A stretch of 64,000 nucleotides of DNA from Corynebacterium otitidis ATCC 51513. GTDB taxonomy: Bacteria > Actinomycetota > Actinomycetes > Mycobacteriales > Mycobacteriaceae. This document shows, one piece after another, positions 1 to 64,000 of this stretch (its first letter is position 1; each line of letters opens with the position of its first letter). A model generated the notes under the pieces. That model saw only the letters and a program-made list of their open reading frames with translations. It ran no database searches and had not been told where the DNA came from. A program made the position numbers and the translations under genes. The stretch spans positions 202,620 to 266,619 of the forward strand of contig NZ_JH815193.1 of the NCBI RefSeq assembly GCF_000296405.1, in the 5' to 3' direction.

Positions 1-69
1 CGGGACCTGAGCCCCGGCCGCACGCCGCGGGCGGGCCGGGCGCGGCGCGGCCGCCCGCAGCGGCGGGAC

Positions 70-2106
70 CTAGACCTCGAGCATGGGGTGGAGCTGGGAG
101 ACCTTGAGTCGGCGCGCCGCGCGGGTGCACACCGCAGACAGCAGCCACGCGCCGGCGAGCACGCAGGCCAGCACGACGATCCCCTGCTGGAGCCTGGGGT
201 CGCCGGGCTGGCCGCCGACGATCGCGTGGCGCAGCACGTTGACCCCGTAGGTCATGGGGTCGACGACGTGGATCCACTGCAAAAGCCTCGGCTGGGTCTC
301 GACCGGGTAGAGCCCGCCGGAGGAGACGAGCTGCACGCCCATGAGCGCGAGGCACGCCACCCGGCCCGGCGCGGGCCCGGCGATGGTGTTGAGCGCCTGG
401 GTGACGGCGACGAACACCGCGGAGAGCCCCATGAGCGCGCCGAGCAGCCCGAGCGGGTGCTCCGGCTCGAGCCCGATGGCGAGCGTCGCGACGAGATAGA
501 CGGCGATGGCCTGCGCCTGGCCGATGAGCGCCGCCGGCAGGTAGGAGGCGACGACCGCGCGCCACGGCGGGGTCCCGGAGTCGATGGTGCGCCTGATGCG
601 GGGCCGAACGACGAGGAAGATGATGGTAGCGCCCATGAACATCGCCAGCGAGAAGAAGAACGGCGCGAGCCCCACGCCGAACAAGCTGGGCTCCTCGTCG
701 GTGAGGTTGCCGCTCGCGGGGTTCGCGGCGGCGGGGGCGCGCTGGGCGCGGTCGGCCTCGTCGAAGCGCGGCGCGTCGCCGGCCGCGTCGGAGAGCTGCA
801 GGTGGAGCTCGCCGGCGCCGTCGTCGAGGGCGACGAGGCCCTCCCTGAGCGCCCCGGCGCCGACGGTGAGCTGGCCGACGCCGTCGGCGAGCAGCTGGGA
901 GCCGCTCACCAGCGCGCCGGTGCCCACCACCAGCGCCTGCGAGCCGTCCTTCAAAGTGCCGAGCCCGGTCTCGAGGAGGGCGGCGGCCTGGGCGGCGGCG
1001 TCGACGCCCGCGCGGTACTCCCCGCCCGGGGCGAGCTGGCCTGCGACCTCGCGGGCGCCGGCCTGGAGCAGCGCGACCTTCGAGGCGATGTCCTCCTCCT
1101 CGCCGCCGGCCTCGATGCGGGTTTTGAGCTCCTCGGCCTTGTCGGCGAGCGCCTGCGCATCTGCGAGGGGCACGTCGCGAAGAGCCTCCGCAACGTCGCC
1201 GAGCACGGCGGCGGCGCGGCCGCGGGCCTCGGCGACCTTCGCGGTGACGTCGCCTACCGTGTCGGCGGCCTCGTCGACGCCGTCGGCGACGGCCCCGGAG
1301 CCGGCGGCGAGCGCGTCGGTCGCGGCCTGGAGGGTGCGCAGCCCCTCGGCGAGCTCCGCAGCTCCCCCGGCGGCGGCGCCGATCCCCTCGTCGAGGGCCC
1401 GCGCCCCACCGTCCAGGGTGCGCGCGCCCTCGGCGGCGTCCCCGACGCGCTCGTTGAGCTCCCCGATGCCGCCGTCCAGGGCCTCGGCGCCGCTTTTCGC
1501 GGTGCCGGCGCCCTCGTCGACGGCGCCCGCGCCCTCGGCGGCCTTGTCGAGGCCCTCCCCGACGAGGGTGTAGCCGAGCAGCAGGCGGTCGGTGACCTCC
1601 TCGCCGAGCTGAGCGTCGACCGCGGAGATGAGCGCCTGGGTCGCCTGGTTGCCGAGCAGGGTGGGGATGAAGCCGTTGGCGTTGGACAGCGCGACGTTGA
1701 TCGTCGCGGAGCGCGGGTTGTCCCCCGCCGCGGAGGTCGCCGCCTCGGAGAAGTCCTCGGGGATCTCGATGGCGAGGTAGTACGTGCCGTCGGCGACGCC
1801 GTCCTTCGCCTCGGCGGCGTCGACCTCGTGGATGTCGAGCGCGCCGGCCTCGACGACCTGCTCGGCGACCTCCGCGCCGGCCTCGACGCGCTCGTCGCCC
1901 TCGTCGCCCGGCGCGTCGGCGCCCTTATCGGAGTTGACGAGCGCGACGGGCAGCCGGTCGAGGTGCCCGATCGGGTCGAAGTAGGCCCACACGAACAGCC
2001 CGCCGAAGATGAGCGGCAGAAGGGTAAGAGCGAGGATGGCGAGCTTGGGCAGCACCCCGTGGCCGAAGCGGCGCAGCTCCGAGCTGCCGGTGAGAAGCGC
2101 GATCAC
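70..2106 (-). CDS. YhgE/Pip-family membrane protein (ABC-2-like)
   Basis: A 678-residue membrane protein of the YhgE/Pip (phage infection protein) group. One hydrophobic segment lies at about residues 21-43, followed by a large extracytoplasmic region. From about 180 to 440 this is built of Gly/Ala-rich helical repeats of the kind GAxxLDxG, typical of the family. The last 200 residues hold a cluster of about five membrane helices resembling ABC-2 export permeases. The start is GTG, and it overlaps the stop of the upstream degenerate ATPase gene by 4 bp (GTGA), so the two are probably translationally coupled. The transported substrate is not known for most members. A divergent TetR regulator shares the promoter region, which suggests inducible control as with drug or envelope-stress exporters. 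The family assignment is confident; the function is not. Confidence 0.85.
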   Translation of the reverse strand: MIALLTGSSELRRFGHGVLPKLAILALTLLPLIFGGLFVWAYFDPIGHLDRLPVALVNSDKGADAPGDEGDERVEAGAEVAEQVVEAGALDIHEVDAAEAKDGVADGTYYLAIEIPEDFSEAATSAAGDNPRSATINVALSNANGFIPTLLGNQATQALISAVDAQLGEEVTDRLLLGYTLVGEGLDKAAEGAGAVDEGAGTAKSGAEALDGGIGELNERVGDAAEGARTLDGGARALDEGIGAAAGGAAELAEGLRTLQAATDALAAGSGAVADGVDEAADTVGDVTAKVAEARGRAAAVLGDVAEALRDVPLADAQALADKAEELKTRIEAGGEEEDIASKVALLQAGAREVAGQLAPGGEYRAGVDAAAQAAALLETGLGTLKDGSQALVVGTGALVSGSQLLADGVGQLTVGAGALREGLVALDDGAGELHLQLSDAAGDAPRFDEADRAQRAPAAANPASGNLTDEEPSLFGVGLAPFFFSLAMFMGATIIFLVVRPRIRRTIDSGTPPWRAVVASYLPAALIGQAQAIAVYLVATLAIGLEPEHPLGLLGALMGLSAVFVAVTQALNTIAGPAPGRVACLALMGVQLVSSGGLYPVETQPRLLQWIHVVDPMTYGVNVLRHAIVGGQPGDPRLQQGIVVLACVLAGAWLLSAVCTRAARRLKVSQLHPMLEV

Positions 2107-2819
2107 TTCGCGTGCCTCCCCTCGCCCGCGGCGGCGGGCTCCGCGTCGTCACCGGGCTCGTCCCCTTCGCCTCGCAGGTCGATCACCCGCGCGGCGATGC
2201 CGGCGGGGTCGCCGTTGACGCTCAGCGCCACGACGGGCAACCTGTGCGCCAGCCGGGAAAGCCGACGCAGCGCCTCGTCGCGGAGCTCGAGGTCGCGCAG
2301 CTGGTCGACGTCGTCGACGACGAGGAGCGCGGCCTCAGGCCGGGCGACGAGCGCGAGCGCGACGCGCAGCGAGAGCCGGTCGAGCGGGTGGAGCGAGCCG
2401 ACCTTCCCGTCGAGGTCGGGCTCGATGCCCGCCGCCTCGAGGGCGGCGGCGACCCGCGGGTGGGAGGCGACGTTCCTGGGCACCCACCTGTAGAAGGGCA
2501 GCGACCAGGCGAGCTGCTCGCGCAGGACGGTGCGCACGGCGACCTCGCGCTCGAGGGAGTCGAGCTGCGGCACCCCGGCGAGCGCGACCTCCTTGAAGAG
2601 GGCGCGCGGGGTCTTCAGCTCCCGCCCGTCGGGGGCGGCGACGCGAAGCATCCCACCGTGGGGCTTCGCCCGCCCGGCGAGGACGAGGCTTAACAGGGTG
2701 TGGGAGCTCTCCCGACCGCCGCGCAGGAGGCTTAGGCCCTCCCCGAGCGCGAAGCTCCACCCCGGGCCGGACTGGTCCGGGTCGACCACGAGGCCCTCGG
2801 CCTCGACGACGGCTGCCAC
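2103..2819 (-). CDS. Degenerate ABC-type ATPase partner of the YhgE/Pip protein
   Basis: A 238-residue protein with the layout of an ABC ATPase but damaged motifs. The Walker A position reads RGGRESSHT, so the usual GKS/T lysine is replaced by His. The signature LSGGQ is replaced by LHPLD. Walker B (ALLVVDDVD) keeps one Asp but has Asp where the catalytic Glu is expected, and Asn stands near the switch-His position (LSVNGD). The start is placed at GTG 2819, because AAAGGAG lies 5 nt upstream. A longer reading from TTG 2894 would run back across the promoter and operator. It is co-transcribed with, and overlaps, the membrane gene downstream. It may act as a structural or regulatory nucleotide-binding subunit rather than a motor. 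That role is inferred. Confidence 0.75.
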   Translation of the reverse strand: MAAVVEAEGLVVDPDQSGPGWSFALGEGLSLLRGGRESSHTLLSLVLAGRAKPHGGMLRVAAPDGRELKTPRALFKEVALAGVPQLDSLEREVAVRTVLREQLAWSLPFYRWVPRNVASHPRVAAALEAAGIEPDLDGKVGSLHPLDRLSLRVALALVARPEAALLVVDDVDQLRDLELRDEALRRLSRLAHRLPVVALSVNGDPAGIAARVIDLRGEGDEPGDDAEPAAAGEGRHAK

Positions 2820-2892
2820 GGCCGCTCCTTTCGCCGCGGCGGCGCCCGGCCCGCTGACCGGCCCCGCCGCGATAAGTGGAGTATTGACTATC

Positions 2893-2908
2893 AAATACGC
2901 TCGTATCT
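2893..2908. promoter_or_regulatory. Palindromic operator, probable TetR site
   Basis: The inverted repeat AAATACG-CT-CGTATCT has a perfect core (ATACG/CGTAT, 2895-2906). It overlaps the downstream edge of the -10 box of the divergent operon and lies in the intergenic region shared with the TetR gene at 3072. Position and symmetry suit a TetR-family dimer site. Binding is inferred. Confidence 0.6.
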
Positions 2909-2933
2909 AACGCCCCGCGGCGCGGGCTGTCAA
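2905..2933 (-). promoter_or_regulatory. Promoter of the ATPase/YhgE operon
   Basis: Read on the minus strand, TTGACA (2928-2933) is followed after 17 bp by TTAGAT (2905-2910). This is a near-consensus sigma-A promoter about 85 bp upstream of the GTG start at 2819. Confidence 0.7.
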
Positions 2934-3071
2934 CCTGCGGGTTTCTACACTGAGGGAAACGTCCCCCCACTACCCCGCGCCCCACCCCGGCGCCCCAGCC
3001 GGGATCGGGCCCGGGCGGCGGGCGGGCGCGCCGACCGACCAGCACGAGACCAGCCACGAGGGAGGCCCCGA

Positions 3072-3671
3072 ATGCGCAGGGACGCCGAGGAGCGCCACGA
3101 GAGGATCGTCGCGGCCGCCCGGGAGCTCTACTGCGCCCTGCCGCCCGAGCGGGTCACCCACACCGCCGTCGCCGAGCGCGCCGGGGTGGGGATCGCGACG
3201 CTGTATCGCCACTTCCCCGACCGCGACCGCCTCGGCGAGGCCGTCGCCGTCGACGTCCTCCACCGCGCGGTCGACCTCCTCGAGGACCGCCTCGCCGAGG
3301 CGCGCGCCGCCGGCTCCGGCGACGGCCGGCGCCCCGCGATCCGCGCCGCGTGGGAGGGCGCCATCGACGGGCTCGTCGAGCTGGGCATCGGCCCGCTCGT
3401 GCCGGCGCTCGCCCCGGAGAGCTTCGAGCAGCTCTCCCCGCCCGCCGTGGAGCTGAAGAACGCCGCCGAGCGCGCGCTCGGCGGGCTCGTCTCGCTCGCC
3501 GCCGAGGCCGGGCTCGTCCACCCCGGGCTCACCACCAGGCGGCTCATCGCCACGCTCATCGTCTGCACCCGCCCGCCCACCCCGGGGGTCAAGGAGCTTG
3601 AGCCGCAGGTCGGCGCGGTGCTCGTTCGCCTGCTGCTGCGCGGCGGCTGGGCCCAGGACCCCGGCGAGTAG
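3072..3671 (+). CDS. TetR/AcrR-family transcriptional regulator
   Basis: A 199-residue repressor. The N-terminal 50 residues form a TetR helix-turn-helix (around TAVAERAGVGIATLYRHFPDR), followed by an all-helical ligand-binding domain. The ATG at 3072 is preceded by GGAGG. A possible -10, TACACT, lies at 2946-2951. It is divergent from the ATPase/YhgE operon, and a palindrome sits between them on that operon's -10. The simplest reading is local repression of the exporter-like pair, relieved by an unknown ligand. The family is certain; the target is inferred from the layout. Confidence 0.88.
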   Translation: MRRDAEERHERIVAAARELYCALPPERVTHTAVAERAGVGIATLYRHFPDRDRLGEAVAVDVLHRAVDLLEDRLAEARAAGSGDGRRPAIRAAWEGAIDGLVELGIGPLVPALAPESFEQLSPPAVELKNAAERALGGLVSLAAEAGLVHPGLTTRRLIATLIVCTRPPTPGVKELEPQVGAVLVRLLLRGGWAQDPGE

Positions 3672-3906
3672 ACCCCGCCCCTCCCCGCCGCGGCGCGCCC
3701 GGCGGGTCGCGCTTCGGCGTTGGTCGCGCGCGCGGCGCCGTTGATAAACTGAGAGGCCGGCCACGACGCGGCCGCGGCGAGCCGGGGCAAACCGCCGCGT
3801 AGCCGCCATTATTTAAGCCGCGACCAGCGGCGAACCGCGCGCCGGGGGACGACCGCCGCCGGCCTCGCGCCCAGCGATTATTTTCAACGAGAGGTGACGA
3901 GAGACC

Positions 3907-5328
3907 ATGACGATCAGCGTCGTTGACCTGTTTAGCATCGGCATCGGGCCATCCTCCTCCCACACGGTGGGCCCAATGAACGCGGCGAAGAGCTTCGTCG
4001 ACTCCCTTCCCGAGCTCCCCGCGGAGATCCACGTCGAGCTGCGCGGCTCCCTCGCGGCGACGGGCAAGGGCCACGGCACCGACCGCGCCGTCGTGTTGGG
4101 CCTCGCGGGCTACGACCCGACCGACGTGCCCACCGACGTCGACCCGAAGCCGGGCGCCGACGTGCCCGCCCGCGGCACCGCCGAGGGCCCCGGCCGCACC
4201 GTCGGCTACCACATCGAGATGGACCCCGTCTCCCTCGACCTGCATCCCAACGGGATGATCCTCACCCCGCGCAACAGCCGCGGCGAGGCGCTGCGCGCCC
4301 CGGTGGACTACTACTCCGTCGGCGGCGGGTTCGTCATGACCGGCGACGAGCTGCGCGCCGAGAAGGAGGCCAAGAACAACCTGGGCTCCGGCGCGGAGGC
4401 CGCGAGCGACGACTCCATCGAGGTGCCCTACCCGTTCGAGACCTCCGCGGAGCTGCTCGCCCAGTGCGAGCGCACCGGGCTTAGCATCGTCGAGCTCGTC
4501 TCCGCGAACGAGGAGGTCATCCACGCCGAGCGCGGCGGGATGGACTACGTCAACGCCCACCTCGACGCGGTGTGGCGCACGATGCGCCAGTGCGTCACGG
4601 CGGGGATCTCCACCACCGGCACGCTGCCGGGCGGGCTCGACGTCGTGCGCCGCGCCCCGAAGGTCTACAACGACCTCCTCGACCGCCAGATCAGCGGCGC
4701 GAACGACGCCGGCGGCTTCGCCGCGATGGAGTGGGTCAACCTCTACGCGCTCGCCGTCAACGAGGAGAACGCCGCCGGCGGGCGCGTCGTCACCGCCCCG
4801 ACCAACGGCGCGGCCGGCATCATCCCCGCGGTCCTCCACTACGCGCGCGACTTCATCGCCGACTTCACGCCCTCCCGGGCGCGGGAGTTCCTCATCACCG
4901 CGGGCGCGATCGGCGCGATCATCAAGTCCTCGGCGTCGATCTCCGGCGCGGAGGTCGGCTGCCAGGGCGAGGTCGGCTCCGCGTGCTCGATGGCCGCGGC
5001 GGGGCTCTCCGCGGCGCTGGGCGGCACGCCCCGCCAGATCGAGAACGCCGCCGAGATCGGCCTCGAGCATAACCTCGGGCTCACCTGCGACCCGGTCGGC
5101 GGGCTCGTGCAGATCCCCTGCATCGAGCGCAACGCCATCGGCGCGGTCAAGGCGATCAACGCGGCGCGCCTGGCGAGCCTCGGCACCGGGGAGAACCGCG
5201 TCACCCTCGACGACGTCGTCGTGACGATGGCGCAGACCGGCCGGGACATGTCGACCCGCTACAAGGAGACCGCCACCGGCGGGCTCGCGGTCACCCTCGG
5301 CCTGCCGGTCAATCTCACCGAGTGTTAA
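3907..5328 (+). CDS. sdaA: L-serine ammonia-lyase, iron-sulfur, single chain
   Basis: A 473-residue L-serine dehydratase that deaminates serine to pyruvate and ammonia with an oxygen-labile [4Fe-4S] cluster. The beta domain starts with the family motif [12 protein letters not shown] near the N-terminus. The alpha domain follows in the same chain and carries cysteines in [12 protein letters not shown] and [15 protein letters not shown], consistent with cluster binding. The length matches other fused SdaA proteins. The ATG is preceded by a GAGAGGTGA stretch. It is monocistronic, with a 235-bp GC-rich leader on its left and a strong terminator on its right shared with the convergent tyrS. Confidence 0.95.
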
Positions 5329-5423
5329 ACCCGCGGCGCGTCGCGCCCGCCAGGCGGGTGTGACGCGCCGACGCGGCCCCGGCGGGCCTGGCGCCCCGCC
5401 GGCGGCCGGGCAGCGGACGCGTG

Positions 5424-5464
5424 AAGGCCCCGGCCACCCACAGAGACTGGGTGGCCGGGGCCTT
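5424..5464. terminator. Bidirectional terminator between sdaA and tyrS
   Basis: A perfect 17-bp stem (AAGGCCCCGGCCACCCA and its complement) encloses a 7-nt loop, between two convergent stop codons. Confidence 0.85.
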
Positions 5465-5516
5465 CCACTGTGTCCAGGGCGTCGGCGGCGCCCCGGGCAG
5501 GCGAACCCTCGTGCCC

Positions 5517-6791
5517 TTAGGCGAGGTGGGCGCCGGCGAAGTTCTTCTTCCCGCGGCGCAGCACGAGCCAATGCCCGAAGAGCAGGTCGTCGGATGCGGG
5601 CTCGTAGGCCTCGTCGGTGACGCGCTCGTTGTTGACGTAGATCCCGCCCTCCTTCAGGGAGCGCCGCGCCGCGCCCCGGGACTTCGCGAGCCCGGAGGCG
5701 ACGAGCAGGGAGACGATGTCGCGCTCCTCGCCGGGGGCGACCTCGGCGACGTCGGTCTCGCGCAGCGCGGCCGACAGCGTCGCCTCGTCGAGCTCGCGGA
5801 GCTCCGCGCGGCCGAAGAGCGCCTGGGAGGCGAGCTCCACCTGCTTGCGGGCATCCTCGCCGTGGACGAGGTCGGTCATCTCCTGGGCGAGGCGGCGCTG
5901 GGCCGCGCGGCGGTGCGGCTCGTTCTCCACCTGCTCGGCGAGCTCGTCGAGCTCCTCCTTGCCCAAGAACGTGAACCAGCGCAGGTAGCGCACGACGTCG
6001 GCGTCGGCGGTGTTGAAGAAGTACTGGTACCACGCGTAGGGGCTGGTCATCTCCGGGTCGAGCCACAGCGAGCCGCCGCCGGTGGACTTGCCGAACTTCT
6101 TGCCCTCCGAGTCGGTGACCAGCGGCACGGTGAGCGTGTGGACCTTCGCGTCGTTGACCCGGCGGTTCAAGTCCACGCCGGCGACGAGGTTGCCCCACTG
6201 GTCGCCGCCGCCGACCTGCAGGGTGCATCCGTAGCGGCGGTAGAGCTCCGCGAAGTCGTTGGCCTGGAGCAGCATGTAGGAGAACTCGGTGTAGGAGATG
6301 CCGTCGTTCTCCAGGCGACGGCGCACCGTCTCCCTCGAGAGCATCGTGTTGAGCGAGAAGTGCTTGCCTAAGTCCCGGAGGAACTCCACGGCGGTGAGCT
6401 TCTCGGTCCACTCCTGGTTGTTGACGAGCCGGGCGGCGTGCTCGCCCTCGAAGTCGACGAAGCGGCGCAGCTGGCCCGAGATGCGCTCCGCCCAGCCGGC
6501 GACGGTGTCGGCGTCGTTCATCTGCCGCTCGCCGACCTCGCGGGGGTCGCCGATGAGCCCGGTCGCCCCGCCGGCGAGCACGATGGGGTTGTGGCCGGCG
6601 CGCTGGAAGCGAGCGAGCATGAGCAGCGGCACGAGGTGCCCGGCGTGCAGCGAGGGCCCGGTCGGGTCGAAGCCGCAGTAGAGGGTGATCGGCCCGGCCG
6701 CGGCCGCCTCTTTTAAGGCGTCGAGGTCGGTCGACTGGTTAATGAGCCCGCGCCAGGAGAGCTCGTCGATGATGGTGGATGTCTCGGTCAT
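5517..6791 (-). CDS. tyrS: Tyrosyl-tRNA synthetase
   Basis: A 424-residue class I aminoacyl-tRNA synthetase charging tRNA-Tyr. The HIGH-type motif is HAGH at residues 49-52, and the KMSKS-type loop is KFGKST in the middle of the protein. Substrate-pocket segments such as GGDQWGN are present. The C-terminal S4-like domain contains the [16 protein letters not shown] stretch. The ATG at 6791 follows GGGAG. The length is normal for bacterial TyrRS. The gene stands alone, between a terminator and the small Trm112-like gene. Confidence 0.97.
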
Positions 6792-6924
6792 AGGTTCGCT
6801 CCCACGGCGTCGTCGGGCCGCGCCCGCCGCGGGCCGGGCTCAAAATTCCCAGGCCCGCCGGCGGCGCGGCGTGCTGCGGATGGGCGCCCCGGGGAGCAAG
6901 CCCGGGCCGCCTGAGTTGGGCTTC

Positions 6925-7116
6925 CTAGTCCGCGTCGCCGCCCGCGGGCGGCCAGTCGATGGCCTCCTCGGGCAGCATGACGGGGATGTCGTCCTCGATG
7001 CGATAGGCGATGCCGAGCCGCTCGTTGACGAGCACCCCCTCGTCCTTGAGGTAGGTGAGCTGCCCGTGGTCCTTCGGGCAGACCAACAGGTCAACAAGGC
7101 GCGGGTCGAGGCTCAT
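6925..7116 (-). CDS. Trm112-family small zinc-type protein
   Basis: A 63-residue protein of the Trm112/UPF0434 family. The N-terminus reads LVDLLVCPKDHG and the middle reads RLGIAYRIEDDIPVMLPEEA, both typical. Only one of the zinc-finger cysteines is retained (CP.DH rather than CP.C), so metal binding is uncertain. In other organisms such proteins activate methyltransferases. It lies between tyrS and argH. A -10-like TACAAT (7125-7130) sits 8 nt before the ATG, and no ribosome binding site is evident, so the transcript may be leaderless. Confidence 0.85.
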   Translation of the reverse strand: MSLDPRLVDLLVCPKDHGQLTYLKDEGVLVNERLGIAYRIEDDIPVMLPEEAIDWPPAGGDAD

Positions 7117-7124
7117 GGCCCGTC

Positions 7125-7130
7125 ATTGTA
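7125..7130 (-). promoter_or_regulatory. -10 box, leaderless Trm112-like gene
   Basis: TACAAT on the minus strand ends 8 nt before the ATG at 7116, so transcription would begin at or next to the start codon. Confidence 0.45.
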
Positions 7131-7142
7131 GCCGCGCCACAG

Positions 7143-7162
7143 CCCCGCCCACGCGGGCGGGG
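7143..7162 (-). terminator. Hairpin after argH
   Basis: A perfect 8-bp stem CCCCGCCC/GGGCGGGG with a 4-nt loop lies 15 bp past the argH stop. There is no clear T-run on the minus strand, so termination is only probable. Confidence 0.4.
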
Positions 7163-7176
7163 TCGCAGCTTTTCCC

Positions 7177-9848
<2,672 letters not shown>

Positions 9849-9946
9849 GGTCGCTTCAAGCTCCTCGTTCGTCTAGTGATTGTCCACGGCCCCGAAACCG
9901 GCGCCGGGCGCGGTTGAGCGCGCCCGCCGGCCCGCGGCCGCCCACC

Positions 9947-9984
9947 ATCCTAGCGTATATGCACCCGAGAGCAAATTATGCATG
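9947..9984 (-). promoter_or_regulatory. argG promoter with ARG-box-like operator
   Basis: On the minus strand, TTGCTC (9969-9974) and TAGGAT (9947-9952) are 16 bp apart. The 14-mer GCAAATTATGCATG (plus strand, 9971-9984) overlaps the -35 and is identical to one at the same relative position in the argC promoter. It resembles the AT-rich ARG box bound by ArgR. The promoter layout is read directly; ArgR control is inferred. Confidence 0.6.
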
Positions 9985-10050
9985 ACGCTGCGGAACCATG
10001 CGGACGTTTCCCCTGTTCGCCATCCTCCCGGCCTGCCCGGCCGGGCGGGT

Positions 10051-10066
10051 ATGCATCGTTATTCGG
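10051..10066. promoter_or_regulatory. Second ARG-box-like sequence between argD and argG
   Basis: The sequence TGCAT-CGTT-ATTCG (within 10051-10066) matches the ARG-box half-site arrangement TGAAT-N4-ATTCA at most positions. It lies just downstream of argD, where argF would be expected. It may be a second operator for argG or a relic of a lost promoter. Confidence 0.4.
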
Positions 10067-10087
10067 GTGGTTGCGGGCTCCCCGCGG

Positions 10088-11359
10088 CTAACCCGCGGCG
10101 CCCGCGGCGAGGAGCGCCGCCTCGAGCCGGCTCAGGCCCTCTGCGAGCTCGTCCTCGGTGATCACGAGCGGCGGGACGAGCCGGACGGTGCTGTCGTCGG
10201 TGGCGTTGATGAGCACCCCGTGGCTAAGGCCCGCGGCGACGGCCTCCTTGGCGACGGGCCGCCCGAGCTCGAGGGCGATGAGCAGCCCCGCGCCGCGGAC
10301 ACCTGCGACCCCGGGGAGCGCGGCGGCCTTCTCCCTGGCCTGCCGGCCGCGCTCGGCGGCCCGGTCGGCGAGGCCCGCGTCGAGCTCGTCGAGCACGACC
10401 TCCACCGCGGCGGCGGCGAGCGGGTTGCCGCCGAAGGTCGAGCCGTGGTCCCCGGCGTGGAGCAGGCCGGCCGCCTCGCCGCGGGCGAGGCACGCGCCGA
10501 CCGGCACCCCGCCGCCGAGCCCCTTCGCGAGTGTGACGACGTCCGGGGCGGCGCCGGCCTGCTCGAAGGCGAAGAACGTGCCGGTGCGGCCCGCGCCGGT
10601 CTGCACCTCGTCGGCGATAAGAAGCGCGCCCGCCTCGTCGCACGCGGCGCGCAGGTCCTTCAGGTAGCCCTCGGGCGGGACGACGACGCCGTTCTCGCCC
10701 TGGATGGGCTCGACGATGACCGCGCCGATCGTTCCGTCGGCGTCCTTCAACGCGCGGCGCGCGGCCGCGGCGTCGCCGTAGGCGACGAACTCCACCCCGC
10801 CGGGCAGCGGCTCGAAGGGGGCGCGCTTGGCGGGCTGGCCCGTCACCGACAGCGAGCCGAGCGTGCGGCCGTGGAAGCCGCCCTCCGTCGAGAGGATCCC
10901 GGGCCTGCCGGTGCGGCGCGCGAGCTTGATGGCCGCCTCGTTGGCCTCGGAGCCGGAGTTGCACCAGAACACCCGGGCGGACGCCTCCCCGCCCGGGGCG
11001 CCGGCGTTCTTGGCGGCCTCGTCGAAGCGCGCGGCGAGCCGCTCGGCCGCGTCGATGGCGGGCCGGTTGGCCACGAGGTTCGACACCGAGAGCAGCCTGC
11101 CCGCCTGTCTGGCGATCGCCCCGGCGAGGCGCTCGTGACCGTGGCCGAGGCTCGCGACCGCGATGCCGGCGAGGAAGTCGATGTAGTCGCGGCCCTCGGC
11201 GTCGACGACGGCCGCGCCGCGGCCCTCCTCGAGGAGCACCTGCGGGGTGGGATAGGTGCCCATGAGGCTCGCCTCCCAGGCCGCGCGGAACCCGGTCCCG
11301 GCCTGAGAATCGCCCGGCTGGCTCGCGCCGGCGGGGGCGCCGGTCGTGTGGTCGGTCAT
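10088..11359 (-). CDS. argD: Acetylornithine aminotransferase
   Basis: A 423-residue class III PLP-dependent aminotransferase, converting N-acetylglutamate semialdehyde to N-acetylornithine. The PLP lysine is in TLAKGLGGGVPVGA, and the aspartate motif LLIADEVQTGAGRTG precedes it. The length is slightly above the usual 390-400 because of a Pro/Gly/Ala-rich N-terminal tail of about 20 residues. The start is ATG 11359, 14 bp after the argB stop. It is the last gene of the argCJBD unit in this window. Confidence 0.95.
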   Translation of the reverse strand: MTDHTTGAPAGASQPGDSQAGTGFRAAWEASLMGTYPTPQVLLEEGRGAAVVDAEGRDYIDFLAGIAVASLGHGHERLAGAIARQAGRLLSVSNLVANRPAIDAAERLAARFDEAAKNAGAPGGEASARVFWCNSGSEANEAAIKLARRTGRPGILSTEGGFHGRTLGSLSVTGQPAKRAPFEPLPGGVEFVAYGDAAAARRALKDADGTIGAVIVEPIQGENGVVVPPEGYLKDLRAACDEAGALLIADEVQTGAGRTGTFFAFEQAGAAPDVVTLAKGLGGGVPVGACLARGEAAGLLHAGDHGSTFGGNPLAAAAVEVVLDELDAGLADRAAERGRQAREKAAALPGVAGVRGAGLLIALELGRPVAKEAVAAGLSHGVLINATDDSTVRLVPPLVITEDELAEGLSRLEAALLAAGAAG

Positions 11360-11373
11360 CGCAGTCTCTCCTC

Positions 11374-12327
11374 CTAGTGGTTGGTGCGCAGCTCGGGGCC
11401 GGGGCCGGCAAACCCCGCGGGCGCGGCGGGGCCCGGGGCGTCGCCGCTGGCGGGCAGCACCATCGTGCCGATGCCGCCGTGGGTGAGCAGCTCGAGTACC
11501 ACCGCGTGCGGCACGCGCCCGTCGATGACGTGCGCGGCGCTCACCCCGGAGGACACGGCCTCGAGGCAGGCGGTCATCTTCGGGATCATGCCCGAGGCGA
11601 GACCCGGCAGGAGCTCCTCGAGCTCCCCGACCGTGAGCCTGGAGATGAGCGAGCTGCGATCCGGCCAGTCGGCATACAGCCCCTCGACGTCGGTGAGCAC
11701 GACGAGCCTGTCGGCGTTCAGCGCGCGGGCCAGCGCGCCGGCGGCGGCGTCGGCGTTGACGTTGAGGATCTCCCCGTCCTCGCCCGGCGCCACCGTGGAG
11801 ATCACCGGGATGCGCCCCGCGGCGAGCAGGTCGGTGAGCGGCGCCGGGTCGACGCGGGTGACGTCGCCGACGAGCCCGATGTCGGTGGCCTCCCCGTCGA
11901 CGTCGACGGTGCGGCGCCTCGCGGTGAGCAGCCCGCCGTCCTCCCCGGTCGTGCCGACCGCGAAGGGGCCGTGCTCGTTGATGAGCCCGACGAGCTCGCG
12001 GCCGACCTGCCCGAAGAGCACCATGCGGGCGACCTCCATGACCTCGGGCGTGGTGACCCGGTACCCGCTACGGAACTCGGGCTTCAGCCCCGCCCGGGAG
12101 AGCATCGCGTTGATCTGCGGGCCGCCGCCGTGCACGACGACGGGACTGGCCCCCAGGGTCTTGAGCAGCACCATGTCCGCGGCGAACGCGCGTTTCAGAG
12201 GCTCGCTGGTCATGGCGTTGCCGCCGTACTTGACGACCACGAGGCGGCCGTTGAAGTGCTGCAGCCAGGGCAGCGCCTCGAGCAGCACGTCCGCGCGGTC
12301 CGCGGCGCTGAGATGGGCGGTAGTCAC
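11374..12327 (-). CDS. argB: Acetylglutamate kinase
   Basis: A 317-residue amino-acid kinase phosphorylating N-acetylglutamate, commonly the arginine-feedback-inhibited step in organisms with a cyclic pathway. The N-terminal [10 protein letters not shown] motif, the GGGPQIN glycine loop and [12 protein letters not shown] are present. The start is GTG 12327 with GAAGG 4 nt upstream. Upstream in-frame sequence overlaps the argJ tail and looks non-coding. The gap to argJ is 89 bp; argD follows closely. Confidence 0.95.
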
Positions 12328-12416
12328 GATGCCTTCGCACTCGTCCTTTCCGTGGCTTCGCCCCCCGCCCCGGCCCGGCGATGCGGCGGGCCCGGAGTCG
12401 TGGCGGGGCTGGTGTT

Positions 12417-13646
12417 CTAGGTGGTGTAGGCGGAGTTGAACTCGACGTAGCCAAGGCTCAAGTCCGTGGTGTGGACCTCGCCGGCGGCCTCCCCCACCCC
12501 GAGGTCGACGGCGACCACGATGTCGCGGGCGGTGAGGTCGACCTCGCGGGCGCCGGGCACCGCCGCGGAGGAGCGGCACACCGGGTGCCCGTTGAAGGAC
12601 ACCTCCACGCCCGTGGGGTCGAGGCTCACCGGGGCCATGCCGACCGCGGCGAGCACCCGGCCCCAGTTCGGGTCCGAGCCGAAGAGCGCGCACTTCACCA
12701 GCGTGTCGCGCCCGATGGTGCGCGCCGCGGCGACGGCCTCCTCGGTGGTGGCGGCGCCGGTGACCCGGATGGTCACGCGCTTCGTCGCGCCCTCCGCGTC
12801 GAGCTGCATCTGCCCCGCGAGGTCCGCGCACACGCCCTTCAAGGCGGCGGCGAACTCCTCCGGGTGCGGCCGCACCCCGGACGCCCCGGAGGCCATGACG
12901 AGCACGGTGTCGTTCGTCGAGGTCGCGCCGTCGACGTCGACGCGCTCGAAGCTCTGAGCGGTCGCGGCGCGCAGCGCGGCGTCGAGCTCGTTCTGCTCGA
13001 CGAGCGCGTCGGTGGTGACGACGGCGAGCATCGTCGCAAGCGACGGGGCGAGCATGCCCGCGCCCTTGCCCATCGCGCCGAGGGAGAACTCCCCGCCGGC
13101 CGCGGACCGGACCGTGGCGCCCGCCTGCTTGGGCACGGTGTCGGTCGTCATGATCGCGCGCGCCGCGGCCTCCGCGGCCGAAGGCGTGCCGTCGAGCGCG
13201 GCGGCGACGGGCCCCAGCCCGTCGAGGACGAGGTGGATCGGCATGGGCTCCCCGATGATCCCCGTGGAGCACACCGCCACCTCCCCGGGCTTCCGGCCGA
13301 GCCGCTCCGCGGCGGAGAGCTGCACGGTCCGGGCGTCCGCGTCGCCTTGCGGGCCGGTACACGCGTTGGCGTTGCCGCTGTTGATGACGACGGCGCTCAC
13401 CTCGCCCGCGGCGACCGCCTCCCGGCTGAGGGTCACGGGCGCGGCGACGATCTGGTTGCAGGTGAACACCGCCGCCGCGGCGGGGTGGGGCCCGTCGTTG
13501 ACGACGAGCGCGAGGTCATCCAGGCCGGAGGGCTTGAGCCCCGCGCGCCCACCGGCGGCGCGGAAGCCCTTGGGCAGGGTGACGCCGGTCGTCGCCGTCG
13601 CGGGCGCGCCGGCGGGGCTCGGGGCGGGGGTGGTCGGCAGGCTCAT
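12417..13646 (-). CDS. argJ: Bifunctional ornithine acetyltransferase / N-acetylglutamate synthase
   Basis: A 409-residue ArgJ that recycles the acetyl group from N-acetylornithine to glutamate. The autocleavage site is in [12 protein letters not shown], where the Thr becomes the N-terminal nucleophile of the beta chain. The oxyanion segment around CSTGIIG is present. A Pro/Ala-rich N-terminal extension of about 20 residues precedes the conserved LPKGFRAAG. The start is ATG 13646. It lies between argC (119 bp gap) and argB. The acetyl cycle implied by argJ means argA/argE-type activities are not required for flux. Confidence 0.95.
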
Positions 13647-13765
13647 GGGAGCTGGCCTCCTTTAAAGGGGTGGGTGTCGCGGCCCGCCGGCGGCGGGCGC
13701 GCGGTCGATGGGTGGGAGGGAAAACGGGAGGGACGGTGAAGGACGAGGACTGGCCCCGGCGGCGG

Positions 13766-14818
13766 CTAGGGCGCGAGGCCGCTGAGGCTTAAGCCCGCGT
13801 CCTCCGGCTGGCCGAGGGCGAGGTTGAGGCACTGGATCGCCGCGCCGGCGGTGCCCTTGGTGAGGTTGTCGATAACAGAGGTGATCACCGCGGTGCCGGT
13901 GGCCTCGTCGACGGCGACCTGGAGGTGGCAGGAGTTCGAGCCGACGACGTTCTGCGTCTCGGGCTGGGCGCCCTCGGCGAGCAGGTGAATAAACGGCTCC
14001 GCGTCGGCGAACTCCTGGTAGGCGGCGCGCAGTGCGGCAGGCGTCGCGCCGGCGCTCAGCTTGGCGCTCGCGACGGTGAGGATCCCGCGGGTCAGGGGCG
14101 CGAGCACAGGGGTGAACGACACCGCGACGTCCCGCCCCGAGGCGGCCTTGAGGTTCTGGGCGATCTCCGGGGTGTGGCGGTGGGCGCCTGCGACCTTGTA
14201 GGCCCGCAGCGAGCCGATCACCTCCCCGGCGAGCAGCCCGACGCTGGGCTTCTTGCCCGCCCCGGACACCCCAGTCACCGAGGTAACCGCCGCGGCCGGC
14301 TCGAGGAGCCCCGCGGCCACCCCGGGAGCCAGGGCGAGGGTCGCGCCCGTGGGGAAGCAGCCCGGCACGGCGATCGCGCGGCTCGCCCGGACCTCCTCGC
14401 GCCTACCGGGGAGCTCCGGGAGGCCGTAGGTCCACGCGCCCGGGTACTCCCCGCCGTAGAACGCCGCCCAGTCGGCCGGGTCGGTGAGCCTGTGGTCGGC
14501 GGAGCAGTCGATGAGCAGCGGCGCGTCGGGCCCCTCGGAGAGCTCCCCGGTCAGCGCCGCGCCCGCGGCGTGCGGGAGGCAGAGGATCACTGCGTCGCAG
14601 CCGGCGAGCGCCTCCGCGGAGGTCTCCTCGACGACCCGGCCGGCGAGCTGCGGGTGGGCGGGCAGCACCTCGTCCGCCGGGCGGCCCGCGGAGGACTTGC
14701 CCGTCAGCGGCCCGATGGCCAGCTCGCCCGATCGGAGCGCCGGGTGCCCGAGGAAAAGGCGGAGAGCCTCTCCCCCGGCGTAGCCGGTCACGCCTGCGAT
14801 GCCCACTGTTACGCTCAT
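13766..14818 (-). CDS. argC: N-acetyl-gamma-glutamyl-phosphate reductase
   Basis: A 350-residue NADPH-dependent reductase making N-acetylglutamate semialdehyde. The N-terminal nucleotide-binding turn [12 protein letters not shown] and the catalytic cysteine motif [12 protein letters not shown] are present. The start is ATG 14818. The -10 box TATGAT (14827-14832) ends 8 nt upstream, so the message should be leaderless. It is the first gene of the arginine operon. In related genomes argC directly follows pheT. Here 2.7 kb of displaced pheT tail and mobile DNA separate them. Confidence 0.96.
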
Positions 14819-14826
14819 GACACGAC

Positions 14827-14864
14827 ATCATACATAGTATGCTTTTCAGCGCAAATTATGCATG
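14827..14864 (-). promoter_or_regulatory. argC promoter and ARG-box operator region
   Basis: On the minus strand, TTGCGC (14849-14854) and TATGAT (14827-14832) are 16 bp apart. Two AT-rich symmetric elements overlap them. The 14-mer GCAAATTATGCATG (14851-14864, plus strand) lies at the -35, and the inverted repeat CATAC-ATA-GTATG (14829-14841, plus strand) lies at the -10. The layout suits ArgR repression by promoter occlusion. Confidence 0.65.
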
Positions 14865-14937
14865 CTTGCCGGGCGAAAGCACCGTCCCGCGCCCGCTCCG
14901 CTTCACCCTTCCGTGCGGCACGCGCCGAGACGCGAAA

Positions 14938-14970
14938 AGGCCCGGCCCCCTGTCGTTGGGGACCGGGCCT
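14938..14970 (-). terminator. Displaced native pheT terminator
   Basis: An 8-bp stem AGGCCCGG/CCGGGCCT with an inner CCC/GGG is followed on the minus strand by a short T-run (CCTTTTCGC). It lies about 25 bp past the stop of the pheT fragment and upstream of the argC promoter. It apparently belonged to the original pheT. Confidence 0.7.
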
Positions 14971-14995
14971 CGGCCAGGAATCGGGCGGGTTCCCG

Positions 14996-15175
14996 CTAGG
15001 CGCGCACCTCCGCGCCGAGCTGCTCGCGGGCGGCTTCGACGGCGCGCTCGCGCACCGGGTTGACCTCCTCGAGCCACTCGCCCGCCGCGGCGACGAGCAC
15101 CCCGCGCAGCCGCTCCGCCGACACGGCGGAGTCCACGAGCAGCGCGACGTCCTGGTTGAGCGCCGGGGACGGGGA
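14996..15175 (-). pseudogene. Displaced C-terminal fragment of pheT with internal deletion
   Basis: Translated on the minus strand, this stretch reads as PheT residues of about 750-783 (..LNQDVALLVDSAVSAERLRG..GEWLEE) joined in frame to about 821-843 (VNPVRERAVEAAREQLGAEVRA) and a TAG stop. About 37 residues are missing between the two parts. It aligns without gaps to the 3' end of the full-length pheT at 17573, but is clearly diverged in DNA and more GC-rich, like the surrounding chromosome. It keeps its own terminator. The upstream side is joined directly to a dead IS481-type transposase. It is best read as the original pheT tail, cut off and partly deleted. Confidence 0.8.
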
Positions 15176-15717
15176 TCGACATCAACAAACTCGGCCCGGT
15201 CTCTGATGGCGACAGCTGGCGCGCCGACGGACGAGAACATAAACACTGCTCACGTCACTGTTCCGGTGTCGGCTACGTGCACCTCCATCATGTCGTCTAG
15301 GACTGCTCCAGACTCGCTTACTCGTAGATGCTCGAGACTGAGAAGAAAAAGACAAAAACAGGATTCCGAACCCGGGCACGTGACGCCTTCGCGGGCTATG
15401 GGACCACGATCGAGCCGGTCATGACCGACAACGCTCCTGGGTATCGCTCGAAGTCGTTGAACTAGCTGCTGGAGGACCAGGGGATCAGCCACAAGTGCAC
15501 GCGAGCGTATCGGCCGCAGACCAATGGTAAGGACTCGCGGTTCAACCGGACACCGCTCGCGGAGTCGGCGCATGTCGATAACTATAACGGCGAAACCGCC
15601 CGTGCGCGGCGGTATCCGGGGTGGTTGCATGACTACAACCACCACCGGCCCCACCACGGTTTGGGCGGTCTGTACCCCGTAAAGGTCGTCTACGACTTCA
15701 CGGGGAAACTACACCAA
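15175..15717 (+). pseudogene. Dead IS481-family transposase remnant
   Basis: A single reading frame on the plus strand (codons at 15175, 15178 and onward) gives an IS481-type DDE domain: IDINKLGPVSDGDSWRADGR, then DCSRLAYS, MTDNAPGYRS, HKCTRAYRPQTNGKDSRFNR and WLHDYNHHRPHHGLGG. Three in-frame TAG codons (15298, 15325, 15463) interrupt it. The first catalytic Asp is at or beside a stop, and the third catalytic residue (normally Glu in KAERFNR) reads Ser. The N-terminal helix-turn-helix part is missing because the frame begins abruptly at the pheT-fragment junction. It cannot encode an active enzyme. Confidence 0.8.
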
Positions 15718-15884
15718 GGGCTCCACGGAATTAGCGACAGCGACGCCCGTTACCGTGGTTCGCGTCCCGGCCAGCCCAGCTAGGCTCGGGACCGGTCGCT
15801 GGCCTCGGCATGGCTGTCCTGCCCTGTCTGCACAATGATCCGGGGGGTGTTGCCACCGAGGTACCAAGACGCGCTCGACGGCCA
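15718..15884. other. Unassigned sequence between two insertion elements
   Basis: This 167-bp stretch lies between the dead IS481 remnant and the left end of the IS110 element. No convincing coding frame, terminator or repeat was found. It may hold the original right end of the IS481 copy. Confidence 0.4.
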
Positions 15885-17361
15885 ATAGGGACATGACTCC
15901 CGACGAAGATTCGGTGAAGTCTCAACGTAACGTGGATGTCTGCCTGCCGCGTCATGACCAGCGATCTTTCCCCATATTCCGCTATCGCACCCGAAGGGTG
16001 AACCATGACCGCGGCCACCTCATTCAAGGTGATCATCGGCCTCGACGTCGGCAAAACAGGCCACCACGCGTGCGCCCTGTCCGCCGACGGCAGCCGCCGA
16101 TACTTCGATAAACCCCTACCCCAAGACGAGAGCAAACTCCGAGACCTATTCACCAGCCTCCAAGCCCACGGGCCAGTGCTTCTCGTCGTCGACCAGCCCA
16201 ACACCATCGGCGCTCTTCCCGTTGCCGTCGCCCGCGACTGCAGTGTTGCCGTCGCGTACCTTCCCGGCTTAGCGATGCGCAAAGCCGCCGCCCTGCACCC
16301 AGGCACGGCGAAAACCGACAAGCGCGACGCGTTCATCATCGCCGAGACCGCCCGCACCATCCCAGCCACTTTGAGAAAGGCCGACCACAACGACGAAGCG
16401 CTCTCTACCCTCAAAGCGCTCGCCGGGTTCGACGAGGACATCACCCGCGATTGTTCGCGCACCATCAACCGGCTACGCAGCGCCCTGCTCCAGATCCACC
16501 CAGCCTTAGAACGTGTCTTCGCGGGCGGGACGATCACCCGTAGTGCCGTTCTTGACCTGCTGGAACACTACGGCGGACCCACCAAGCTGCGGGCGGCAGG
16601 CAAGAGTCATGTCACCGCTTGGATCAACCGGCGCTGCCGAGGCGACCACACCGATCTCGTCGCGGCTATCTTCCACGCATTAGACCAACAGACCGTCGTA
16701 GTGCCCGGAACCAGCGCCATCGAACGCACGATCCCGCTGCTCGCCTCCAACATCAAAATGTTCAAAAAACAGCGCGACCTGATCGCCGCCGAGGTCAACG
16801 AGGTGGTCGATGCCCTCCCTCTTTATGAAATCTTGACATCCATCCCCGGGGTGGGTGTGGGGATCGCTACCTCGATCCTGATGGCCGTAGGCGACTGCTC
16901 TGACTTCCCCGATGCGACACATCTAGCCTCCTATGCCGGCATCGCGCCCACGACTCGAAGATCGGGAACATCGATCAGAGGAGAGCACCCGTCCCGGGCC
17001 GGGAATAAGCGCTTGAAGAACGCGCTGTTTCGATCGGCCTGGATATCCACTAACTGCCACGAAGCCTCACGCGACTACTACCAGCGGAAACGACGCGAGG
17101 GTAAACGCCACAACGCGGCGGTGATGTGCCTGGCACGTCGACGGTGCAACATGATCTACGCGATGCTGACCAGGAAAGAGTTCTTCCGAGACGAACCACG
17201 AACACCCATCCTGGCGGCCGCCTAGCACAACAGACCTGGCACGACGCTTGCACACACAGCCATGCAGGCGCCGCGATCAAGTGCGCCCGGATCCGGGGCT
17301 ACGCCCGGTAGCCCATCCGTAGCCGGGCGTCTGCTACAGCTTGACACCAGACATAGGGACA
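15885..17361 (+). mobile_element. IS110-family insertion sequence
   Basis: The element carries one intact transposase gene. The 9-mer ATAGGGACA occurs at 15885-15893 and again at 17353-17361, 1468 bp apart, which suits the flanking core repeats of IS110 elements (no long terminal inverted repeats). Non-coding ends of about 110 bp (left) and 127 bp (right) flank the gene. The right end holds a hairpin ACGCCCGG/CCGGGCGT (17301-17308 with 17323-17330). Base composition is less GC-rich than the backbone. The exact ends are inferred from the repeat. Confidence 0.7.
16005..17225 (+). CDS. IS110-family transposase (DEDD recombinase)
   Basis: A 406-residue, apparently intact transposase. The N-terminal RuvC-like DEDD domain contains IIGLDVGKTGHHA, LLVVDQPN and GTAKTDKRDAFIIAE. 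The C-terminal IS116/IS110/IS902 domain contains LTSIPGVGVGIATSILMAVG, LASYAGIAPTTRRSGTS with the probable catalytic Ser, and GNKRLKNALF. A small hairpin CACCC-GAA-GGGTG lies immediately before the ATG and includes the putative ribosome binding site. Members of this family are guided by a non-coding bridge RNA from the element's own ends, so the flanking non-coding regions deserve attention. It may be active; no inactivating change was seen. Confidence 0.92.
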   Translation: MTAATSFKVIIGLDVGKTGHHACALSADGSRRYFDKPLPQDESKLRDLFTSLQAHGPVLLVVDQPNTIGALPVAVARDCSVAVAYLPGLAMRKAAALHPGTAKTDKRDAFIIAETARTIPATLRKADHNDEALSTLKALAGFDEDITRDCSRTINRLRSALLQIHPALERVFAGGTITRSAVLDLLEHYGGPTKLRAAGKSHVTAWINRRCRGDHTDLVAAIFHALDQQTVVVPGTSAIERTIPLLASNIKMFKKQRDLIAAEVNEVVDALPLYEILTSIPGVGVGIATSILMAVGDCSDFPDATHLASYAGIAPTTRRSGTSIRGEHPSRAGNKRLKNALFRSAWISTNCHEASRDYYQRKRREGKRHNAAVMCLARRRCNMIYAMLTRKEFFRDEPRTPILAAA

Positions 17362-17572
17362 CCCCGGTCTGCTCTCACTTCGTTTAAGGGGGCTCGCTCA
17401 GGAACGTGATCCCTTGTGAAGTGCGAAAACGCAGCTCCCCACCCGGTTCACCGGGTGGGGAGCTGCAGGATCCCTGTCAGGGGTGGTTGCTCGTTGTTAG
17501 CGTGTCGATCTGTGAATTTATTTTAGTCTCGCGCTCGAGCGGCTCGCCGTCACAGTGGCGGCAGGGGTGCTG
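17226..17572. other. IS110 right end and pheT downstream region
   Basis: 347 bp without a gene. It holds the non-coding right end of the IS110 element with its hairpin (to 17361), about 70 bp of unassigned sequence, the pheT terminator (17432-17465), and about 100 bp of less GC-rich sequence directly after the pheT stop. None of it resembles the neighbouring backbone. Confidence 0.6.
17432..17465 (-). terminator. Terminator of the current pheT
   Basis: A perfect 15-bp stem CAGCTCCCCACCCGG/CCGGGTGGGGAGCTG with a 4-nt loop is followed on the minus strand by CGTTTTCGC. It differs from the native pheT terminator at 14938, so it seems to have arrived with the foreign 3' end. Confidence 0.8.
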
Positions 17573-20104
17573 CTACTCCCTCAGCTCCGCACCTAGTTTC
17601 TCTAGCGCCTGCTCCGCGATCGCGGCTCGAACGCCGTTGACCTCGGTATCCGTCAACGTGCGGTCGGGCGCACGGAAGCGCAGCGTGAACGCCAGCGACT
17701 TGCGTCCCTCGCCCAACTGGTCCGAGCGGTACACATCAAACAACGTCGCGTCCTCAAGCCACTCACCCGCCGCCGCAATGATCACCGCGCGCACTTTCGC
17801 AGCAGAGACCTCTGTATCGACAACCAAGGCAATATCCTGGTGGAGCGCCGGGAACGACGACAGCACCGGCGCCGGCAGCACGTCTTCGATCGGCAGGGCG
17901 CTAAGGTCCAGCTCCATCGCGCAGGTGCGCTCCGGCAGGCCCAGCTCCTGGAGCACCTTCGGGTGCAGCTCGCCCGCGTAGCCGACGACCACCCCGCCGA
18001 CGGAGAGCTCCGCGCAGCGGCCCGGGTGCCAGGGAGCGCGCTCCGCGTTTGCGACGCCCAGCTCGACGCCCGCGGTGCGGGCCACGAGGCGGGCGGACTC
18101 CACAGCGTCAGACCACGCGTAGCCGCGGCCCTCGCCCCACGGGCCCGCCGGCACGACGGAGCCCGCGCCGACGGTCGCGACGTGCAGCGGCTGCGCCGGC
18201 AGGGAGCCGACGACCGCGGCGACCTCCTCCTCGGAGGGGCGCTTCTTCACCGAGGGCATCGGCGAGCGGTCCTCCCCGCGGAAGGAGACTTGCGCGACCG
18301 AGTAGAGCCGCGCGTCCGACAGGCCGCGGGCGACGTTGCGGCCCAGCGCCTCGAGCATCGCGGGCAGAAGCGTCGTCGCGAGCCGGTCGTAGTCCCGGTC
18401 GAGCGGGTTCTGCACCGCGACAGTGTTGCGCAGCGGGTCGTCGGCGTCGAGCCCCCAGCTATCGAAGACGGTGGCGTCGAGGAAGGGGCTGGGGATGATC
18501 TCGGCGTAGCCGTTGTAGGCCAGAGCGTGGCCCACGGCGCGGCGGCGGCGCTGCGCCGGGGTGAGCCCCCGCCCGCCGCGCGGGCTGGGGAGCTCGAGCG
18601 GGATGTCCTCGAGCCCCTCGAGGCGCACGACCTCCTCGACGAGGTCGGCGGGCATGACGAGGTCGCCGCGCCACGTCGGCGGCGTCACGGTGAGGGTCTC
18701 CTCGCCCTCGACGGCGCAGCCCACCTCCTTGAGGCGCGCGACGACCGTCTCCCGCGGGTAGTCGACGCCGGCGACCGTCGCGGGCCGCGAGGCGGCCATC
18801 TCGATGCTCGCGGGCTCGGGCACGTCGCCGACGAGGGTGCGCCCGGCGGCGACCTCCCCGCCGCCGAGGCCCGCGAGCAGCCGCGCCGCGACGTCGAGCG
18901 CGGACTCGACGAGCGCGGGGTCGACGCCGCGCTCGAAGCGGCGGGAGGCCTCCGAGGGGAGCTTGTGGCGCTTCGCGGCGCGCGCGACGCCGAGCTCGTC
19001 CCAGCGGGCCGCCTCGAGGAGCACGGTGTCGGTGTCCTCGGCGATCTCCGTGCGCAGGCCGCCCATGACGCCCGCGAGCGAGACCGGCCCGCGGTCGTCG
19101 ACGATGACGACGTCGTCCGGGTCAAGCTCGTGCTCGGTGTGGTCGAGGGTCTCCAGGCGCTCGCCGGCGGCGGCCTTGCGCACCACGAGCGGGCCCTCGA
19201 CGCGGGCGGCGTCGAAGGCGTGCATCGGCTGGCCGAGGAGGATCATGACGAGGTTCGTCACGTCGGTCGCGACGTTGACCGGGCGGATCCCGGAGAGCAT
19301 GAGGATGCGCTGCAGCCACAGCGGGGACTCCGCGCCGGCCTTGACGCCGCGCACCTCGCGGAGCCCGAAGCGCGCCGCGCCGGTCTCCTCGCGCAGCTCC
19401 ACGGGGAGCGCCTCGCCGGCGACCTCCGGGAGCGCCGCGCGCGGCACGTCCGCGCCGCGCGCCGCCGCGCTCAGCCCGACCTCCGGGTCGTCCTTGAGGT
19501 CGGTGAAGCTCAGCCCGAACGCGGAGGACAGCTCGCGGGTGAGGCCTCGGGCGGAGAGCGCGTAGCCGCGGTCCGGGGTGACGTTGACCTCGAAGACCGT
19601 GTCGTTAAGCCCGACGACGTCGCGGGCGTCGGTGCCCGGTGCGATGCCCGGGTTCGGGCCTAAGTCGATGATCCCGGAGTTCTGCTTGGTCGCGAGCCCG
19701 AGCTCCGCCGCGGAGGCGAGCATGCCCTCCGAGATGTGGTCGTAGGTCTTGCGCGGCTCGATGCGGAAGTCCCCGGGCAGCACCGCTCCCGGCAGGCACA
19801 CCACGACGTGCGAGCCCTCGCGGAAGTTGCGCGCGCCGCAGATGATGCGCTGCGGCTCGCCGGTGCCGTTCGCGTCGCCCACGTCGACCGCGCAGTAGCG
19901 GATCGGCTTCTTGAACCCCTCGAGCTCCTCGATCGAGTCGACGCGGCCGACGACGATCGGGCCGGTCGACTCGGGGATCGGGGCGTAGCCCTCGGTCTCG
20001 AAGCCGACGCTCACGAAGCCGCGGTCGACCTCCTCCGAGGAGGGAGCGAAGCCCTCGTTGGCGTGGGCGAGGATGTCGGTGAGCCAGTTCTGCGAGATGA
20101 GCAC
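17573..20104 (-). CDS. pheT: Phenylalanyl-tRNA synthetase beta subunit (chimeric 3' end)
   Basis: An 843-residue PheRS beta chain: tRNA-binding OB-like domain (about 40-150), B3/B4 editing domain, B5 domain, core and a C-terminal ferredoxin-fold anticodon-binding domain (about 750-843). The start is GTG 20104 with GGAG 5 nt upstream. The first 2.2 kb has the strongly GC-biased codons of the region. From about 17855 to the stop, AT-ending codons become common (for example ATG ATC, GTA TCC, CTC AAG), and the segment begins exactly where the displaced native fragment at 15175 breaks off. The 3' end therefore looks replaced by homologous foreign DNA while the frame and domain stayed intact. It forms an alpha2beta2 enzyme with pheS. 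Confidence 0.95.
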   Translation of the reverse strand: MLISQNWLTDILAHANEGFAPSSEEVDRGFVSVGFETEGYAPIPESTGPIVVGRVDSIEELEGFKKPIRYCAVDVGDANGTGEPQRIICGARNFREGSHVVVCLPGAVLPGDFRIEPRKTYDHISEGMLASAAELGLATKQNSGIIDLGPNPGIAPGTDARDVVGLNDTVFEVNVTPDRGYALSARGLTRELSSAFGLSFTDLKDDPEVGLSAAARGADVPRAALPEVAGEALPVELREETGAARFGLREVRGVKAGAESPLWLQRILMLSGIRPVNVATDVTNLVMILLGQPMHAFDAARVEGPLVVRKAAAGERLETLDHTEHELDPDDVVIVDDRGPVSLAGVMGGLRTEIAEDTDTVLLEAARWDELGVARAAKRHKLPSEASRRFERGVDPALVESALDVAARLLAGLGGGEVAAGRTLVGDVPEPASIEMAASRPATVAGVDYPRETVVARLKEVGCAVEGEETLTVTPPTWRGDLVMPADLVEEVVRLEGLEDIPLELPSPRGGRGLTPAQRRRRAVGHALAYNGYAEIIPSPFLDATVFDSWGLDADDPLRNTVAVQNPLDRDYDRLATTLLPAMLEALGRNVARGLSDARLYSVAQVSFRGEDRSPMPSVKKRPSEEEVAAVVGSLPAQPLHVATVGAGSVVPAGPWGEGRGYAWSDAVESARLVARTAGVELGVANAERAPWHPGRCAELSVGGVVVGYAGELHPKVLQELGLPERTCAMELDLSALPIEDVLPAPVLSSFPALHQDIALVVDTEVSAAKVRAVIIAAAGEWLEDATLFDVYRSDQLGEGRKSLAFTLRFRAPDRTLTDTEVNGVRAAIAEQALEKLGAELRE

Positions 20105-20170
20105 GTCTACTCCGTCAGCGGTCGGTCCGGGTTAGTTGAGTCGTCGTCTAGGTGCGGGGCGCGGCCGTGG

Positions 20171-21232
<1,062 letters not shown>

Positions 21233-21317
21233 CTATCTCGCAGGCGCGCTGCTCGTCTCGTACACGGTCACCCCCGGCGGCCGCCGCGAATGCCGCGCGG
21301 CCGCGGGCCGATAGAGA

Positions 21318-22154
21318 TCATAGCGCCCCGTCCCCGGCGGGCGCGGCGGCGGCCTGCGCCGCGGAGGACTCGTAGAGGAGGATCGCCGCCGCGGCGGCGA
21401 GGTTGAGCGACTCCGCCCCGCCGGAGAGCGGGATGCGCACCCGGTGGTCGGCGAGCGCCGCGATCTTCGGGTCGAGGCCGTGGGCCTCGTTGCCGAAGAG
21501 CCACGCGGTGGGCTTCGCCAGCGCCTCGCCCGCCTCGTTGAGGGGGAGCTCCCCGTCGCCGGCGCTCGCGAGCACGGTGAGCCCCTTGGCGTGGAGCTGG
21601 TCGACGAGCGCGGCCGGGTCGGTGTGGCGGGCGACGGGGATGTGGAACAGCGAGCCCGCCGACGCGCGCACGACCTTAGGGTTGTGCGGGTCGACGGACT
21701 CCCCGGCGAGCACGACGGCATCCGCGCCGAGCGCGTCCGAGGTGCGGATCAGGGTGCCGGCGTTGCCCGGCTCGGAGGCCCCCACCGGCACGGAGACCAA
21801 CCGCGGGCTGCGACCCAAGGCCTCGCGCACCGGCCACGTCACCGGCCGGCACAAAGCGAAGATCCCCGGAGTCGTCACGGTGTCCGCGAGGGAGCGCGCC
21901 GCGCCCTCGGTAATCGGGTGGACGTAGCAGTCGAGGTTCGCCGACGCCTCGAGGATCTCCGCGAAGCGGTGGGCGGCGTCCTCGGTGGCGAACACGTCGC
22001 TCGCCGAGCCGGTGGCCACGGCCGCCTCGACGGCGTTCTCCCCCTCGGCGAGGAACGCCTCCTCCTTCTTGCGCGCGGCCGCGCGCTTGAGCTTCGCGGC
22101 CCTAACGATCCTGGGGGTGCGCTCGGTGAACGCCTCGTCGAAGTGGAGCTCCAT
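21318..22154 (-). CDS. TrmH/SpoU-family RNA 2'-O-methyltransferase
   Basis: A 278-residue SAM-dependent RNA methyltransferase. The N-terminal substrate-binding part (KLKRAAARKKEEAFLAEGE) is followed by the SPOUT knot domain with the signature segments EPGNAGTLIRTSDALGADAVV, AWLFGNEAHGLD and RIPLSGGAESLNLAAAAAI. In this position, between rplT and pheS, such genes usually encode a 23S rRNA methyltransferase; the target is not proven. The start is ATG 22154, with TAGGTT (22163-22168) 8 nt upstream and no ribosome binding site, so it is probably leaderless. Confidence 0.9.
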   Translation of the reverse strand: MELHFDEAFTERTPRIVRAAKLKRAAARKKEEAFLAEGENAVEAAVATGSASDVFATEDAAHRFAEILEASANLDCYVHPITEGAARSLADTVTTPGIFALCRPVTWPVREALGRSPRLVSVPVGASEPGNAGTLIRTSDALGADAVVLAGESVDPHNPKVVRASAGSLFHIPVARHTDPAALVDQLHAKGLTVLASAGDGELPLNEAGEALAKPTAWLFGNEAHGLDPKIAALADHRVRIPLSGGAESLNLAAAAAILLYESSAAQAAAAPAGDGAL

Positions 22155-22162
22155 GGCGCCCC

Positions 22163-22168
22163 AACCTA
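22163..22168 (-). promoter_or_regulatory. -10 box, leaderless RNA methyltransferase gene
   Basis: TAGGTT on the minus strand ends 8 nt before the ATG at 22154. Confidence 0.45.
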
Positions 22169-22236
22169 GCAGGCGCCCCTCCCCCGCCCCTCGGCCCGGC
22201 GGCGCGGCCGCGCGGGAGGCGGCGAAGAAGACGAAA

Positions 22237-22281
22237 GCCCGCGCCCGCCGCCGACCGGTTGAGGGTCGGGGCGGGCGCGGG
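22237..22281 (-). terminator. Terminator of the infC-rpmI-rplT operon
   Basis: A long GC stem (GCCCGCGCCCGCC.. pairing with ..GGCGGGCGCGGGC, one small internal mismatch) with a 7-nt loop lies just after rplT and is followed on the minus strand by a T-rich stretch. Confidence 0.75.
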
Positions 22282-22312
22282 CGGTGACGCCGCTTGAAGG
22301 CGGAGGCGCTAG

Positions 22313-22696
22313 TTACGCGGCCTTCGGGGCGTTGACGTCCTCCGGCAGGGCGGCCTTGGCCTGCTCGCAGATCGCGGAGAACGCGTCGAAGTCGTTGACG
22401 GCGAGCTCCGCGAGGATCTTGCGGTCGACCTCGATCTCGGCGAGGCGCAGGCCCTGGATGAGCCGGTTGTATGTGATGCCGTTGAGCCGGGCGCCGGCGT
22501 TGATGCGCTGGATCCACAGGCGGCGGAACTGGCCCTTGCGGGCGCGGCGGTCCCGGTAGGCGTAGGTGCGGGAGTGGAGCCACTGCTCCTTCGCGCGCCG
22601 GTAGAGGCGCGAGCGGACCCCGCGGTAGCCCTTGGCGGATTTCAGGATCTCGCGACGCTTCTTCTTCGCATTCACCGAACGCTTAACACGTGCCAC
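22313..22696 (-). CDS. rplT: 50S ribosomal protein L20
   Basis: A 127-residue basic protein binding 23S rRNA early in 50S assembly. The N-terminus [18 protein letters not shown] and the [17 protein letters not shown] segment are characteristic. The start is GTG 22696. It is the last gene of the infC-rpmI-rplT operon and has its own strong terminator. In other bacteria L20 or IF3 represses the operon through the leader; here the leader has an attenuator-like structure. Confidence 0.97.
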
Positions 22697-22780
22697 AGTT
22701 GTACTTCCTCACAGATGCTTGTCGGGTGGCGGTTGGGGCCCAACCGCGGGTGATTAGGGCTTTGAGGGCGAATGCGGGCT

Positions 22781-22975
22781 CTAGCCCTGCCCGGTGAGCC
22801 TCTTGACGCGCTTCACGTCGTTGCGGTGGACGTCGACGCTCCCCTTGAGCCGGCGGGTGCGCTTGGAGGGCTTGTGCTCCAGCAGGTGGCGCTTGTTCGC
22901 CTGGTCGCGGCGCAGCTTGCCCGAACCGGTCTTCTTGAAGCGCTTCGCCGCGCCCTTGTGCGTCTTCTGCTTCAT
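22781..22975 (-). CDS. rpmI: 50S ribosomal protein L35
   Basis: A 64-residue basic ribosomal protein. It starts [20 protein letters not shown] and contains the family stretch [16 protein letters not shown]. The start is ATG 22975. It lies between infC and rplT in the invariant operon order. Confidence 0.97.
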
Positions 22976-23021
22976 CAGCTCTGTGTCCTTACTTTTCTCG
23001 ACGAACCGAGGTCGACGTCGG

Positions 23022-23543
23022 TTACTTCTTGCCCTTGCGGATCGGCCCGAGGACCATCGTCATGTTGCGGCCGTCCTGCTTCGGCTTGGACTGCACGGTG
23101 CCGACGTCGGCGACGTCGTCGGCAAGCCGGGCGAGCATGTTCAGGCCCAGCTCGGGGCGGGACTGCTCGCGGCCGCGGAACATGATCGTGACCTTGACCT
23201 TGGAGCCCTTCTCAAGGAAACGCACCACGTTACCCTTTTTCGTCTCATAATCGTGGTCATCGATCTTGGGACGAAACTTCTGCTCCTTGACTACAGTTTG
23301 CTGCTGATTCCGGCGCGCGGCACGGGCCTTCTGGTCCTGCTCGTACCGGTATTTTCCGTAGTCCATGATCTTGCAGACCGGCGGTTTCGCCTTCGGGGCG
23401 ACCTCCACCAGGTCGAGATCAGCTTCGTAGGCGAGCTTGCGGGCGTCATCGGTGCGGACGATGCCGACCTGTTCCCCGCCGGGCCCGACCAGTCGTACCT
23501 CGCGAACTCGGATTCGCTCATTGATGCGAGCTTCAGCGCTAAT
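23022..23543 (-). CDS. infC: Translation initiation factor IF-3, AUU start
   Basis: A 173-residue IF-3. The N-terminal domain begins [20 protein letters not shown], followed by the linker and a C-terminal domain ending LGPIRKGKK. The only start that gives the full N-terminal domain is ATT at 23541-23543. It is preceded by GAGGAG with 5 nt spacing, and an in-frame TGA lies 12 nt upstream, so no longer form exists. The next usual start codon (GTG, 23408) would remove 45 conserved residues. An AUU start is known for infC in Escherichia coli, where IF-3 proofreads against it and so regulates itself. The same loop is inferred here. Confidence 0.93.
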
Positions 23544-23903
23544 GTGTACTCCTCAAGTAGCTGGGTAAATAAGCGTGCATGTCGTACCGCACCACAGTCT
23601 ACGAGGATCCCAAGCCCAAAAAATCCTGCCCCCGATTGCTCGGGGACAGGAGACATCGCGCCCGGCCCCGGGACCGCTGGCCCGGGCACGCACCTGTGCC
23701 CGGATAACAGTCCCGTCGCCGTGGCTATCAACCTGTAGCCAACCCGCATCGGGGCGGCGTGAGGTGGGATGTTCTCCTCTTTGTGGTCCGGGGGCGACCC
23801 TGAGAGTACCGGGACTGCCCCGCAAGACGGCAACGCCTGGCATGCTAACACGCCGCTGGCCGCGGCGCCAGTCGGCGTAGGGGGTGCGGCGCCGGCGGCG
23901 GGC
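23544..23903 (-). promoter_or_regulatory. infC leader region
   Basis: 360 bp without a gene, between infC and the lipoprotein gene. It contains a -10-like TAGCAT (23842-23847), an 8-bp hairpin CCGGGCAC/GTGCCCGG (23682-23703), further self-complementary CCCGG stretches that could compete with it, and a terminator hairpin (23618-23651). The result would be a leader of roughly 290 nt. The arrangement suggests regulation before translation of infC. Confidence 0.55.
23618..23651 (-). terminator. Attenuator-type terminator upstream of infC
   Basis: A 12-bp stem (TCCTGCCCCCGA with TCGGGGACAGGA, one mismatch) with a TTGC loop is followed directly on the minus strand by six T residues. It lies about 75 bp before the infC start and not at the end of any gene on this strand, so it most likely attenuates the infC operon. 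Confidence 0.7.
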
Positions 23904-24932
23904 TTAGGGGTTGAGGCGCTCGACGCCGGCGGTCGCCTGCGTGATCCGCGCGGCCGGCTTCCTCGTGGCCGGCTCGACGGCCTCCCCGCCGGGGGCGAGC
24001 TGGGCGCCCGGCTCGTCCTCGCGGTCGGCGGGCTCGTCCTCGTCCCCCGGTTCGGCGGGCGGCTCGTCGCACGCGGGGGTCGGGTCGACGAGGCCCTCGG
24101 CGCGGATCTTTTCGATGCCCTGGGCGACGGCGTCGAGGACCTCGATGGCCTCCTCGGCGTCCTCGTCGAGCGGGTGCGCGATGATCGCCATGCCCTCGGT
24201 GTCGACGGTGCCGAGCTGCTGATTGGTGTAGAGCCCGTCGTCGCTCTCGCCCCAGCCGCCCTTGGCGATGGCGTCGTCGATCGCCGCGAGCCCGTAGGTG
24301 TGCTCCTCGACGAGGTCGCCCATCCGCTCCGCGACGGGCTCGGCGCCCTCTAAGCACGTGAGGTGGGAGGCGAAGCGCGCCTGGTTGAGCAGCGGCCACT
24401 CGAGCATGCCGAACAGGTCGGAGTCGCCGGTCTCGATCTGGCGGAGCATCTGCTCGACGATCTCGGTGTCGTCGCCGCCGTCGCGCAGCACCTCCTCGAC
24501 CTTGCCGGCGGCGCTCAGCCCCCCGCCGAGCGCGTTCCACAGGGCGCTGGCCGCGTCGTTGTCGGAGGCGCGGATCGCCGCGTCGAGGACCTCGTCCTCG
24601 GCGACGTCTTCGCGCACCGCGGCGATCGCGATGGGCACCTTGATCGTCGACCACGCCTGGGCGGTCGCCTCGTCGCCGGTGGTGACCACGGCGTCGCCGC
24701 TGGCGACGGCCATGGCGACCTCGGCGTCGAAGGAGCCCTCGAGCTGCTCCTGAAGCTCGCCGAGCGCCTCGGCGAGGGCGGCGCGACGCTCGTCCGGGTT
24801 CGCGGGCGCCTCCTCGGCGGGCGCCGCGCTGGGGGTGTCGTTCTTCTCGGGCTCGCCGTCCTCCCCCGACGCGCAGCCGCTAAGGGCGGCGACGGCGAGG
24901 AGGCCCGCGGCGAGGCGGAGGTTCGCTCTCAT
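23904..24932 (-). CDS. Lipoprotein with beta-lactamase/penicillin-binding-like fold
   Basis: A 342-residue secreted lipoprotein. The signal peptide ends with the lipobox LSGC (Cys at about residue 20), followed by an acidic Pro/Ala linker. The middle domain has STIK (an SxxK active-site motif) and, about 45 residues on, SDN (the second motif of serine beta-lactamases and penicillin-binding proteins). A clear KTG is not seen; KGGWG is a possible substitute. The C-terminal 70 residues are acidic and Pro-rich. It may be a serine hydrolase acting on peptidoglycan, or a non-catalytic relative. The start is ATG 24932; GTG 24935 is an alternative. TAGACT (24942-24947) lies 9 nt upstream. Confidence 0.75.
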   Translation of the reverse strand: MRANLRLAAGLLAVAALSGCASGEDGEPEKNDTPSAAPAEEAPANPDERRAALAEALGELQEQLEGSFDAEVAMAVASGDAVVTTGDEATAQAWSTIKVPIAIAAVREDVAEDEVLDAAIRASDNDAASALWNALGGGLSAAGKVEEVLRDGGDDTEIVEQMLRQIETGDSDLFGMLEWPLLNQARFASHLTCLEGAEPVAERMGDLVEEHTYGLAAIDDAIAKGGWGESDDGLYTNQQLGTVDTEGMAIIAHPLDEDAEEAIEVLDAVAQGIEKIRAEGLVDPTPACDEPPAEPGDEDEPADREDEPGAQLAPGGEAVEPATRKPAARITQATAGVERLNP

Positions 24933-24980
24933 CACCCGGGCAGTCTACCCCCGTTCGGGCTACTCGCTAACAGCGCCGGC

Positions 24981-27845
<2,865 letters not shown>

Positions 27846-27952
27846 GAAACCCCCCGATCTTCGCGAACCGGCCCTCGCATTTAAGGCCGCTGAACTGTGC
27901 GTTCCCGCCCGGCCGGGCCGCTCATCGTCGGCGGCCGGGCGCGGGACTGCCC

Positions 27953-27958
27953 TATTCT
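27953..27958 (+). promoter_or_regulatory. -10 box, leaderless metallo-hydrolase gene
   Basis: TATTCT ends 7 nt before the ATG at 27966. Confidence 0.5.
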
Positions 27959-27965
27959 AGGCGCC

Positions 27966-28667
27966 ATGACGGACTCCACCCCCAGCGGCACGAGCGGCGA
28001 GAACACCTTCCGCTCCGGGCTGAGTAAGAAGAAACCCGCGCCCGACGACGCGCTCGCCGGCCGGGACCTCGGCGCGGACCTTAACCTCGCGCGGGCCGCC
28101 GTCGACCCCATGGACAACAACGTCTACCTCCTCCACGAGGACGGCCGCGGCCTGCTCATCGACGCGCCCGGCGACCCCGAGGCGATCGAAAAGCTCGCCG
28201 AGAAGGCCGGCGTTTCGGTCGAGACGATCCTTATCACCCACCGGCACAACGACCACACCGGCGCGCTCGAGCGCCTCGTGAAGTCGACGGGCGCCAAGGT
28301 GGTGGCCTCCTACCTCGACGCGCCGGCGATCCCCGTCGCCCCGGACGTCGAGCTGCGCCACGGCGACACGATCTCGTTTGCCGAGCGCGAGCTGCCCGTC
28401 GCGGTGCTGCGCGGCCACACCCCCGGCGGGCTCGCGCTCGCAGCTCGGGTCGACGAGCGCGTCCACCTCTTCGTCGGGGACTCGCTGTTTCCCGACGGGC
28501 TCGGCAAGACCGTCTCCGAGGGCGACTTCGCGCGCCTCTTTCGGGACGTCACCGCCCGCCTCTTCGACGTCTTCGACGACGCCGTCGTCCACCCGGGCCA
28601 CGGCAAGGACACGACGCTGTCGGCCGAGCGGCCCAAGCTCGACGAGTGGTGGCAGCGGCGCTGGTAG
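27966..28667 (+). CDS. MBL-fold metallo-hydrolase (glyoxalase II-like)
   Basis: A 233-residue metallo-beta-lactamase-fold enzyme. The metal motif HxHxDH appears as THRHNDHTGAL. Later ligands are RGHTPGG, VGDSLFPDG and VHPGHGKDT. The layout is that of small hydroxyacylglutathione-hydrolase-like or thioesterase members. In actinobacteria the thiol partner would be mycothiol rather than glutathione; the substrate is unknown. The start is ATG 27966, directly after a -10 box, so it is likely leaderless. It is divergent from uvrA, as seen in related genomes. Confidence 0.88.
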   Translation: MTDSTPSGTSGENTFRSGLSKKKPAPDDALAGRDLGADLNLARAAVDPMDNNVYLLHEDGRGLLIDAPGDPEAIEKLAEKAGVSVETILITHRHNDHTGALERLVKSTGAKVVASYLDAPAIPVAPDVELRHGDTISFAERELPVAVLRGHTPGGLALAARVDERVHLFVGDSLFPDGLGKTVSEGDFARLFRDVTARLFDVFDDAVVHPGHGKDTTLSAERPKLDEWWQRRW

Positions 28668-28789
28668 CGCCCCGCCGCGGGCCGGGCGGCGGGGGTGACC
28701 CGGCGTCCCCGGCGGCGGCCGGCGTGGCCGGCGACACGCTACACTCGGTAGCTAGCGCACGTGAGTCGAGTGCTTATAAGGATTGGTGA

Positions 28790-29704
28790 ATGATGATTCG
28801 TAAGATTGCCAGGCCGCTTCTGGCCTCCGCGTACGTCATCGACGGCGTGGACTCCCTCGTCAACACCCGGGAGCAGGTCGAGGGCACCCGGAAGCTGCTC
28901 CAGCAGGTGGGCACCTTCCTGCCCACCGACGTCACCCGGCAGCTCGCCGACTCCCCGGAGACCACCATCCGGGTGCTCGGCGGCACGAAGGTCGGCGCCG
29001 GCACGCTGCTCTCGCTGGGCAAGCTCCCGCGGCTGTCGGCCGCGGTGCTCGCCGCGACGACCGTGCCGACGATCCTCACCCGCTACGCGTTCTGGGACGC
29101 CGACAGCGAGGAGGACAGTGCCAGCAAGAAGGTCGGCTTCACCTCGCACGTCGCCCTGCTCGGCGGGCTCGCGATCACCAGCGTCGACACCGAGGGCAAG
29201 CCCTCGCTCTCCTACCGGGCCTCGAAGGCCGGGAAGAAGGCGCGCAAGAAGGCCGGCAAGGTCACCTCCGGCTCGTCGAGCTCGTTCGCCGACTCGGCGC
29301 GCGACTTCCTCTCCGACGCGTCCGACCGCGCCCAGGAGGCCGCCTCCAAGGCGCAGGAGTACGTCGACGACAACAAGGACGACTGGATCGACGCCGCGAA
29401 GTCCGGCGCGCAGAAGGTCTCCGAGACGGTCTCCGATTACACCGACCGCGCCGTCGACTACTTCAACGACAACAAGGACGACTGGCTCGCCGCCGCGCAG
29501 GACAACGCCAAGACCGCCCGCAAGGGCGTCGTCAAGGCCGCCGCGAAGGCGCAGGACCGCGCCGACGAGGTGCTCGCCAAGGCGGACAAAAAGTCCGGCC
29601 GCAAGGCGAAGAAGCTGCGCAAGAAGGCCTCCTCGCTGCAGAAGGACGCCGACAAGGCGCTCAACAAGGCGAAGAAGAAGCTGCGCAAGTACGACCTCGT
29701 CTAG
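28790..29704 (+). CDS. DoxX-like membrane protein with Lys/Ala-rich coiled tail
   Basis: A 304-residue protein. The first 140 residues resemble the DoxX family, with hydrophobic segments around residues 60-95 and 115-130 and the start IRKIARPLLASAYVIDG. The remainder is a long polar helical tail with an internal repeat: YVDDNKDDW..DAAKSGAQKV, then YFNDNKDDW..AAAQDNAKTA. It ends in a strongly basic Lys-rich segment (GRKAKKLRKKAS..KKKLRK). The tail could bind nucleic acid or the envelope; this is not known. The ATG 28790 follows AAGGA with 7 nt spacing; ATG 28793 is equally possible. A strong terminator follows. Confidence 0.8.
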   Translation: MMIRKIARPLLASAYVIDGVDSLVNTREQVEGTRKLLQQVGTFLPTDVTRQLADSPETTIRVLGGTKVGAGTLLSLGKLPRLSAAVLAATTVPTILTRYAFWDADSEEDSASKKVGFTSHVALLGGLAITSVDTEGKPSLSYRASKAGKKARKKAGKVTSGSSSSFADSARDFLSDASDRAQEAASKAQEYVDDNKDDWIDAAKSGAQKVSETVSDYTDRAVDYFNDNKDDWLAAAQDNAKTARKGVVKAAAKAQDRADEVLAKADKKSGRKAKKLRKKASSLQKDADKALNKAKKKLRKYDLV

Positions 29705-29743
29705 TCCCCCGCGACTAGCCGGGCGCATCTCCTTCCAGCGCTC

Positions 29744-29797
29744 CCCCGCCCCGGGTCCCCGCCGATCGAGCGGACCCCGGGGCGGGGTCTTTTTGTT
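29744..29797 (+). terminator. Intrinsic terminator after the DoxX-like gene
   Basis: A stem of 15-16 bp (CCCCGCCCCGGGTCC pairing with GGACCCCGGGGCGGGG, one bulge) is followed by TCTTTTTGTTT. Confidence 0.9.
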
Positions 29798-29932
29798 TCT
29801 CCTCCCCCTCCCTGGCCCGGGCCGCCCGCGCGCCGCGGGGCCGGCCTCGGCCTTCGGGCGGGGTTGGTGGCGCCGGCTAGAATCTCCTGAGGCACCCGTG
29901 GTGATCGACACGCTGAAAGCAGGGAGGACCGC

Positions 29933-32227
29933 GTGGGTTTTTCCGAGGAGCTCGCCGCCGAGCAGCGCTACGTCGACGCGCTGTTCGAGAAGCTCGACGA
30001 CGAGGTCGCCGAGGCCCGCCGCCGGCTTCGCGAGGTCACCCTCAACGTCGACCCCGCGAACCCCAAGGCCGAGTCGCTCGTCCAGCGCGAGACGGAATAC
30101 CACGGCCTCAACGAGAAGCTCGACCGGCTCAACCTCGCGACCATCGGGCTCGTCTTCGGGCGCATCGACGTCGACACCACCAAGGAGGAGCAGGCGCCGC
30201 GCCCCGGAGCCCGGCGCCACGCCCCGCCCGAAGACGAGCGCGGACCCGAGAACCCCGTGCCCGGCGCCCCCGAGCAGGACCGCCGCTACATCGGCCGGAT
30301 GGGGCTCGACGACCGCGACGACAACTACCGCACCCTGCTCGTCGACTGGCGCGCCCCCATGGCGCGGCCGTTCTACCTCGCCACCACGGCCCACCCCGAG
30401 GCGGTCACGGTGCGCCGCCACATCCGCACCTCGGGCAGGCGGGTCACCGACATCGACGACGAGCACCTCTCCGGGGCGGGCGCGGGCTCGGACCCGGAGG
30501 AGGTGGGCCGCGAGTCGGCGCTCGTCGCCGCGCTCGAGAAGGCGCGCGGCGCGCATATGGAGTCCATCGTCGAGACCATCCAGCGCGAGCAGGACCTCAT
30601 CATCAGGGACGACACGCGCCGCGTCATGGTTGTCGAGGGCGCGCCCGGCACGGGCAAGACGGCGGTGGCGCTCCACCGGGTCGCGTACCTCGCCTACACG
30701 TACCGCGAGCAGCTCTCCCGCACGGGCATGCTCGTGCTCGGCCCCAACGAGCGGTTCCTCGACTACATCTCCCACGTCCTGCCCGAGCTCGGCGAGACGG
30801 GCGTCGTGCTCGCCACGGTCGGGGAGCTCTACCCCGGCATCCGGCCCGTCGCCGAGGAGCCGCTTATCGGCCGGGAGATCAAGGGCAGCGGGGAGATGGC
30901 CACCATCTTGAAGGAGGCGGTGCGCGCCTACCAGAAGGTGCCCGCCTCCCCCGTGGAGCTCTCCGTCGGCTCGCTCCGGCTCGTCGCGGAGCCCGGCATG
31001 GTGAAGAAGGCGCGCGCCGCAGCTAGGCGCAGCCGCCGGCCGCACAACGACGCGCGCGGCGTGTTCCGCGAGCGCCTCGTCGGGCAGCTCGCGGAGCAGT
31101 ACGCGAGGCTCATCGGCGAGGACCCGCTCGGCGGGGAGAACCTCCTCGGCCAGGCCGACGTCGACGAGCTCCACGACGAGCTCGTCGAGGAGCCCGCCGT
31201 CGCAGACCTCATCGACGAGCTGTGGCCCCGGCTCGACCCCGAGGGCGTGCTCTCCCGGCTGCTCTCCGACCGCTCGCGCATCGACGAGGCGGCCCGCGAC
31301 TACGACGAGGAGACCAAAGCGGCGCTCTACCGCGAGGACGGGGAGGCATGGACGCCGTCCGACGCGGCGCTGCTCGACGAGCTCGCCGTGCTGCTCGACT
31401 CGACGCGCCCCACGGACGACGGGGAGCAGCGGCACGAGGGCGGCGATGCGCTCCAGGAGGCCCAGGAGGCCCTCGACGCGCTGCGCAGCTCCGCGGTGAC
31501 CGACAACGACGAGGTCTTCGACGCCGAGTACCTCGGCGCCTACGACGTCATCGACGCCGAGGGCCTCGCCAGCCGCCAGGAGGCCACCGATAGGCGCACC
31601 ACCGCGGAGCGGGCCCGCTCCGACCGGCGCTGGGCGTTCGGCCACGTCGTCGTCGACGAGGCCCAGGAGCTCACCCCCATGGAGTGGCGGATGGTCTTCC
31701 GCCGCAGCCCCTCACGCTGGATGACGCTCGTCGGCGACACCGCGCAGACCGGCTCGCCGGCCGGCGTCGACGACTGGGAGGAGACGCTCGCGGGCTTCGT
31801 GCCCGGCCGGTTCCGCTACCGGCGACTCACCGTCAACTACCGCACGCCGCGCCCCATCGTCGAGGAAGCGAACAAGGTGCTCGCCCTCATCGACCCCGAG
31901 GCCGCACCCGGCGAGGCGATCCGCGACTCGGACTTCCCGGTGCGCCGGCTCCCCTCCGCTGCGGACGGCAGGGCCGAGGCGCAGCGCCTGCAGGCCCGCT
32001 ACCCGGGGCGCTCGGTCGCGGTCATCGGCGCCGGCACCATCGAGCGGCAGAAGGGGCTCGAGTACGACCACGTCGTGCTCGTCGAGCCGCGCCGGTTCCT
32101 CGAGGCGTCCCCGCAGGGGCTGCAGGACCTCTACGTCGCGATGACGCGCGCCACGCAGAGCCTCACCATCATCGGCCCCATGCCCGACGGCGTCGACGAC
32201 GCCCCGGCCGGGCGCGCGGGCGACTAG
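29933..32227 (+). CDS. HelD/HelR-type RNA polymerase-associated ATPase
   Basis: A 764-residue superfamily 1 ATPase of the actinobacterial HelD class. The N-terminal coiled arm (about 1-70) is followed by a split ATPase domain. Walker A is GAPGTGKTAVALHR at 236-249, and the Walker B-like VVDEAQELTPMEWRM, the QTGSPAGVDDW segment, QKGLEYDHVVLVEP and VAMTRATQSLTI follow. HelD proteins clear stalled RNA polymerase from DNA, and some actinobacterial members (HelR) give rifampicin tolerance. That role is inferred for this one. The start is GTG 29933 after GGGAGG. A -10-like TAGAAT is at 29878-29883; no rifampicin-associated element was recognised upstream. Confidence 0.9.
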   Translation: MGFSEELAAEQRYVDALFEKLDDEVAEARRRLREVTLNVDPANPKAESLVQRETEYHGLNEKLDRLNLATIGLVFGRIDVDTTKEEQAPRPGARRHAPPEDERGPENPVPGAPEQDRRYIGRMGLDDRDDNYRTLLVDWRAPMARPFYLATTAHPEAVTVRRHIRTSGRRVTDIDDEHLSGAGAGSDPEEVGRESALVAALEKARGAHMESIVETIQREQDLIIRDDTRRVMVVEGAPGTGKTAVALHRVAYLAYTYREQLSRTGMLVLGPNERFLDYISHVLPELGETGVVLATVGELYPGIRPVAEEPLIGREIKGSGEMATILKEAVRAYQKVPASPVELSVGSLRLVAEPGMVKKARAAARRSRRPHNDARGVFRERLVGQLAEQYARLIGEDPLGGENLLGQADVDELHDELVEEPAVADLIDELWPRLDPEGVLSRLLSDRSRIDEAARDYDEETKAALYREDGEAWTPSDAALLDELAVLLDSTRPTDDGEQRHEGGDALQEAQEALDALRSSAVTDNDEVFDAEYLGAYDVIDAEGLASRQEATDRRTTAERARSDRRWAFGHVVVDEAQELTPMEWRMVFRRSPSRWMTLVGDTAQTGSPAGVDDWEETLAGFVPGRFRYRRLTVNYRTPRPIVEEANKVLALIDPEAAPGEAIRDSDFPVRRLPSAADGRAEAQRLQARYPGRSVAVIGAGTIERQKGLEYDHVVLVEPRRFLEASPQGLQDLYVAMTRATQSLTIIGPMPDGVDDAPAGRAGD

Positions 32228-32647
32228 GGGACCGCACGCCGCGCGTCCGGCGCCGCGAAGCAGGCTAATACCTGGAATGCGCGAGTTCCCGTGATCTCCG
32301 CAACGATCCGCGGCCGGATTCCCGAAACTCGCGACCGCCCCTCCCCCGATCCGCTCCCCCATCGGCAAGGCATCACCCCCGGGGTGGGCGGAGGCACCCC
32401 CGCGGCCGCCGGCCCCGCCGCGACACCCCGACCCGGACAGAACCAGCTTTGAGCTGGATTTATGCCGACAAACCGGGGAAGAGCTCCAATTCCCATAGCA
32501 GCGCCCCCGGAATGGGGATACCCGAGAGCAATTTTTCGTACATAAACTACCCGATTGTATTGCGCTGCTAACCTTTCGGTCGTTGCGCCTAGCAACATTC
32601 TATGTTCTCCGCCACACGGTGGCGCGACCCGAAAGGAATCCTTGGTC
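32228..32647 (+). other. Long leader or promoter region of the LAxTG surface protein
   Basis: 420 bp without a gene. The first 180 bp are GC-rich with no recognisable signal. The second half is AT-richer and holds several small hairpins: CCAGCT/AGCTGG (32443-32457), GTTGC/GCAAC (32582-32596) and CGCCAC/GTGGCG (32610-32624). The last lies just before the ribosome binding site. No promoter could be assigned confidently. Confidence 0.5.
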
Positions 32648-33802
32648 ATGCGCAAGGCAACGACCCGATTGGCGATCTCCGCGACGGCGGCCGCGTTGTT
32701 CGGCGGCGCCGTGCTGCCCCACGCGGCCCTCGCCGAGGAGCCCGACAACCCGACCAGTACCGCGGTGACCACCGAGCCCACCGAAGAGAAGAAGACGGAG
32801 CTCGACGGCTCCACCACCGCCCCGCAGGCGGACAACGACGAGGGCACGGTCGAGTCCGGCGGCGACAAGCAGACGGACGACCCCAAGAACACCACCCCGC
32901 CGGAGGACGACAAGAAGACTGACGAGTCCGAGGACAAGACCCCGCCCGAGGGCGACAAGAAGTCCGAGGAGGAGAAGCAGGGCGACGCCACCACGGAGGA
33001 GGGCAAGAAGGAGAGCGACGTCTCGAAGGACGATAAGAAGACCGAGAAGGACGGCGAGGAGCCTTGGCGTCCCGTCTGGGTCCCCGAGCGCGCCACCTTC
33101 GAGAAGCCCGTGTGGACCTGGCAGGACAAGAATGGCGACAACCTCGCCTACAACATCGAAACCTGCGTCTTCACCAAGGACGGAGAGAAGGCCCGCGCCC
33201 CCGAGACCGCTCCCGCCCCCTGGTGCCCCCTGCCCGATGAGCCGCCGGCTGAGGAGCCCCCGGTCGACGAGCCGCCGGCCGGGGACAAGCAGAACGATCC
33301 CGAGCCGGAGAAGGAGAAGAAGCCCAAGACCCCGCCGGCCAACGGCGTGCTCCTCCGCGCGGACCTCGAGGCGTTCCTGGCCGACCGGTTGTACCTGCCC
33401 AGCCCCGACTTCAACGGCGACGGCTACGTCACGCCGAAGGAGGCCCAGCAGTACGTCGGCGGCATGAACTGGCACATCAACGTCAACTGGCGGCGCGGCA
33501 CGATCGAGGGCGCCGAGGAGTTCTCCGCGAAGCTGCGCGCGTTCGAGCTCTGGTACTACGGCAAGTCGAACATCATCCTGCCCTCCGAGAGGGGCGCCCT
33601 GCCGCAGGACAAGGGCGGCGTGCAGCCCGCCGGGTCCGCCGCCCCGCGGCAGAGCGCCCCGCAGCAGCAGGGCGCGCCGCGGCTCGCGAACACCGGCGTC
33701 TCCGGCGTCACCGCGACCGCCGGCGCCGGCGCCCCGCGCTGCTGCTCGGCGCGGCCGCGCTGGTGCTTGGCCGCAGGCGCTCCTAGCGGTAGCGCCGACT
33801 AG
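32648..33802 (+). CDS. Secreted LAxTG-type wall protein, sorting tail frameshifted
   Basis: A 384-residue secreted protein. A signal peptide ends near AALA-EEP (about residue 29). It is followed by a low-complexity stretch of Asp/Glu/Lys/Pro/Thr (about 30-140), a short conserved-looking Trp-rich segment (RPVWVPERATFEKPVWTWQ), a Pro-rich linker and a C-terminal domain. That domain contains an EF-hand-type loop DFNGDGYVTPKE (254-265). A sortase motif LANTG is at 346-350. The expected hydrophobic and arginine tail is not in this frame. The overlapping frame reads PALLLGAAALVLGRRRS and stops at 33784-33786, so a one-base gain or two-base loss near 33725-33735 has shifted the end. ATG 32648 follows AAAGGA. 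Confidence 0.8.
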   Translation: MRKATTRLAISATAAALFGGAVLPHAALAEEPDNPTSTAVTTEPTEEKKTELDGSTTAPQADNDEGTVESGGDKQTDDPKNTTPPEDDKKTDESEDKTPPEGDKKSEEEKQGDATTEEGKKESDVSKDDKKTEKDGEEPWRPVWVPERATFEKPVWTWQDKNGDNLAYNIETCVFTKDGEKARAPETAPAPWCPLPDEPPAEEPPVDEPPAGDKQNDPEPEKEKKPKTPPANGVLLRADLEAFLADRLYLPSPDFNGDGYVTPKEAQQYVGGMNWHINVNWRRGTIEGAEEFSAKLRAFELWYYGKSNIILPSERGALPQDKGGVQPAGSAAPRQSAPQQQGAPRLANTGVSGVTATAGAGAPRCCSARPRWCLAAGAPSGSAD

Positions 33803-33817
33803 CCCGCCCACCCTGGG

Positions 33818-33849
33818 ACGGCCGCGCGGAGCCTCTCCGCGGCGGCCGT
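33818..33849. terminator. Bidirectional terminator
   Basis: A stem ACGGCCGC-GCGGAG pairs with CTCCGC-G-GCGGCCGT (one bulge, 3-nt loop) between two convergent genes. Confidence 0.65.
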
Positions 33850-33921
33850 ACCGTTCCGGGGTGCGGCGGGTTGTCCGCGTCGCGGGGTCGGCGCGGCGCT
33901 CTGCGCGCGGTGCGTTAGGTG

Positions 33922-34365
33922 TTAAGGCGCCTCGCGCGGGGTGCTGCGCACGATGAGCACGTCGCACTCCGCGACGCGGGCGAGGTCCGCTGGGATCGAG
34001 CCGAGCAGCCGGCCGCTGAGCGAGTTCATGCCCCGGTTGCCGACGACGAGCATCAGGGCGTCCTCCTTGCCGGCGACCGCGGCGAGCGCCGCGACCGGGG
34101 AGCCGGGCTCTGCGCGGAACTTCACGTCGGGCGCGCCGAGCTCCCGCGCGCGCTCGAGGGCGGGCTCGAGGAGCCTCTCGGCCGCGGCGCGCTCGGGGAG
34201 CTCGGCGGGCTGGGCGGCGCCGTCGGGGCGCACGGCGCACGCGACGACGAGCCGGCGGCCCAGCGCCGCGGCGATGGTCGCGGCGCGCTCCACCGCGGTA
34301 AGAGACGTCGCCGAGCCGTCGGCGCCGACGACGATAGGGCCGCCGGTGGGCGCGGTTGTCGCCAT
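33922..34365 (-). CDS. Universal stress protein (UspA family)
   Basis: A 147-residue single-domain UspA protein. The ATP-binding signature G-x2-G-x9-G-S is present as GNRGMNSLSGRLLGSIP near the C-terminus, and the N-terminal VVGADGSATS is typical. It would bind ATP and act in stress or stationary-phase adaptation. The start is ATG 34365. It is a single gene between the surface-protein gene and uvrB. Confidence 0.92.
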   Translation of the reverse strand: MATTAPTGGPIVVGADGSATSLTAVERAATIAAALGRRLVVACAVRPDGAAQPAELPERAAAERLLEPALERARELGAPDVKFRAEPGSPVAALAAVAGKEDALMLVVGNRGMNSLSGRLLGSIPADLARVAECDVLIVRSTPREAP

Positions 34366-34464
34366 GGCGGCCCCTCCCCTCGCGTGCGTGCCGGTCGAGC
34401 GCGGCCCGCGTGGTGCCGGCGGGCCGCGTGCCTCGGATTGTAGCCGCGCCCGGGCGCGGCGCGC

Positions 34465-36591
34465 CTAGATCCCGGCCTCGCGCACGCCGCGCAGCTCCTT
34501 CTTCAGGTCGGCGATCTCGTCGCGGAGGCGGCCGGCGAGCTCGAACTTGAGCTCGCGGGCAGCCGCGCCCATCTGCTCGGTGAGCTTGTCGATGAGCTCC
34601 TCGATCTCGTCGGCGGCCATGGAGCTCGTGTCGGGCTTCTCGGCGAGCGCGGCGTCCGAGCCGGCGTCGTCGCCGTCCTTGGCCTCGCCGCCGCCCTTCT
34701 TGCTCGAGCGCTCCTCCTCGTCGTAGACCTGGTCGAGGATGTCGGCGATCTTCTTGCGCAGCGGCTGCGGGTCGACGCCGTGGGCCTTGTTGTAGGCGAT
34801 CTGCTTCTCGCGGCGGCGCTCGGTCTCGTCGATGGCGTAGCGCATCGACTCGGTGACGTCGTCGGCGTACATGACGACCTCGCCGGAGACGTTGCGCGCC
34901 GCACGCCCGATGGTCTGGATGAGCGAGCGCTCGGAGCGCAGGAAGCCCTCCTTGTCGGCGTCGAGGATCGCCACTAAGGACACCTCCGGCAGGTCGAGGC
35001 CCTCGCGCAGGAGGTTGATGCCGACGAGCACGTCGAACTCGCCGAGCCGCAGCTGGCGCAAAAGCTCGACGCGCTCGAGGGTGTCGATGTCGGAGTGGAG
35101 GTAGCGGACCTTGATGCCGTTCTCGAGGAAGTAGTCGGTGAGGTCCTCGGCCATCCGCTTGGTCAGGGTGGTCACGAGCACGCGCTCGTCGCGCTCGACG
35201 CGCTCGTTGATCTCGCCGATGAGGTCGTCGATCTGGCCCTTCGTCGGCCTCACGGACACCTTCGGGTCGACGAGCCCGGTGGGGCGGATGACCTGCTCGA
35301 CGAACTCCCCGCCGGAGGCCTCGAGCTCGTAGTCGCCGGGGGTGGCCGACATGTAGACGGTCTGCCCGATGCGCGAGTCGAACTCGTCGAAGGTCAGCGG
35401 CCGGTTGTCCAGCGCGGAGGGCAGACGAAAGCCGAAGTCGACGAGGTTGCGCTTCCTGGACATGTCGCCCTCGAACATGCCGCCGATCTGCGGGACGGTG
35501 ACGTGCGACTCGTCGATGATGGTGAGGAAGTCCTCGGGGAAGTAGTCGATGAGGCAGGCCGGCGCGCTGCCGGCGGGGCGCTGGTCGACGTGGCGCGAGT
35601 AGTTCTCAATCCCGGAGCAGAAGCCCACCTGCTGGATCATCTCGATGTCGTACTCGGTGCGCATCCGCAGCCGCTGCGCCTCGAGGAGCTTGCCGCGGTT
35701 TTCCAGATCGGCGAGGCGCTCGTCGAGCTCCTCGCGAATGTCGGCGATGGCCTTCTCCATGCGCTCGGGCCCGGCGACGTAGTGGGTCGCGGGGAAGATC
35801 CGCAGCTCGTCGACGCGACGGATGACGTCACCCGTCACGGGGTGAATGTAATAGAGGGCGTCGATCTCGTCGCCGAAGAACTCGACGCGCACCGCGACCT
35901 CCTCGTAGGCCGGGATGATGTCGACGGTGTCGCCCTTCGCGCGGATCGCGCCGCGCTTCAGGGCGGTGTCGTTGCGCTCGTACTGGATATCGACGAGCAG
36001 GCGCAGGAAGCGGTCGCGCTCGACCTCCTCGCCGACCTTGACGACGATGGAGCGGTCCAGGTAGCTCTGCGGGGTGCCCAGGCCGTAGATGCACGACACC
36101 GAGGAAACGACCACGACGTCGCGGCGGCTGAGCAGCGACGAGGTCGCCGAGTGGCGCAGCCGCTCGACGTCCTCGTTGATGGAGGAGTCCTTCTCGATAT
36201 AGGTGTCCGACTGCGCGACGTAAGCCTCGGGTTGGTAGTAGTCGTAGTAGCTCACGAAGTACTCGACCGCGTTGTGCGGCAGGAGCTGGCGCAGCTCGTT
36301 CGCGAGCTGCGCGGCGAGCGTCTTGTTCGGCGCCATGACGAGCGTGGGGCGCTGCTGCTTCTCGATGAGCCACGCCGCGGTCGCGGACTTGCCCGTGCCG
36401 GTCGCGCCCATGAGCACGACGTCGCGCTCCCCGCGGCTGAGCCGCTCGTCGAGCTCCTTGATCGCCGCCGGCTGGTCGCCGGCCGGCTCGAACTCGGACT
36501 CGACCTTGAACCGCGCGTCGCTGCGCTCGACGTCGCCGACGGGGCGGTACTCGGAGTAGGAGAGGACGGGGTGCTCCGCTGCGAAAGCCAT
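34465..36591 (-). CDS. uvrB: Excinuclease ABC subunit B
   Basis: A 708-residue helicase-like repair protein that verifies damage and recruits UvrC. Walker [14 protein letters not shown], the beta-hairpin region around [11 protein letters not shown] and [22 protein letters not shown], Walker B-like IDESHV and motif [12 protein letters not shown] are all present. The C-terminal UVR domain ([29 protein letters not shown]) is intact, and the linker before it is acidic and Lys-rich. ATG 36591 has AAGGAG just upstream, and TAGAGT (36599-36604) lies 7 nt before the start. In related genomes coaE follows directly; here the TRAP operon and a small gene intervene. Confidence 0.97.
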
Positions 36592-36682
36592 GCTCCTTAC
36601 TCTAGCCAGCGGCCCAAAACCTCCCCTCCCCCGTTTTTAGGTCACCCTGTGTACAAATAATCTTCTATCTCATATTCATCGC

Positions 36683-36710
36683 GTGACGAGTCGCTCATCT
36701 CTGCTATAAC
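36683..36710 (+). promoter_or_regulatory. Promoter of the TRAP/TAXI operon
   Basis: GTGACG (36683-36688) and TATAAC (36705-36710) are 16 bp apart, about 65 bp before the first TAXI gene. Confidence 0.5.
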
Positions 36711-36776
36711 TTGGCGCACTGCCCCACGACCCCCGGCACCACGCATTCCCCGGGCCCACGAGGAAGGACGGTGGCC

Positions 36777-37928
36777 ATGGCCGCGACTCTGAGCAGGCGC
36801 TCGTTTCTCGGCGGCGGGCTCGCGCTCGCCGCGGCGCTCGCCGGCTGCGCGACCCCAACGGCGCCCGGCGCGGGCGCGCTGCCCGGGCGGCTCGTGTGGT
36901 CGACCTACCGGGTCGGTTCCGGCCTCTACGCCGACGTTGCCGCGGTCGCGAATACTCTGACCTCCCGGATGGGCGTCCAGGTGCGCGTCATGCCCGGGGT
37001 AACCGGCGTGAGCCGGCTGGCCCCGCTGTTCACCGACACGGCGCAGTACGCCCGGGTGGGCGACGAGTACTTCTTCGCCTTCGAGGGCGACGAGGAGTTC
37101 GCCTCGGGGACGTGGGGCCCGCAGCCGGTGCGGCTGGTGTGGACCCCGCCGTCGAACGCCGGGGTGTACGTCCGGCGCGACAGCGGCATCGAGCGACTGG
37201 AGGGCCTTGCGGGCCGGCGGATCTCCTGGGTGGTGGCCGGCACGTCGACGCAGCGGAAGTTCACCGCCTGCCTCGGGACCGCGGGGCTGGGCGTCGACGA
37301 CGTGCGCCGCGTCGCGGTCGGCGAGGCCGCGCAGTACGACGCGATCAAGGCCGGTCAAATCGAGGCGATCTTCGGGACGGTGATCAACCCCTCGATCGAG
37401 GAGCTGAACCCCCGGTACCCGATCCGCTGGCTGGACCTCGGCGGGCGGCCCGAGGAGCGCTACGAGTCCTGGGCCGAGTACGCGCCGATGGCGGGGCTCG
37501 GCACCAACCCGAAGGCCTCGGGCCTGCCCGAAGACGAGACCCCGACGTTCATGCGCTACTCCCTGCCCGTTGTCACCACGGCCGGGCGCTCCGCGGCGGA
37601 GGTCGCCGACCTGTGCCGGGCGCTCTACGAGCACTTCGACGCCTACGAGGCGGCGACCGCGGACACCCCGAACTTCGCGCTCGACCGGCTCATGCTCGAG
37701 CCCTTCGTCGTGCCCTACCACCCCGGCGCGGTCGAGTTCCTCCGCGAGGCGGGCCGCTGGGACGCCCACCTCGAGGAGCGCAACGCCGCCCTCCTCGAGC
37801 GCGAGGGCCTCCTTCGGGGCGCGTGGCCGGGCTTCTTCGAGCGGCACCGCGGCGACGGGGAGATCTCCCGGCGCTGGCGGGACTTCAAGGCCGAACGCCT
37901 CCCCGCCCTGCCCGAGCGCGAGGCCTAA
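36777..37928 (+). CDS. TAXI-family TRAP solute-binding lipoprotein 1
   Basis: A 383-residue periplasmic-type binding protein of the TAXI group (TRAP-associated extracytoplasmic). The N-terminus LSRRSFLGGGLALAAALAGC combines a twin-arginine-like signal with a lipobox (LAGC). Family segments include VWSTYRVGSGLYADVAAVAN near the N-terminus, and GRRISWVVAGTSTQRKFT and DAIKAGQIEAIFGT in the middle. The substrate is unknown; TAXI proteins with known ligands often bind small carboxylates. The ATG 36777 is used because AGGAAGGA is 8 nt away; GTG 36771 would be too close. It is the first gene of a three-gene operon. Confidence 0.88.
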   Translation: MAATLSRRSFLGGGLALAAALAGCATPTAPGAGALPGRLVWSTYRVGSGLYADVAAVANTLTSRMGVQVRVMPGVTGVSRLAPLFTDTAQYARVGDEYFFAFEGDEEFASGTWGPQPVRLVWTPPSNAGVYVRRDSGIERLEGLAGRRISWVVAGTSTQRKFTACLGTAGLGVDDVRRVAVGEAAQYDAIKAGQIEAIFGTVINPSIEELNPRYPIRWLDLGGRPEERYESWAEYAPMAGLGTNPKASGLPEDETPTFMRYSLPVVTTAGRSAAEVADLCRALYEHFDAYEAATADTPNFALDRLMLEPFVVPYHPGAVEFLREAGRWDAHLEERNAALLEREGLLRGAWPGFFERHRGDGEISRRWRDFKAERLPALPEREA

Positions 37929-37988
37929 GCCCCCAGCGCTTCTCCCCTGCCCCGTTTCCGCCCCTGGACGACAGTTGAGGTGACCGCC

Positions 37989-39128
37989 ATGCCGCCCAGC
38001 CCGACGACGATGAGCCGCCGGGGCTTCTTCATAGCCGCGCTCGGCGGGCTCGCGGCGGCGTGCGCCCCGGCCCACCCCGCCGGCGGGTTGCCGCGCCAGC
38101 TCGTGTGGTCGACGTTCACCTCCGGCTCGTCGATGTACAACGACCTCGCCGCGGTGGCGAACTCGCTGACCGCCCGCACCGGCACGCGGGTGCGGATTCT
38201 GCCTGCGGCGACGGGGGTCTCGAGGCTCTCGGCGCTGTTCGCGGGGGTGTGCGACTACGCGCGCGTCGGCGAGGAGTACGCCTTCGCCTTCGAAGGATCG
38301 GAGGAGTTCGCCTCCGAGCACTGGGGGCCGCGCCCGGTGCGGCTGGTGTGGACTCCGGGCAACGTCTTCGGGCTGCTCGTGCTTCGCTCCTCGGGCATCG
38401 AGCGCATCGAGGACTTAAAGGGCAGGCGGGTGGCGTGGCCGCTGGCGGGCTCCTCGACGAGGCGGAAGATCGCGCTGCTGCTGCGCACCGCGGGCTTAAG
38501 CGCTGAGGACGTGCGGCTCGTGGAGATCACCGAAAAGGGCCTCGTCGACGGGATCAAGGCCGGCCAGATCGACGCGTTCTACACGGTCGTCACCGGGCCC
38601 CGGATCGAGGAGCTCAATTCGGAGCGCCCGGTGCGCTGGCTGCCCGTCGACGGCTACCCCGACGACGCGTACGCGCACTGGCCGCTCGAGGCCCCGATGG
38701 CCGCGGCCGAGCCCGCAGACCGCGGCGTGGGGCTCAAAGACGGGGAGGCGCCGGTGCTCATGCGCTACGCGCTGCCGCTCGTCGCCGCGCCCGAGCGCCC
38801 GACCGACGAGGTCGCCGCGCTGTGCCGGGCGCTCGACGAGAACGCCGAGCACTACGCCTCGGCGAGCGTGGACGCCGACCGCTTCGCCCCCGAGAACCTC
38901 GTTTTGTGGCCCTTCGTCGCCCCCTACCACCCCGGCGCGGTCGCCTACCTCGAGGAGACCGGCCGCTGGGAGCCGCGCTTCCGCGAGCGTCAGGCGGAGC
39001 TCCTCGAGCGCGAGGAGCGGCTCGCCGAGGAGTGGCCGCTCTTCTTAGAGCGCCACGGCGGCGCGCCCGACCTGCAGGAGCGCTGGGGCGAGTGGAAGCG
39101 CTCCCGGCTCCCGCAGCCCGCGGCCTAG
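37989..39128 (+). CDS. TAXI-family TRAP solute-binding lipoprotein 2
   Basis: A 379-residue paralogue of the upstream gene, with the same order of motifs: VWSTFTSGSSMYNDLAAVAN, GRRVAWPLAGSSTRRKI, DGIKAGQIDAFYTV and FVAPYHPGAVAYLEETGRW. The signal MSRRGFFIAALGGLAAAC again has twin arginines and a lipobox. The two copies are clearly related but well diverged, so the duplication is not recent. The ATG 37989 follows GAGGTGA. Two binding proteins may widen the substrate range of the single permease downstream. This is inferred. Confidence 0.87.
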   Translation: MPPSPTTMSRRGFFIAALGGLAAACAPAHPAGGLPRQLVWSTFTSGSSMYNDLAAVANSLTARTGTRVRILPAATGVSRLSALFAGVCDYARVGEEYAFAFEGSEEFASEHWGPRPVRLVWTPGNVFGLLVLRSSGIERIEDLKGRRVAWPLAGSSTRRKIALLLRTAGLSAEDVRLVEITEKGLVDGIKAGQIDAFYTVVTGPRIEELNSERPVRWLPVDGYPDDAYAHWPLEAPMAAAEPADRGVGLKDGEAPVLMRYALPLVAAPERPTDEVAALCRALDENAEHYASASVDADRFAPENLVLWPFVAPYHPGAVAYLEETGRWEPRFRERQAELLEREERLAEEWPLFLERHGGAPDLQERWGEWKRSRLPQPAA

Positions 39129-39184
39129 CCCCGCGAGGCGATTAAACCCCCACCCGACCCGACGACACCCGCTTGGAGAGGCCC

Positions 39185-41197
39185 GTGACCAGCCAGAACC
39201 CCGCACCGCCGCGGCCCGTGGACGACGAGACCACCCAACCCGCCGCCCCCGCCGCCGCGCCGCCCGGCCGGGTGACCGGCTGGTGGCGCGTCGCCGTCGG
39301 GGTCCTCACCGTGGCGGGCATCGCCCTGTCGATCAACCAGGTCTTCTTCCTCGAGTTCGCGGGCCTCACGCTGCTCGACAACTCGTACATGTACCTCATG
39401 CTCGGGCTGTTTTTGCCCGTCGTGTTCATCGCCGTCCCGGCGCGGAAGGGCGAGGGGCCCAGGCCGATTGCCTGGTACGACGTCGTAGGCATGGCGGCGT
39501 CGGTCGCGGCGACCGCGTACTTCGCGTGGCACGGCGAGGACATCGAGCTCTACGGCTGGGAGTTCATGGGCCCGCCGGTCTCCGCGGCGCTGGGCTTCGT
39601 TTTGTGGGGCCTGGTGCTCGAGGTGCTGCGCCGCACCGCGGGGCTCATCGTCGCGATACTCGCGGCGGTGGTGTCGCTCTACCCGCTGGTCGCGGGCGTC
39701 ATCCCGGTGCCGTTCCTCCAGGGCGTGAGCTACGACCTCGTCACCCTGGCGAAGGTGCACGCGATGGGCGGCGAGTCGATCCTCGGGCTTCCCATGTCCA
39801 CCGCGTCGACGCTGCTCGTGGGCTTCCTCTGCTTCGCGACGATCCTCCAGTTCACCGGCGGCGCGGAGTTCTTCCACCGGCTGGCCTCCGCGCTGTTCGG
39901 CCGCTTCCGCGGCGGCACCGCGAAGGTCCCCATCGCGAGCTCTGCGACGCTGGGGATGATGAGCGGCGCGCCCGTGACGAACGTGCTCACCACCGGGCCG
40001 ATGACGATCCCCGCGATGGTGCGCTCGGGCTTCTCCCCGAGGATGGCCGCCGGCGTGGAGGCGACCGCCTCGTCCGGCGGGTCGATCACCCCGCCGATCA
40101 TGGGCACCGCCGCGTTCCTCATGGTCTCCTTCGCCGGCGTGCCCTATACCGAGGTGCTCATCGCCGCGACGATCCCGGCTATCTTCTACTTCCTCGGGAT
40201 CTTCGTGCAGGTCGACGGCTACGCCGCGCGCCGCGGCCTCGCCGGCGAGGACCCCGCCACCCTGCCCAAGGTGCTCCCCAGCCTGCTGCGCGGCTGGCCC
40301 TACCTGATAAGCCTCGGGCTGCTCACGGTGCTGCTGCTCACCACCGGCTCGGAGGCGCAGGTGCCCTACTGGGTGGTGCTCCTCCTCATCGTCATCGCGA
40401 TCCTCAACCCGAACATCCGGTTCGGGCCGAGGCAGTGGGGCGAGGCTATCGTCTCGGTGGGCACGACGATCGCGACGCTCTTCGGGATCATCGCCGGCGT
40501 CGGCCTCATCCTCGGCGGGCTCTCCGCGACCGGGGTGGCGCTCTCGATCAGCCGGGACCTCATCGCCGCCGTCGGGGAGAACACCATCTTGATCCTCATC
40601 ACCGGCGCGGCCGCCTGCTTCGTCCTCGGCATGGGACTGACGATCTCCGCGGCGTACGTCTTCCTCGCCATCGTCATGGTGCCGGCGCTGACCGCCTTAG
40701 GGATCGACACGATCGCCGCGCACCTCTTCGTCATCTACTGGGCCGGGGTCTCGTATATCACCCCGCCGGTGGGACTCGCGGCGATCGCCGCTGCGTCGAT
40801 AGCGGGCGCGAAACCCATGGCCACGAGTCTCGAGGCGATGAAACTCGGCGCCGTGAAGTACCTCATCCCCTTCGGCTTCGCCCTCAACCCCGCGCTCGTG
40901 GCGCAGGACTCCATCGGCGCGATCGCCGCCAGCCTCGCCGCGGCGCTCCTCGGGGTGCTAGCACTCGGCAGCGCGCTGTCGGGCTGGTTCGTCCTCGTCG
41001 AGGCGCGCCTGGATGCCGCCTCGCGGGTCGCGCTCGCCGCCGGCGGGCTGTTGCTCCTCGCGCCCTCGGGGTGGGCGTGGGCCGCGGGCACGGCCATCAT
41101 ACTGCTCCTCGCCGCCGGGCACCTCGTCGCGCGGCGCCGCCGCGGCTCGAGCCCCGATGCTCCCCAGCAGGAGGCCGAGCCCGCCCCGGCGGCCTAA
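39185..41197 (+). CDS. TRAP transporter fused permease (4TM-12TM)
   Basis: A 670-residue fused permease of the TAXI-TRAP type. A polar Pro/Ala-rich N-terminus of about 30 residues is followed by small-subunit-like helices, then the large DctM-like domain with the motif stretch ASSATLGMMSGAPVTNVLTTG and SSGGSITPPIMGTAAF. A mirrored half ends with YWAGVSYITPPVGLAAIAAASIAGA. It is driven by an ion gradient, not ATP. The start is GTG 39185 after GGAGAGG. It completes the operon with the two TAXI binding proteins. A terminator follows. Confidence 0.92.
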   Translation: MTSQNPAPPRPVDDETTQPAAPAAAPPGRVTGWWRVAVGVLTVAGIALSINQVFFLEFAGLTLLDNSYMYLMLGLFLPVVFIAVPARKGEGPRPIAWYDVVGMAASVAATAYFAWHGEDIELYGWEFMGPPVSAALGFVLWGLVLEVLRRTAGLIVAILAAVVSLYPLVAGVIPVPFLQGVSYDLVTLAKVHAMGGESILGLPMSTASTLLVGFLCFATILQFTGGAEFFHRLASALFGRFRGGTAKVPIASSATLGMMSGAPVTNVLTTGPMTIPAMVRSGFSPRMAAGVEATASSGGSITPPIMGTAAFLMVSFAGVPYTEVLIAATIPAIFYFLGIFVQVDGYAARRGLAGEDPATLPKVLPSLLRGWPYLISLGLLTVLLLTTGSEAQVPYWVVLLLIVIAILNPNIRFGPRQWGEAIVSVGTTIATLFGIIAGVGLILGGLSATGVALSISRDLIAAVGENTILILITGAAACFVLGMGLTISAAYVFLAIVMVPALTALGIDTIAAHLFVIYWAGVSYITPPVGLAAIAAASIAGAKPMATSLEAMKLGAVKYLIPFGFALNPALVAQDSIGAIAASLAAALLGVLALGSALSGWFVLVEARLDAASRVALAAGGLLLLAPSGWAWAAGTAIILLLAAGHLVARRRRGSSPDAPQQEAEPAPAA

Positions 41198-41285
41198 GGG
41201 CACGCGGGCCGCGCGGCCCGGGGAGGTAACGCGACCGGGCCCGGGGCCTCGAGGATCGGCGCCCGGGGCGCGGGCACGGGAAAGA

Positions 41286-41305
41286 CCCCGCCGTCAACGG
41301 CGGGG
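41286..41305. terminator. Bidirectional terminator after the TRAP permease
   Basis: A perfect 8-bp stem CCCCGCCG/CGGCGGGG with a TCAA loop lies between convergent genes. The minus-strand side is followed by TCTTTC. Confidence 0.65.
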
Positions 41306-41347
41306 CCTTGATGCTGGTTTCTGCCTCGGACGTGTTCCCTTTAAGGT

Positions 41348-41722
41348 CTAGGAGCCCGGCGCGAGGTCCGACCAGGAGAGCGCCTTCCACTCGTGGACCT
41401 GGCCGCGCCGCGCCCAGTGGGTGTAGAGCTCGGAGACCGCCCCGTCGGCGAGCACCGCGTCGAGGGCCTCGCGGAGCTGCTCCTTGAGCTGCGGGTCGCG
41501 CAGCGGGGCGACCTGCTCCGGGCTGAGACCCTCGGGGAGGTCGTCGTCGGGCGCGGCGGCGATCTTCGCGGCGGCGATGATGCTCTGTCCGATATCCGCC
41601 TCGATGCTGCGCACCCCGGCGGGAGGCAGCACGTAGGCCGAATCGAAGGTCCCCTCCTTCAGGTCCTCGATGAGCTCCTGGGCGACCTCGTTGTCGAAGG
41701 GGCCAATCTTGTCCTCGGCCAC
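41348..41722 (-). CDS. DUF4259 domain-containing protein
   Basis: A 124-residue acidic, helical cytoplasmic protein. The N-terminus KIGPFDNEVAQELIEDLKEG is the DUF4259 hallmark (GPFDN), and the C-terminus has LYTHWARRGQVHEWKALSW. The function of the family is unknown. The start is GTG 41722 with AAGGAGG upstream. It lies alone between the TRAP operon and coaE. Confidence 0.8.
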   Translation of the reverse strand: MAEDKIGPFDNEVAQELIEDLKEGTFDSAYVLPPAGVRSIEADIGQSIIAAAKIAAAPDDDLPEGLSPEQVAPLRDPQLKEQLREALDAVLADGAVSELYTHWARRGQVHEWKALSWSDLAPGS

Positions 41723-41786
41723 GCGATTCCTCCTTGCTTCTCGTCGGCGGCTGCGGCGCGTCCTGGTTATGCCTTCCCGAGACTAC

Positions 41787-42383
41787 CTAGAGCGCCTCGA
41801 TGCGGGCTCGGGCGGCGGCGATCTCGGATTCGAGGTGCTCGCGGTCGCCGTTGTTGTCGACGACGATGTCGGCGGCGGCGCGGCGCTCCTCGTCACCGCT
41901 CTGCTGGCGGATCCGAGCGCGGGCGTCGTCCTCGTCCATGCCGCGGTGCTCGACGAGGCGGGCGACGCGGGTCTCGACGTCGGCGTCGACGACGACGACT
42001 AAGTCCATCTCCTTGTCGAAGCCGTTCTCGACGAGGAGCGGCATGTCGAAGATGACGGCCTCGGCGCCCGCCCGCTCGAGCTCCCGAAACCGGGACTCGA
42101 CCTCCTCGCGGATGCGCGGGTGGGTGATCGAGTCGAGGAGCTCGGTGTGCGCGTCGTCAGCGAACGCGCGCCGCGCGAGCTCCGCGCGGTTGAGCGCGCC
42201 GTCCTCGTCGAGGATGTCCTCGCCGAACGCGCGGGCGAGCTCCTCTAAGGCGGGCTGGCCGGGCTCGACGATCTCGCGGGCGATCTGGTCGGCGTCGACG
42301 ATGACGCGGCCGTCGGTCTCCAGCTCGCGGGCGACGGTCGTCTTCCCGCTGCCGATGCCTCCGGTGAGCCCGATCTTTTTCAT
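41787..42383 (-). CDS. coaE: Dephospho-CoA kinase
   Basis: A 198-residue P-loop kinase for the last step of coenzyme A synthesis. The N-terminus MKKIGLTGGIGSGKTT carries Walker A. IVDADQIAREIV and FDMPLLVENGFDKEMD follow, and the lid segment with RIRQQSGDEERRAAADIVVDN is at the C-terminal side. The start is ATG 42383, and TACACT (42392-42397) lies 8 nt upstream, so the message is probably leaderless. It is divergent from the siderophore-interacting protein gene. Confidence 0.95.
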   Translation of the reverse strand: MKKIGLTGGIGSGKTTVARELETDGRVIVDADQIAREIVEPGQPALEELARAFGEDILDEDGALNRAELARRAFADDAHTELLDSITHPRIREEVESRFRELERAGAEAVIFDMPLLVENGFDKEMDLVVVVDADVETRVARLVEHRGMDEDDARARIRQQSGDEERRAAADIVVDNNGDREHLESEIAAARARIEAL

Positions 42384-42391
42384 GGGCCCCG

Positions 42392-42397
42392 AGTGTA
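42392..42397 (-). promoter_or_regulatory. -10 box, leaderless coaE
   Basis: TACACT on the minus strand ends 8 nt before the coaE ATG. Confidence 0.5.
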
Positions 42398-42448
42398 GCG
42401 GCCGGCCTGCCCGCGCGCCGGCGCCCGCGAGGCCGGCGGGAAGGAATG

Positions 42449-42467
42449 ATAGGTTAGCTTCACCGAT
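42449..42467 (+). promoter_or_regulatory. DtxR-type iron box upstream of the siderophore-interacting protein
   Basis: ATAGGTTAGCTTCACCGAT matches the DtxR/IdeR consensus TTAGGTTAGCCTAACCTAA at 14 of 19 positions. It ends 15 bp before the ATG at 42483. Iron-dependent repression is the natural inference. Confidence 0.7.
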
Positions 42468-42482
42468 CTTTAAGGAGGTGGG

Positions 42483-43382
42483 ATGGACGCCACGCCCCGC
42501 TCCGCGTTCGCCGAGGAGCGCATCGCCGAGCAGCCCGTCCGAGAGGGCGCCGATATCTTTACGGCGACCGTCGTCGACGCGGTCGAGCTCTCCCCGGGGC
42601 TGCGGCGCCTCACGCTGCGCGCCGCAGAGTTCCGGGACCTCGTCCTCACCGGCCCGGACGAGTACTTCGGGCTGTTCATGCCCCCGCCCGGTAGGCGCTA
42701 CCGGGAGCTTCGGTCGTTTCGCGGCGGGAATATCCGCGCCCACGCCGACTACCTCCCGCCCGAGGAGCGCCCGGGGCTTCGCTGGTACACCGTGCGCCGC
42801 CTCGACCCGGGGGCCGGCGAGCTGTGCTTCGACGTCGCGACCCACGGCGTCAGCCCCGGCGACCTCGATAGCGACGGCGGCGACCACTCGGGCCCGGGGC
42901 TGCGCTTCACGCTTCGCGCCCGGCCGGGCGACCTCGTGGGCTACTACCCCGCCCACGGGCTGTGGCGCGGCTACGCCGAGCGCCAGATCCTCATCGCCGA
43001 CGCGTCCTCGGCGCCCTCGGTGTGGGCGATCCTCGAGTTCGTCTCGCTCGTGCGCCCCGAGGCGCTCTCCTCGATGCACGTGCTCCTCGTCGTCGAGGGC
43101 GACGGGGACCTCGAGCCCGGGGCGGTCGACGCGTGGCGCCCGGAAGTAGGAAGCCTCCGGGTCGCCCGCGCCCCGTTCGAGCGGCAGGCCGCGGCCGCCG
43201 CCGCGGAGCTGCGCTCCCTGCGCGCCGCCGGCCACCCCGCCACCGGGGCGGGCTACGCGTGGGCCTGCGGGGAGCGCTCTCTCGCCAAGGCCTGCCGCGA
43301 CGAGCTCGTCGGCGGCTGGGGCGTCTCGCCGGACGACGTGCGCTGGACGCCCTACTGGATCCTCGGCCGGCCCCGCCCCTAG
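42483..43382 (+). CDS. Siderophore-interacting FAD reductase (SIP family)
   Basis: A 299-residue flavin reductase that would release iron from imported ferric siderophores in the cytoplasm. The FAD-binding domain contains LRWYTVRRLDP (the RxYT-type motif), and the C-terminal NAD(P)H-binding part has ILIADASSAPSVWAIL and AWACGERSLAKACRDEL. ATG 42483 has AAGGAGG just upstream. A DtxR-type box covers the promoter. It is convergent with the binding-lipoprotein gene, 32 bp away, and forms one iron module with the transporter genes. Confidence 0.9.
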   Translation: MDATPRSAFAEERIAEQPVREGADIFTATVVDAVELSPGLRRLTLRAAEFRDLVLTGPDEYFGLFMPPPGRRYRELRSFRGGNIRAHADYLPPEERPGLRWYTVRRLDPGAGELCFDVATHGVSPGDLDSDGGDHSGPGLRFTLRARPGDLVGYYPAHGLWRGYAERQILIADASSAPSVWAILEFVSLVRPEALSSMHVLLVVEGDGDLEPGAVDAWRPEVGSLRVARAPFERQAAAAAAELRSLRAAGHPATGAGYAWACGERSLAKACRDELVGGWGVSPDDVRWTPYWILGRPRP

Positions 43383-43414
43383 GCGGGGCCGGCGAGGAGG
43401 ACGGGTCCGTCGCC

Positions 43415-44476
43415 CTAGGCCTGGGCGTTGGCGATGGCCTCGTCGATGAGCGCGGTGTAGGTGTCGAGCACCCACGGCACGGTGAGCGGGTTGATAAGCG
43501 AGGAGGCCGTCACCACCGACTGGTCCTCCGGCGCGACCTCGGCGCCCTTGTCGATCGCCTCGATGCGCGAATACGTCGGGTCCGCGTGGAGCTCCTCGCG
43601 GACCTCCGGGGAGAGGTAGAAGGTGAAGATGATGTCCGAGCTGTTGAGCTGGTCGAGGTTCTCCGCGCTGATCGGCGCGGAGTCGGTGCCGGTGACGGTC
43701 TCGCCGCGGAACTCCTCGACGACGTCGTCGACCTTTAAGCCCAGCTTCGAGACGAACTCGACGCGCTGCTCGGTGGGCATGAAGATGCCGTATTCCCCGG
43801 CGCCGCCCAGGTTGTAGATGAAGCTGAACGTCGTATCCGAGTACTCGGGCTTCTCCGCGGCGGCGAACTCGCCCTCGATGTCGTCGATGAGCTCGTCGAC
43901 CCGGTCCTTTTCGCCGAGCGCCGTCGCGACGGTCTCGATCTGCTCGTCCCACGTGATCGTCCAGGGGTCCTTGGGGTAGGCGACGGTCGGGGCGATCTCG
44001 GAGAGCTGGTCGTACTGCTCCTGCGTGATCCCGGAGAACGGCGCGAGGATGAGGTCGGGCTCGTAGCCGAGGATCTCCTCGGCGCTAAGCTCCTCCATGC
44101 CCTTAACGAGCTCGGGGAGCTCCTCCCCTTGCTCCTCGACGGCCTCCTTCACCCAGGGCAGGTAGCCGCTCTCGTCGGCGCCCCACTCGTACTCCTCCAT
44201 CGCCACCGGGGTAACCCCGAGCGCGATGGCGGTCTCCGCGGAGCCCTGCCCGAGGGTGACGACCCGCTCGGGCTTGCCCTCGATCGTCGCGGTGCCCAGC
44301 GCGTGCTCGATGGTGGTGACCTCGCCGCCGCCGGCGTTGGCGTCCTCCCCCTCCGAGGAGCACGCCGCCGCCCCGCAGCCGACCAGCGCCACGGCGGCAC
44401 CCGCCGCCGCCCACCGGCGCGCGCGGGCGCCAAGGCCCCACAGCCCGCTCGGGGAACCATCCGTCGTCATCGTCAT
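43415..44476 (-). CDS. Iron-siderophore ABC transporter binding lipoprotein
   Basis: A 353-residue FecB/FepB-type binding protein. An N-terminal signal with a lipobox (AAAC-SSEG) is followed by a linker and the periplasmic-binding fold: ERVVTLGQGSAETAIALGV, SAEEILGYEPDLILAP and ILTP-like ends such as LINPLTVPWVLDTYTALIDEA. ATG 44476 has GAGAGG 6 nt upstream; ATG 44470 is an alternative. It is transcribed away from the two permease genes across a shared 230-bp control region, so the complete uptake system is present. Confidence 0.93.
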   Translation of the reverse strand: MTMTTDGSPSGLWGLGARARRWAAAGAAVALVGCGAAACSSEGEDANAGGGEVTTIEHALGTATIEGKPERVVTLGQGSAETAIALGVTPVAMEEYEWGADESGYLPWVKEAVEEQGEELPELVKGMEELSAEEILGYEPDLILAPFSGITQEQYDQLSEIAPTVAYPKDPWTITWDEQIETVATALGEKDRVDELIDDIEGEFAAAEKPEYSDTTFSFIYNLGGAGEYGIFMPTEQRVEFVSKLGLKVDDVVEEFRGETVTGTDSAPISAENLDQLNSSDIIFTFYLSPEVREELHADPTYSRIEAIDKGAEVAPEDQSVVTASSLINPLTVPWVLDTYTALIDEAIANAQA

Positions 44477-44547
44477 CGTCGACCTCTCTTCTCTTCTGGC
44501 CGGCCGCGGCCAGCTCCACCTTTCGATCGAGAACTGATAATAGCCGG

Positions 44548-44566
44548 CTAGGCTTTACTATACTAT
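44548..44566. promoter_or_regulatory. Weak DtxR-like site between the divergent iron genes
   Basis: CTAGGCTTTACTATACTAT matches the DtxR consensus at about 11 of 19 positions and lies between divergent iron-uptake operons. The position is right but the match is weak. Confidence 0.3.
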
Positions 44567-44708
44567 TTCTACAATGAGCGGCAAGGCTCGCTTATCGTTC
44601 TTTAGTTGCCCTCGGGGTTGGGCTCGCCTTATGCTCTTCGCCGACCAGCGCCCCGCCCGATCGCCCCGGCCCGGCGCGCCGCGCCCGCATTCCCAACGAG
44701 AGGCCGAT

Positions 44709-45773
44709 ATGCCCACGACCGCCGCGCCCACGGCGCCCGCGCCCAGCACCCGGCTGCGCCGCCGGCGACTTTTCGGCCTGGCGGGGGTCGCCGCGCTGCT
44801 CGCCGCGGGCCTGGTCGCGAGCCTCGTGCTCGGCGCGCGCGACGTGCCGCTGTCTACCGCCCTCGAGGCGATCCCGCGGCTGCGCTCCATCCTCGCCGAC
44901 CCCGACGCCTTCGGCCCCGACGAGCAGGTCATCGCCGAGCTGCGTCTGCCGCGCACCCTGCTCGCCGTCGTCGTCGGTGCGGCGCTCGGCGCCGCGGGCG
45001 CGCTCATCCAGGGCCACACCAGAAACCCGCTGGCCGACCCGGGGATCATCGGGATCTCCTCGGGCGCGGCGCTCGCCGTCGTCGCGGGATTCGCGTTCCT
45101 CGGGATCGCCACCCCGCTGCCCAGCGCCGTGGTGGCCTTCGGCGGGGCGATCGCGGCGACCGCCGCGGTCTTCGCTCTCGCGTCGATCGGGCGCGGCGTC
45201 GTCAACCCGCTCACGCTCGTGCTCGGCGGGGCGGCGCTGAGCGCCGTGCTCTCCTCCGTGACCGCGGGGCTCGTGCTCACCGACTCGCAGAACCTCGACC
45301 GGATGCGGTTCTGGACGGTCGGCTCCGTCGCGGGCCGCGACCTCGACGTCGTGTGGGCGATCGCCCCGCTCGTCGCGCTCGGGCTCGTCGCCGCGCTGGC
45401 GACCGGGCCGACGCTCAACGTCCTCAACCTCGGGGAGGACGCCGCGGCCGCCCTGGGAGTCAACACCGGCCGGCACCGCGTCGCGGGCATGCTCATCATC
45501 GCGCTGCTCGCCGGCGCGGCGACCGCCGCGGCCGGGCCGATCGGCTTCGTCGGGCTGCTCGTGCCGCACCTCGCCCGCGGCCTGTGCGGCCCCGACTACC
45601 GGTGGATCCTGCCGTACTCCGCGGCGTGGGGCGCGGCACTCCTGCTCATCGCCGACGTCGCCGCCCGGCTCGTGGCCCGCCCCGGGGAGCTGCAGGTCGG
45701 CATCGTGCTGGCCTTCGTCGGCGCCCCGTTCTTCCTCTACCTGCTCTACCGGGGAAAGGTAGGAACCGTCTAG
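44709..45773 (+). CDS. FecCD-family iron ABC permease 1
   Basis: A 354-residue multi-helix permease of the iron/B12 type. Hallmarks are LRLPRTLLAVVVGAALGAAGALIQGHTRNPLADPGIIG in the first half (broken here into the LRLPRTL and NPLADPGIIGISSGA motifs) and AAGPIGFVGLLVPHLARGLCG toward the C-terminus. Length and hydrophobicity fit about ten helices. ATG 44709 follows AGAGG. It is directly followed by the second permease gene (stop and start adjacent). Confidence 0.93.
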   Translation: MPTTAAPTAPAPSTRLRRRRLFGLAGVAALLAAGLVASLVLGARDVPLSTALEAIPRLRSILADPDAFGPDEQVIAELRLPRTLLAVVVGAALGAAGALIQGHTRNPLADPGIIGISSGAALAVVAGFAFLGIATPLPSAVVAFGGAIAATAAVFALASIGRGVVNPLTLVLGGAALSAVLSSVTAGLVLTDSQNLDRMRFWTVGSVAGRDLDVVWAIAPLVALGLVAALATGPTLNVLNLGEDAAAALGVNTGRHRVAGMLIIALLAGAATAAAGPIGFVGLLVPHLARGLCGPDYRWILPYSAAWGAALLLIADVAARLVARPGELQVGIVLAFVGAPFFLYLLYRGKVGTV

Positions 45774-46892
45774 ATGTCCGCCCCCACTCGCCCGCACACG
45801 ATGAAGGCCGGGATCTCCCGGGCCGTGCCCGGCCGGCCCGGGCTGCGCCTCGGGCCGATGAACGCGCCGTGGCGGCCCCGCCACCTCGCCGCGACGCTGA
45901 TACTGGCGGCCGCGGTCGTCGCCCTCGCCGTGGTCTCCCTCGGCATCGGCGACTACGCGCTCAGCCCCTTAAAGGTCGCCGACGTGCTCTTCCTCGGCGG
46001 CGGCTCGAAGCAGGAACGCCTCGTCGTCCTCGACTGGCGCCTGCCCCGCACCCTCGCCGCGGTGGCGGTCGGCTGCGCGCTAGGGCTCTCCGGGGCGCTC
46101 ATGCAGTCGGTGACCCGCAACGCCCTGGCCAGCCCCGACATCCTCGGCATCACCTCGGGTGCCTCGGCGCTGGCGGTCACCGCCATCGCGCTCGCCGGCG
46201 GCGGCGGGACGCTCGGGGCGGCGGCCGCGTGGCTCGCCGGGGCCGGAATCCCGTTCGTCGCTCTCGTCGGCGGGCTCGCCACCGGGGCCGTGGTGTGGCT
46301 GCTCGCGTGGCGCCGGGGCCTCGACCCGTTCCGCCTCGTGTTAGTCGGCATCGTCGTCACCGCCCTGCTTCAGGCCTACATCAACTTCGTCATGGTGCGC
46401 GCGAACATCCACGACGCCACCAGCGCACAGCAGTGGCTCGCCGGCTCCCTCAACGCGGCGAACTGGCAGTCCGTGCTGCCCGTCGGCATCGTCGTGCTCG
46501 CCGCCGCCCCGGTACTCGGCTGGGCGGCCCACCAGGTCGCCGCCGCGCTACTCGGGAGGGACGCCGCGACCGCGCTCGGCCAGCGGGTGGACGCCACCCA
46601 GGCGGCGTTCCTCGCCGGCTCCGTGGCGCTCGCGGCGGTGGCGGTCGCCGCGGCGGGGCCGATCGGGTTTGTCGCGTTCGTCGCCCCGCAGGTCGCGCTC
46701 CGCCTCTGCCGCAGCGCGGCTCCCCCGCTCGCCGCGAGCGCGCTCACCGGCGCGCTGCTTCTGCTCGCCGCCGACACGGTGGTGCGCTCCGCGCTGCCGG
46801 TCGAGCTGCCCGTCGGGGTCGCTACCTCGGCGCTCGGCGGCGCGTTCCTCGTCTACCTGCTCGCCCGCACCAACCTAAGGAGCCACCAGTGA
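45774..46892 (+). CDS. FecCD-family iron ABC permease 2
   Basis: A 372-residue second permease subunit, forming a heterodimer with the upstream one. Motifs are WRLPRTLAAVAVGCALGLSG, NALASPDILGITSGAS and AAAGPIGFVAFVAPQVALRLC. The N-terminal 30 residues before the first helix are basic and Pro-rich. The ATG at 45774 follows the previous stop immediately, and its own end overlaps the start of the ATPase gene by 4 bp. Translation of the three genes is therefore coupled. Confidence 0.93.
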   Translation: MSAPTRPHTMKAGISRAVPGRPGLRLGPMNAPWRPRHLAATLILAAAVVALAVVSLGIGDYALSPLKVADVLFLGGGSKQERLVVLDWRLPRTLAAVAVGCALGLSGALMQSVTRNALASPDILGITSGASALAVTAIALAGGGGTLGAAAAWLAGAGIPFVALVGGLATGAVVWLLAWRRGLDPFRLVLVGIVVTALLQAYINFVMVRANIHDATSAQQWLAGSLNAANWQSVLPVGIVVLAAAPVLGWAAHQVAAALLGRDAATALGQRVDATQAAFLAGSVALAAVAVAAAGPIGFVAFVAPQVALRLCRSAAPPLAASALTGALLLLAADTVVRSALPVELPVGVATSALGGAFLVYLLARTNLRSHQ

Positions 46893-47692
46893 GCCTCGCC
46901 ATCTCCGCCCGCGGCCTTGCCGTCGGCTACGGCGACCGGACCATCATCGACGGCCTCGACGTCGACTTCCCCTCCGGCTCGATCACGACGATCATCGGGC
47001 CCAACGGCTGCGGGAAGTCCACGCTCCTGCGCGCCGCCTCCAGGCTCCTGCCGCTTAGGGCCGGCAGCGTGCTCCTCGACGGGGAGGACACCGCGGGCCT
47101 GCGCCGCCGGGAGCTCGCCACGCGGATCGGGGTGCTGCCCCAGTCCCCGCTCGCGCCCGAGGGGCTCATCGTCGCGGACCTCGTGGCGCGCGGGCGCCAC
47201 CCGCACCAGTCGTGGATCAGCCAGTGGTCCGCCGCCGACGAGCGCGAGGTGCTCCGCGCCCTCGAGCTCACCGGCGCGGCAGGCCTCGCCGAGCGTACCG
47301 TCGACTCGCTCTCGGGCGGGCAGCGTCAGCGCGTGTGGCTCGCGATGGTGCTCGCCCAGGACACCGAGGTGCTCTTCCTCGACGAGCCGACGACGTATCT
47401 CGATCTCTCCCACGCCATCGAGGTCCTCGACCTCGTCGCTACGCTTCGCGCCAGCCTCGACCGCACGGTGGTCATGGTGCTCCACGACTTGAACCTCGCG
47501 GCGCGCTACTCCGACCGGCTCGTCGTCATGAGGGACGGCGCGATCATCTCCCAGGGTCCCCCGCGGACCGTGCTCAGCCCCCGGCTGCTTCGCGAGGCGT
47601 TCGGCCTCGACGCGCTCGTCGTCGAGGACCCCGCGACCGGCGGGCCGCTCATCGTGCCCGCCGCGCCCGCGCCGCCCGCGCCGAAGAACTAG
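46889..47692 (+). CDS. Iron-siderophore ABC transporter ATPase
   Basis: A 267-residue ABC ATPase of the FepC/FecE type. Walker A GPNGCGKSTLL, the Q-loop LPQSPLAPEG, signature LSGGQRQRVWLAM, Walker B EVLFLDEPTTYLDLSH and H-loop VMVLHDLNLAARY are all present. A Pro/Ala-rich tail of about 15 residues ends the protein. The start is GTG 46889, overlapping the permease stop (GTGA) with AAGGAG upstream. It powers the uptake system formed with the two permeases and the divergent binding lipoprotein. Confidence 0.94.
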   Translation: MSLAISARGLAVGYGDRTIIDGLDVDFPSGSITTIIGPNGCGKSTLLRAASRLLPLRAGSVLLDGEDTAGLRRRELATRIGVLPQSPLAPEGLIVADLVARGRHPHQSWISQWSAADEREVLRALELTGAAGLAERTVDSLSGGQRQRVWLAMVLAQDTEVLFLDEPTTYLDLSHAIEVLDLVATLRASLDRTVVMVLHDLNLAARYSDRLVVMRDGAIISQGPPRTVLSPRLLREAFGLDALVVEDPATGGPLIVPAAPAPPAPKN

Positions 47693-47719
47693 CCTCCCCG
47701 CGTCCCGGGGCGCGGGAGG
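47693..47719 (+). terminator. Terminator after the iron ABC operon
   Basis: A stem CCTCCCCGCG pairs with CGCGGGAGG (one bulge, 8-nt loop) immediately after the ATPase stop. No long T-run follows. Confidence 0.5.
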
Positions 47720-47747
47720 GCCCCTCCCGAAAACGATGACGCGAGAC

Positions 47748-47775
47748 ACAATTCGGGCTAGTCTATGTTGCGTCT
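47748..47775 (+). promoter_or_regulatory. Possible promoter of the alpha/beta-hydrolase-fold gene
   Basis: A TGACGC-like -35 and TAGTCT -10, 16 bp apart, lie between the iron operon terminator and the start at 47845. The match is modest. Confidence 0.35.
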
Positions 47776-47844
47776 CACTAACTATCGTCGTCGGCGCGCG
47801 GCCGCCACCGGCCGCGGCGCGCCAAGGAGGATCGAGCAGCGCAC

Positions 47845-48585
47845 ATGAGCTCACCCACCGTCATCCTCGTCCCCGGGGCGCAGGCCCCCGCCCGGGAGCA
47901 ATTCGCGGGGCTCAAGCCGCTGCTCGCCCGCGACCTCGACGTGCGGCTCGCCGACCTCGCCTCAGAGCCCGCCGGCGGCCTCGCGGCGGACGCCGCGGCG
48001 GTCAGGGAGGCGATCGACGCGGCGCCGGGTCCGGTGGCGCTGTTCGGCTACCACTACGGCGCGCACGCCGCGCTCGCCGCCGCCTCGGGCAACGGGAAGG
48101 TCACCGAGCTCGCGCTCGTCGGCGGGTGGCTCGCGACCGACGACTACCAGCGCGAGGGCATCGACCTCTGGCTCGACCTCTTTGATACCGACCCGCTGCT
48201 CGCGGCGCGCGCCCGGCTCCACGCGGGGCTGTCCGCGACGTTCCGGGTCTTCCAGTCCCAGCTGCAGACCGCCGCGGACCTCACACCGAAGGCCCCCACG
48301 CCCCACGAGCGGGAGCGCGTCGCGGCGCTGCGCGACGTCGACCACACCGAGCTCGCCCGGGAGGTCACGGCGCGCTGCCTCGTCGTGGCGGGCGGGATCG
48401 ACACGATCGCCCCGCCGCCGGCGACCCGCCGGCTCGTCGGCGCGCTGCCCGAGGCGGAGCTCGCGACCTTCGACGCCGGCCACGACCTCATCGTCGAGCG
48501 GCTCGGGCAGGTCTACGGCGCGTTCGCCGACTTCCTCGCCCGGCGCCCCGCGGGCGCCGCCTCGGTCGACACCCTCGTTCCCTAA
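47845..48585 (+). CDS. Alpha/beta-hydrolase-fold protein with His at the nucleophile position
   Basis: A 246-residue protein of the alpha/beta-hydrolase fold. The usual nucleophile elbow GxSxG reads GYHYG (in ALFGYHYGAHAAL), so Ser is replaced by His. The other triad positions look kept: Asp in VVAGGIDTIAPP and His in FDAGHDLIVERL. It might therefore be a non-hydrolytic member (such as a dioxygenase-like or binding protein) or use another mechanism. ATG 47845 has AAGGAGG, though 14 nt away. It is followed 91 bp later by the flavin monooxygenase gene, which may share its pathway. Confidence 0.78.
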   Translation: MSSPTVILVPGAQAPAREQFAGLKPLLARDLDVRLADLASEPAGGLAADAAAVREAIDAAPGPVALFGYHYGAHAALAAASGNGKVTELALVGGWLATDDYQREGIDLWLDLFDTDPLLAARARLHAGLSATFRVFQSQLQTAADLTPKAPTPHERERVAALRDVDHTELAREVTARCLVVAGGIDTIAPPPATRRLVGALPEAELATFDAGHDLIVERLGQVYGAFADFLARRPAGAASVDTLVP

Positions 48586-48676
48586 GACACCACACCCGAC
48601 TCCCCACGACACGGGCGCCCCGCCGCACCGGCGGGAACGGGGCCCGAAGACAACGAAAGGACGCGCGACACCAGCC

Positions 48677-50203
48677 ATGACACAGGCAGTCGACACTCCC
48701 CACACCGAGGGCGCGGGCGGCGCCCCCGTAATCGAGACCGGCGTGCTCATCGTCGGCGCGGGCTTCTCCGGGATCGCGCTCGGCGCGGAGCTCAAGCGCC
48801 GCGGCGTCGAGGACTTCCGCATCGTCGAGCGCGGCGGCGGCTTCGGCGGCACGTGGTACCACAACACCTACCCCGGCGCCGAGTGCGATATCCAGTCCCA
48901 CCTCTACTCCTTCTCCTTCCACCCCAACCCGAACTGGACGAAGACCTACGCCACCCAACCGGAAATCCTCGACTACCTCGACGAGGTCGCCAAAGACGAG
49001 GGGCTTTCGCCCCACGCCTCCTTCGACGAGGCCGTCACCGACGCGCGCTTCGACGAGGAGGCCGCCCACTGGGACGTGACCACCACGAGGGCGCGCTACC
49101 GCGCCCGCTTCGTCGTCTTCGCCACCGGGCACCTCTCCGACCCGAAGCTGCCCGACCTCCCCGGCATCGAGGACTTTAAGGGCCGCTCCTTCCACTCCGC
49201 GACGTGGGACCACGGCTACGACCTCGCAGGCAAGCGGGTCGCCGTCGTCGGCACGGGAGCCTCGGCGATCCAGGTCGTGCCCGCCATCGCCGACGACGCC
49301 GGCTCGGTGACCGTCTACCAGCGAAGCGCGCCGTACGTCGTGCCGCGGCGCGACACCGTCTACTCCGAGGAGCAGAAGCAGACCTTCGCCCGCTCCCCGG
49401 AGGCGATGGCCGAGTTCCGCGAGTTCCTCTTCTGGTCGAACGAGCAGCGCTTCCTCCAGCGCATGATGGTGCCGGAGTTCCTAGGCGAGCTCGAGGAGAC
49501 CGCGCGCGCCCACCGCGAGGCGCAGATCTCCGACCCGGAGCTGCTCGAGAAGGTCACCCCGACGTTCACCGCCGGCTGCAAGCGCACCCTCGTGTCGAAC
49601 ACGTGGTACCCCGCCCTCCAGCGCGACGACGTCGAGCTCGTCGACCGCGGGGTCAAGGCCCTCACCGCGACCGGCGTCGTCGACGCCGACGGCGTCGAGC
49701 GGGAGGCCGACTGCGTGGTGTTCTGCTCCGGCTTCGAGGCCGCGGAGCTGCCCATCGCGCAGCTCGTCCACGGGCCCGCGGGGCTGCTCGCCGACCAGTG
49801 GACCTCCGGCAGCGAGGCCTTCGGCGGGATGGCCGTCGCCGGCTACCCCAACCTCTTCCTCCTCAACGGCCCGCACGTCGGGCTCGGCGCGGGCTCGATT
49901 ATTTTCATGGTCGAGACGCAGGCGCGCTACGTCGCCGAGGCCGTCGAGCACGCGGCGGCCAACGGGATCTCCTCCCTCGAGGTGAGGCGGGAGCGCCAGG
50001 ACGAGTTCGTCGACCACGTCGACGAGCGCGCCCGCGGCACCGTCTGGAACACCGAGGGCTGCGACGCCTGGTACCTGGACGAGCGCAGCGGGAAGCTCAC
50101 CACCATCTGGCCCGACCAGATGAACCGCTACCGCGCGCTCTTCGGCACCTTCAACCCCGACGACTACCGCGAGACCACCCGGCCCGCGGCGGCGCGCGCC
50201 TGA
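48677..50203 (+). CDS. Flavin-dependent Baeyer-Villiger-type monooxygenase
   Basis: A 508-residue FAD/NADPH monooxygenase. The first Rossmann motif is GVLIVGAGFSGIALGAEL, followed by GGTWYHNTYPGAECD. The Baeyer-Villiger fingerprint FxGxxxHxxxW appears as FKGRSFHSATW, and the second Rossmann motif is VAVVGTGASAIQVVPAIAD. It would insert oxygen into a ketone or oxidise a heteroatom; the substrate is unknown. ATG 48677 has GAAAGGA 14 nt upstream. The GC hairpin between it and the hydrolase-fold gene may act as an attenuator. A terminator-like hairpin follows. Confidence 0.9.
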   Translation: MTQAVDTPHTEGAGGAPVIETGVLIVGAGFSGIALGAELKRRGVEDFRIVERGGGFGGTWYHNTYPGAECDIQSHLYSFSFHPNPNWTKTYATQPEILDYLDEVAKDEGLSPHASFDEAVTDARFDEEAAHWDVTTTRARYRARFVVFATGHLSDPKLPDLPGIEDFKGRSFHSATWDHGYDLAGKRVAVVGTGASAIQVVPAIADDAGSVTVYQRSAPYVVPRRDTVYSEEQKQTFARSPEAMAEFREFLFWSNEQRFLQRMMVPEFLGELEETARAHREAQISDPELLEKVTPTFTAGCKRTLVSNTWYPALQRDDVELVDRGVKALTATGVVDADGVEREADCVVFCSGFEAAELPIAQLVHGPAGLLADQWTSGSEAFGGMAVAGYPNLFLLNGPHVGLGAGSIIFMVETQARYVAEAVEHAAANGISSLEVRRERQDEFVDHVDERARGTVWNTEGCDAWYLDERSGKLTTIWPDQMNRYRALFGTFNPDDYRETTRPAAARA

Positions 50204-50206
50204 TTC

Positions 50207-50237
50207 AGCCCGGCCCGCGCGCGGGGCGGGTCGGGCT
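50207..50237 (+). terminator. Hairpin after the monooxygenase gene
   Basis: A 12-bp stem AGCCCGGCCCGC/GCGGGTCGGGCT with one mismatch and a 7-nt loop starts 4 bp after the stop. It ends at the -10-like TAGCGT of the next gene. Confidence 0.5.
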
Positions 50238-50242
50238 AGCGT
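50237..50242 (+). promoter_or_regulatory. -10 box, leaderless aminotransferase gene
   Basis: TAGCGT ends 7 nt before the ATG at 50250. Confidence 0.4.
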
Positions 50243-50249
50243 GGGGCCG

Positions 50250-51440
50250 ATGAGCAGCAGCGAGAACGCCCGCCCCGCCGACCGGCGGGTAAGAAGGATG
50301 CGCCCCTTCGGGGAAACGATCTTTGCCACCTTAAGCCGCCTTGCCGCGGAGACCGGCGCGATCAACCTCGGCCAGGGCTTCCCCGAGGGCCAGGGCCCGC
50401 GATCCATGCGGGAGCGCGCCGCCGCGGAGGCCCTCGACGGCGACAACCAGTACGCCCCGCTTCCCGGCACGCCCGCGCTCCGCGAGGCGATCTGCGCCGA
50501 GCGGGAGCGCCGCACCGGGCAGGCCTACGACCCGGTAAGCGAGTGCCTCGTCACCGTCGGCGCTACCGAGGCGATCGCCGCGGCCGTGCTCGGGCTCCTC
50601 GAGCCGGGGCGCACCGCGCTTCTCATCGAGCCGTTCTACGACTCGTACCGCGCGGCCGTCGCGCTCGCGGGCGGCAGGCACGAGACCGTCTCCCTCGTGC
50701 CCGACAGCGGCGGCTTCCGCCTCGACACCGACGCCCTGGAGCGCGTCGGGGACGTCGACCTCATAGTCCTCAACACGCCGCACAACCCCACGGGCAAGAT
50801 CCTGCGCGAGGAGGAGCTCGCCGCGATCGCCGACGTAGCCAAAGACCGCGACGCCATCGTCGTCGCCGACGAGGTCTACGAGCGCCTCGCGTTTGCCGGG
50901 CCCGGACATCAATCGATCGCGGCGCTGCCCGACATGCGGGAGCGCACCCTGGTGGTGTCCTCGGCGGGCAAGACGTTCAACGCCACCGGGTGGAAGACCG
51001 GCTGGGCGCTCGGACCGTCAGACCTCATCGAGGCGGTGCGCACCGTCAAGCAGTTCCTCACCTTCGTCGGCACCACCCCCGTCCAGCCCGCCGTCGCCCA
51101 CGCGCTGAACAACGAGGACGCCTGGGTCGAGGGGCTCCGCGGGGAGCTCGCCGGGAACGAGGCCGCGCTCGCAGCGGCGCTTAAAGAATCGGGCGCGCGG
51201 GTCTACCGCGCGGAGGCCGGCTACTTCCTCACCGCAGACATCTCCCCGTGGGGCCTCGGCGACGCCACCCAAGCCGCGCGGCTCCTCCCCGAGAAGGCAG
51301 GCGTCGTCGCGGTGCCGGTCTCCGCGTTCGTCGACGACCCCGAGGATCCCCGCTACCGGAATCTCCTGCGCTTCGGATTCTCCAAGAGCCCAGACACCAT
51401 CGCCGAGGCCGCAGAGAGGCTCGCCCACGCACTGGGCTGA
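50250..51440 (+). CDS. Class I/II PLP-dependent aminotransferase
   Basis: A 396-residue fold-type I aminotransferase. The N-terminal INLGQGFPEGQGP, the VTVGATEAIAAAV segment, NTPHNPTGKIL, the Asp motif VVADEVYERLAF and the PLP lysine in SSAGKTFNATGWKTGW are present. It resembles kynurenine/methionine-type aminotransferases and the actinobacterial proteins annotated as N-succinyldiaminopimelate aminotransferase; sequence alone does not decide between them. No ribosome binding site is seen; TAGCGT 7 nt before the ATG suggests a leaderless message. It is convergent with rpsA across a strong terminator. Confidence 0.88.
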   Translation: MSSSENARPADRRVRRMRPFGETIFATLSRLAAETGAINLGQGFPEGQGPRSMRERAAAEALDGDNQYAPLPGTPALREAICAERERRTGQAYDPVSECLVTVGATEAIAAAVLGLLEPGRTALLIEPFYDSYRAAVALAGGRHETVSLVPDSGGFRLDTDALERVGDVDLIVLNTPHNPTGKILREEELAAIADVAKDRDAIVVADEVYERLAFAGPGHQSIAALPDMRERTLVVSSAGKTFNATGWKTGWALGPSDLIEAVRTVKQFLTFVGTTPVQPAVAHALNNEDAWVEGLRGELAGNEAALAAALKESGARVYRAEAGYFLTADISPWGLGDATQAARLLPEKAGVVAVPVSAFVDDPEDPRYRNLLRFGFSKSPDTIAEAAERLAHALG

Positions 51441-51547
51441 CGCCGCCGACGCAGGCGACCGGCGCGGGCGCGTTTCGCCGGCGTCTCCGTGTAGCGGCGC
51501 GGGATCCGCAGGCGCGTCGCGACAGAGGTCGAAATGACACGAAAAGA

Positions 51548-51589
51548 CCACCGGCCCCGCCGCCCGGAGCGGGGCGGCGGGGCCGGTGG
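51548..51589. terminator. Strong bidirectional terminator before rpsA
   Basis: A perfect 18-bp stem (CCACCGGCCCCGCCGCCC and complement) with a 6-nt loop is followed by CTTTCT on the plus side and TCTTTTCG on the minus side. Confidence 0.9.
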
Positions 51590-51654
51590 CTTTCTAGCTG
51601 CCTGCCTTTAAGCGGGGCGCTGCGGGCGCTCCCGCTCAAGGCGGGCGGGCCGGC

Positions 51655-53100
51655 TTAGTTGCCGGCGAGCTTCTCGCGCAGGGCGGCGAGCTGCTCGTCG
51701 GAGGCCAGCGAGCCGCGGTCCTCCTCCTCGGCGGAGTCGTCGTTCGACTTCGAGGAGTAGTTCGTGGCGGCCTTCTCGGCGGCCTCGTTCGCGGCGGCGC
51801 GGTGACGCTCGATCTGCGCGGCGTGGAGCTGGTAGCGACGCTCCGACTCGGCGTAGCGGTCCTCCCACTCCTGGCGCTGCGCCTCGTAGCCCTCGAGCCA
51901 CTCGTTGGTCTCGGGGTCGAAGCCCTCCGGGAAGATGTAGTTGCCCTGCTCGTCGTAGGAGTCGGCCATGCCGTACTTCGAGGGGTCGAACTCCTCGGTG
52001 AAGTCGTCGTCGGCCTGCTTCAGCGACAGGGAGATGCGGCGGCGCTCGAGGTCGATGTCGATGACCTTGACCATGAGCTCCTCGCCGACCGTGACGATCT
52101 GGTCCGGCACGTCCACGTGGCGCTGCGCCAGCTCGGAGATGTGGACCAGGCCCTCGATGCCCTCGTCGACGCGGACGAAGGAGCCGAACGGCACGAGCTT
52201 GGTGACCTTGCCCGGGACGATCTGGCCGACCGCGTGGGTGCGGGCGAAGACGCGCCACGGGTCCTCCTGGGTCGCCTTGAGCGACAGGGAGACGCGCTCG
52301 CGGTCGAGGTCGACGTCGAGGACCTCGACGGTGACCTCGTCGCCGACGTTGACGACCTCGGACGGGTGGTCGATGTGCTTCCAGGACAGCTCGGAGACGT
52401 GGACGAGGCCGTCGACGCCGCCGAGGTCGACGAACGCACCGAAGTTGACGATCGAGGAGACGACGCCCTTGCGGACCTGGCCCTTCTGCAGCTGGTGCAG
52501 GAACTCGGAGCGGACCTCGGACTGCGTCTGCTCCAGCCAGGCGCGGCGGGAGAGGACGACGTTGTTGCGGTGCTTGTCGAGCTCGATGATCTTCGCCTCG
52601 AGCTCGGCACCGATGTACGGCTCGAGGTCGCGGACGCGGCGCATCTCGACCAGGGAGGCCGGCAGGAAGCCGCGGAGCCCGATGTCGAGGATGAGGCCGC
52701 CCTTGACGACCTCGATGACGGTGCCGGTAACCGGCTCGTCGTTCTCCTTCAGGCGCTCGATATCGCCCCAGGCGCGCTCGTACTGGGCGCGCTTCTTCGA
52801 CAGGATGAGTCGGCCGTCCTTGTCCTCCTTGGTGAGGACCAGGGCGTCGACCTCGTCGCCGAGCTCGACGACCTCGTCGGGGTCGACGTCGTGCTTGATG
52901 GACAGCTCGCGCGAGGGGATCACGCCCTCGGTCTTGTAGCCGATATCGAGCAGAACCTCGTCGTGGTCGATCTTCACGACCGTGCCCTCGACGATGTCAC
53001 CATCGTTGAAGTACTTGATGGTCTCGTCGACGGCGGCGAGGAAGTCCTCAGCGGAGCCGATGTCGTTGACGGCCACCTGAGGAGTGTTGTTGTTGGGCAT
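51655..53100 (-). CDS. rpsA: 30S ribosomal protein S1
   Basis: A 481-residue S1 with four S1 RNA-binding domains, as usual in actinobacteria. Repeats start around GDIVEGTVVKIDHDEVLLDIG, ENDEPVTGTVIEVVKGG, LQKGQVRKGVVSSIVNFGAFVDLG and HAVGQIVPGKVTKLVPFGSFV (each quoted only in part). The C-terminal 120 residues are polar and charged. ATG 53100 begins MPNNNTPQVAVNDIG. A promoter is proposed at 53268-53297, giving a leader of about 160 nt. Confidence 0.96.
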   Translation of the reverse strand: MPNNNTPQVAVNDIGSAEDFLAAVDETIKYFNDGDIVEGTVVKIDHDEVLLDIGYKTEGVIPSRELSIKHDVDPDEVVELGDEVDALVLTKEDKDGRLILSKKRAQYERAWGDIERLKENDEPVTGTVIEVVKGGLILDIGLRGFLPASLVEMRRVRDLEPYIGAELEAKIIELDKHRNNVVLSRRAWLEQTQSEVRSEFLHQLQKGQVRKGVVSSIVNFGAFVDLGGVDGLVHVSELSWKHIDHPSEVVNVGDEVTVEVLDVDLDRERVSLSLKATQEDPWRVFARTHAVGQIVPGKVTKLVPFGSFVRVDEGIEGLVHISELAQRHVDVPDQIVTVGEELMVKVIDIDLERRRISLSLKQADDDFTEEFDPSKYGMADSYDEQGNYIFPEGFDPETNEWLEGYEAQRQEWEDRYAESERRYQLHAAQIERHRAAANEAAEKAATNYSSKSNDDSAEEEDRGSLASDEQLAALREKLAGN

Positions 53101-53267
53101 AGACGTTGTTGCTCCGAGTTTCGATAGGATCTCGCGGATGGACAGGGTGAGTGCCGCTCCCCCGGCGGCCGCCCGGCAGCTCGGCGCCGGGCGGTGGCGG
53201 GCATGTCGGGGCTGCCGCCCCTCCTACCAAAGGGCCGCGGCCCGGCGGACATGGGCACTACCAGGCC

Positions 53268-53297
53268 ACCCTATCAGGGCGCAAGCAGCGGATCCAA
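53268..53297 (-). promoter_or_regulatory. Possible rpsA promoter
   Basis: On the minus strand, TTGGAT (53292-53297) and TAGGGT (53268-53273) are 18 bp apart, about 165 bp upstream of rpsA. Confidence 0.45.
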
Positions 53298-53343
53298 AAC
53301 TTTCCCTCCCCGCGCTACACCCGGCGCGCGGGCCGGCTTCGTG

Positions 53344-54522
53344 CTACAGCTCGCCCGGCTCGTAGAGGGCCTTCGAGAGCCGGTCGATGACCACCCCGGT
53401 GTTCGGCCCGAAGGCGAGCGCGTCCCCGTCGGGGAGCGTGACGACCGACTCGTCCTGCCCGGCCTTCGTCTCGGGGACGCCGGGCATGGCGAGCAGCCCC
53501 TCGAGCCCGCCGAGCAACTCGAGCCCGTTGGTCATCATGACGAAGGCCTCCGGGTCGATGTCGGCAAGCGACTCCGCGGTGGCGGGCACCCGGTCGTCGA
53601 CGCCGGCCTCCGCGGCCGCGTCCAGCCCGCCGGCGGCCTCGATGAGGCCGGTCGCGCCCGACTCGCGCCCGAGCAGGAAGAACACGTCCCCGCCGCCGCG
53701 CGCTAAAAGGAACGCCGCGCGCCGCGGGCTGTCTCCCGCGCGCTCGGCGGCGTCGGCGACCGCGTCCTCGATCTCCTTCTCGGTGCGCTCGGCGAGCTTC
53801 TCGCCTTCTTCGGGCAGCCCGACCGCGGCGGCGACGGCGCGGATGTCGTCCGCGGCGCCGGCGACGTCGGCGCGCAGGTCGAGGTTGACGACGGTGACGC
53901 CCGCGTCCGCGAGCTGCTCGATCGCCTCGGGCGGGCCGACGCTGCCGTCGGTGACAACGAGGGTGGGGTCGGCCTCGAGGACGGCCTCGACGTTGATGCT
54001 GTGGCCGCGCTCGGTGACCTCGGGCAGGCCCTCGAGCTGCGGCTCGGAGTTCGAGACGGTCTGCGCGACGATCCGGTCGCCCGCGCCCAGACCGATGAGC
54101 GTCTTCGCGAGGGTGGCGCTCCGATCGAGCGGCACGATCCGCGAGGCGTCCTCGACGGTGACCTCCTCGCCGTCGGCGTCGGTGACGGTGGCGGGCAGCT
54201 CGGGCTCGGGGTCCTCGGCGATGGGCTCGACCGGGGGAATCGGCCCGGCGTCGACGACGCCGCCGGCGGGCGCGGCGGCCGTGCTCTGCTGCGCGGCCGC
54301 GTCGTCGCCCGGCGCGGGCTCGCCCGCGCACCCCGCGGCCGCGACCAACGACCCGACGAGCGCCACCCCGGCGACGACCCGCGTCAACCTGCCTGCCTTG
54401 TTCTGCTGCGCGGCCGCGTCGTCGCCCGGCGCGGGCTCGCCCGCGCACCCCGCGGCCGCGACCAACGACCCGACGAGCGCCACCCCGGCGACGACCCGCG
54501 TCAACCTGCCTGCCTTGTTCAC
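53344..54522 (-). CDS. Heme/iron-type ABC binding lipoprotein with duplicated signal peptide
   Basis: A 392-residue HmuT/FecB-like binding protein. The mature domain (from about 110) contains SRIVPLDRSATLAKTLIGLG and later PTLVVTDGSVGPPEAIEQL, the usual start of heme/siderophore-binding proteins. The N-terminus is unusual: the 39-residue signal region NKAGRLTRVVAGVALVGSLV..AAQQ occurs twice in tandem, so two lipoboxes (AAGC, Cys 26 and Cys 65) are present. The start is GTG 54522, with AGGAGG upstream and the first repeat starting at the next codon. No permease or ATPase gene is adjacent, so this is an orphan subunit between rpsA and polA. Confidence 0.85.
   Translation of the reverse strand: MNKAGRLTRVVAGVALVGSLVAAAGCAGEPAPGDDAAAQQNKAGRLTRVVAGVALVGSLVAAAGCAGEPAPGDDAAAQQSTAAAPAGGVVDAGPIPPVEPIAEDPEPELPATVTDADGEEVTVEDASRIVPLDRSATLAKTLIGLGAGDRIVAQTVSNSEPQLEGLPEVTERGHSINVEAVLEADPTLVVTDGSVGPPEAIEQLADAGVTVVNLDLRADVAGAADDIRAVAAAVGLPEEGEKLAERTEKEIEDAVADAAERAGDSPRRAAFLLARGGGDVFFLLGRESGATGLIEAAGGLDAAAEAGVDDRVPATAESLADIDPEAFVMMTNGLELLGGLEGLLAMPGVPETKAGQDESVVTLPDGDALAFGPNTGVVIDRLSKALYEPGEL
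54285..54518 (-). repeat. 117-bp perfect tandem duplication in the lipoprotein gene
   Basis: Two directly adjacent copies (54285-54401 and 54402-54518) are identical base for base. The period is a multiple of three, so the reading frame is kept and 39 residues are repeated. Perfect identity implies a recent event. Confidence 0.95.
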
Positions 54523-54561
54523 TTCCGCGCCTCCTGTCGTCACCGGGGTCTCTCCCCAGCC

Positions 54562-54567
54562 ACTATA
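54562..54567 (-). promoter_or_regulatory. -10 box upstream of the duplicated-signal lipoprotein gene
   Basis: TATAGT on the minus strand lies 40 bp before the GTG start. No clear -35 or DtxR box was seen. Confidence 0.35.
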
Positions 54568-54610
54568 GGAGTTGATTGTCGTTAAGGGGGAGGCGGGGCG
54601 CGCCGGCGCC

Positions 54611-57184
54611 CTAGTGGGCGGCCTCCTGCCACGTGCGGCCGTGCCCGACGGAGACCTCCAGCGGGACCTTCAGGTCGATGGCGCCGTCCATCTCCCGCTC
54701 GACGAGGGCGGTGACCTTCTCGAGCTCCCCCTCGGCGACCTCGAGGACGAGCTCGTCGTGGACCTGGAGCAGCACCCGCGAGGAGAACTTCTCGTCGCGG
54801 AGGGCACGGTCGACGCGCAGCATCGCGACCTTGATGATGTCGGCGGCGGTGCCCTGGATCGGGGCGTTGAGCGCGGCGCGCTCCGCGTTTTGGCGGGCGA
54901 CCCGGTTCGAGGAGGTGAGCTCGGGGAGGTAGCGGCGCCTACCGAAGAGCGTGGCGGTGTAGCCGTCGGAGCGGGCCTTCTCGACGACCTCGTCGAGGTA
55001 GCGCTTCACCCCGCCGAAGCGCTCGAAGTAGGTGTCCATGATGCTCTTCGCCTCCCCGGCCGGGATGGAGAGCTGCTGGGAGAGCCCGTAGGCCGACAGC
55101 CCGTAGACCAACCCGTAGGACAGGGCCTTCACCCGGCGGCGCAGGTCGTCGGAGACCTGGTCGACGGGCACGTCGAAGACCTTCGATCCGACGTAGTTGT
55201 GGAGGTCCTCGCCGCGGTTGTACGCCTCGATGAGCCCGGGGTCCTCGGAGAGGTGCGCCATGACGCGCATCTCGATCTGGGAGTAGTCGGCGGTAAGAAG
55301 GCACTCGTAGCCCTCGCCGGGGACGAACGCCTCTCTGATGCGCCGGCCGATCTCGGTGCGCACGGGGATGTTCTGCATGTTCGGATCGGTCGAGGAGAGC
55401 CGCCCGGTCGTTGCGACCGTCTGCTGGAAGGTCGTGTGGATCCGCCCGTCGGGGCCGACGGCCTTCGCGAGCCCCTCGATCGTCGTCTTGAGCTTCTGGT
55501 ACTCGCGGTGGGCGAGCAGGTGGTCGAGGAAGGGGTGCGGGTTCTTCGCGGCGAGCTGCTCGATCTCCTTCGCGGCGGTCGAGTAGCCGGTCTTCGTCTT
55601 CTTCGTCTTCGGTAGGCCGAGCTTCTCGAAGAGCACGACCTGGAGCTGCTTCGGGGAGGAGAGGTTGAGCTCCTCGTCGCCGGCGATGCGCCGCGCCTCT
55701 GCAAGCTCTTCGTCGACGCGGGCGGAGACCTCGTCGAGCTGCGCGCCGAGCGCCTCCTCGTCGACGGCGATGCCGGCCTCCTCGAGGCCGCGCAGCACCG
55801 CGGACAGCGGCAGCTCGAGGCGGTCGTAGAGCTCGAAGGCGTCGATCTCCTGCAGGCTCGCGGTGAGCGCCTCGGAGAGCTCGAGGATCGCGGCCGCGCG
55901 CTCGACGGCGCCGGCGCCCTCGGGCAGCTGGCGCTCGAGGTGGCGCTGGTAGACGTCCTCCAAGGCGTAGCCGCGCTGCCCGGGGCGCAGCAGGTAGCCC
56001 GCGATCGCGGTGTCCTGCCTCACGCCGGCAAGCGTGAAGCCCCGCGCGGCGAGGCGGTGGCCGAGCTCCTTCGCCTCGTGGGCGAAGACCGGGCTATCGG
56101 AGGAGAGCCACTCGGCGAGCTTCTTCTCCTCCTCGGGGGAGAGCTCGCCGAGCTCGAGGACGATGGCCTCGCGGTCCTCGTCGACGGCGGCGAGGGTCTC
56201 CTCGCCGGTGAGCTCGATCGCGGCCGCGCGGCCGGCGAGCCACTCCGGGCCCGCGTCGACGACGCTCGGCGCCGGCACGTCCGAGCGGGGCTCGTCGATC
56301 TCCTCGCCGTCGCCGAAGACCTCGGCGAGCTGGCGGCGCAGGTGGTTGCCGAACTCGAGCTCGTCGAAGGCCTTATTGAGGCCGGCCGCGTCGAACTCCC
56401 CGAGGTCGAGGTCCGCCGCGCCGACGGGGAGGTCCAGGTCGGTGACCATCTGGGTGAGCTCCCGGTTGAGGCGCACCTGGTCGAGGCGCTCGCGCAACGC
56501 GTCGCCCGCCTTGCCCTTGATCTCGTCGGCGTGCTCGATCAAGTTATCCAGGTCGCCGTACTTCACGATCCACTTCGTGGCGGTCTTCTCCCCCACCCCG
56601 GGGATCTTCGGCAGGTTGTCCGAGGGGTCGCCGCGCAGCGCCGCGAAGTCCGGGTACTGCTCCGGGGTGAGCCCGTACTTCTCCTCGACGGCCTCGGGGT
56701 CGAAGCGGTTGAGCTCGGAGACGCCCTTCTTCGGGTAGAGCACCGTGGTGCGCTCGTCGACGAGCTGGAAGTAGTCGCGGTCCCCGGTCACGAGCAGCGA
56801 CTCGAAGCCCTCCGGCGCGCCGGTCGATAGCGTGGCGACGATGTCGTCGGCCTCGTAGTTGTCCTTCGTGAGCGTCGTGACCCCGAGGAGGCCCAGCACG
56901 CGGCGGATGAGCTCGACCTGGCCGGCGAACTCCGGGGGCGCGGCCTCGCGCTGCGCCTTGTAGTCGGGGAAGCGCTCCGTGCGGAAGGTCTTACGCCCCA
57001 CGTCGAAGGCGACGCCCACCTTCGTGGGCTTCTCCCGCTCGACGAGGGTGGCGAACATGCGCAGGAACCCGAAGACCGCGTTGGTGTGCTGCCCGCCCGT
57101 CGTGGAGAAGTTCCCCGCGGGCAGCGCATAAAATGCGCGGAAGGCCATGGAATGTCCGTCGATCAGCAGCAGTCGCTCAGTCAC
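54611..57184 (-). CDS. polA: DNA polymerase I
   Basis: An 857-residue family A polymerase. The N-terminal 5'-nuclease domain (about 1-290) starts TERLLLIDGHSMAFRAFYAL. The middle domain (about 300-460) has the 3'-5' exonuclease fold, but the DEDD acidic residues are not recognisable (AAIELTGEETLAAVDED in place of the usual DTET), so proofreading is probably absent, as in mycobacterial Pol I. The polymerase domain has motif A TADYSQIEMRV, motif B RRRVKALSYGLVYGLSAYG and motif C LLQVHDELVLEV. The start is GTG 57184, 7 nt after TAGACT; the longer in-frame extension is unsupported. Confidence 0.96.
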   Translation of the reverse strand: MTERLLLIDGHSMAFRAFYALPAGNFSTTGGQHTNAVFGFLRMFATLVEREKPTKVGVAFDVGRKTFRTERFPDYKAQREAAPPEFAGQVELIRRVLGLLGVTTLTKDNYEADDIVATLSTGAPEGFESLLVTGDRDYFQLVDERTTVLYPKKGVSELNRFDPEAVEEKYGLTPEQYPDFAALRGDPSDNLPKIPGVGEKTATKWIVKYGDLDNLIEHADEIKGKAGDALRERLDQVRLNRELTQMVTDLDLPVGAADLDLGEFDAAGLNKAFDELEFGNHLRRQLAEVFGDGEEIDEPRSDVPAPSVVDAGPEWLAGRAAAIELTGEETLAAVDEDREAIVLELGELSPEEEKKLAEWLSSDSPVFAHEAKELGHRLAARGFTLAGVRQDTAIAGYLLRPGQRGYALEDVYQRHLERQLPEGAGAVERAAAILELSEALTASLQEIDAFELYDRLELPLSAVLRGLEEAGIAVDEEALGAQLDEVSARVDEELAEARRIAGDEELNLSSPKQLQVVLFEKLGLPKTKKTKTGYSTAAKEIEQLAAKNPHPFLDHLLAHREYQKLKTTIEGLAKAVGPDGRIHTTFQQTVATTGRLSSTDPNMQNIPVRTEIGRRIREAFVPGEGYECLLTADYSQIEMRVMAHLSEDPGLIEAYNRGEDLHNYVGSKVFDVPVDQVSDDLRRRVKALSYGLVYGLSAYGLSQQLSIPAGEAKSIMDTYFERFGGVKRYLDEVVEKARSDGYTATLFGRRRYLPELTSSNRVARQNAERAALNAPIQGTAADIIKVAMLRVDRALRDEKFSSRVLLQVHDELVLEVAEGELEKVTALVEREMDGAIDLKVPLEVSVGHGRTWQEAAH

Positions 57185-57191
57185 GCGGCCT

Positions 57192-57197
57192 AGTCTA
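57192..57197 (-). promoter_or_regulatory. -10 box, leaderless polA
   Basis: TAGACT on the minus strand ends 7 nt before the GTG at 57184. Confidence 0.45.
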
Positions 57198-57258
57198 GGC
57201 GACGGGCGGCCCGGGATTTCCTCGCCCACTTCCGGGCGGGGTATCATGCCTGCGGCCG

Positions 57259-57335
57259 GCCCCCGTAGCCCAATTGGCAGAGGCAGTGGATTCAAAACCC
57301 ACTCAGTGTGAGTTCGAGTCTCACCGGGGGCACCA
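57259..57335 (+). tRNA. tRNA with CAA anticodon (Leu), short variable loop
   Basis: A cloverleaf can be drawn: acceptor GCCCCCG/CGGGGGC, a D arm with GCC/GGC and the loop CAATTGGCAGA, anticodon stem GTGGA/CCCAC (one A-C mismatch), loop TTCAAAA, a five-base variable loop TCAGT, T arm GTGAG-TTCGAGT-CTCAC, discriminator A and an encoded CCA. The anticodon CAA (57293-57295) specifies Leu, but leucine tRNAs normally have a long variable arm, and this one does not. A -10-like TATCAT lies at 57242-57247. Confidence 0.88.
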
Positions 57336-57446
57336 TTTCTCTAGCGGCGACGACCGCCGCCGCGCCGGCGAGGCCGGCGCCCGGCAACCCGCCCCCTTCG
57401 CGGCCATCGGCCCGGCCCCCGGGTGGCGCGGGCGCGCGGCGGGGGC

Positions 57447-57452
57447 TATACT
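57447..57452 (+). promoter_or_regulatory. -10 box upstream of the DUF368 gene
   Basis: TATACT about 140 bp before the ATG at 57593; the -35 is weak. Confidence 0.4.
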
Positions 57453-57592
57453 CACCGGTGCTTTATTCCGCGCCCCGCATAACATGCGAGACGCGGCTCC
57501 TCCCCTGCCCGCAACCTAGAGCCGGGCGGGCCCGCCCCGCCCCGCCGAGGGGCCGGGGCGGAGGCAAACGACGACGACATAAAGGCAGGTCG

Positions 57593-58501
57593 ATGAGCCA
57601 GGTGAGTTCCCTAACTCGGATCGTGGGCCACGCGGTGCGCGGCGCGCTCATCGGCTGCGCAGAGCTCGTCCCGGGCGTCTCCGGCGGCACGGTCGCGCTC
57701 ATCACCGGTATCTATGAGAAGGCCATCGCCCAGGGCAACGCCGTCCTCGACGTCCTCAAGGGCCTGGCGACCGGCGACGCGAAGCGCGCCGCCGCGAAGG
57801 TCGACTGGGCGTTCCTCGCGGCCGTCGCGGTCGGCATGGTCGGCGCGGCGCTCGCCTTGTCCTCGCTGCTCGTCTCCTTCGTCGAGGGGCAGCCGAGGAT
57901 CTCCTCGGCGCTGTTCTTCGGGATGGTCGCCGCCTCGATCTGGGTGCCGCTCTCCATGATCGGGCCCGAGGAGCGCCGCGGGCGCACCCCGCTGCTCGTC
58001 GTGCTCTTCGCCCTCACCGCGATAGCGGCGTTCATCGGCACCGGGCTCGGCGCCGCGGAGGTCACCGACCCGCCGCTCGTGGCGATCTTCTTCGCCGCGA
58101 TGGTCGCGGTGTGCGCCCTCGTGCTGCCGGGCATCTCCGGGTCGTTCATCCTGCTCACCCTCGGGCTCTACCAGCCGGTGCTCCAGGCCGTCGCCGACCG
58201 CGACCTCGTCGTCATCGGCGTCTTCGCCGCCGGCGCGCTGCTCGGCGTCGTGCTCTTCGTGCGCTTCCTGCGCTTCCTGCTGCTGCGCTTCCGCGGCCAG
58301 ACGCTCGCCGTCATGGCCGGCCTCATGCTCGGCTCGCTGCGCGCGCTGTGGCCCTGGCAGAGCGAAGACGGCGACCTCGCGGCCCCCGACGGCCAGCAGC
58401 TCGGCGGGATCCTCGTCGCCGCCGCGGCCGGCGCGCTCGTCGTCGCGGTCATCGTGCTTATCGACCGACGAACGAGAGCCGCGGCCCCGGCCGGGCGCTA
58501 G
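57593..58501 (+). CDS. DUF368-family membrane protein, probable polyprenyl-phosphate transporter
   Basis: A 302-residue integral membrane protein with about eight helices. The two half-repeats carry the family motifs ELVPGVSGGTVALITGIYE near the N-terminus and LVLPGISGSFILLTLGLYQ in the second half. DUF368 proteins have been linked to recycling undecaprenyl phosphate across the membrane (PopT). The same role in returning the lipid carrier for peptidoglycan or arabinogalactan synthesis is inferred here. The start is ATG 57593 after GGCAGG. It is a single gene between the tRNA and the amino acid transporter. Confidence 0.88.
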   Translation: MSQVSSLTRIVGHAVRGALIGCAELVPGVSGGTVALITGIYEKAIAQGNAVLDVLKGLATGDAKRAAAKVDWAFLAAVAVGMVGAALALSSLLVSFVEGQPRISSALFFGMVAASIWVPLSMIGPEERRGRTPLLVVLFALTAIAAFIGTGLGAAEVTDPPLVAIFFAAMVAVCALVLPGISGSFILLTLGLYQPVLQAVADRDLVVIGVFAAGALLGVVLFVRFLRFLLLRFRGQTLAVMAGLMLGSLRALWPWQSEDGDLAAPDGQQLGGILVAAAAGALVVAVIVLIDRRTRAAAPAGR

Positions 58502-58572
58502 CCCCGCCCACCGGCCGGGCCGCGGCCGCGCGCAAACGTTCCCGTCGCACCCGTCCAGTGAGGTTTTTCCGC

Positions 58573-59493
58573 ATGTCGCCAGCCCCGATGTCCTCCCGGC
58601 CGCTCAAGGCCGCCGCCGGCACGCTCACGGCCGGCGCCGCGGCGCTCGGGCTCGCCGCCTGCGTCACCAACGTCGAGCCGGCCCTCCCGCCGGGCTGGGA
58701 GGAGATCACCCCGCCCGCGCAGGCCGACATCCAGGCCCTCGTGCCCGAGGGCGTCGACCACATCACCGTCGGCACGAACCCGCCGTTCCCGCCCTTCCAG
58801 TTCAAGGAGCCCGGCGGGCAGATCGTCGGCTTCGAGATGGACCTCGCCCGCGCCGTCGCCGCGACGATGGGCCTCGACTTCAGCATCCGCGAGCAGGAGT
58901 TCAGCCTCATCCTGCCTGCCGTCGACGCCGGCACCATCGAGTTCGGCGCCTCCGGGTTCACCGACACCCCGGAGCGGCAGGAGAACTACGACTTCGTCGA
59001 CTTCATCTACGCCGGCCTGCAGTGGTCGAAGCCCGTCGACGGCGACGACGTCGACCCCGAGCACCCCTGCGGGCTCACCGTCGCGGTGCAGCGCACCACC
59101 GTCGCGGAGACCGACGAGGCCCGCCCCAAGGACGAGGCGTGCCAGGCCGCCGGCGAGGACCCCGTCGAGGTCCTCGCCTACGACACCAACGACGCGGCGG
59201 CGACCGCCGCGATCGTCGGGCGCGCCGACGCGTTCATCGCGGACGCGCCGGTCATCGCCTGGGCGATGGAGCGCTCCGAGGGACGCCTCGAACCCATCGG
59301 GGAGCAGCTCGACGCGGCGCCGTACGGCTTCGCGCTCGCCAAGGACTCCGAGCTCACCGACGCGGTGCTCGCCGCGATGGACTACCTCATCGAGTCCGGC
59401 TACTACGAGGAGATCCTCGCCCAGTGGAACATCGAGGACGGGCTGCTCACCGAGCCGATGCTCAACGCCAAGCCCGCGGCGAGCGCCGGCTAG
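58573..59493 (+). CDS. Polar amino acid ABC transporter binding lipoprotein
   Basis: A 306-residue family 3 solute-binding protein. The signal ends with a lipobox LAAC (Cys at about 30). The mature domain has the typical HITVGTNPPFPPFQFKEPGG, GFEMDLARAVAATMGLDF and FGASGFTDTPERQENYDFV. It would bind a polar amino acid such as glutamine or glutamate, or a related opine-like ligand; the ligand is not decided by sequence. ATG 58573 has GAGG upstream. It is the first gene of a binding protein-permease-ATPase operon. Confidence 0.9.
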   Translation: MSPAPMSSRPLKAAAGTLTAGAAALGLAACVTNVEPALPPGWEEITPPAQADIQALVPEGVDHITVGTNPPFPPFQFKEPGGQIVGFEMDLARAVAATMGLDFSIREQEFSLILPAVDAGTIEFGASGFTDTPERQENYDFVDFIYAGLQWSKPVDGDDVDPEHPCGLTVAVQRTTVAETDEARPKDEACQAAGEDPVEVLAYDTNDAAATAAIVGRADAFIADAPVIAWAMERSEGRLEPIGEQLDAAPYGFALAKDSELTDAVLAAMDYLIESGYYEEILAQWNIEDGLLTEPMLNAKPAASAG

Positions 59494-59575
59494 GCCGCGC
59501 GGCCGTCGACATACTCCCGAAGAGAGAACCGCAGACAACCACCGGATAAGAGAAACACCGCCCCAAGGAATCGCC

Positions 59576-60532
59576 ATGGCTTCCAGCACCTCACAGACCA
59601 CCCCCTCCCCCGCGCCGGGAGAGCCGATCAAGGCCGTGCCCCTCAAGCACCCGGGCCGCTGGGTGGCGGCCGCGGTCGCGCTCGCGCTCGCGGCGTGGTT
59701 CGTCATCGACGCCGCCGGCCGCGAGGCCTACGGCTGGGACACGTACTTCCAGTACCTCTTCGACACCCGCGTCGTCACCGCCGCCGGGCACACCATCGTC
59801 ATCACCATCCTCGCGATGATCCTCGGCGTCATCCTCGGCGTGGTCTCGGCGATCATGCGGATGTCCCCGAACTTCGTGTTGCGCGGCGTGTCGTGGCTGT
59901 TCCTCTGGGTCTTCCGCGGCACCCCGATCTACGTCCAGCTCGTGTTCTGGGGCCTGGCGAGCTCCATCTACCAGTCGATCAAGGTCGGTCCCCTAAACGT
60001 CGAGCTCGACGCCGTCTTAGAAAACGCGTTCATCCTCGCGGTCATCGGGCTCGGCCTCAACGAGGGCGCCTACATGGCCGAGATCGTCCGCTCCGGCATC
60101 CAGGCCGTCCCCGAGGGCCAGGTGGAGGCCTCCAAGGCGCTGGGCATGGGCTGGTGGATGACGATGCGGCGCACGGTGCTGCCCCAGGCGATGCGCATCA
60201 TCATCCCGCCGACGGGCAACGAGTTCATCTCGCTTTTGAAGTCCACCTCGCTGGTCGTGGCGATCCCGTACGTCTACGAGCTCTACGGCCGCTCGATGGA
60301 CATCGCCTACTCGATCTTCGAGCCGGTGCCGCTGCTGCTCGTCGCCGCGACGTGGTACCTGGCGATCACGACGATCCTCATGATCGGCCAGCACTACCTC
60401 GAGCGCTTCTACGAGCGCGGCTCGCGCAGCAAGCTCACCGGCCGGCAGCTCGCGGCGCTCGCCGACGCGGAGGGCACCGTGCCGAAGAACGTCGAGGTCG
60501 TGCGCCGCAACGACGACGGAACCGAGGGCTAG
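59576..60532 (+). CDS. Polar amino acid ABC transporter permease
   Basis: A 318-residue HisM/GlnP-type permease with about five helices. The coupling EAA motif is [22 protein letters not shown] (quoted in part, ALGM..RTVLPQA), and the family stretches [16 protein letters not shown] and [16 protein letters not shown] are present. The cytoplasmic tail of about 35 residues is charged. ATG 59576 has AAGGA upstream. The ATPase gene follows after 11 bp. The single permease probably forms a homodimer. Confidence 0.93.
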
Positions 60533-60543
60533 GAGGAATCCCC

Positions 60544-61308
60544 ATGACCGATCTCATGATCGACGCCCAGCAGCTGGGCAAGAGCTTCGGGCAGCTCGAG
60601 GTGCTGCGCGGCATCGACTTAAAGGTCCCGCGCGGCTCGGTCACGTGCCTCATCGGGCCGTCCGGCTCGGGCAAGTCGACGCTTCTGCGCTGCGTCAACC
60701 ACCTCGAGACCGTCACCGCGGGCCGCCTCTACGTCGACGGGGAGCTCATCGGCTACCGCGAGAAGGACGGCGTGCTCTACGAGATCTCCGAGAAGGAGTC
60801 CGCCCGGCAGCGCTCCGGGGTGGGCATGGTCTTCCAGCAGTTTAACCTCTTCCCCCACCGCACGGTGCTCCAGAACGTCACCGAGGCGCCCATCCACGTC
60901 AAGGGCGTGAAGCCCGCCGACGCGGAGGCCACCGCCCGCCGCCTCCTCGACGAGGTGGGCCTCGGCCACAAGGCGGAGGCCTACCCTTCGCAGCTCTCCG
61001 GCGGGCAGCAGCAGCGCGTCGCCATCGCGCGCGCGGTCGCGATGGAGCCGAAGCTCATGCTCTTCGACGAGCCGACCTCGGCCCTCGACCCGGAGCTCGT
61101 CGGCGAGGTGCTCCGCGTCATGAAGGACCTCGCGAAGCAGGGCATGACCATGCTCGTCGTCACCCACGAGATGGGCTTCGCCCGCGAGGTCGCCGACCAG
61201 ATCGTGTTCATGGCCGACGGCGTCATCGTCGAGTCCGGCCCGCCCGAGCAGGTCATCGACCACCCGCGCCACGAGCGCACCCGGTCGTTCCTCTCCAGCC
61301 TGCTGTAG
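60544..61308 (+). CDS. Polar amino acid ABC transporter ATPase (GlnQ/HisP type)
   Basis: A 254-residue ABC ATPase. Walker [14 protein letters not shown], the Q-loop [10 protein letters not shown], signature [14 protein letters not shown], Walker [17 protein letters not shown] and H-loop [13 protein letters not shown] are complete. Between Walker A and the Q-loop the protein has the insert [15 protein letters not shown], as in some HisP-like members. ATG 60544 has AGGAGGAA upstream. It closes the three-gene operon. A strong terminator follows. Confidence 0.95.
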
Positions 61309-61331
61309 CGGCCTCTTACGCACCGCGCCCG

Positions 61332-61362
61332 GCGCCCGACCCCAAGGGTTGGGGCCGGGCGC
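61332..61362. terminator. Bidirectional terminator between the ABC operon and coaD
   Basis: A stem GCGCCCG-A-CCCCAA pairs with TTGGGG-C-CGGGCGC (one mismatch, GGG loop) between convergent genes. Confidence 0.75.
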
Positions 61363-61390
61363 GTCGCGCTGCCCGCCGCGGGCGTTCGGG

Positions 61391-61879
61391 CTAGGAGCCG
61401 GCGGCCTCGGCGACGGCGGCGGCGATCGGCGCGGGGAGGAACTCGGCGACGTCCCCGCCGAAGCGCGCGATCTCCTTCACCAGGCTCGAGGAGACCTTGG
61501 CGTAGCGCTCGTCGGTGACGTAAAAGGCGGTGTCCACGCCCGAGAGCCTCCGGTTGAGCTGCGCCATGGGCCACTCGTACTCGTAGTCGAGGCTCGAGCG
61601 CAGCCCCTTGACGATGAGCCCGATGTCGTTGGCGCTGGTGTAGTCGACCAGCAGCCCGCCCCAGTGGTCGACCGTCACCGGGCAGCGCAGGTCCGCGGTA
61701 CGAAGCGCCTCTTTTGCGAGCTCCTCGCGGCGCTCGACGGGGAAGAGCCCGGAGGGCTTGTTCGGGTTCCCGGTCACAAGCACGACGAGCTCGTCGACGT
61801 GCGCGGAGGCCCGTTCCACGACGTCGAGGTGCCCGAGCGTGAGCGGGTCGAAGGAGCCGGGGAAGACCGCCTTGACCAT
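61391..61879 (-). CDS. coaD: Phosphopantetheine adenylyltransferase
   Basis: A 162-residue nucleotidyltransferase for the penultimate step of coenzyme A synthesis. The N-terminus AVFPGSFDPLTLGHLD has the TxGH motif, and VTDERYAKVSSSLVKEIARFGG carries the SSSxVR/K-type motif. The start is ATG 61879, 2 bp after the rsmD stop, so it is co-transcribed and probably coupled. Together with coaE in the same window it accounts for the last two steps of CoA synthesis. Confidence 0.96.
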   Translation of the reverse strand: MVKAVFPGSFDPLTLGHLDVVERASAHVDELVVLVTGNPNKPSGLFPVERREELAKEALRTADLRCPVTVDHWGGLLVDYTSANDIGLIVKGLRSSLDYEYEWPMAQLNRRLSGVDTAFYVTDERYAKVSSSLVKEIARFGGDVAEFLPAPIAAAVAEAAGS

Positions 61880-61881
61880 CG

Positions 61882-62457
61882 CTACTTCTCCCCCTCCCCG
61901 ATAAAGGTGGCCATGTCCATGCGCGCGATGCCGAAGGTGCGCTTCTTGAGCTTCTGCGGGGTGGGCTCGAAGCCTTCCGGCCACTCGGTGTGCGCGGTGT
62001 CGCGGTGGCGCTCGATGACGACGGCCGCGCCCGGCGCGAGCAGCGGCACGAGCGCGTCGATCATCTCGGCGACGGCGGAGTCGGCGAGGTCGTAGGGCGG
62101 GTCGGCGAGCACCATCCCGTAGTGGCCGCGGGGCGCGACGGCGACGAAGCTGGAGGCCTTCATCTGCTCGACGCGGGTGCCGGGCAGCTTGGCGGCGGCG
62201 ATGTTCTTCTCGATGACGCGGCAGGCGGCCTTGTCGGCCTCGACGAAGGTGGCGCTCGCCGCGCCGCGGGAGAGCGCCTCGAGGCCGAGCGCGCCGGTGC
62301 CGGCGAAGAGGTCGAGGACGTGGCGGCCCTCGAAGCCGAAGCGCGCCGCGAGCGAGGAGAAGAGCCCCTCCTTCGCGCGGTCGGCGGTGGGGCGGGTGCC
62401 GTCCTCCGGGACGGCGAGGTTTCGCCCGCGGGCGATTCCGGAGATGATCCGAGCCAT
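61882..62457 (-). CDS. rsmD: 16S rRNA (guanine-966-N2)-methyltransferase
   Basis: A 191-residue SAM-dependent methyltransferase. ARIISGIARGRNLAVPEDGTRPTADRAKEGLFSSL is the RsmD N-terminal signature (recognised by RIISGxxRG and RPTxDRxKE). The SAM motif VLDLFAGTGALGLEALSRGA and the catalytic motif LADPPYDL follow. The start is ATG 62457. It lies between recG and coaD, the usual actinobacterial order. Confidence 0.95.
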   Translation of the reverse strand: MARIISGIARGRNLAVPEDGTRPTADRAKEGLFSSLAARFGFEGRHVLDLFAGTGALGLEALSRGAASATFVEADKAACRVIEKNIAAAKLPGTRVEQMKASSFVAVAPRGHYGMVLADPPYDLADSAVAEMIDALVPLLAPGAAVVIERHRDTAHTEWPEGFEPTPQKLKKRTFGIARMDMATFIGEGEK

Positions 62458-62547
62458 GCGCTGGTTGTCCTTTACCGTCTCCTCGTGGGCTTCGGCCCCG
62501 CGTGGGCGGCGGACGCGCCGCGCGGCCGGGGCCAGGGGCCTTATAGT

Positions 62548-64000
62548 CTAGCTTTTCTCGAGGAAGCCGCGCTCCTCCGGGGCGATCTCGCTGCAGAGCC
62601 TCTCCGCGAGCGCGCGGTCGCGCTCGACGAGCTTCGCCGCGTCGCGGGTGGCCTGGGCGATAATGCGCGTGTCGCCGAGCAGGTTGAGCAGGCGGACGTA
62701 GTCGGCGCGGCCGGCCTGCGCGGTGCCGAGCACGTCGCCCTCCTGCCGGTTGGCGAGGTCGAGCTCCGCGAGTTTCAGCCCGTCGAGGGTCCCGGCGACG
62801 CCCTCGATGCGATCTAAGGCGGCCTGCCCGGCGGGCGTGTCGGGCGTGGCGGCGGTGTGCAGGAAGCACAGCGAGGCGGCCCGGCCTCGGCCGACGCGGC
62901 CGCGCAGCTGGTGGAGCTGGGAGATCCCGAAGTTCTCGGCCTCGCGGATGAGCATGACGGTGGCGTTGGCGACGTCCACGCCGACCTCGACGACGGTGGT
63001 GGAGACGAGCACGTCGATCCGCCCGGCCGCGAAGTCGGCCATGACCTCGTCCTTCTCCTCGGGCCGCAGGCGGCCGTGGAGCAGCCCGACCTCGAGGTCC
63101 GGGTAGCGCTCGGTGGCGAGCTGCTCGTGGAGCTCGACGGCGCCTCCCTCGCCGTCGATGCGGGGGCACACGACGTAGGCCTGGTGGCCGGCGGCGACCT
63201 CCTCGCGGATGCGCTGCCAGGCGCGCTCCACCCACGCGGGTTTCGCCTCGGGCACGACGTGGGTGGCGATCGGGCGGCGCCCGCCGGGCAGCTCGGTGAG
63301 AAGCGAGACGGCGAGGTCCCCGAAGACGGTCATGGCGATGCTGCGCGGGATGGGCGTGGCGGTCATGACGAGCAGGTGCGGGGTGACGCCGTCGGGCCCC
63401 TTGTCGCGCAGCCGCGCGCGCTGCTCGACGCCGAAGCGGTGCTGCTCGTCGACGACGACCAAGCCCAGCCGGTAGAACTCGACCGCATCCTCGATGATGG
63501 CGTGGGTGCCGACGACGATGTCCGCCTGCCCGGAGACGACCGCGAGCAGCGCCTTCTTGCGCTCCTTCGCGGGCATCGAGCCGGTGAGGACGACGACGCT
63601 GGCCGACAGCCCCGCCCGCCCGAGGGTCTCGGTGAGGCTGCGGGCGTGCTGCGCGGCGAGCACCTCGGTGGGGGCGAGCAGCGCGCACTGGGCGCCGCCG
63701 TCGACGACGGTGAGCATCGCGATGAGCGAGACGATCGTCTTGCCGGAGCCGACCTCGCCCTGCAGGAGCCGAGACATCGGCCGGGTGGAGTTAAGCGAGT
63801 CGGCGATCTCTGCGACGACTTGCTTCTGCCCGCCGGTGAGCTCGAAGTCGAGGCCGGCGACGAGCCCGTCGGCCTGGCCGCCGTCGACGTGCGGGTAGGC
63901 CTCGGCGACGCGCCCCTCGTCGTCGGCGCGGCGCAGCGCCATGACGAGCGCGAGGGTGAGCGCCTCGTTGTACTTGAGCCGACGGATTGCGGGCGTGGGG
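62548..64000 (-). CDS. recG: ATP-dependent DNA helicase RecG (5' end beyond the window)
   Basis: The C-terminal 484 codons of RecG, a branch-migration helicase for stalled forks and Holliday junctions. Walker A LLQGEVGSGKTIVS, the DEQH-type Walker B VVDEQHRFGVEQR, TATPIPRS, TTVVEVGVDVANATVM and QLHQLRGRVGRGR are present. The frame stays open to position 64000 (..RRLKYNEALTLALVMALRR), so an internal Met at 63942 is not the start. The N-terminal wedge domain lies outside. Confidence 0.95.
   Translation of the reverse strand, partial: PTPAIRRLKYNEALTLALVMALRRADDEGRVAEAYPHVDGGQADGLVAGLDFELTGGQKQVVAEIADSLNSTRPMSRLLQGEVGSGKTIVSLIAMLTVVDGGAQCALLAPTEVLAAQHARSLTETLGRAGLSASVVVLTGSMPAKERKKALLAVVSGQADIVVGTHAIIEDAVEFYRLGLVVVDEQHRFGVEQRARLRDKGPDGVTPHLLVMTATPIPRSIAMTVFGDLAVSLLTELPGGRRPIATHVVPEAKPAWVERAWQRIREEVAAGHQAYVVCPRIDGEGGAVELHEQLATERYPDLEVGLLHGRLRPEEKDEVMADFAAGRIDVLVSTTVVEVGVDVANATVMLIREAENFGISQLHQLRGRVGRGRAASLCFLHTAATPDTPAGQAALDRIEGVAGTLDGLKLAELDLANRQEGDVLGTAQAGRADYVRLLNLLGDTRIIAQATRDAAKLVERDRALAERLCSEIAPEERGFLEKS

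Follow-up and report, generated by a model that had tools for sequence, protein, structure and literature searches.

The C-termini of Rhs proteins can be displaced, and Jackson et al. (2009) propose homologous recombination with circular intermediates for this displacement (PMC2935791). The icd gene of E. coli contains the site used by e14 and phage 21 (PMC11148124, PMC12803456); according to one of these accounts, e14 entered icd after codon 362, the reading frame was kept open and a 165-bp duplicate lies on the other side (PMC11148124). In conjugation tests reported for E. coli, most of the Lac- clones had arisen by a single crossover that left a duplication, the partner being a circle from which part of the fragment was missing, and the illegitimate type accounted for 4 of 60 (PMC3240628). 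The locus analysed in the present study contains a complete, hybrid pheT gene and a second pheT end, and this arrangement is confirmed as real.

Composition and domain structure of pheT

The window, i.e., the whole analysed stretch of 64,000 nucleotides of Corynebacterium otitidis ATCC 51513, has a GC content of 71.6% and is part of contig 2 of a 2.12-Mb genome. The pheT gene (17573-20104, minus strand) is one open frame encoding 843 aa, without an internal stop, and the named records matching it belong, among the matches listed, to Corynebacterium. Pfam searches revealed the B3/4, B5 and CLM domains in the native body of the gene, codons 1-748 (17861-20104, minus strand), and the FDX-ACB anticodon-binding domain at residues 749-842 (94.8 bits, model positions 1-94 of 94), in the part of the gene composed of codons 749-843 and the stop (17573-17860, minus strand).

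Codon composition clearly distinguishes the two parts. Third-position A/T is found in 18 of the 748 codons preceding codon 749 and in 22 of the 96 codons from codon 749 onwards, stop included (Fisher p = 3.6e-12). Third-position GC is 0.976 in the body (codons 1-748) and drops to 0.75 from codon 757 onwards; the neighbouring genes pheS, argC, argJ and argD have values of 0.94-0.99. The top likelihood changepoint is codon 757, and the twelve top changepoints, located at 752-757 and 729-734, lie within 1.5 log-likelihood units of each other. Between body and tail, third-position GC shifts by -0.197, a drop that exceeds, by a modest margin, those of all 47 relatives used for comparison (mean -0.002, sd 0.066, minimum -0.157 in G224); these 47 pheT loci are those that passed the tail pattern out of 54 (seven were dropped), and, being best matches, they constitute a nonrandom sample. 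By composition, a foreign origin of the active pheT 3′ end from about codon 757 (17836), differing from the origin of the body, is supported. An earlier note on this DNA had described the end of pheT as less GC-rich than the rest and as seemingly foreign, and by composition both statements are borne out; the scan of GC and codon use along the gene that it suggested indeed located a third-position break. The segment that it delimited is real, with the correction that homology begins at codon 749 (17860) and not at 17855.

A displaced pheT end beside argC

The second copy of the pheT end, a remnant, lies at 14996-15175 on the minus strand, i.e., on the same strand as pheT, 2.4 kb from the intact pheT end and 177 bp from argC (13766-14818, minus strand; Pfam semialdehyde dehydrogenase domains). 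A protein search of the genome recovered it with an E-value of 5.3e-9, and a DNA alignment with the hybrid end gave 72% identity over 106 bp (E 4e-12); the match to the FDX-ACB model, at 27.9 bits, is under the cut-off of 31.1, the remnant being a shortened copy. It comprises codons 749-785 joined to codons 822-843 and the stop, one in-frame deletion having removed codons 786-821 (36 codons, 108 bp), and the frame is open through to its own stop. Of its 60 codons, 59 end in G or C (third-position GC 0.98), and among the 18 conserved columns within its kept parts, taken from a 13-row alignment, 16 have not changed; the remnant is thus a host-type pheT end that has decayed little.

Terminator-like hairpins with a four-U run are present behind both ends on the minus strand, at 14937-14971 behind the displaced native end (-33.8 kcal/mol, z -4.4) and at 17430-17467 behind the hybrid gene (-42.2 kcal/mol, z -6.2); a consensus terminator scan listed neither of them. 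The GC-rich copy with a terminator of its own, beside argC, had been noticed from the sequence at the outset and is found again here; the decay ascribed to it is recognisable in the in-frame deletion, with 36 rather than 37 codons lost.

Comparison of pheT and its flanks with related genomes, as had been proposed, indicates that argC is the usual gene downstream of pheT. The argC start is at most 1.1 kb past the pheT stop in 30 of the 47 relatives, whereas in the remaining 17 it is found 1.2-5.4 kb past pheT (14 relatives) or is absent within the stretch examined (3 relatives). Most of the examined relatives have argC near the pheT stop, and the remnant therefore occupies the usual place of the pheT end, as had been presumed. 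A search for a second pheT end in the pheT-argC intervals of 17 relatives gave weak matches in two only (E 0.42 and 0.36).

The displacement of the native pheT end downstream by an insert is well supported. The reverse assignment, with a native but atypical low-GC end and a GC-rich intruder, could refer to the tails of some relatives, which are also below their bodies in third-position GC (G224 being the lowest), but the GC-rich copy has the third-position GC of the host and is located in the usual place beside argC with a hairpin behind it; this assignment is extremely improbable.

Structure of the insert

In the direction of the hybrid gene, starting at the remnant, the insert contains the 3′ part of an IS481-family transposase gene, 27 bp, an IS110-family element and 207 bp including the new hairpin. 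The IS481-family gene (15175-15718, plus strand) is decayed and its 5′ part is missing; the similarity to the NCBIfam IS481 profile starts at profile position 135 of 284 (E 2.9e-24, 86 bits, with a whole-protein cut-off of 224), and a 70% DNA match extends across 15175-15718 in G017. The most sensitive comparison places the start of IS481 homology at 15175 (another comparison at 15261), and pheT homology extends to 15175 in several relatives, so the remnant and the IS481 piece are joined directly, without a spacer, at a point inside the transposase gene corresponding to residue 154 of the copy in G199. In the latter genome, an IS481 oriented as here separates pheT from argC, so a plain chromosomal fragment could bear such an order.

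The IS110-family element (15746-17365, plus strand; transposase ORF 16005-17225) contains the DEDD and transposase_20 domains and has defined ends common to its copies, which are the criteria of the family; the ORF matches the profile of the IS110 RNA-guided transposase (3.4e-60). The genome has two further full copies, 99.4 and 99.8% identical, and the element is probably a later arrival in the insert. The presence of these copies speaks for an assembly artefact, where two pheT ends were joined via IS110 copies, a possibility that had been named as one that would undo the whole interpretation. However, the copies can be distinguished (one differs by 4 mismatches, the other by 8 mismatches plus a gap), the join preserves the pheT-argC order of the relatives, and the composition break is located within pheT, about 470 bp from IS110. 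The copies differ and the flanks, pheT and argC, are neighbours in relatives; therefore, misassembly is unlikely, and we regard it as very improbable.

The 207-bp stretch that separates IS110 from the stop of the hybrid pheT (17366-17572) has a sole genus match of 42 bp, which is a weak test with two candidates scored per genome, and zero matches in the plasmid collection. The most likely exchange site is the stretch of codons 749-756, which is present in the hybrid gene at 17837-17860 (minus strand) and in the remnant at 15152-15175 (minus strand), where it forms the first 24 bases. The two copies are equal in 20 of the 24 bases and share a 10-bp identical run; a repeat of this kind would be compatible with the presence of an attachment site or with its absence, and it neither proves nor excludes one. 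The changepoint at codon 757 and the start of the remnant at codon 749 coincide within a few codons, in line with the earlier observation that the copy begins where the composition of pheT changes.

Distribution across genomes and origin of the foreign end

Within the genus, a match to the foreign end is present in 239 of 242 genomes, with two matches in this genome alone (all candidates scored); none of the 238 other genus genomes having a match possesses a second pheT end. Two FDX-ACB matches were found in 3 of the 401 genomes of the family set (this one, G507 and G515) and, in the class set, in this genome alone, 383 of 393 genomes having a match; the family and class counts are based on at most 12-13 candidates scored per genome, and the genus, family and class sets, with one genome per species, overlap. 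The second matches of G507 and G515 were rejected as displaced pheT tails, being located in a separate frame of ~400 aa; the one that was translated (L192) is, by reading of the translation, a PheS-like protein with an FDX-ACB domain.

Genus DNA matches to the foreign end longer than 200 bp show at most 72% identity (two candidates scored per genome), and its top genus protein matches are 72% (G124) and 70% identical; for the pheT body, the best protein match is 68% (G108). The search for the closest relatives of the pheT end and of the 207-bp stretch, which the earlier note had recommended, returned the diverged genus matches just given for the former and the short genus match mentioned above for the latter. 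Four residues, S17, A28, W32 and V75, occur in both the foreign end and the remnant but are missing, or nearly so, from 38 distinct ends of relatives, the runner-up among which has two of the four. Because the foreign end and the remnant have these rare residues in common, the donor was, in the simplest reading, probably an unsampled near relative with a lower GC content. The best match of the remnant is the foreign end, with 34 of 57 residues, and two other relatives have 32 of 57; the margin is small, and the residue support for a near-relative donor is slim.

A search for phages containing the pheT end alone gave 15 matching phage records, 13 of which also contain the pheT body, and in the other two (H2 and H5) the pheT end is at the edge of the record. 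The seven phage records inspected have little or no annotation. A scan of viral contigs for the pheT end resulted in 60 pattern matches, none of which was confirmed. The pheT end, scored by itself, matched 46 plasmid records, and several of the 20 listed are of megabase size. Neither a donor nor a circular intermediate was found in the genus, phage, plasmid and viral-contig searches.

Site-specific integration and fragment capture as possible alternatives

The earlier note had likened the arrival of the new pheT end to the action of integrative elements at tRNA genes. Such an element, site-specific like e14 or phage 21 in icd, would have carried a replacement pheT end in its attachment site, integrated at codons 749-756 so that pheT was made whole again, and later lost its integrase and cargo. 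This explanation agrees with the finding that pheT is open as a hybrid while its native 3′ end is duplicated beyond the insert, and with the common stretch and its identical run at both ends of the insert. In addition, a report on Streptococcus pyogenes gives pheT and the next gene as a site of prophages (PMC8115907), which indicates that phages can use the pheT neighbourhood. At the same time, Phage_integrase and Resolvase profile searches of the whole genome, each finding two places, revealed no tyrosine or serine recombinase match in the window; there are two tyrosine recombinases in the genome, XerD (above the cut-off) and a frame read as XerC beside dprA and rpsB, and the serine recombinase pair is located elsewhere in the genome. 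The lack of a second tail in the other matching genus genomes, the different protein found on translating one of the two additional family matches, the phage records with a pheT body or with an end at the edge, the viral-contig scan with zero confirmed matches and the junction within IS481 also speak against this explanation, and an integrative element appears an unlikely, though serious, candidate for the agent. The more general suggestion of a class of integrase-driven corynebacterial elements, equipped with spare anticodon-binding domains and targeting the FPALHQD codons in pheT, is quite improbable; if true, the spread of these elements would let species exchange the domain with which this essential synthetase contacts tRNA.

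Both junctions at one host position, one of them inside IS481 and without a spacer, can also be accounted for by the capture of a fragment at a break in pheT within codons 749-756, with one end annealed by homology and the IS481-internal end joined without homology to native codon 749. However, such events, as described for E. coli, usually delete an amount of recipient DNA close to the insert size (PMC3240628), and no loss is seen here, since the remnant starts at codon 749, ahead of the changepoint at 757; up to 20 pheT codons could be missing if the changepoint lies at 729-734. Ku, searched with 14 control genomes of which Bacillus subtilis was the sole positive, also gave no match in the genome. 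Fragment capture is considered rather improbable.

Proposed mechanism

A single crossover with a related donor, mentioned in the earlier note as an alternative, fits these results better than an integrative element, and we give a slightly better than even chance to one homology-driven exchange with the DNA of a related donor as the origin of both the hybrid pheT and the displaced tail. The DNA of a close relative with a lower GC content, bearing a pheT end, a terminator and a part of IS481, would enter the cell, and a single exchange within conserved pheT codons 749-756, comprising the FPALHQD motif, would join it to the chromosome; homology would be the driver, and the simplest form of the donor would be a circular or recircularised molecule. 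Because the two copies overlap at codons 749-756 and the changepoint is at 757, one exchange at these codons may suffice, with no loss of host DNA. It would result in a complete hybrid pheT with the donor anticodon-binding domain and the donor terminator, while the native domain and its terminator would be shifted downstream, still beside argC. The 207 bp and the IS481 piece would have arrived together with the foreign end. Later, the orphan end would lose its 36 codons and IS110 would land in the insert.

Several features of the locus seem to favour such an exchange. The composition break and the domain boundary are found at the first codons of the remnant, pheT and argC are neighbours in most of the examined relatives, and the four rare residues occur in both ends. 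The remnant is joined to the interior of IS481, as might be expected from a random donor end, and the gene order in G199 shows that a plain chromosomal fragment could carry IS481 next to pheT. The lack of a recombinase at the site and of site reuse in the sampled genomes is also consistent with plain recombination. The displacement of Rhs C-termini and the single crossovers of the E. coli tests provide published parallels (PMC2935791, PMC3240628). Against a single exchange, a 24-bp stretch with 20 matching bases, in ends that are about 72% alike where aligned, is a poor RecA substrate; moreover, an integrase gene could have been lost, and site-specific integration likewise predicts coincident breakpoints. 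Ordinary recombination is nevertheless more likely than a dedicated mobile element to have made the hybrid.

Comparison with known systems

The locus clearly illustrates that an essential core gene can swap precisely one domain with a different lineage and avoid a lethal intermediate: the gene remains complete, and its former end is kept as a fossil next to argC. It shows that C-terminal displacement, as in toxin-bearing rhs genes, or 3′-end regeneration, as in icd, can reach an aminoacyl-tRNA synthetase. The case also calls for caution with pheT as a phylogenetic marker, which is not exempt from transfer at the sub-gene level.

In Rhs C-terminal displacement, as described in PMC2935791, a new end is placed on a conserved body and the old end is orphaned downstream; the pheT locus likewise has a body and an end of different origin, by composition, and an old end kept downstream in the same order. 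In contrast to the arrays of dissociated tips found in accessory loci in the Rhs account, the pheT locus has one displaced domain, from a housekeeping synthetase that is essential, and decay of the old end has already set in. In the described displacement of T6SS effectors of Vibrio cholerae, a gene or domain also gives way to an incoming module and the former neighbour gene ends up farther downstream, but the loci concerned are accessory toxin loci, whereas pheT is a core gene (PMC5361080). Homology-facilitated illegitimate recombination, in the E. coli account, has one homologous and one non-homologous junction, as may be the case here, but generally costs the recipient an amount of DNA similar to that gained, whereas no loss is seen at pheT (PMC3240628). 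For the element reading, e14 is a close anatomical model; however, e14 is described as an integrase-encoding prophage, with 12 nt of difference between its two segments over 165 bp (PMC11148124, PMC12803456), whereas the pheT site has no integrase match, the ends are far less alike and the junction is inside IS481. The case of pheT belongs with known C-terminal displacement and 3′-end regeneration, found here in an essential synthetase, and is a well-preserved example of an already known kind of gene remodelling.

The pheT–argC Interval in Relatives

Among 44 relatives, the spacing between pheT and argC ranges from about 36 bp up to 5.4 kb, and the gene content of the interval also differs among these genomes; in the genus as a whole, this region appears to tolerate incoming DNA, as a landing zone would. 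In the relative G199, several small genes lie in the gap (L171) together with a transposase of the IS481 type, and a drop in third-position GC, by 0.136, is also seen at the pheT end; the pheT of this genome may have undergone an exchange as well, one without a displaced end. The relative G224 (L168) shows a drop second to that of the window, its pheT end lying 0.157 below the gene body in third-position GC; pheT and argC are 2.7 kb apart there, and no convincing second pheT end was found in this interval.

Possible Further Mobile Elements and Additional FDX-ACB Matches

Elsewhere in the source genome, several places of contig C3 (250830–273495; L081–L086) match the window IS110, the matches being confined to its outer 67–95 bp; therefore, the genome may carry a related IS110 whose central part differs. 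Two adjoining large serine recombinase genes (L209, L210) are located on contig C4 (327004–329127), possibly representing a separate mobile element; the one gene scanned displayed a distant likeness to SCCmec CcrB (128.6 bits, far under the cut-off of 900 bits).

Genome G507 encodes a 388-aa protein with an FDX-ACB match (L192, positions 703–1869), and genome G515 contains a similar match (L193). The L192 protein reads as a putative catalytic region of the PheS type with an FDX-ACB domain behind it, and is reminiscent of the single-chain mitochondrial PheRS.
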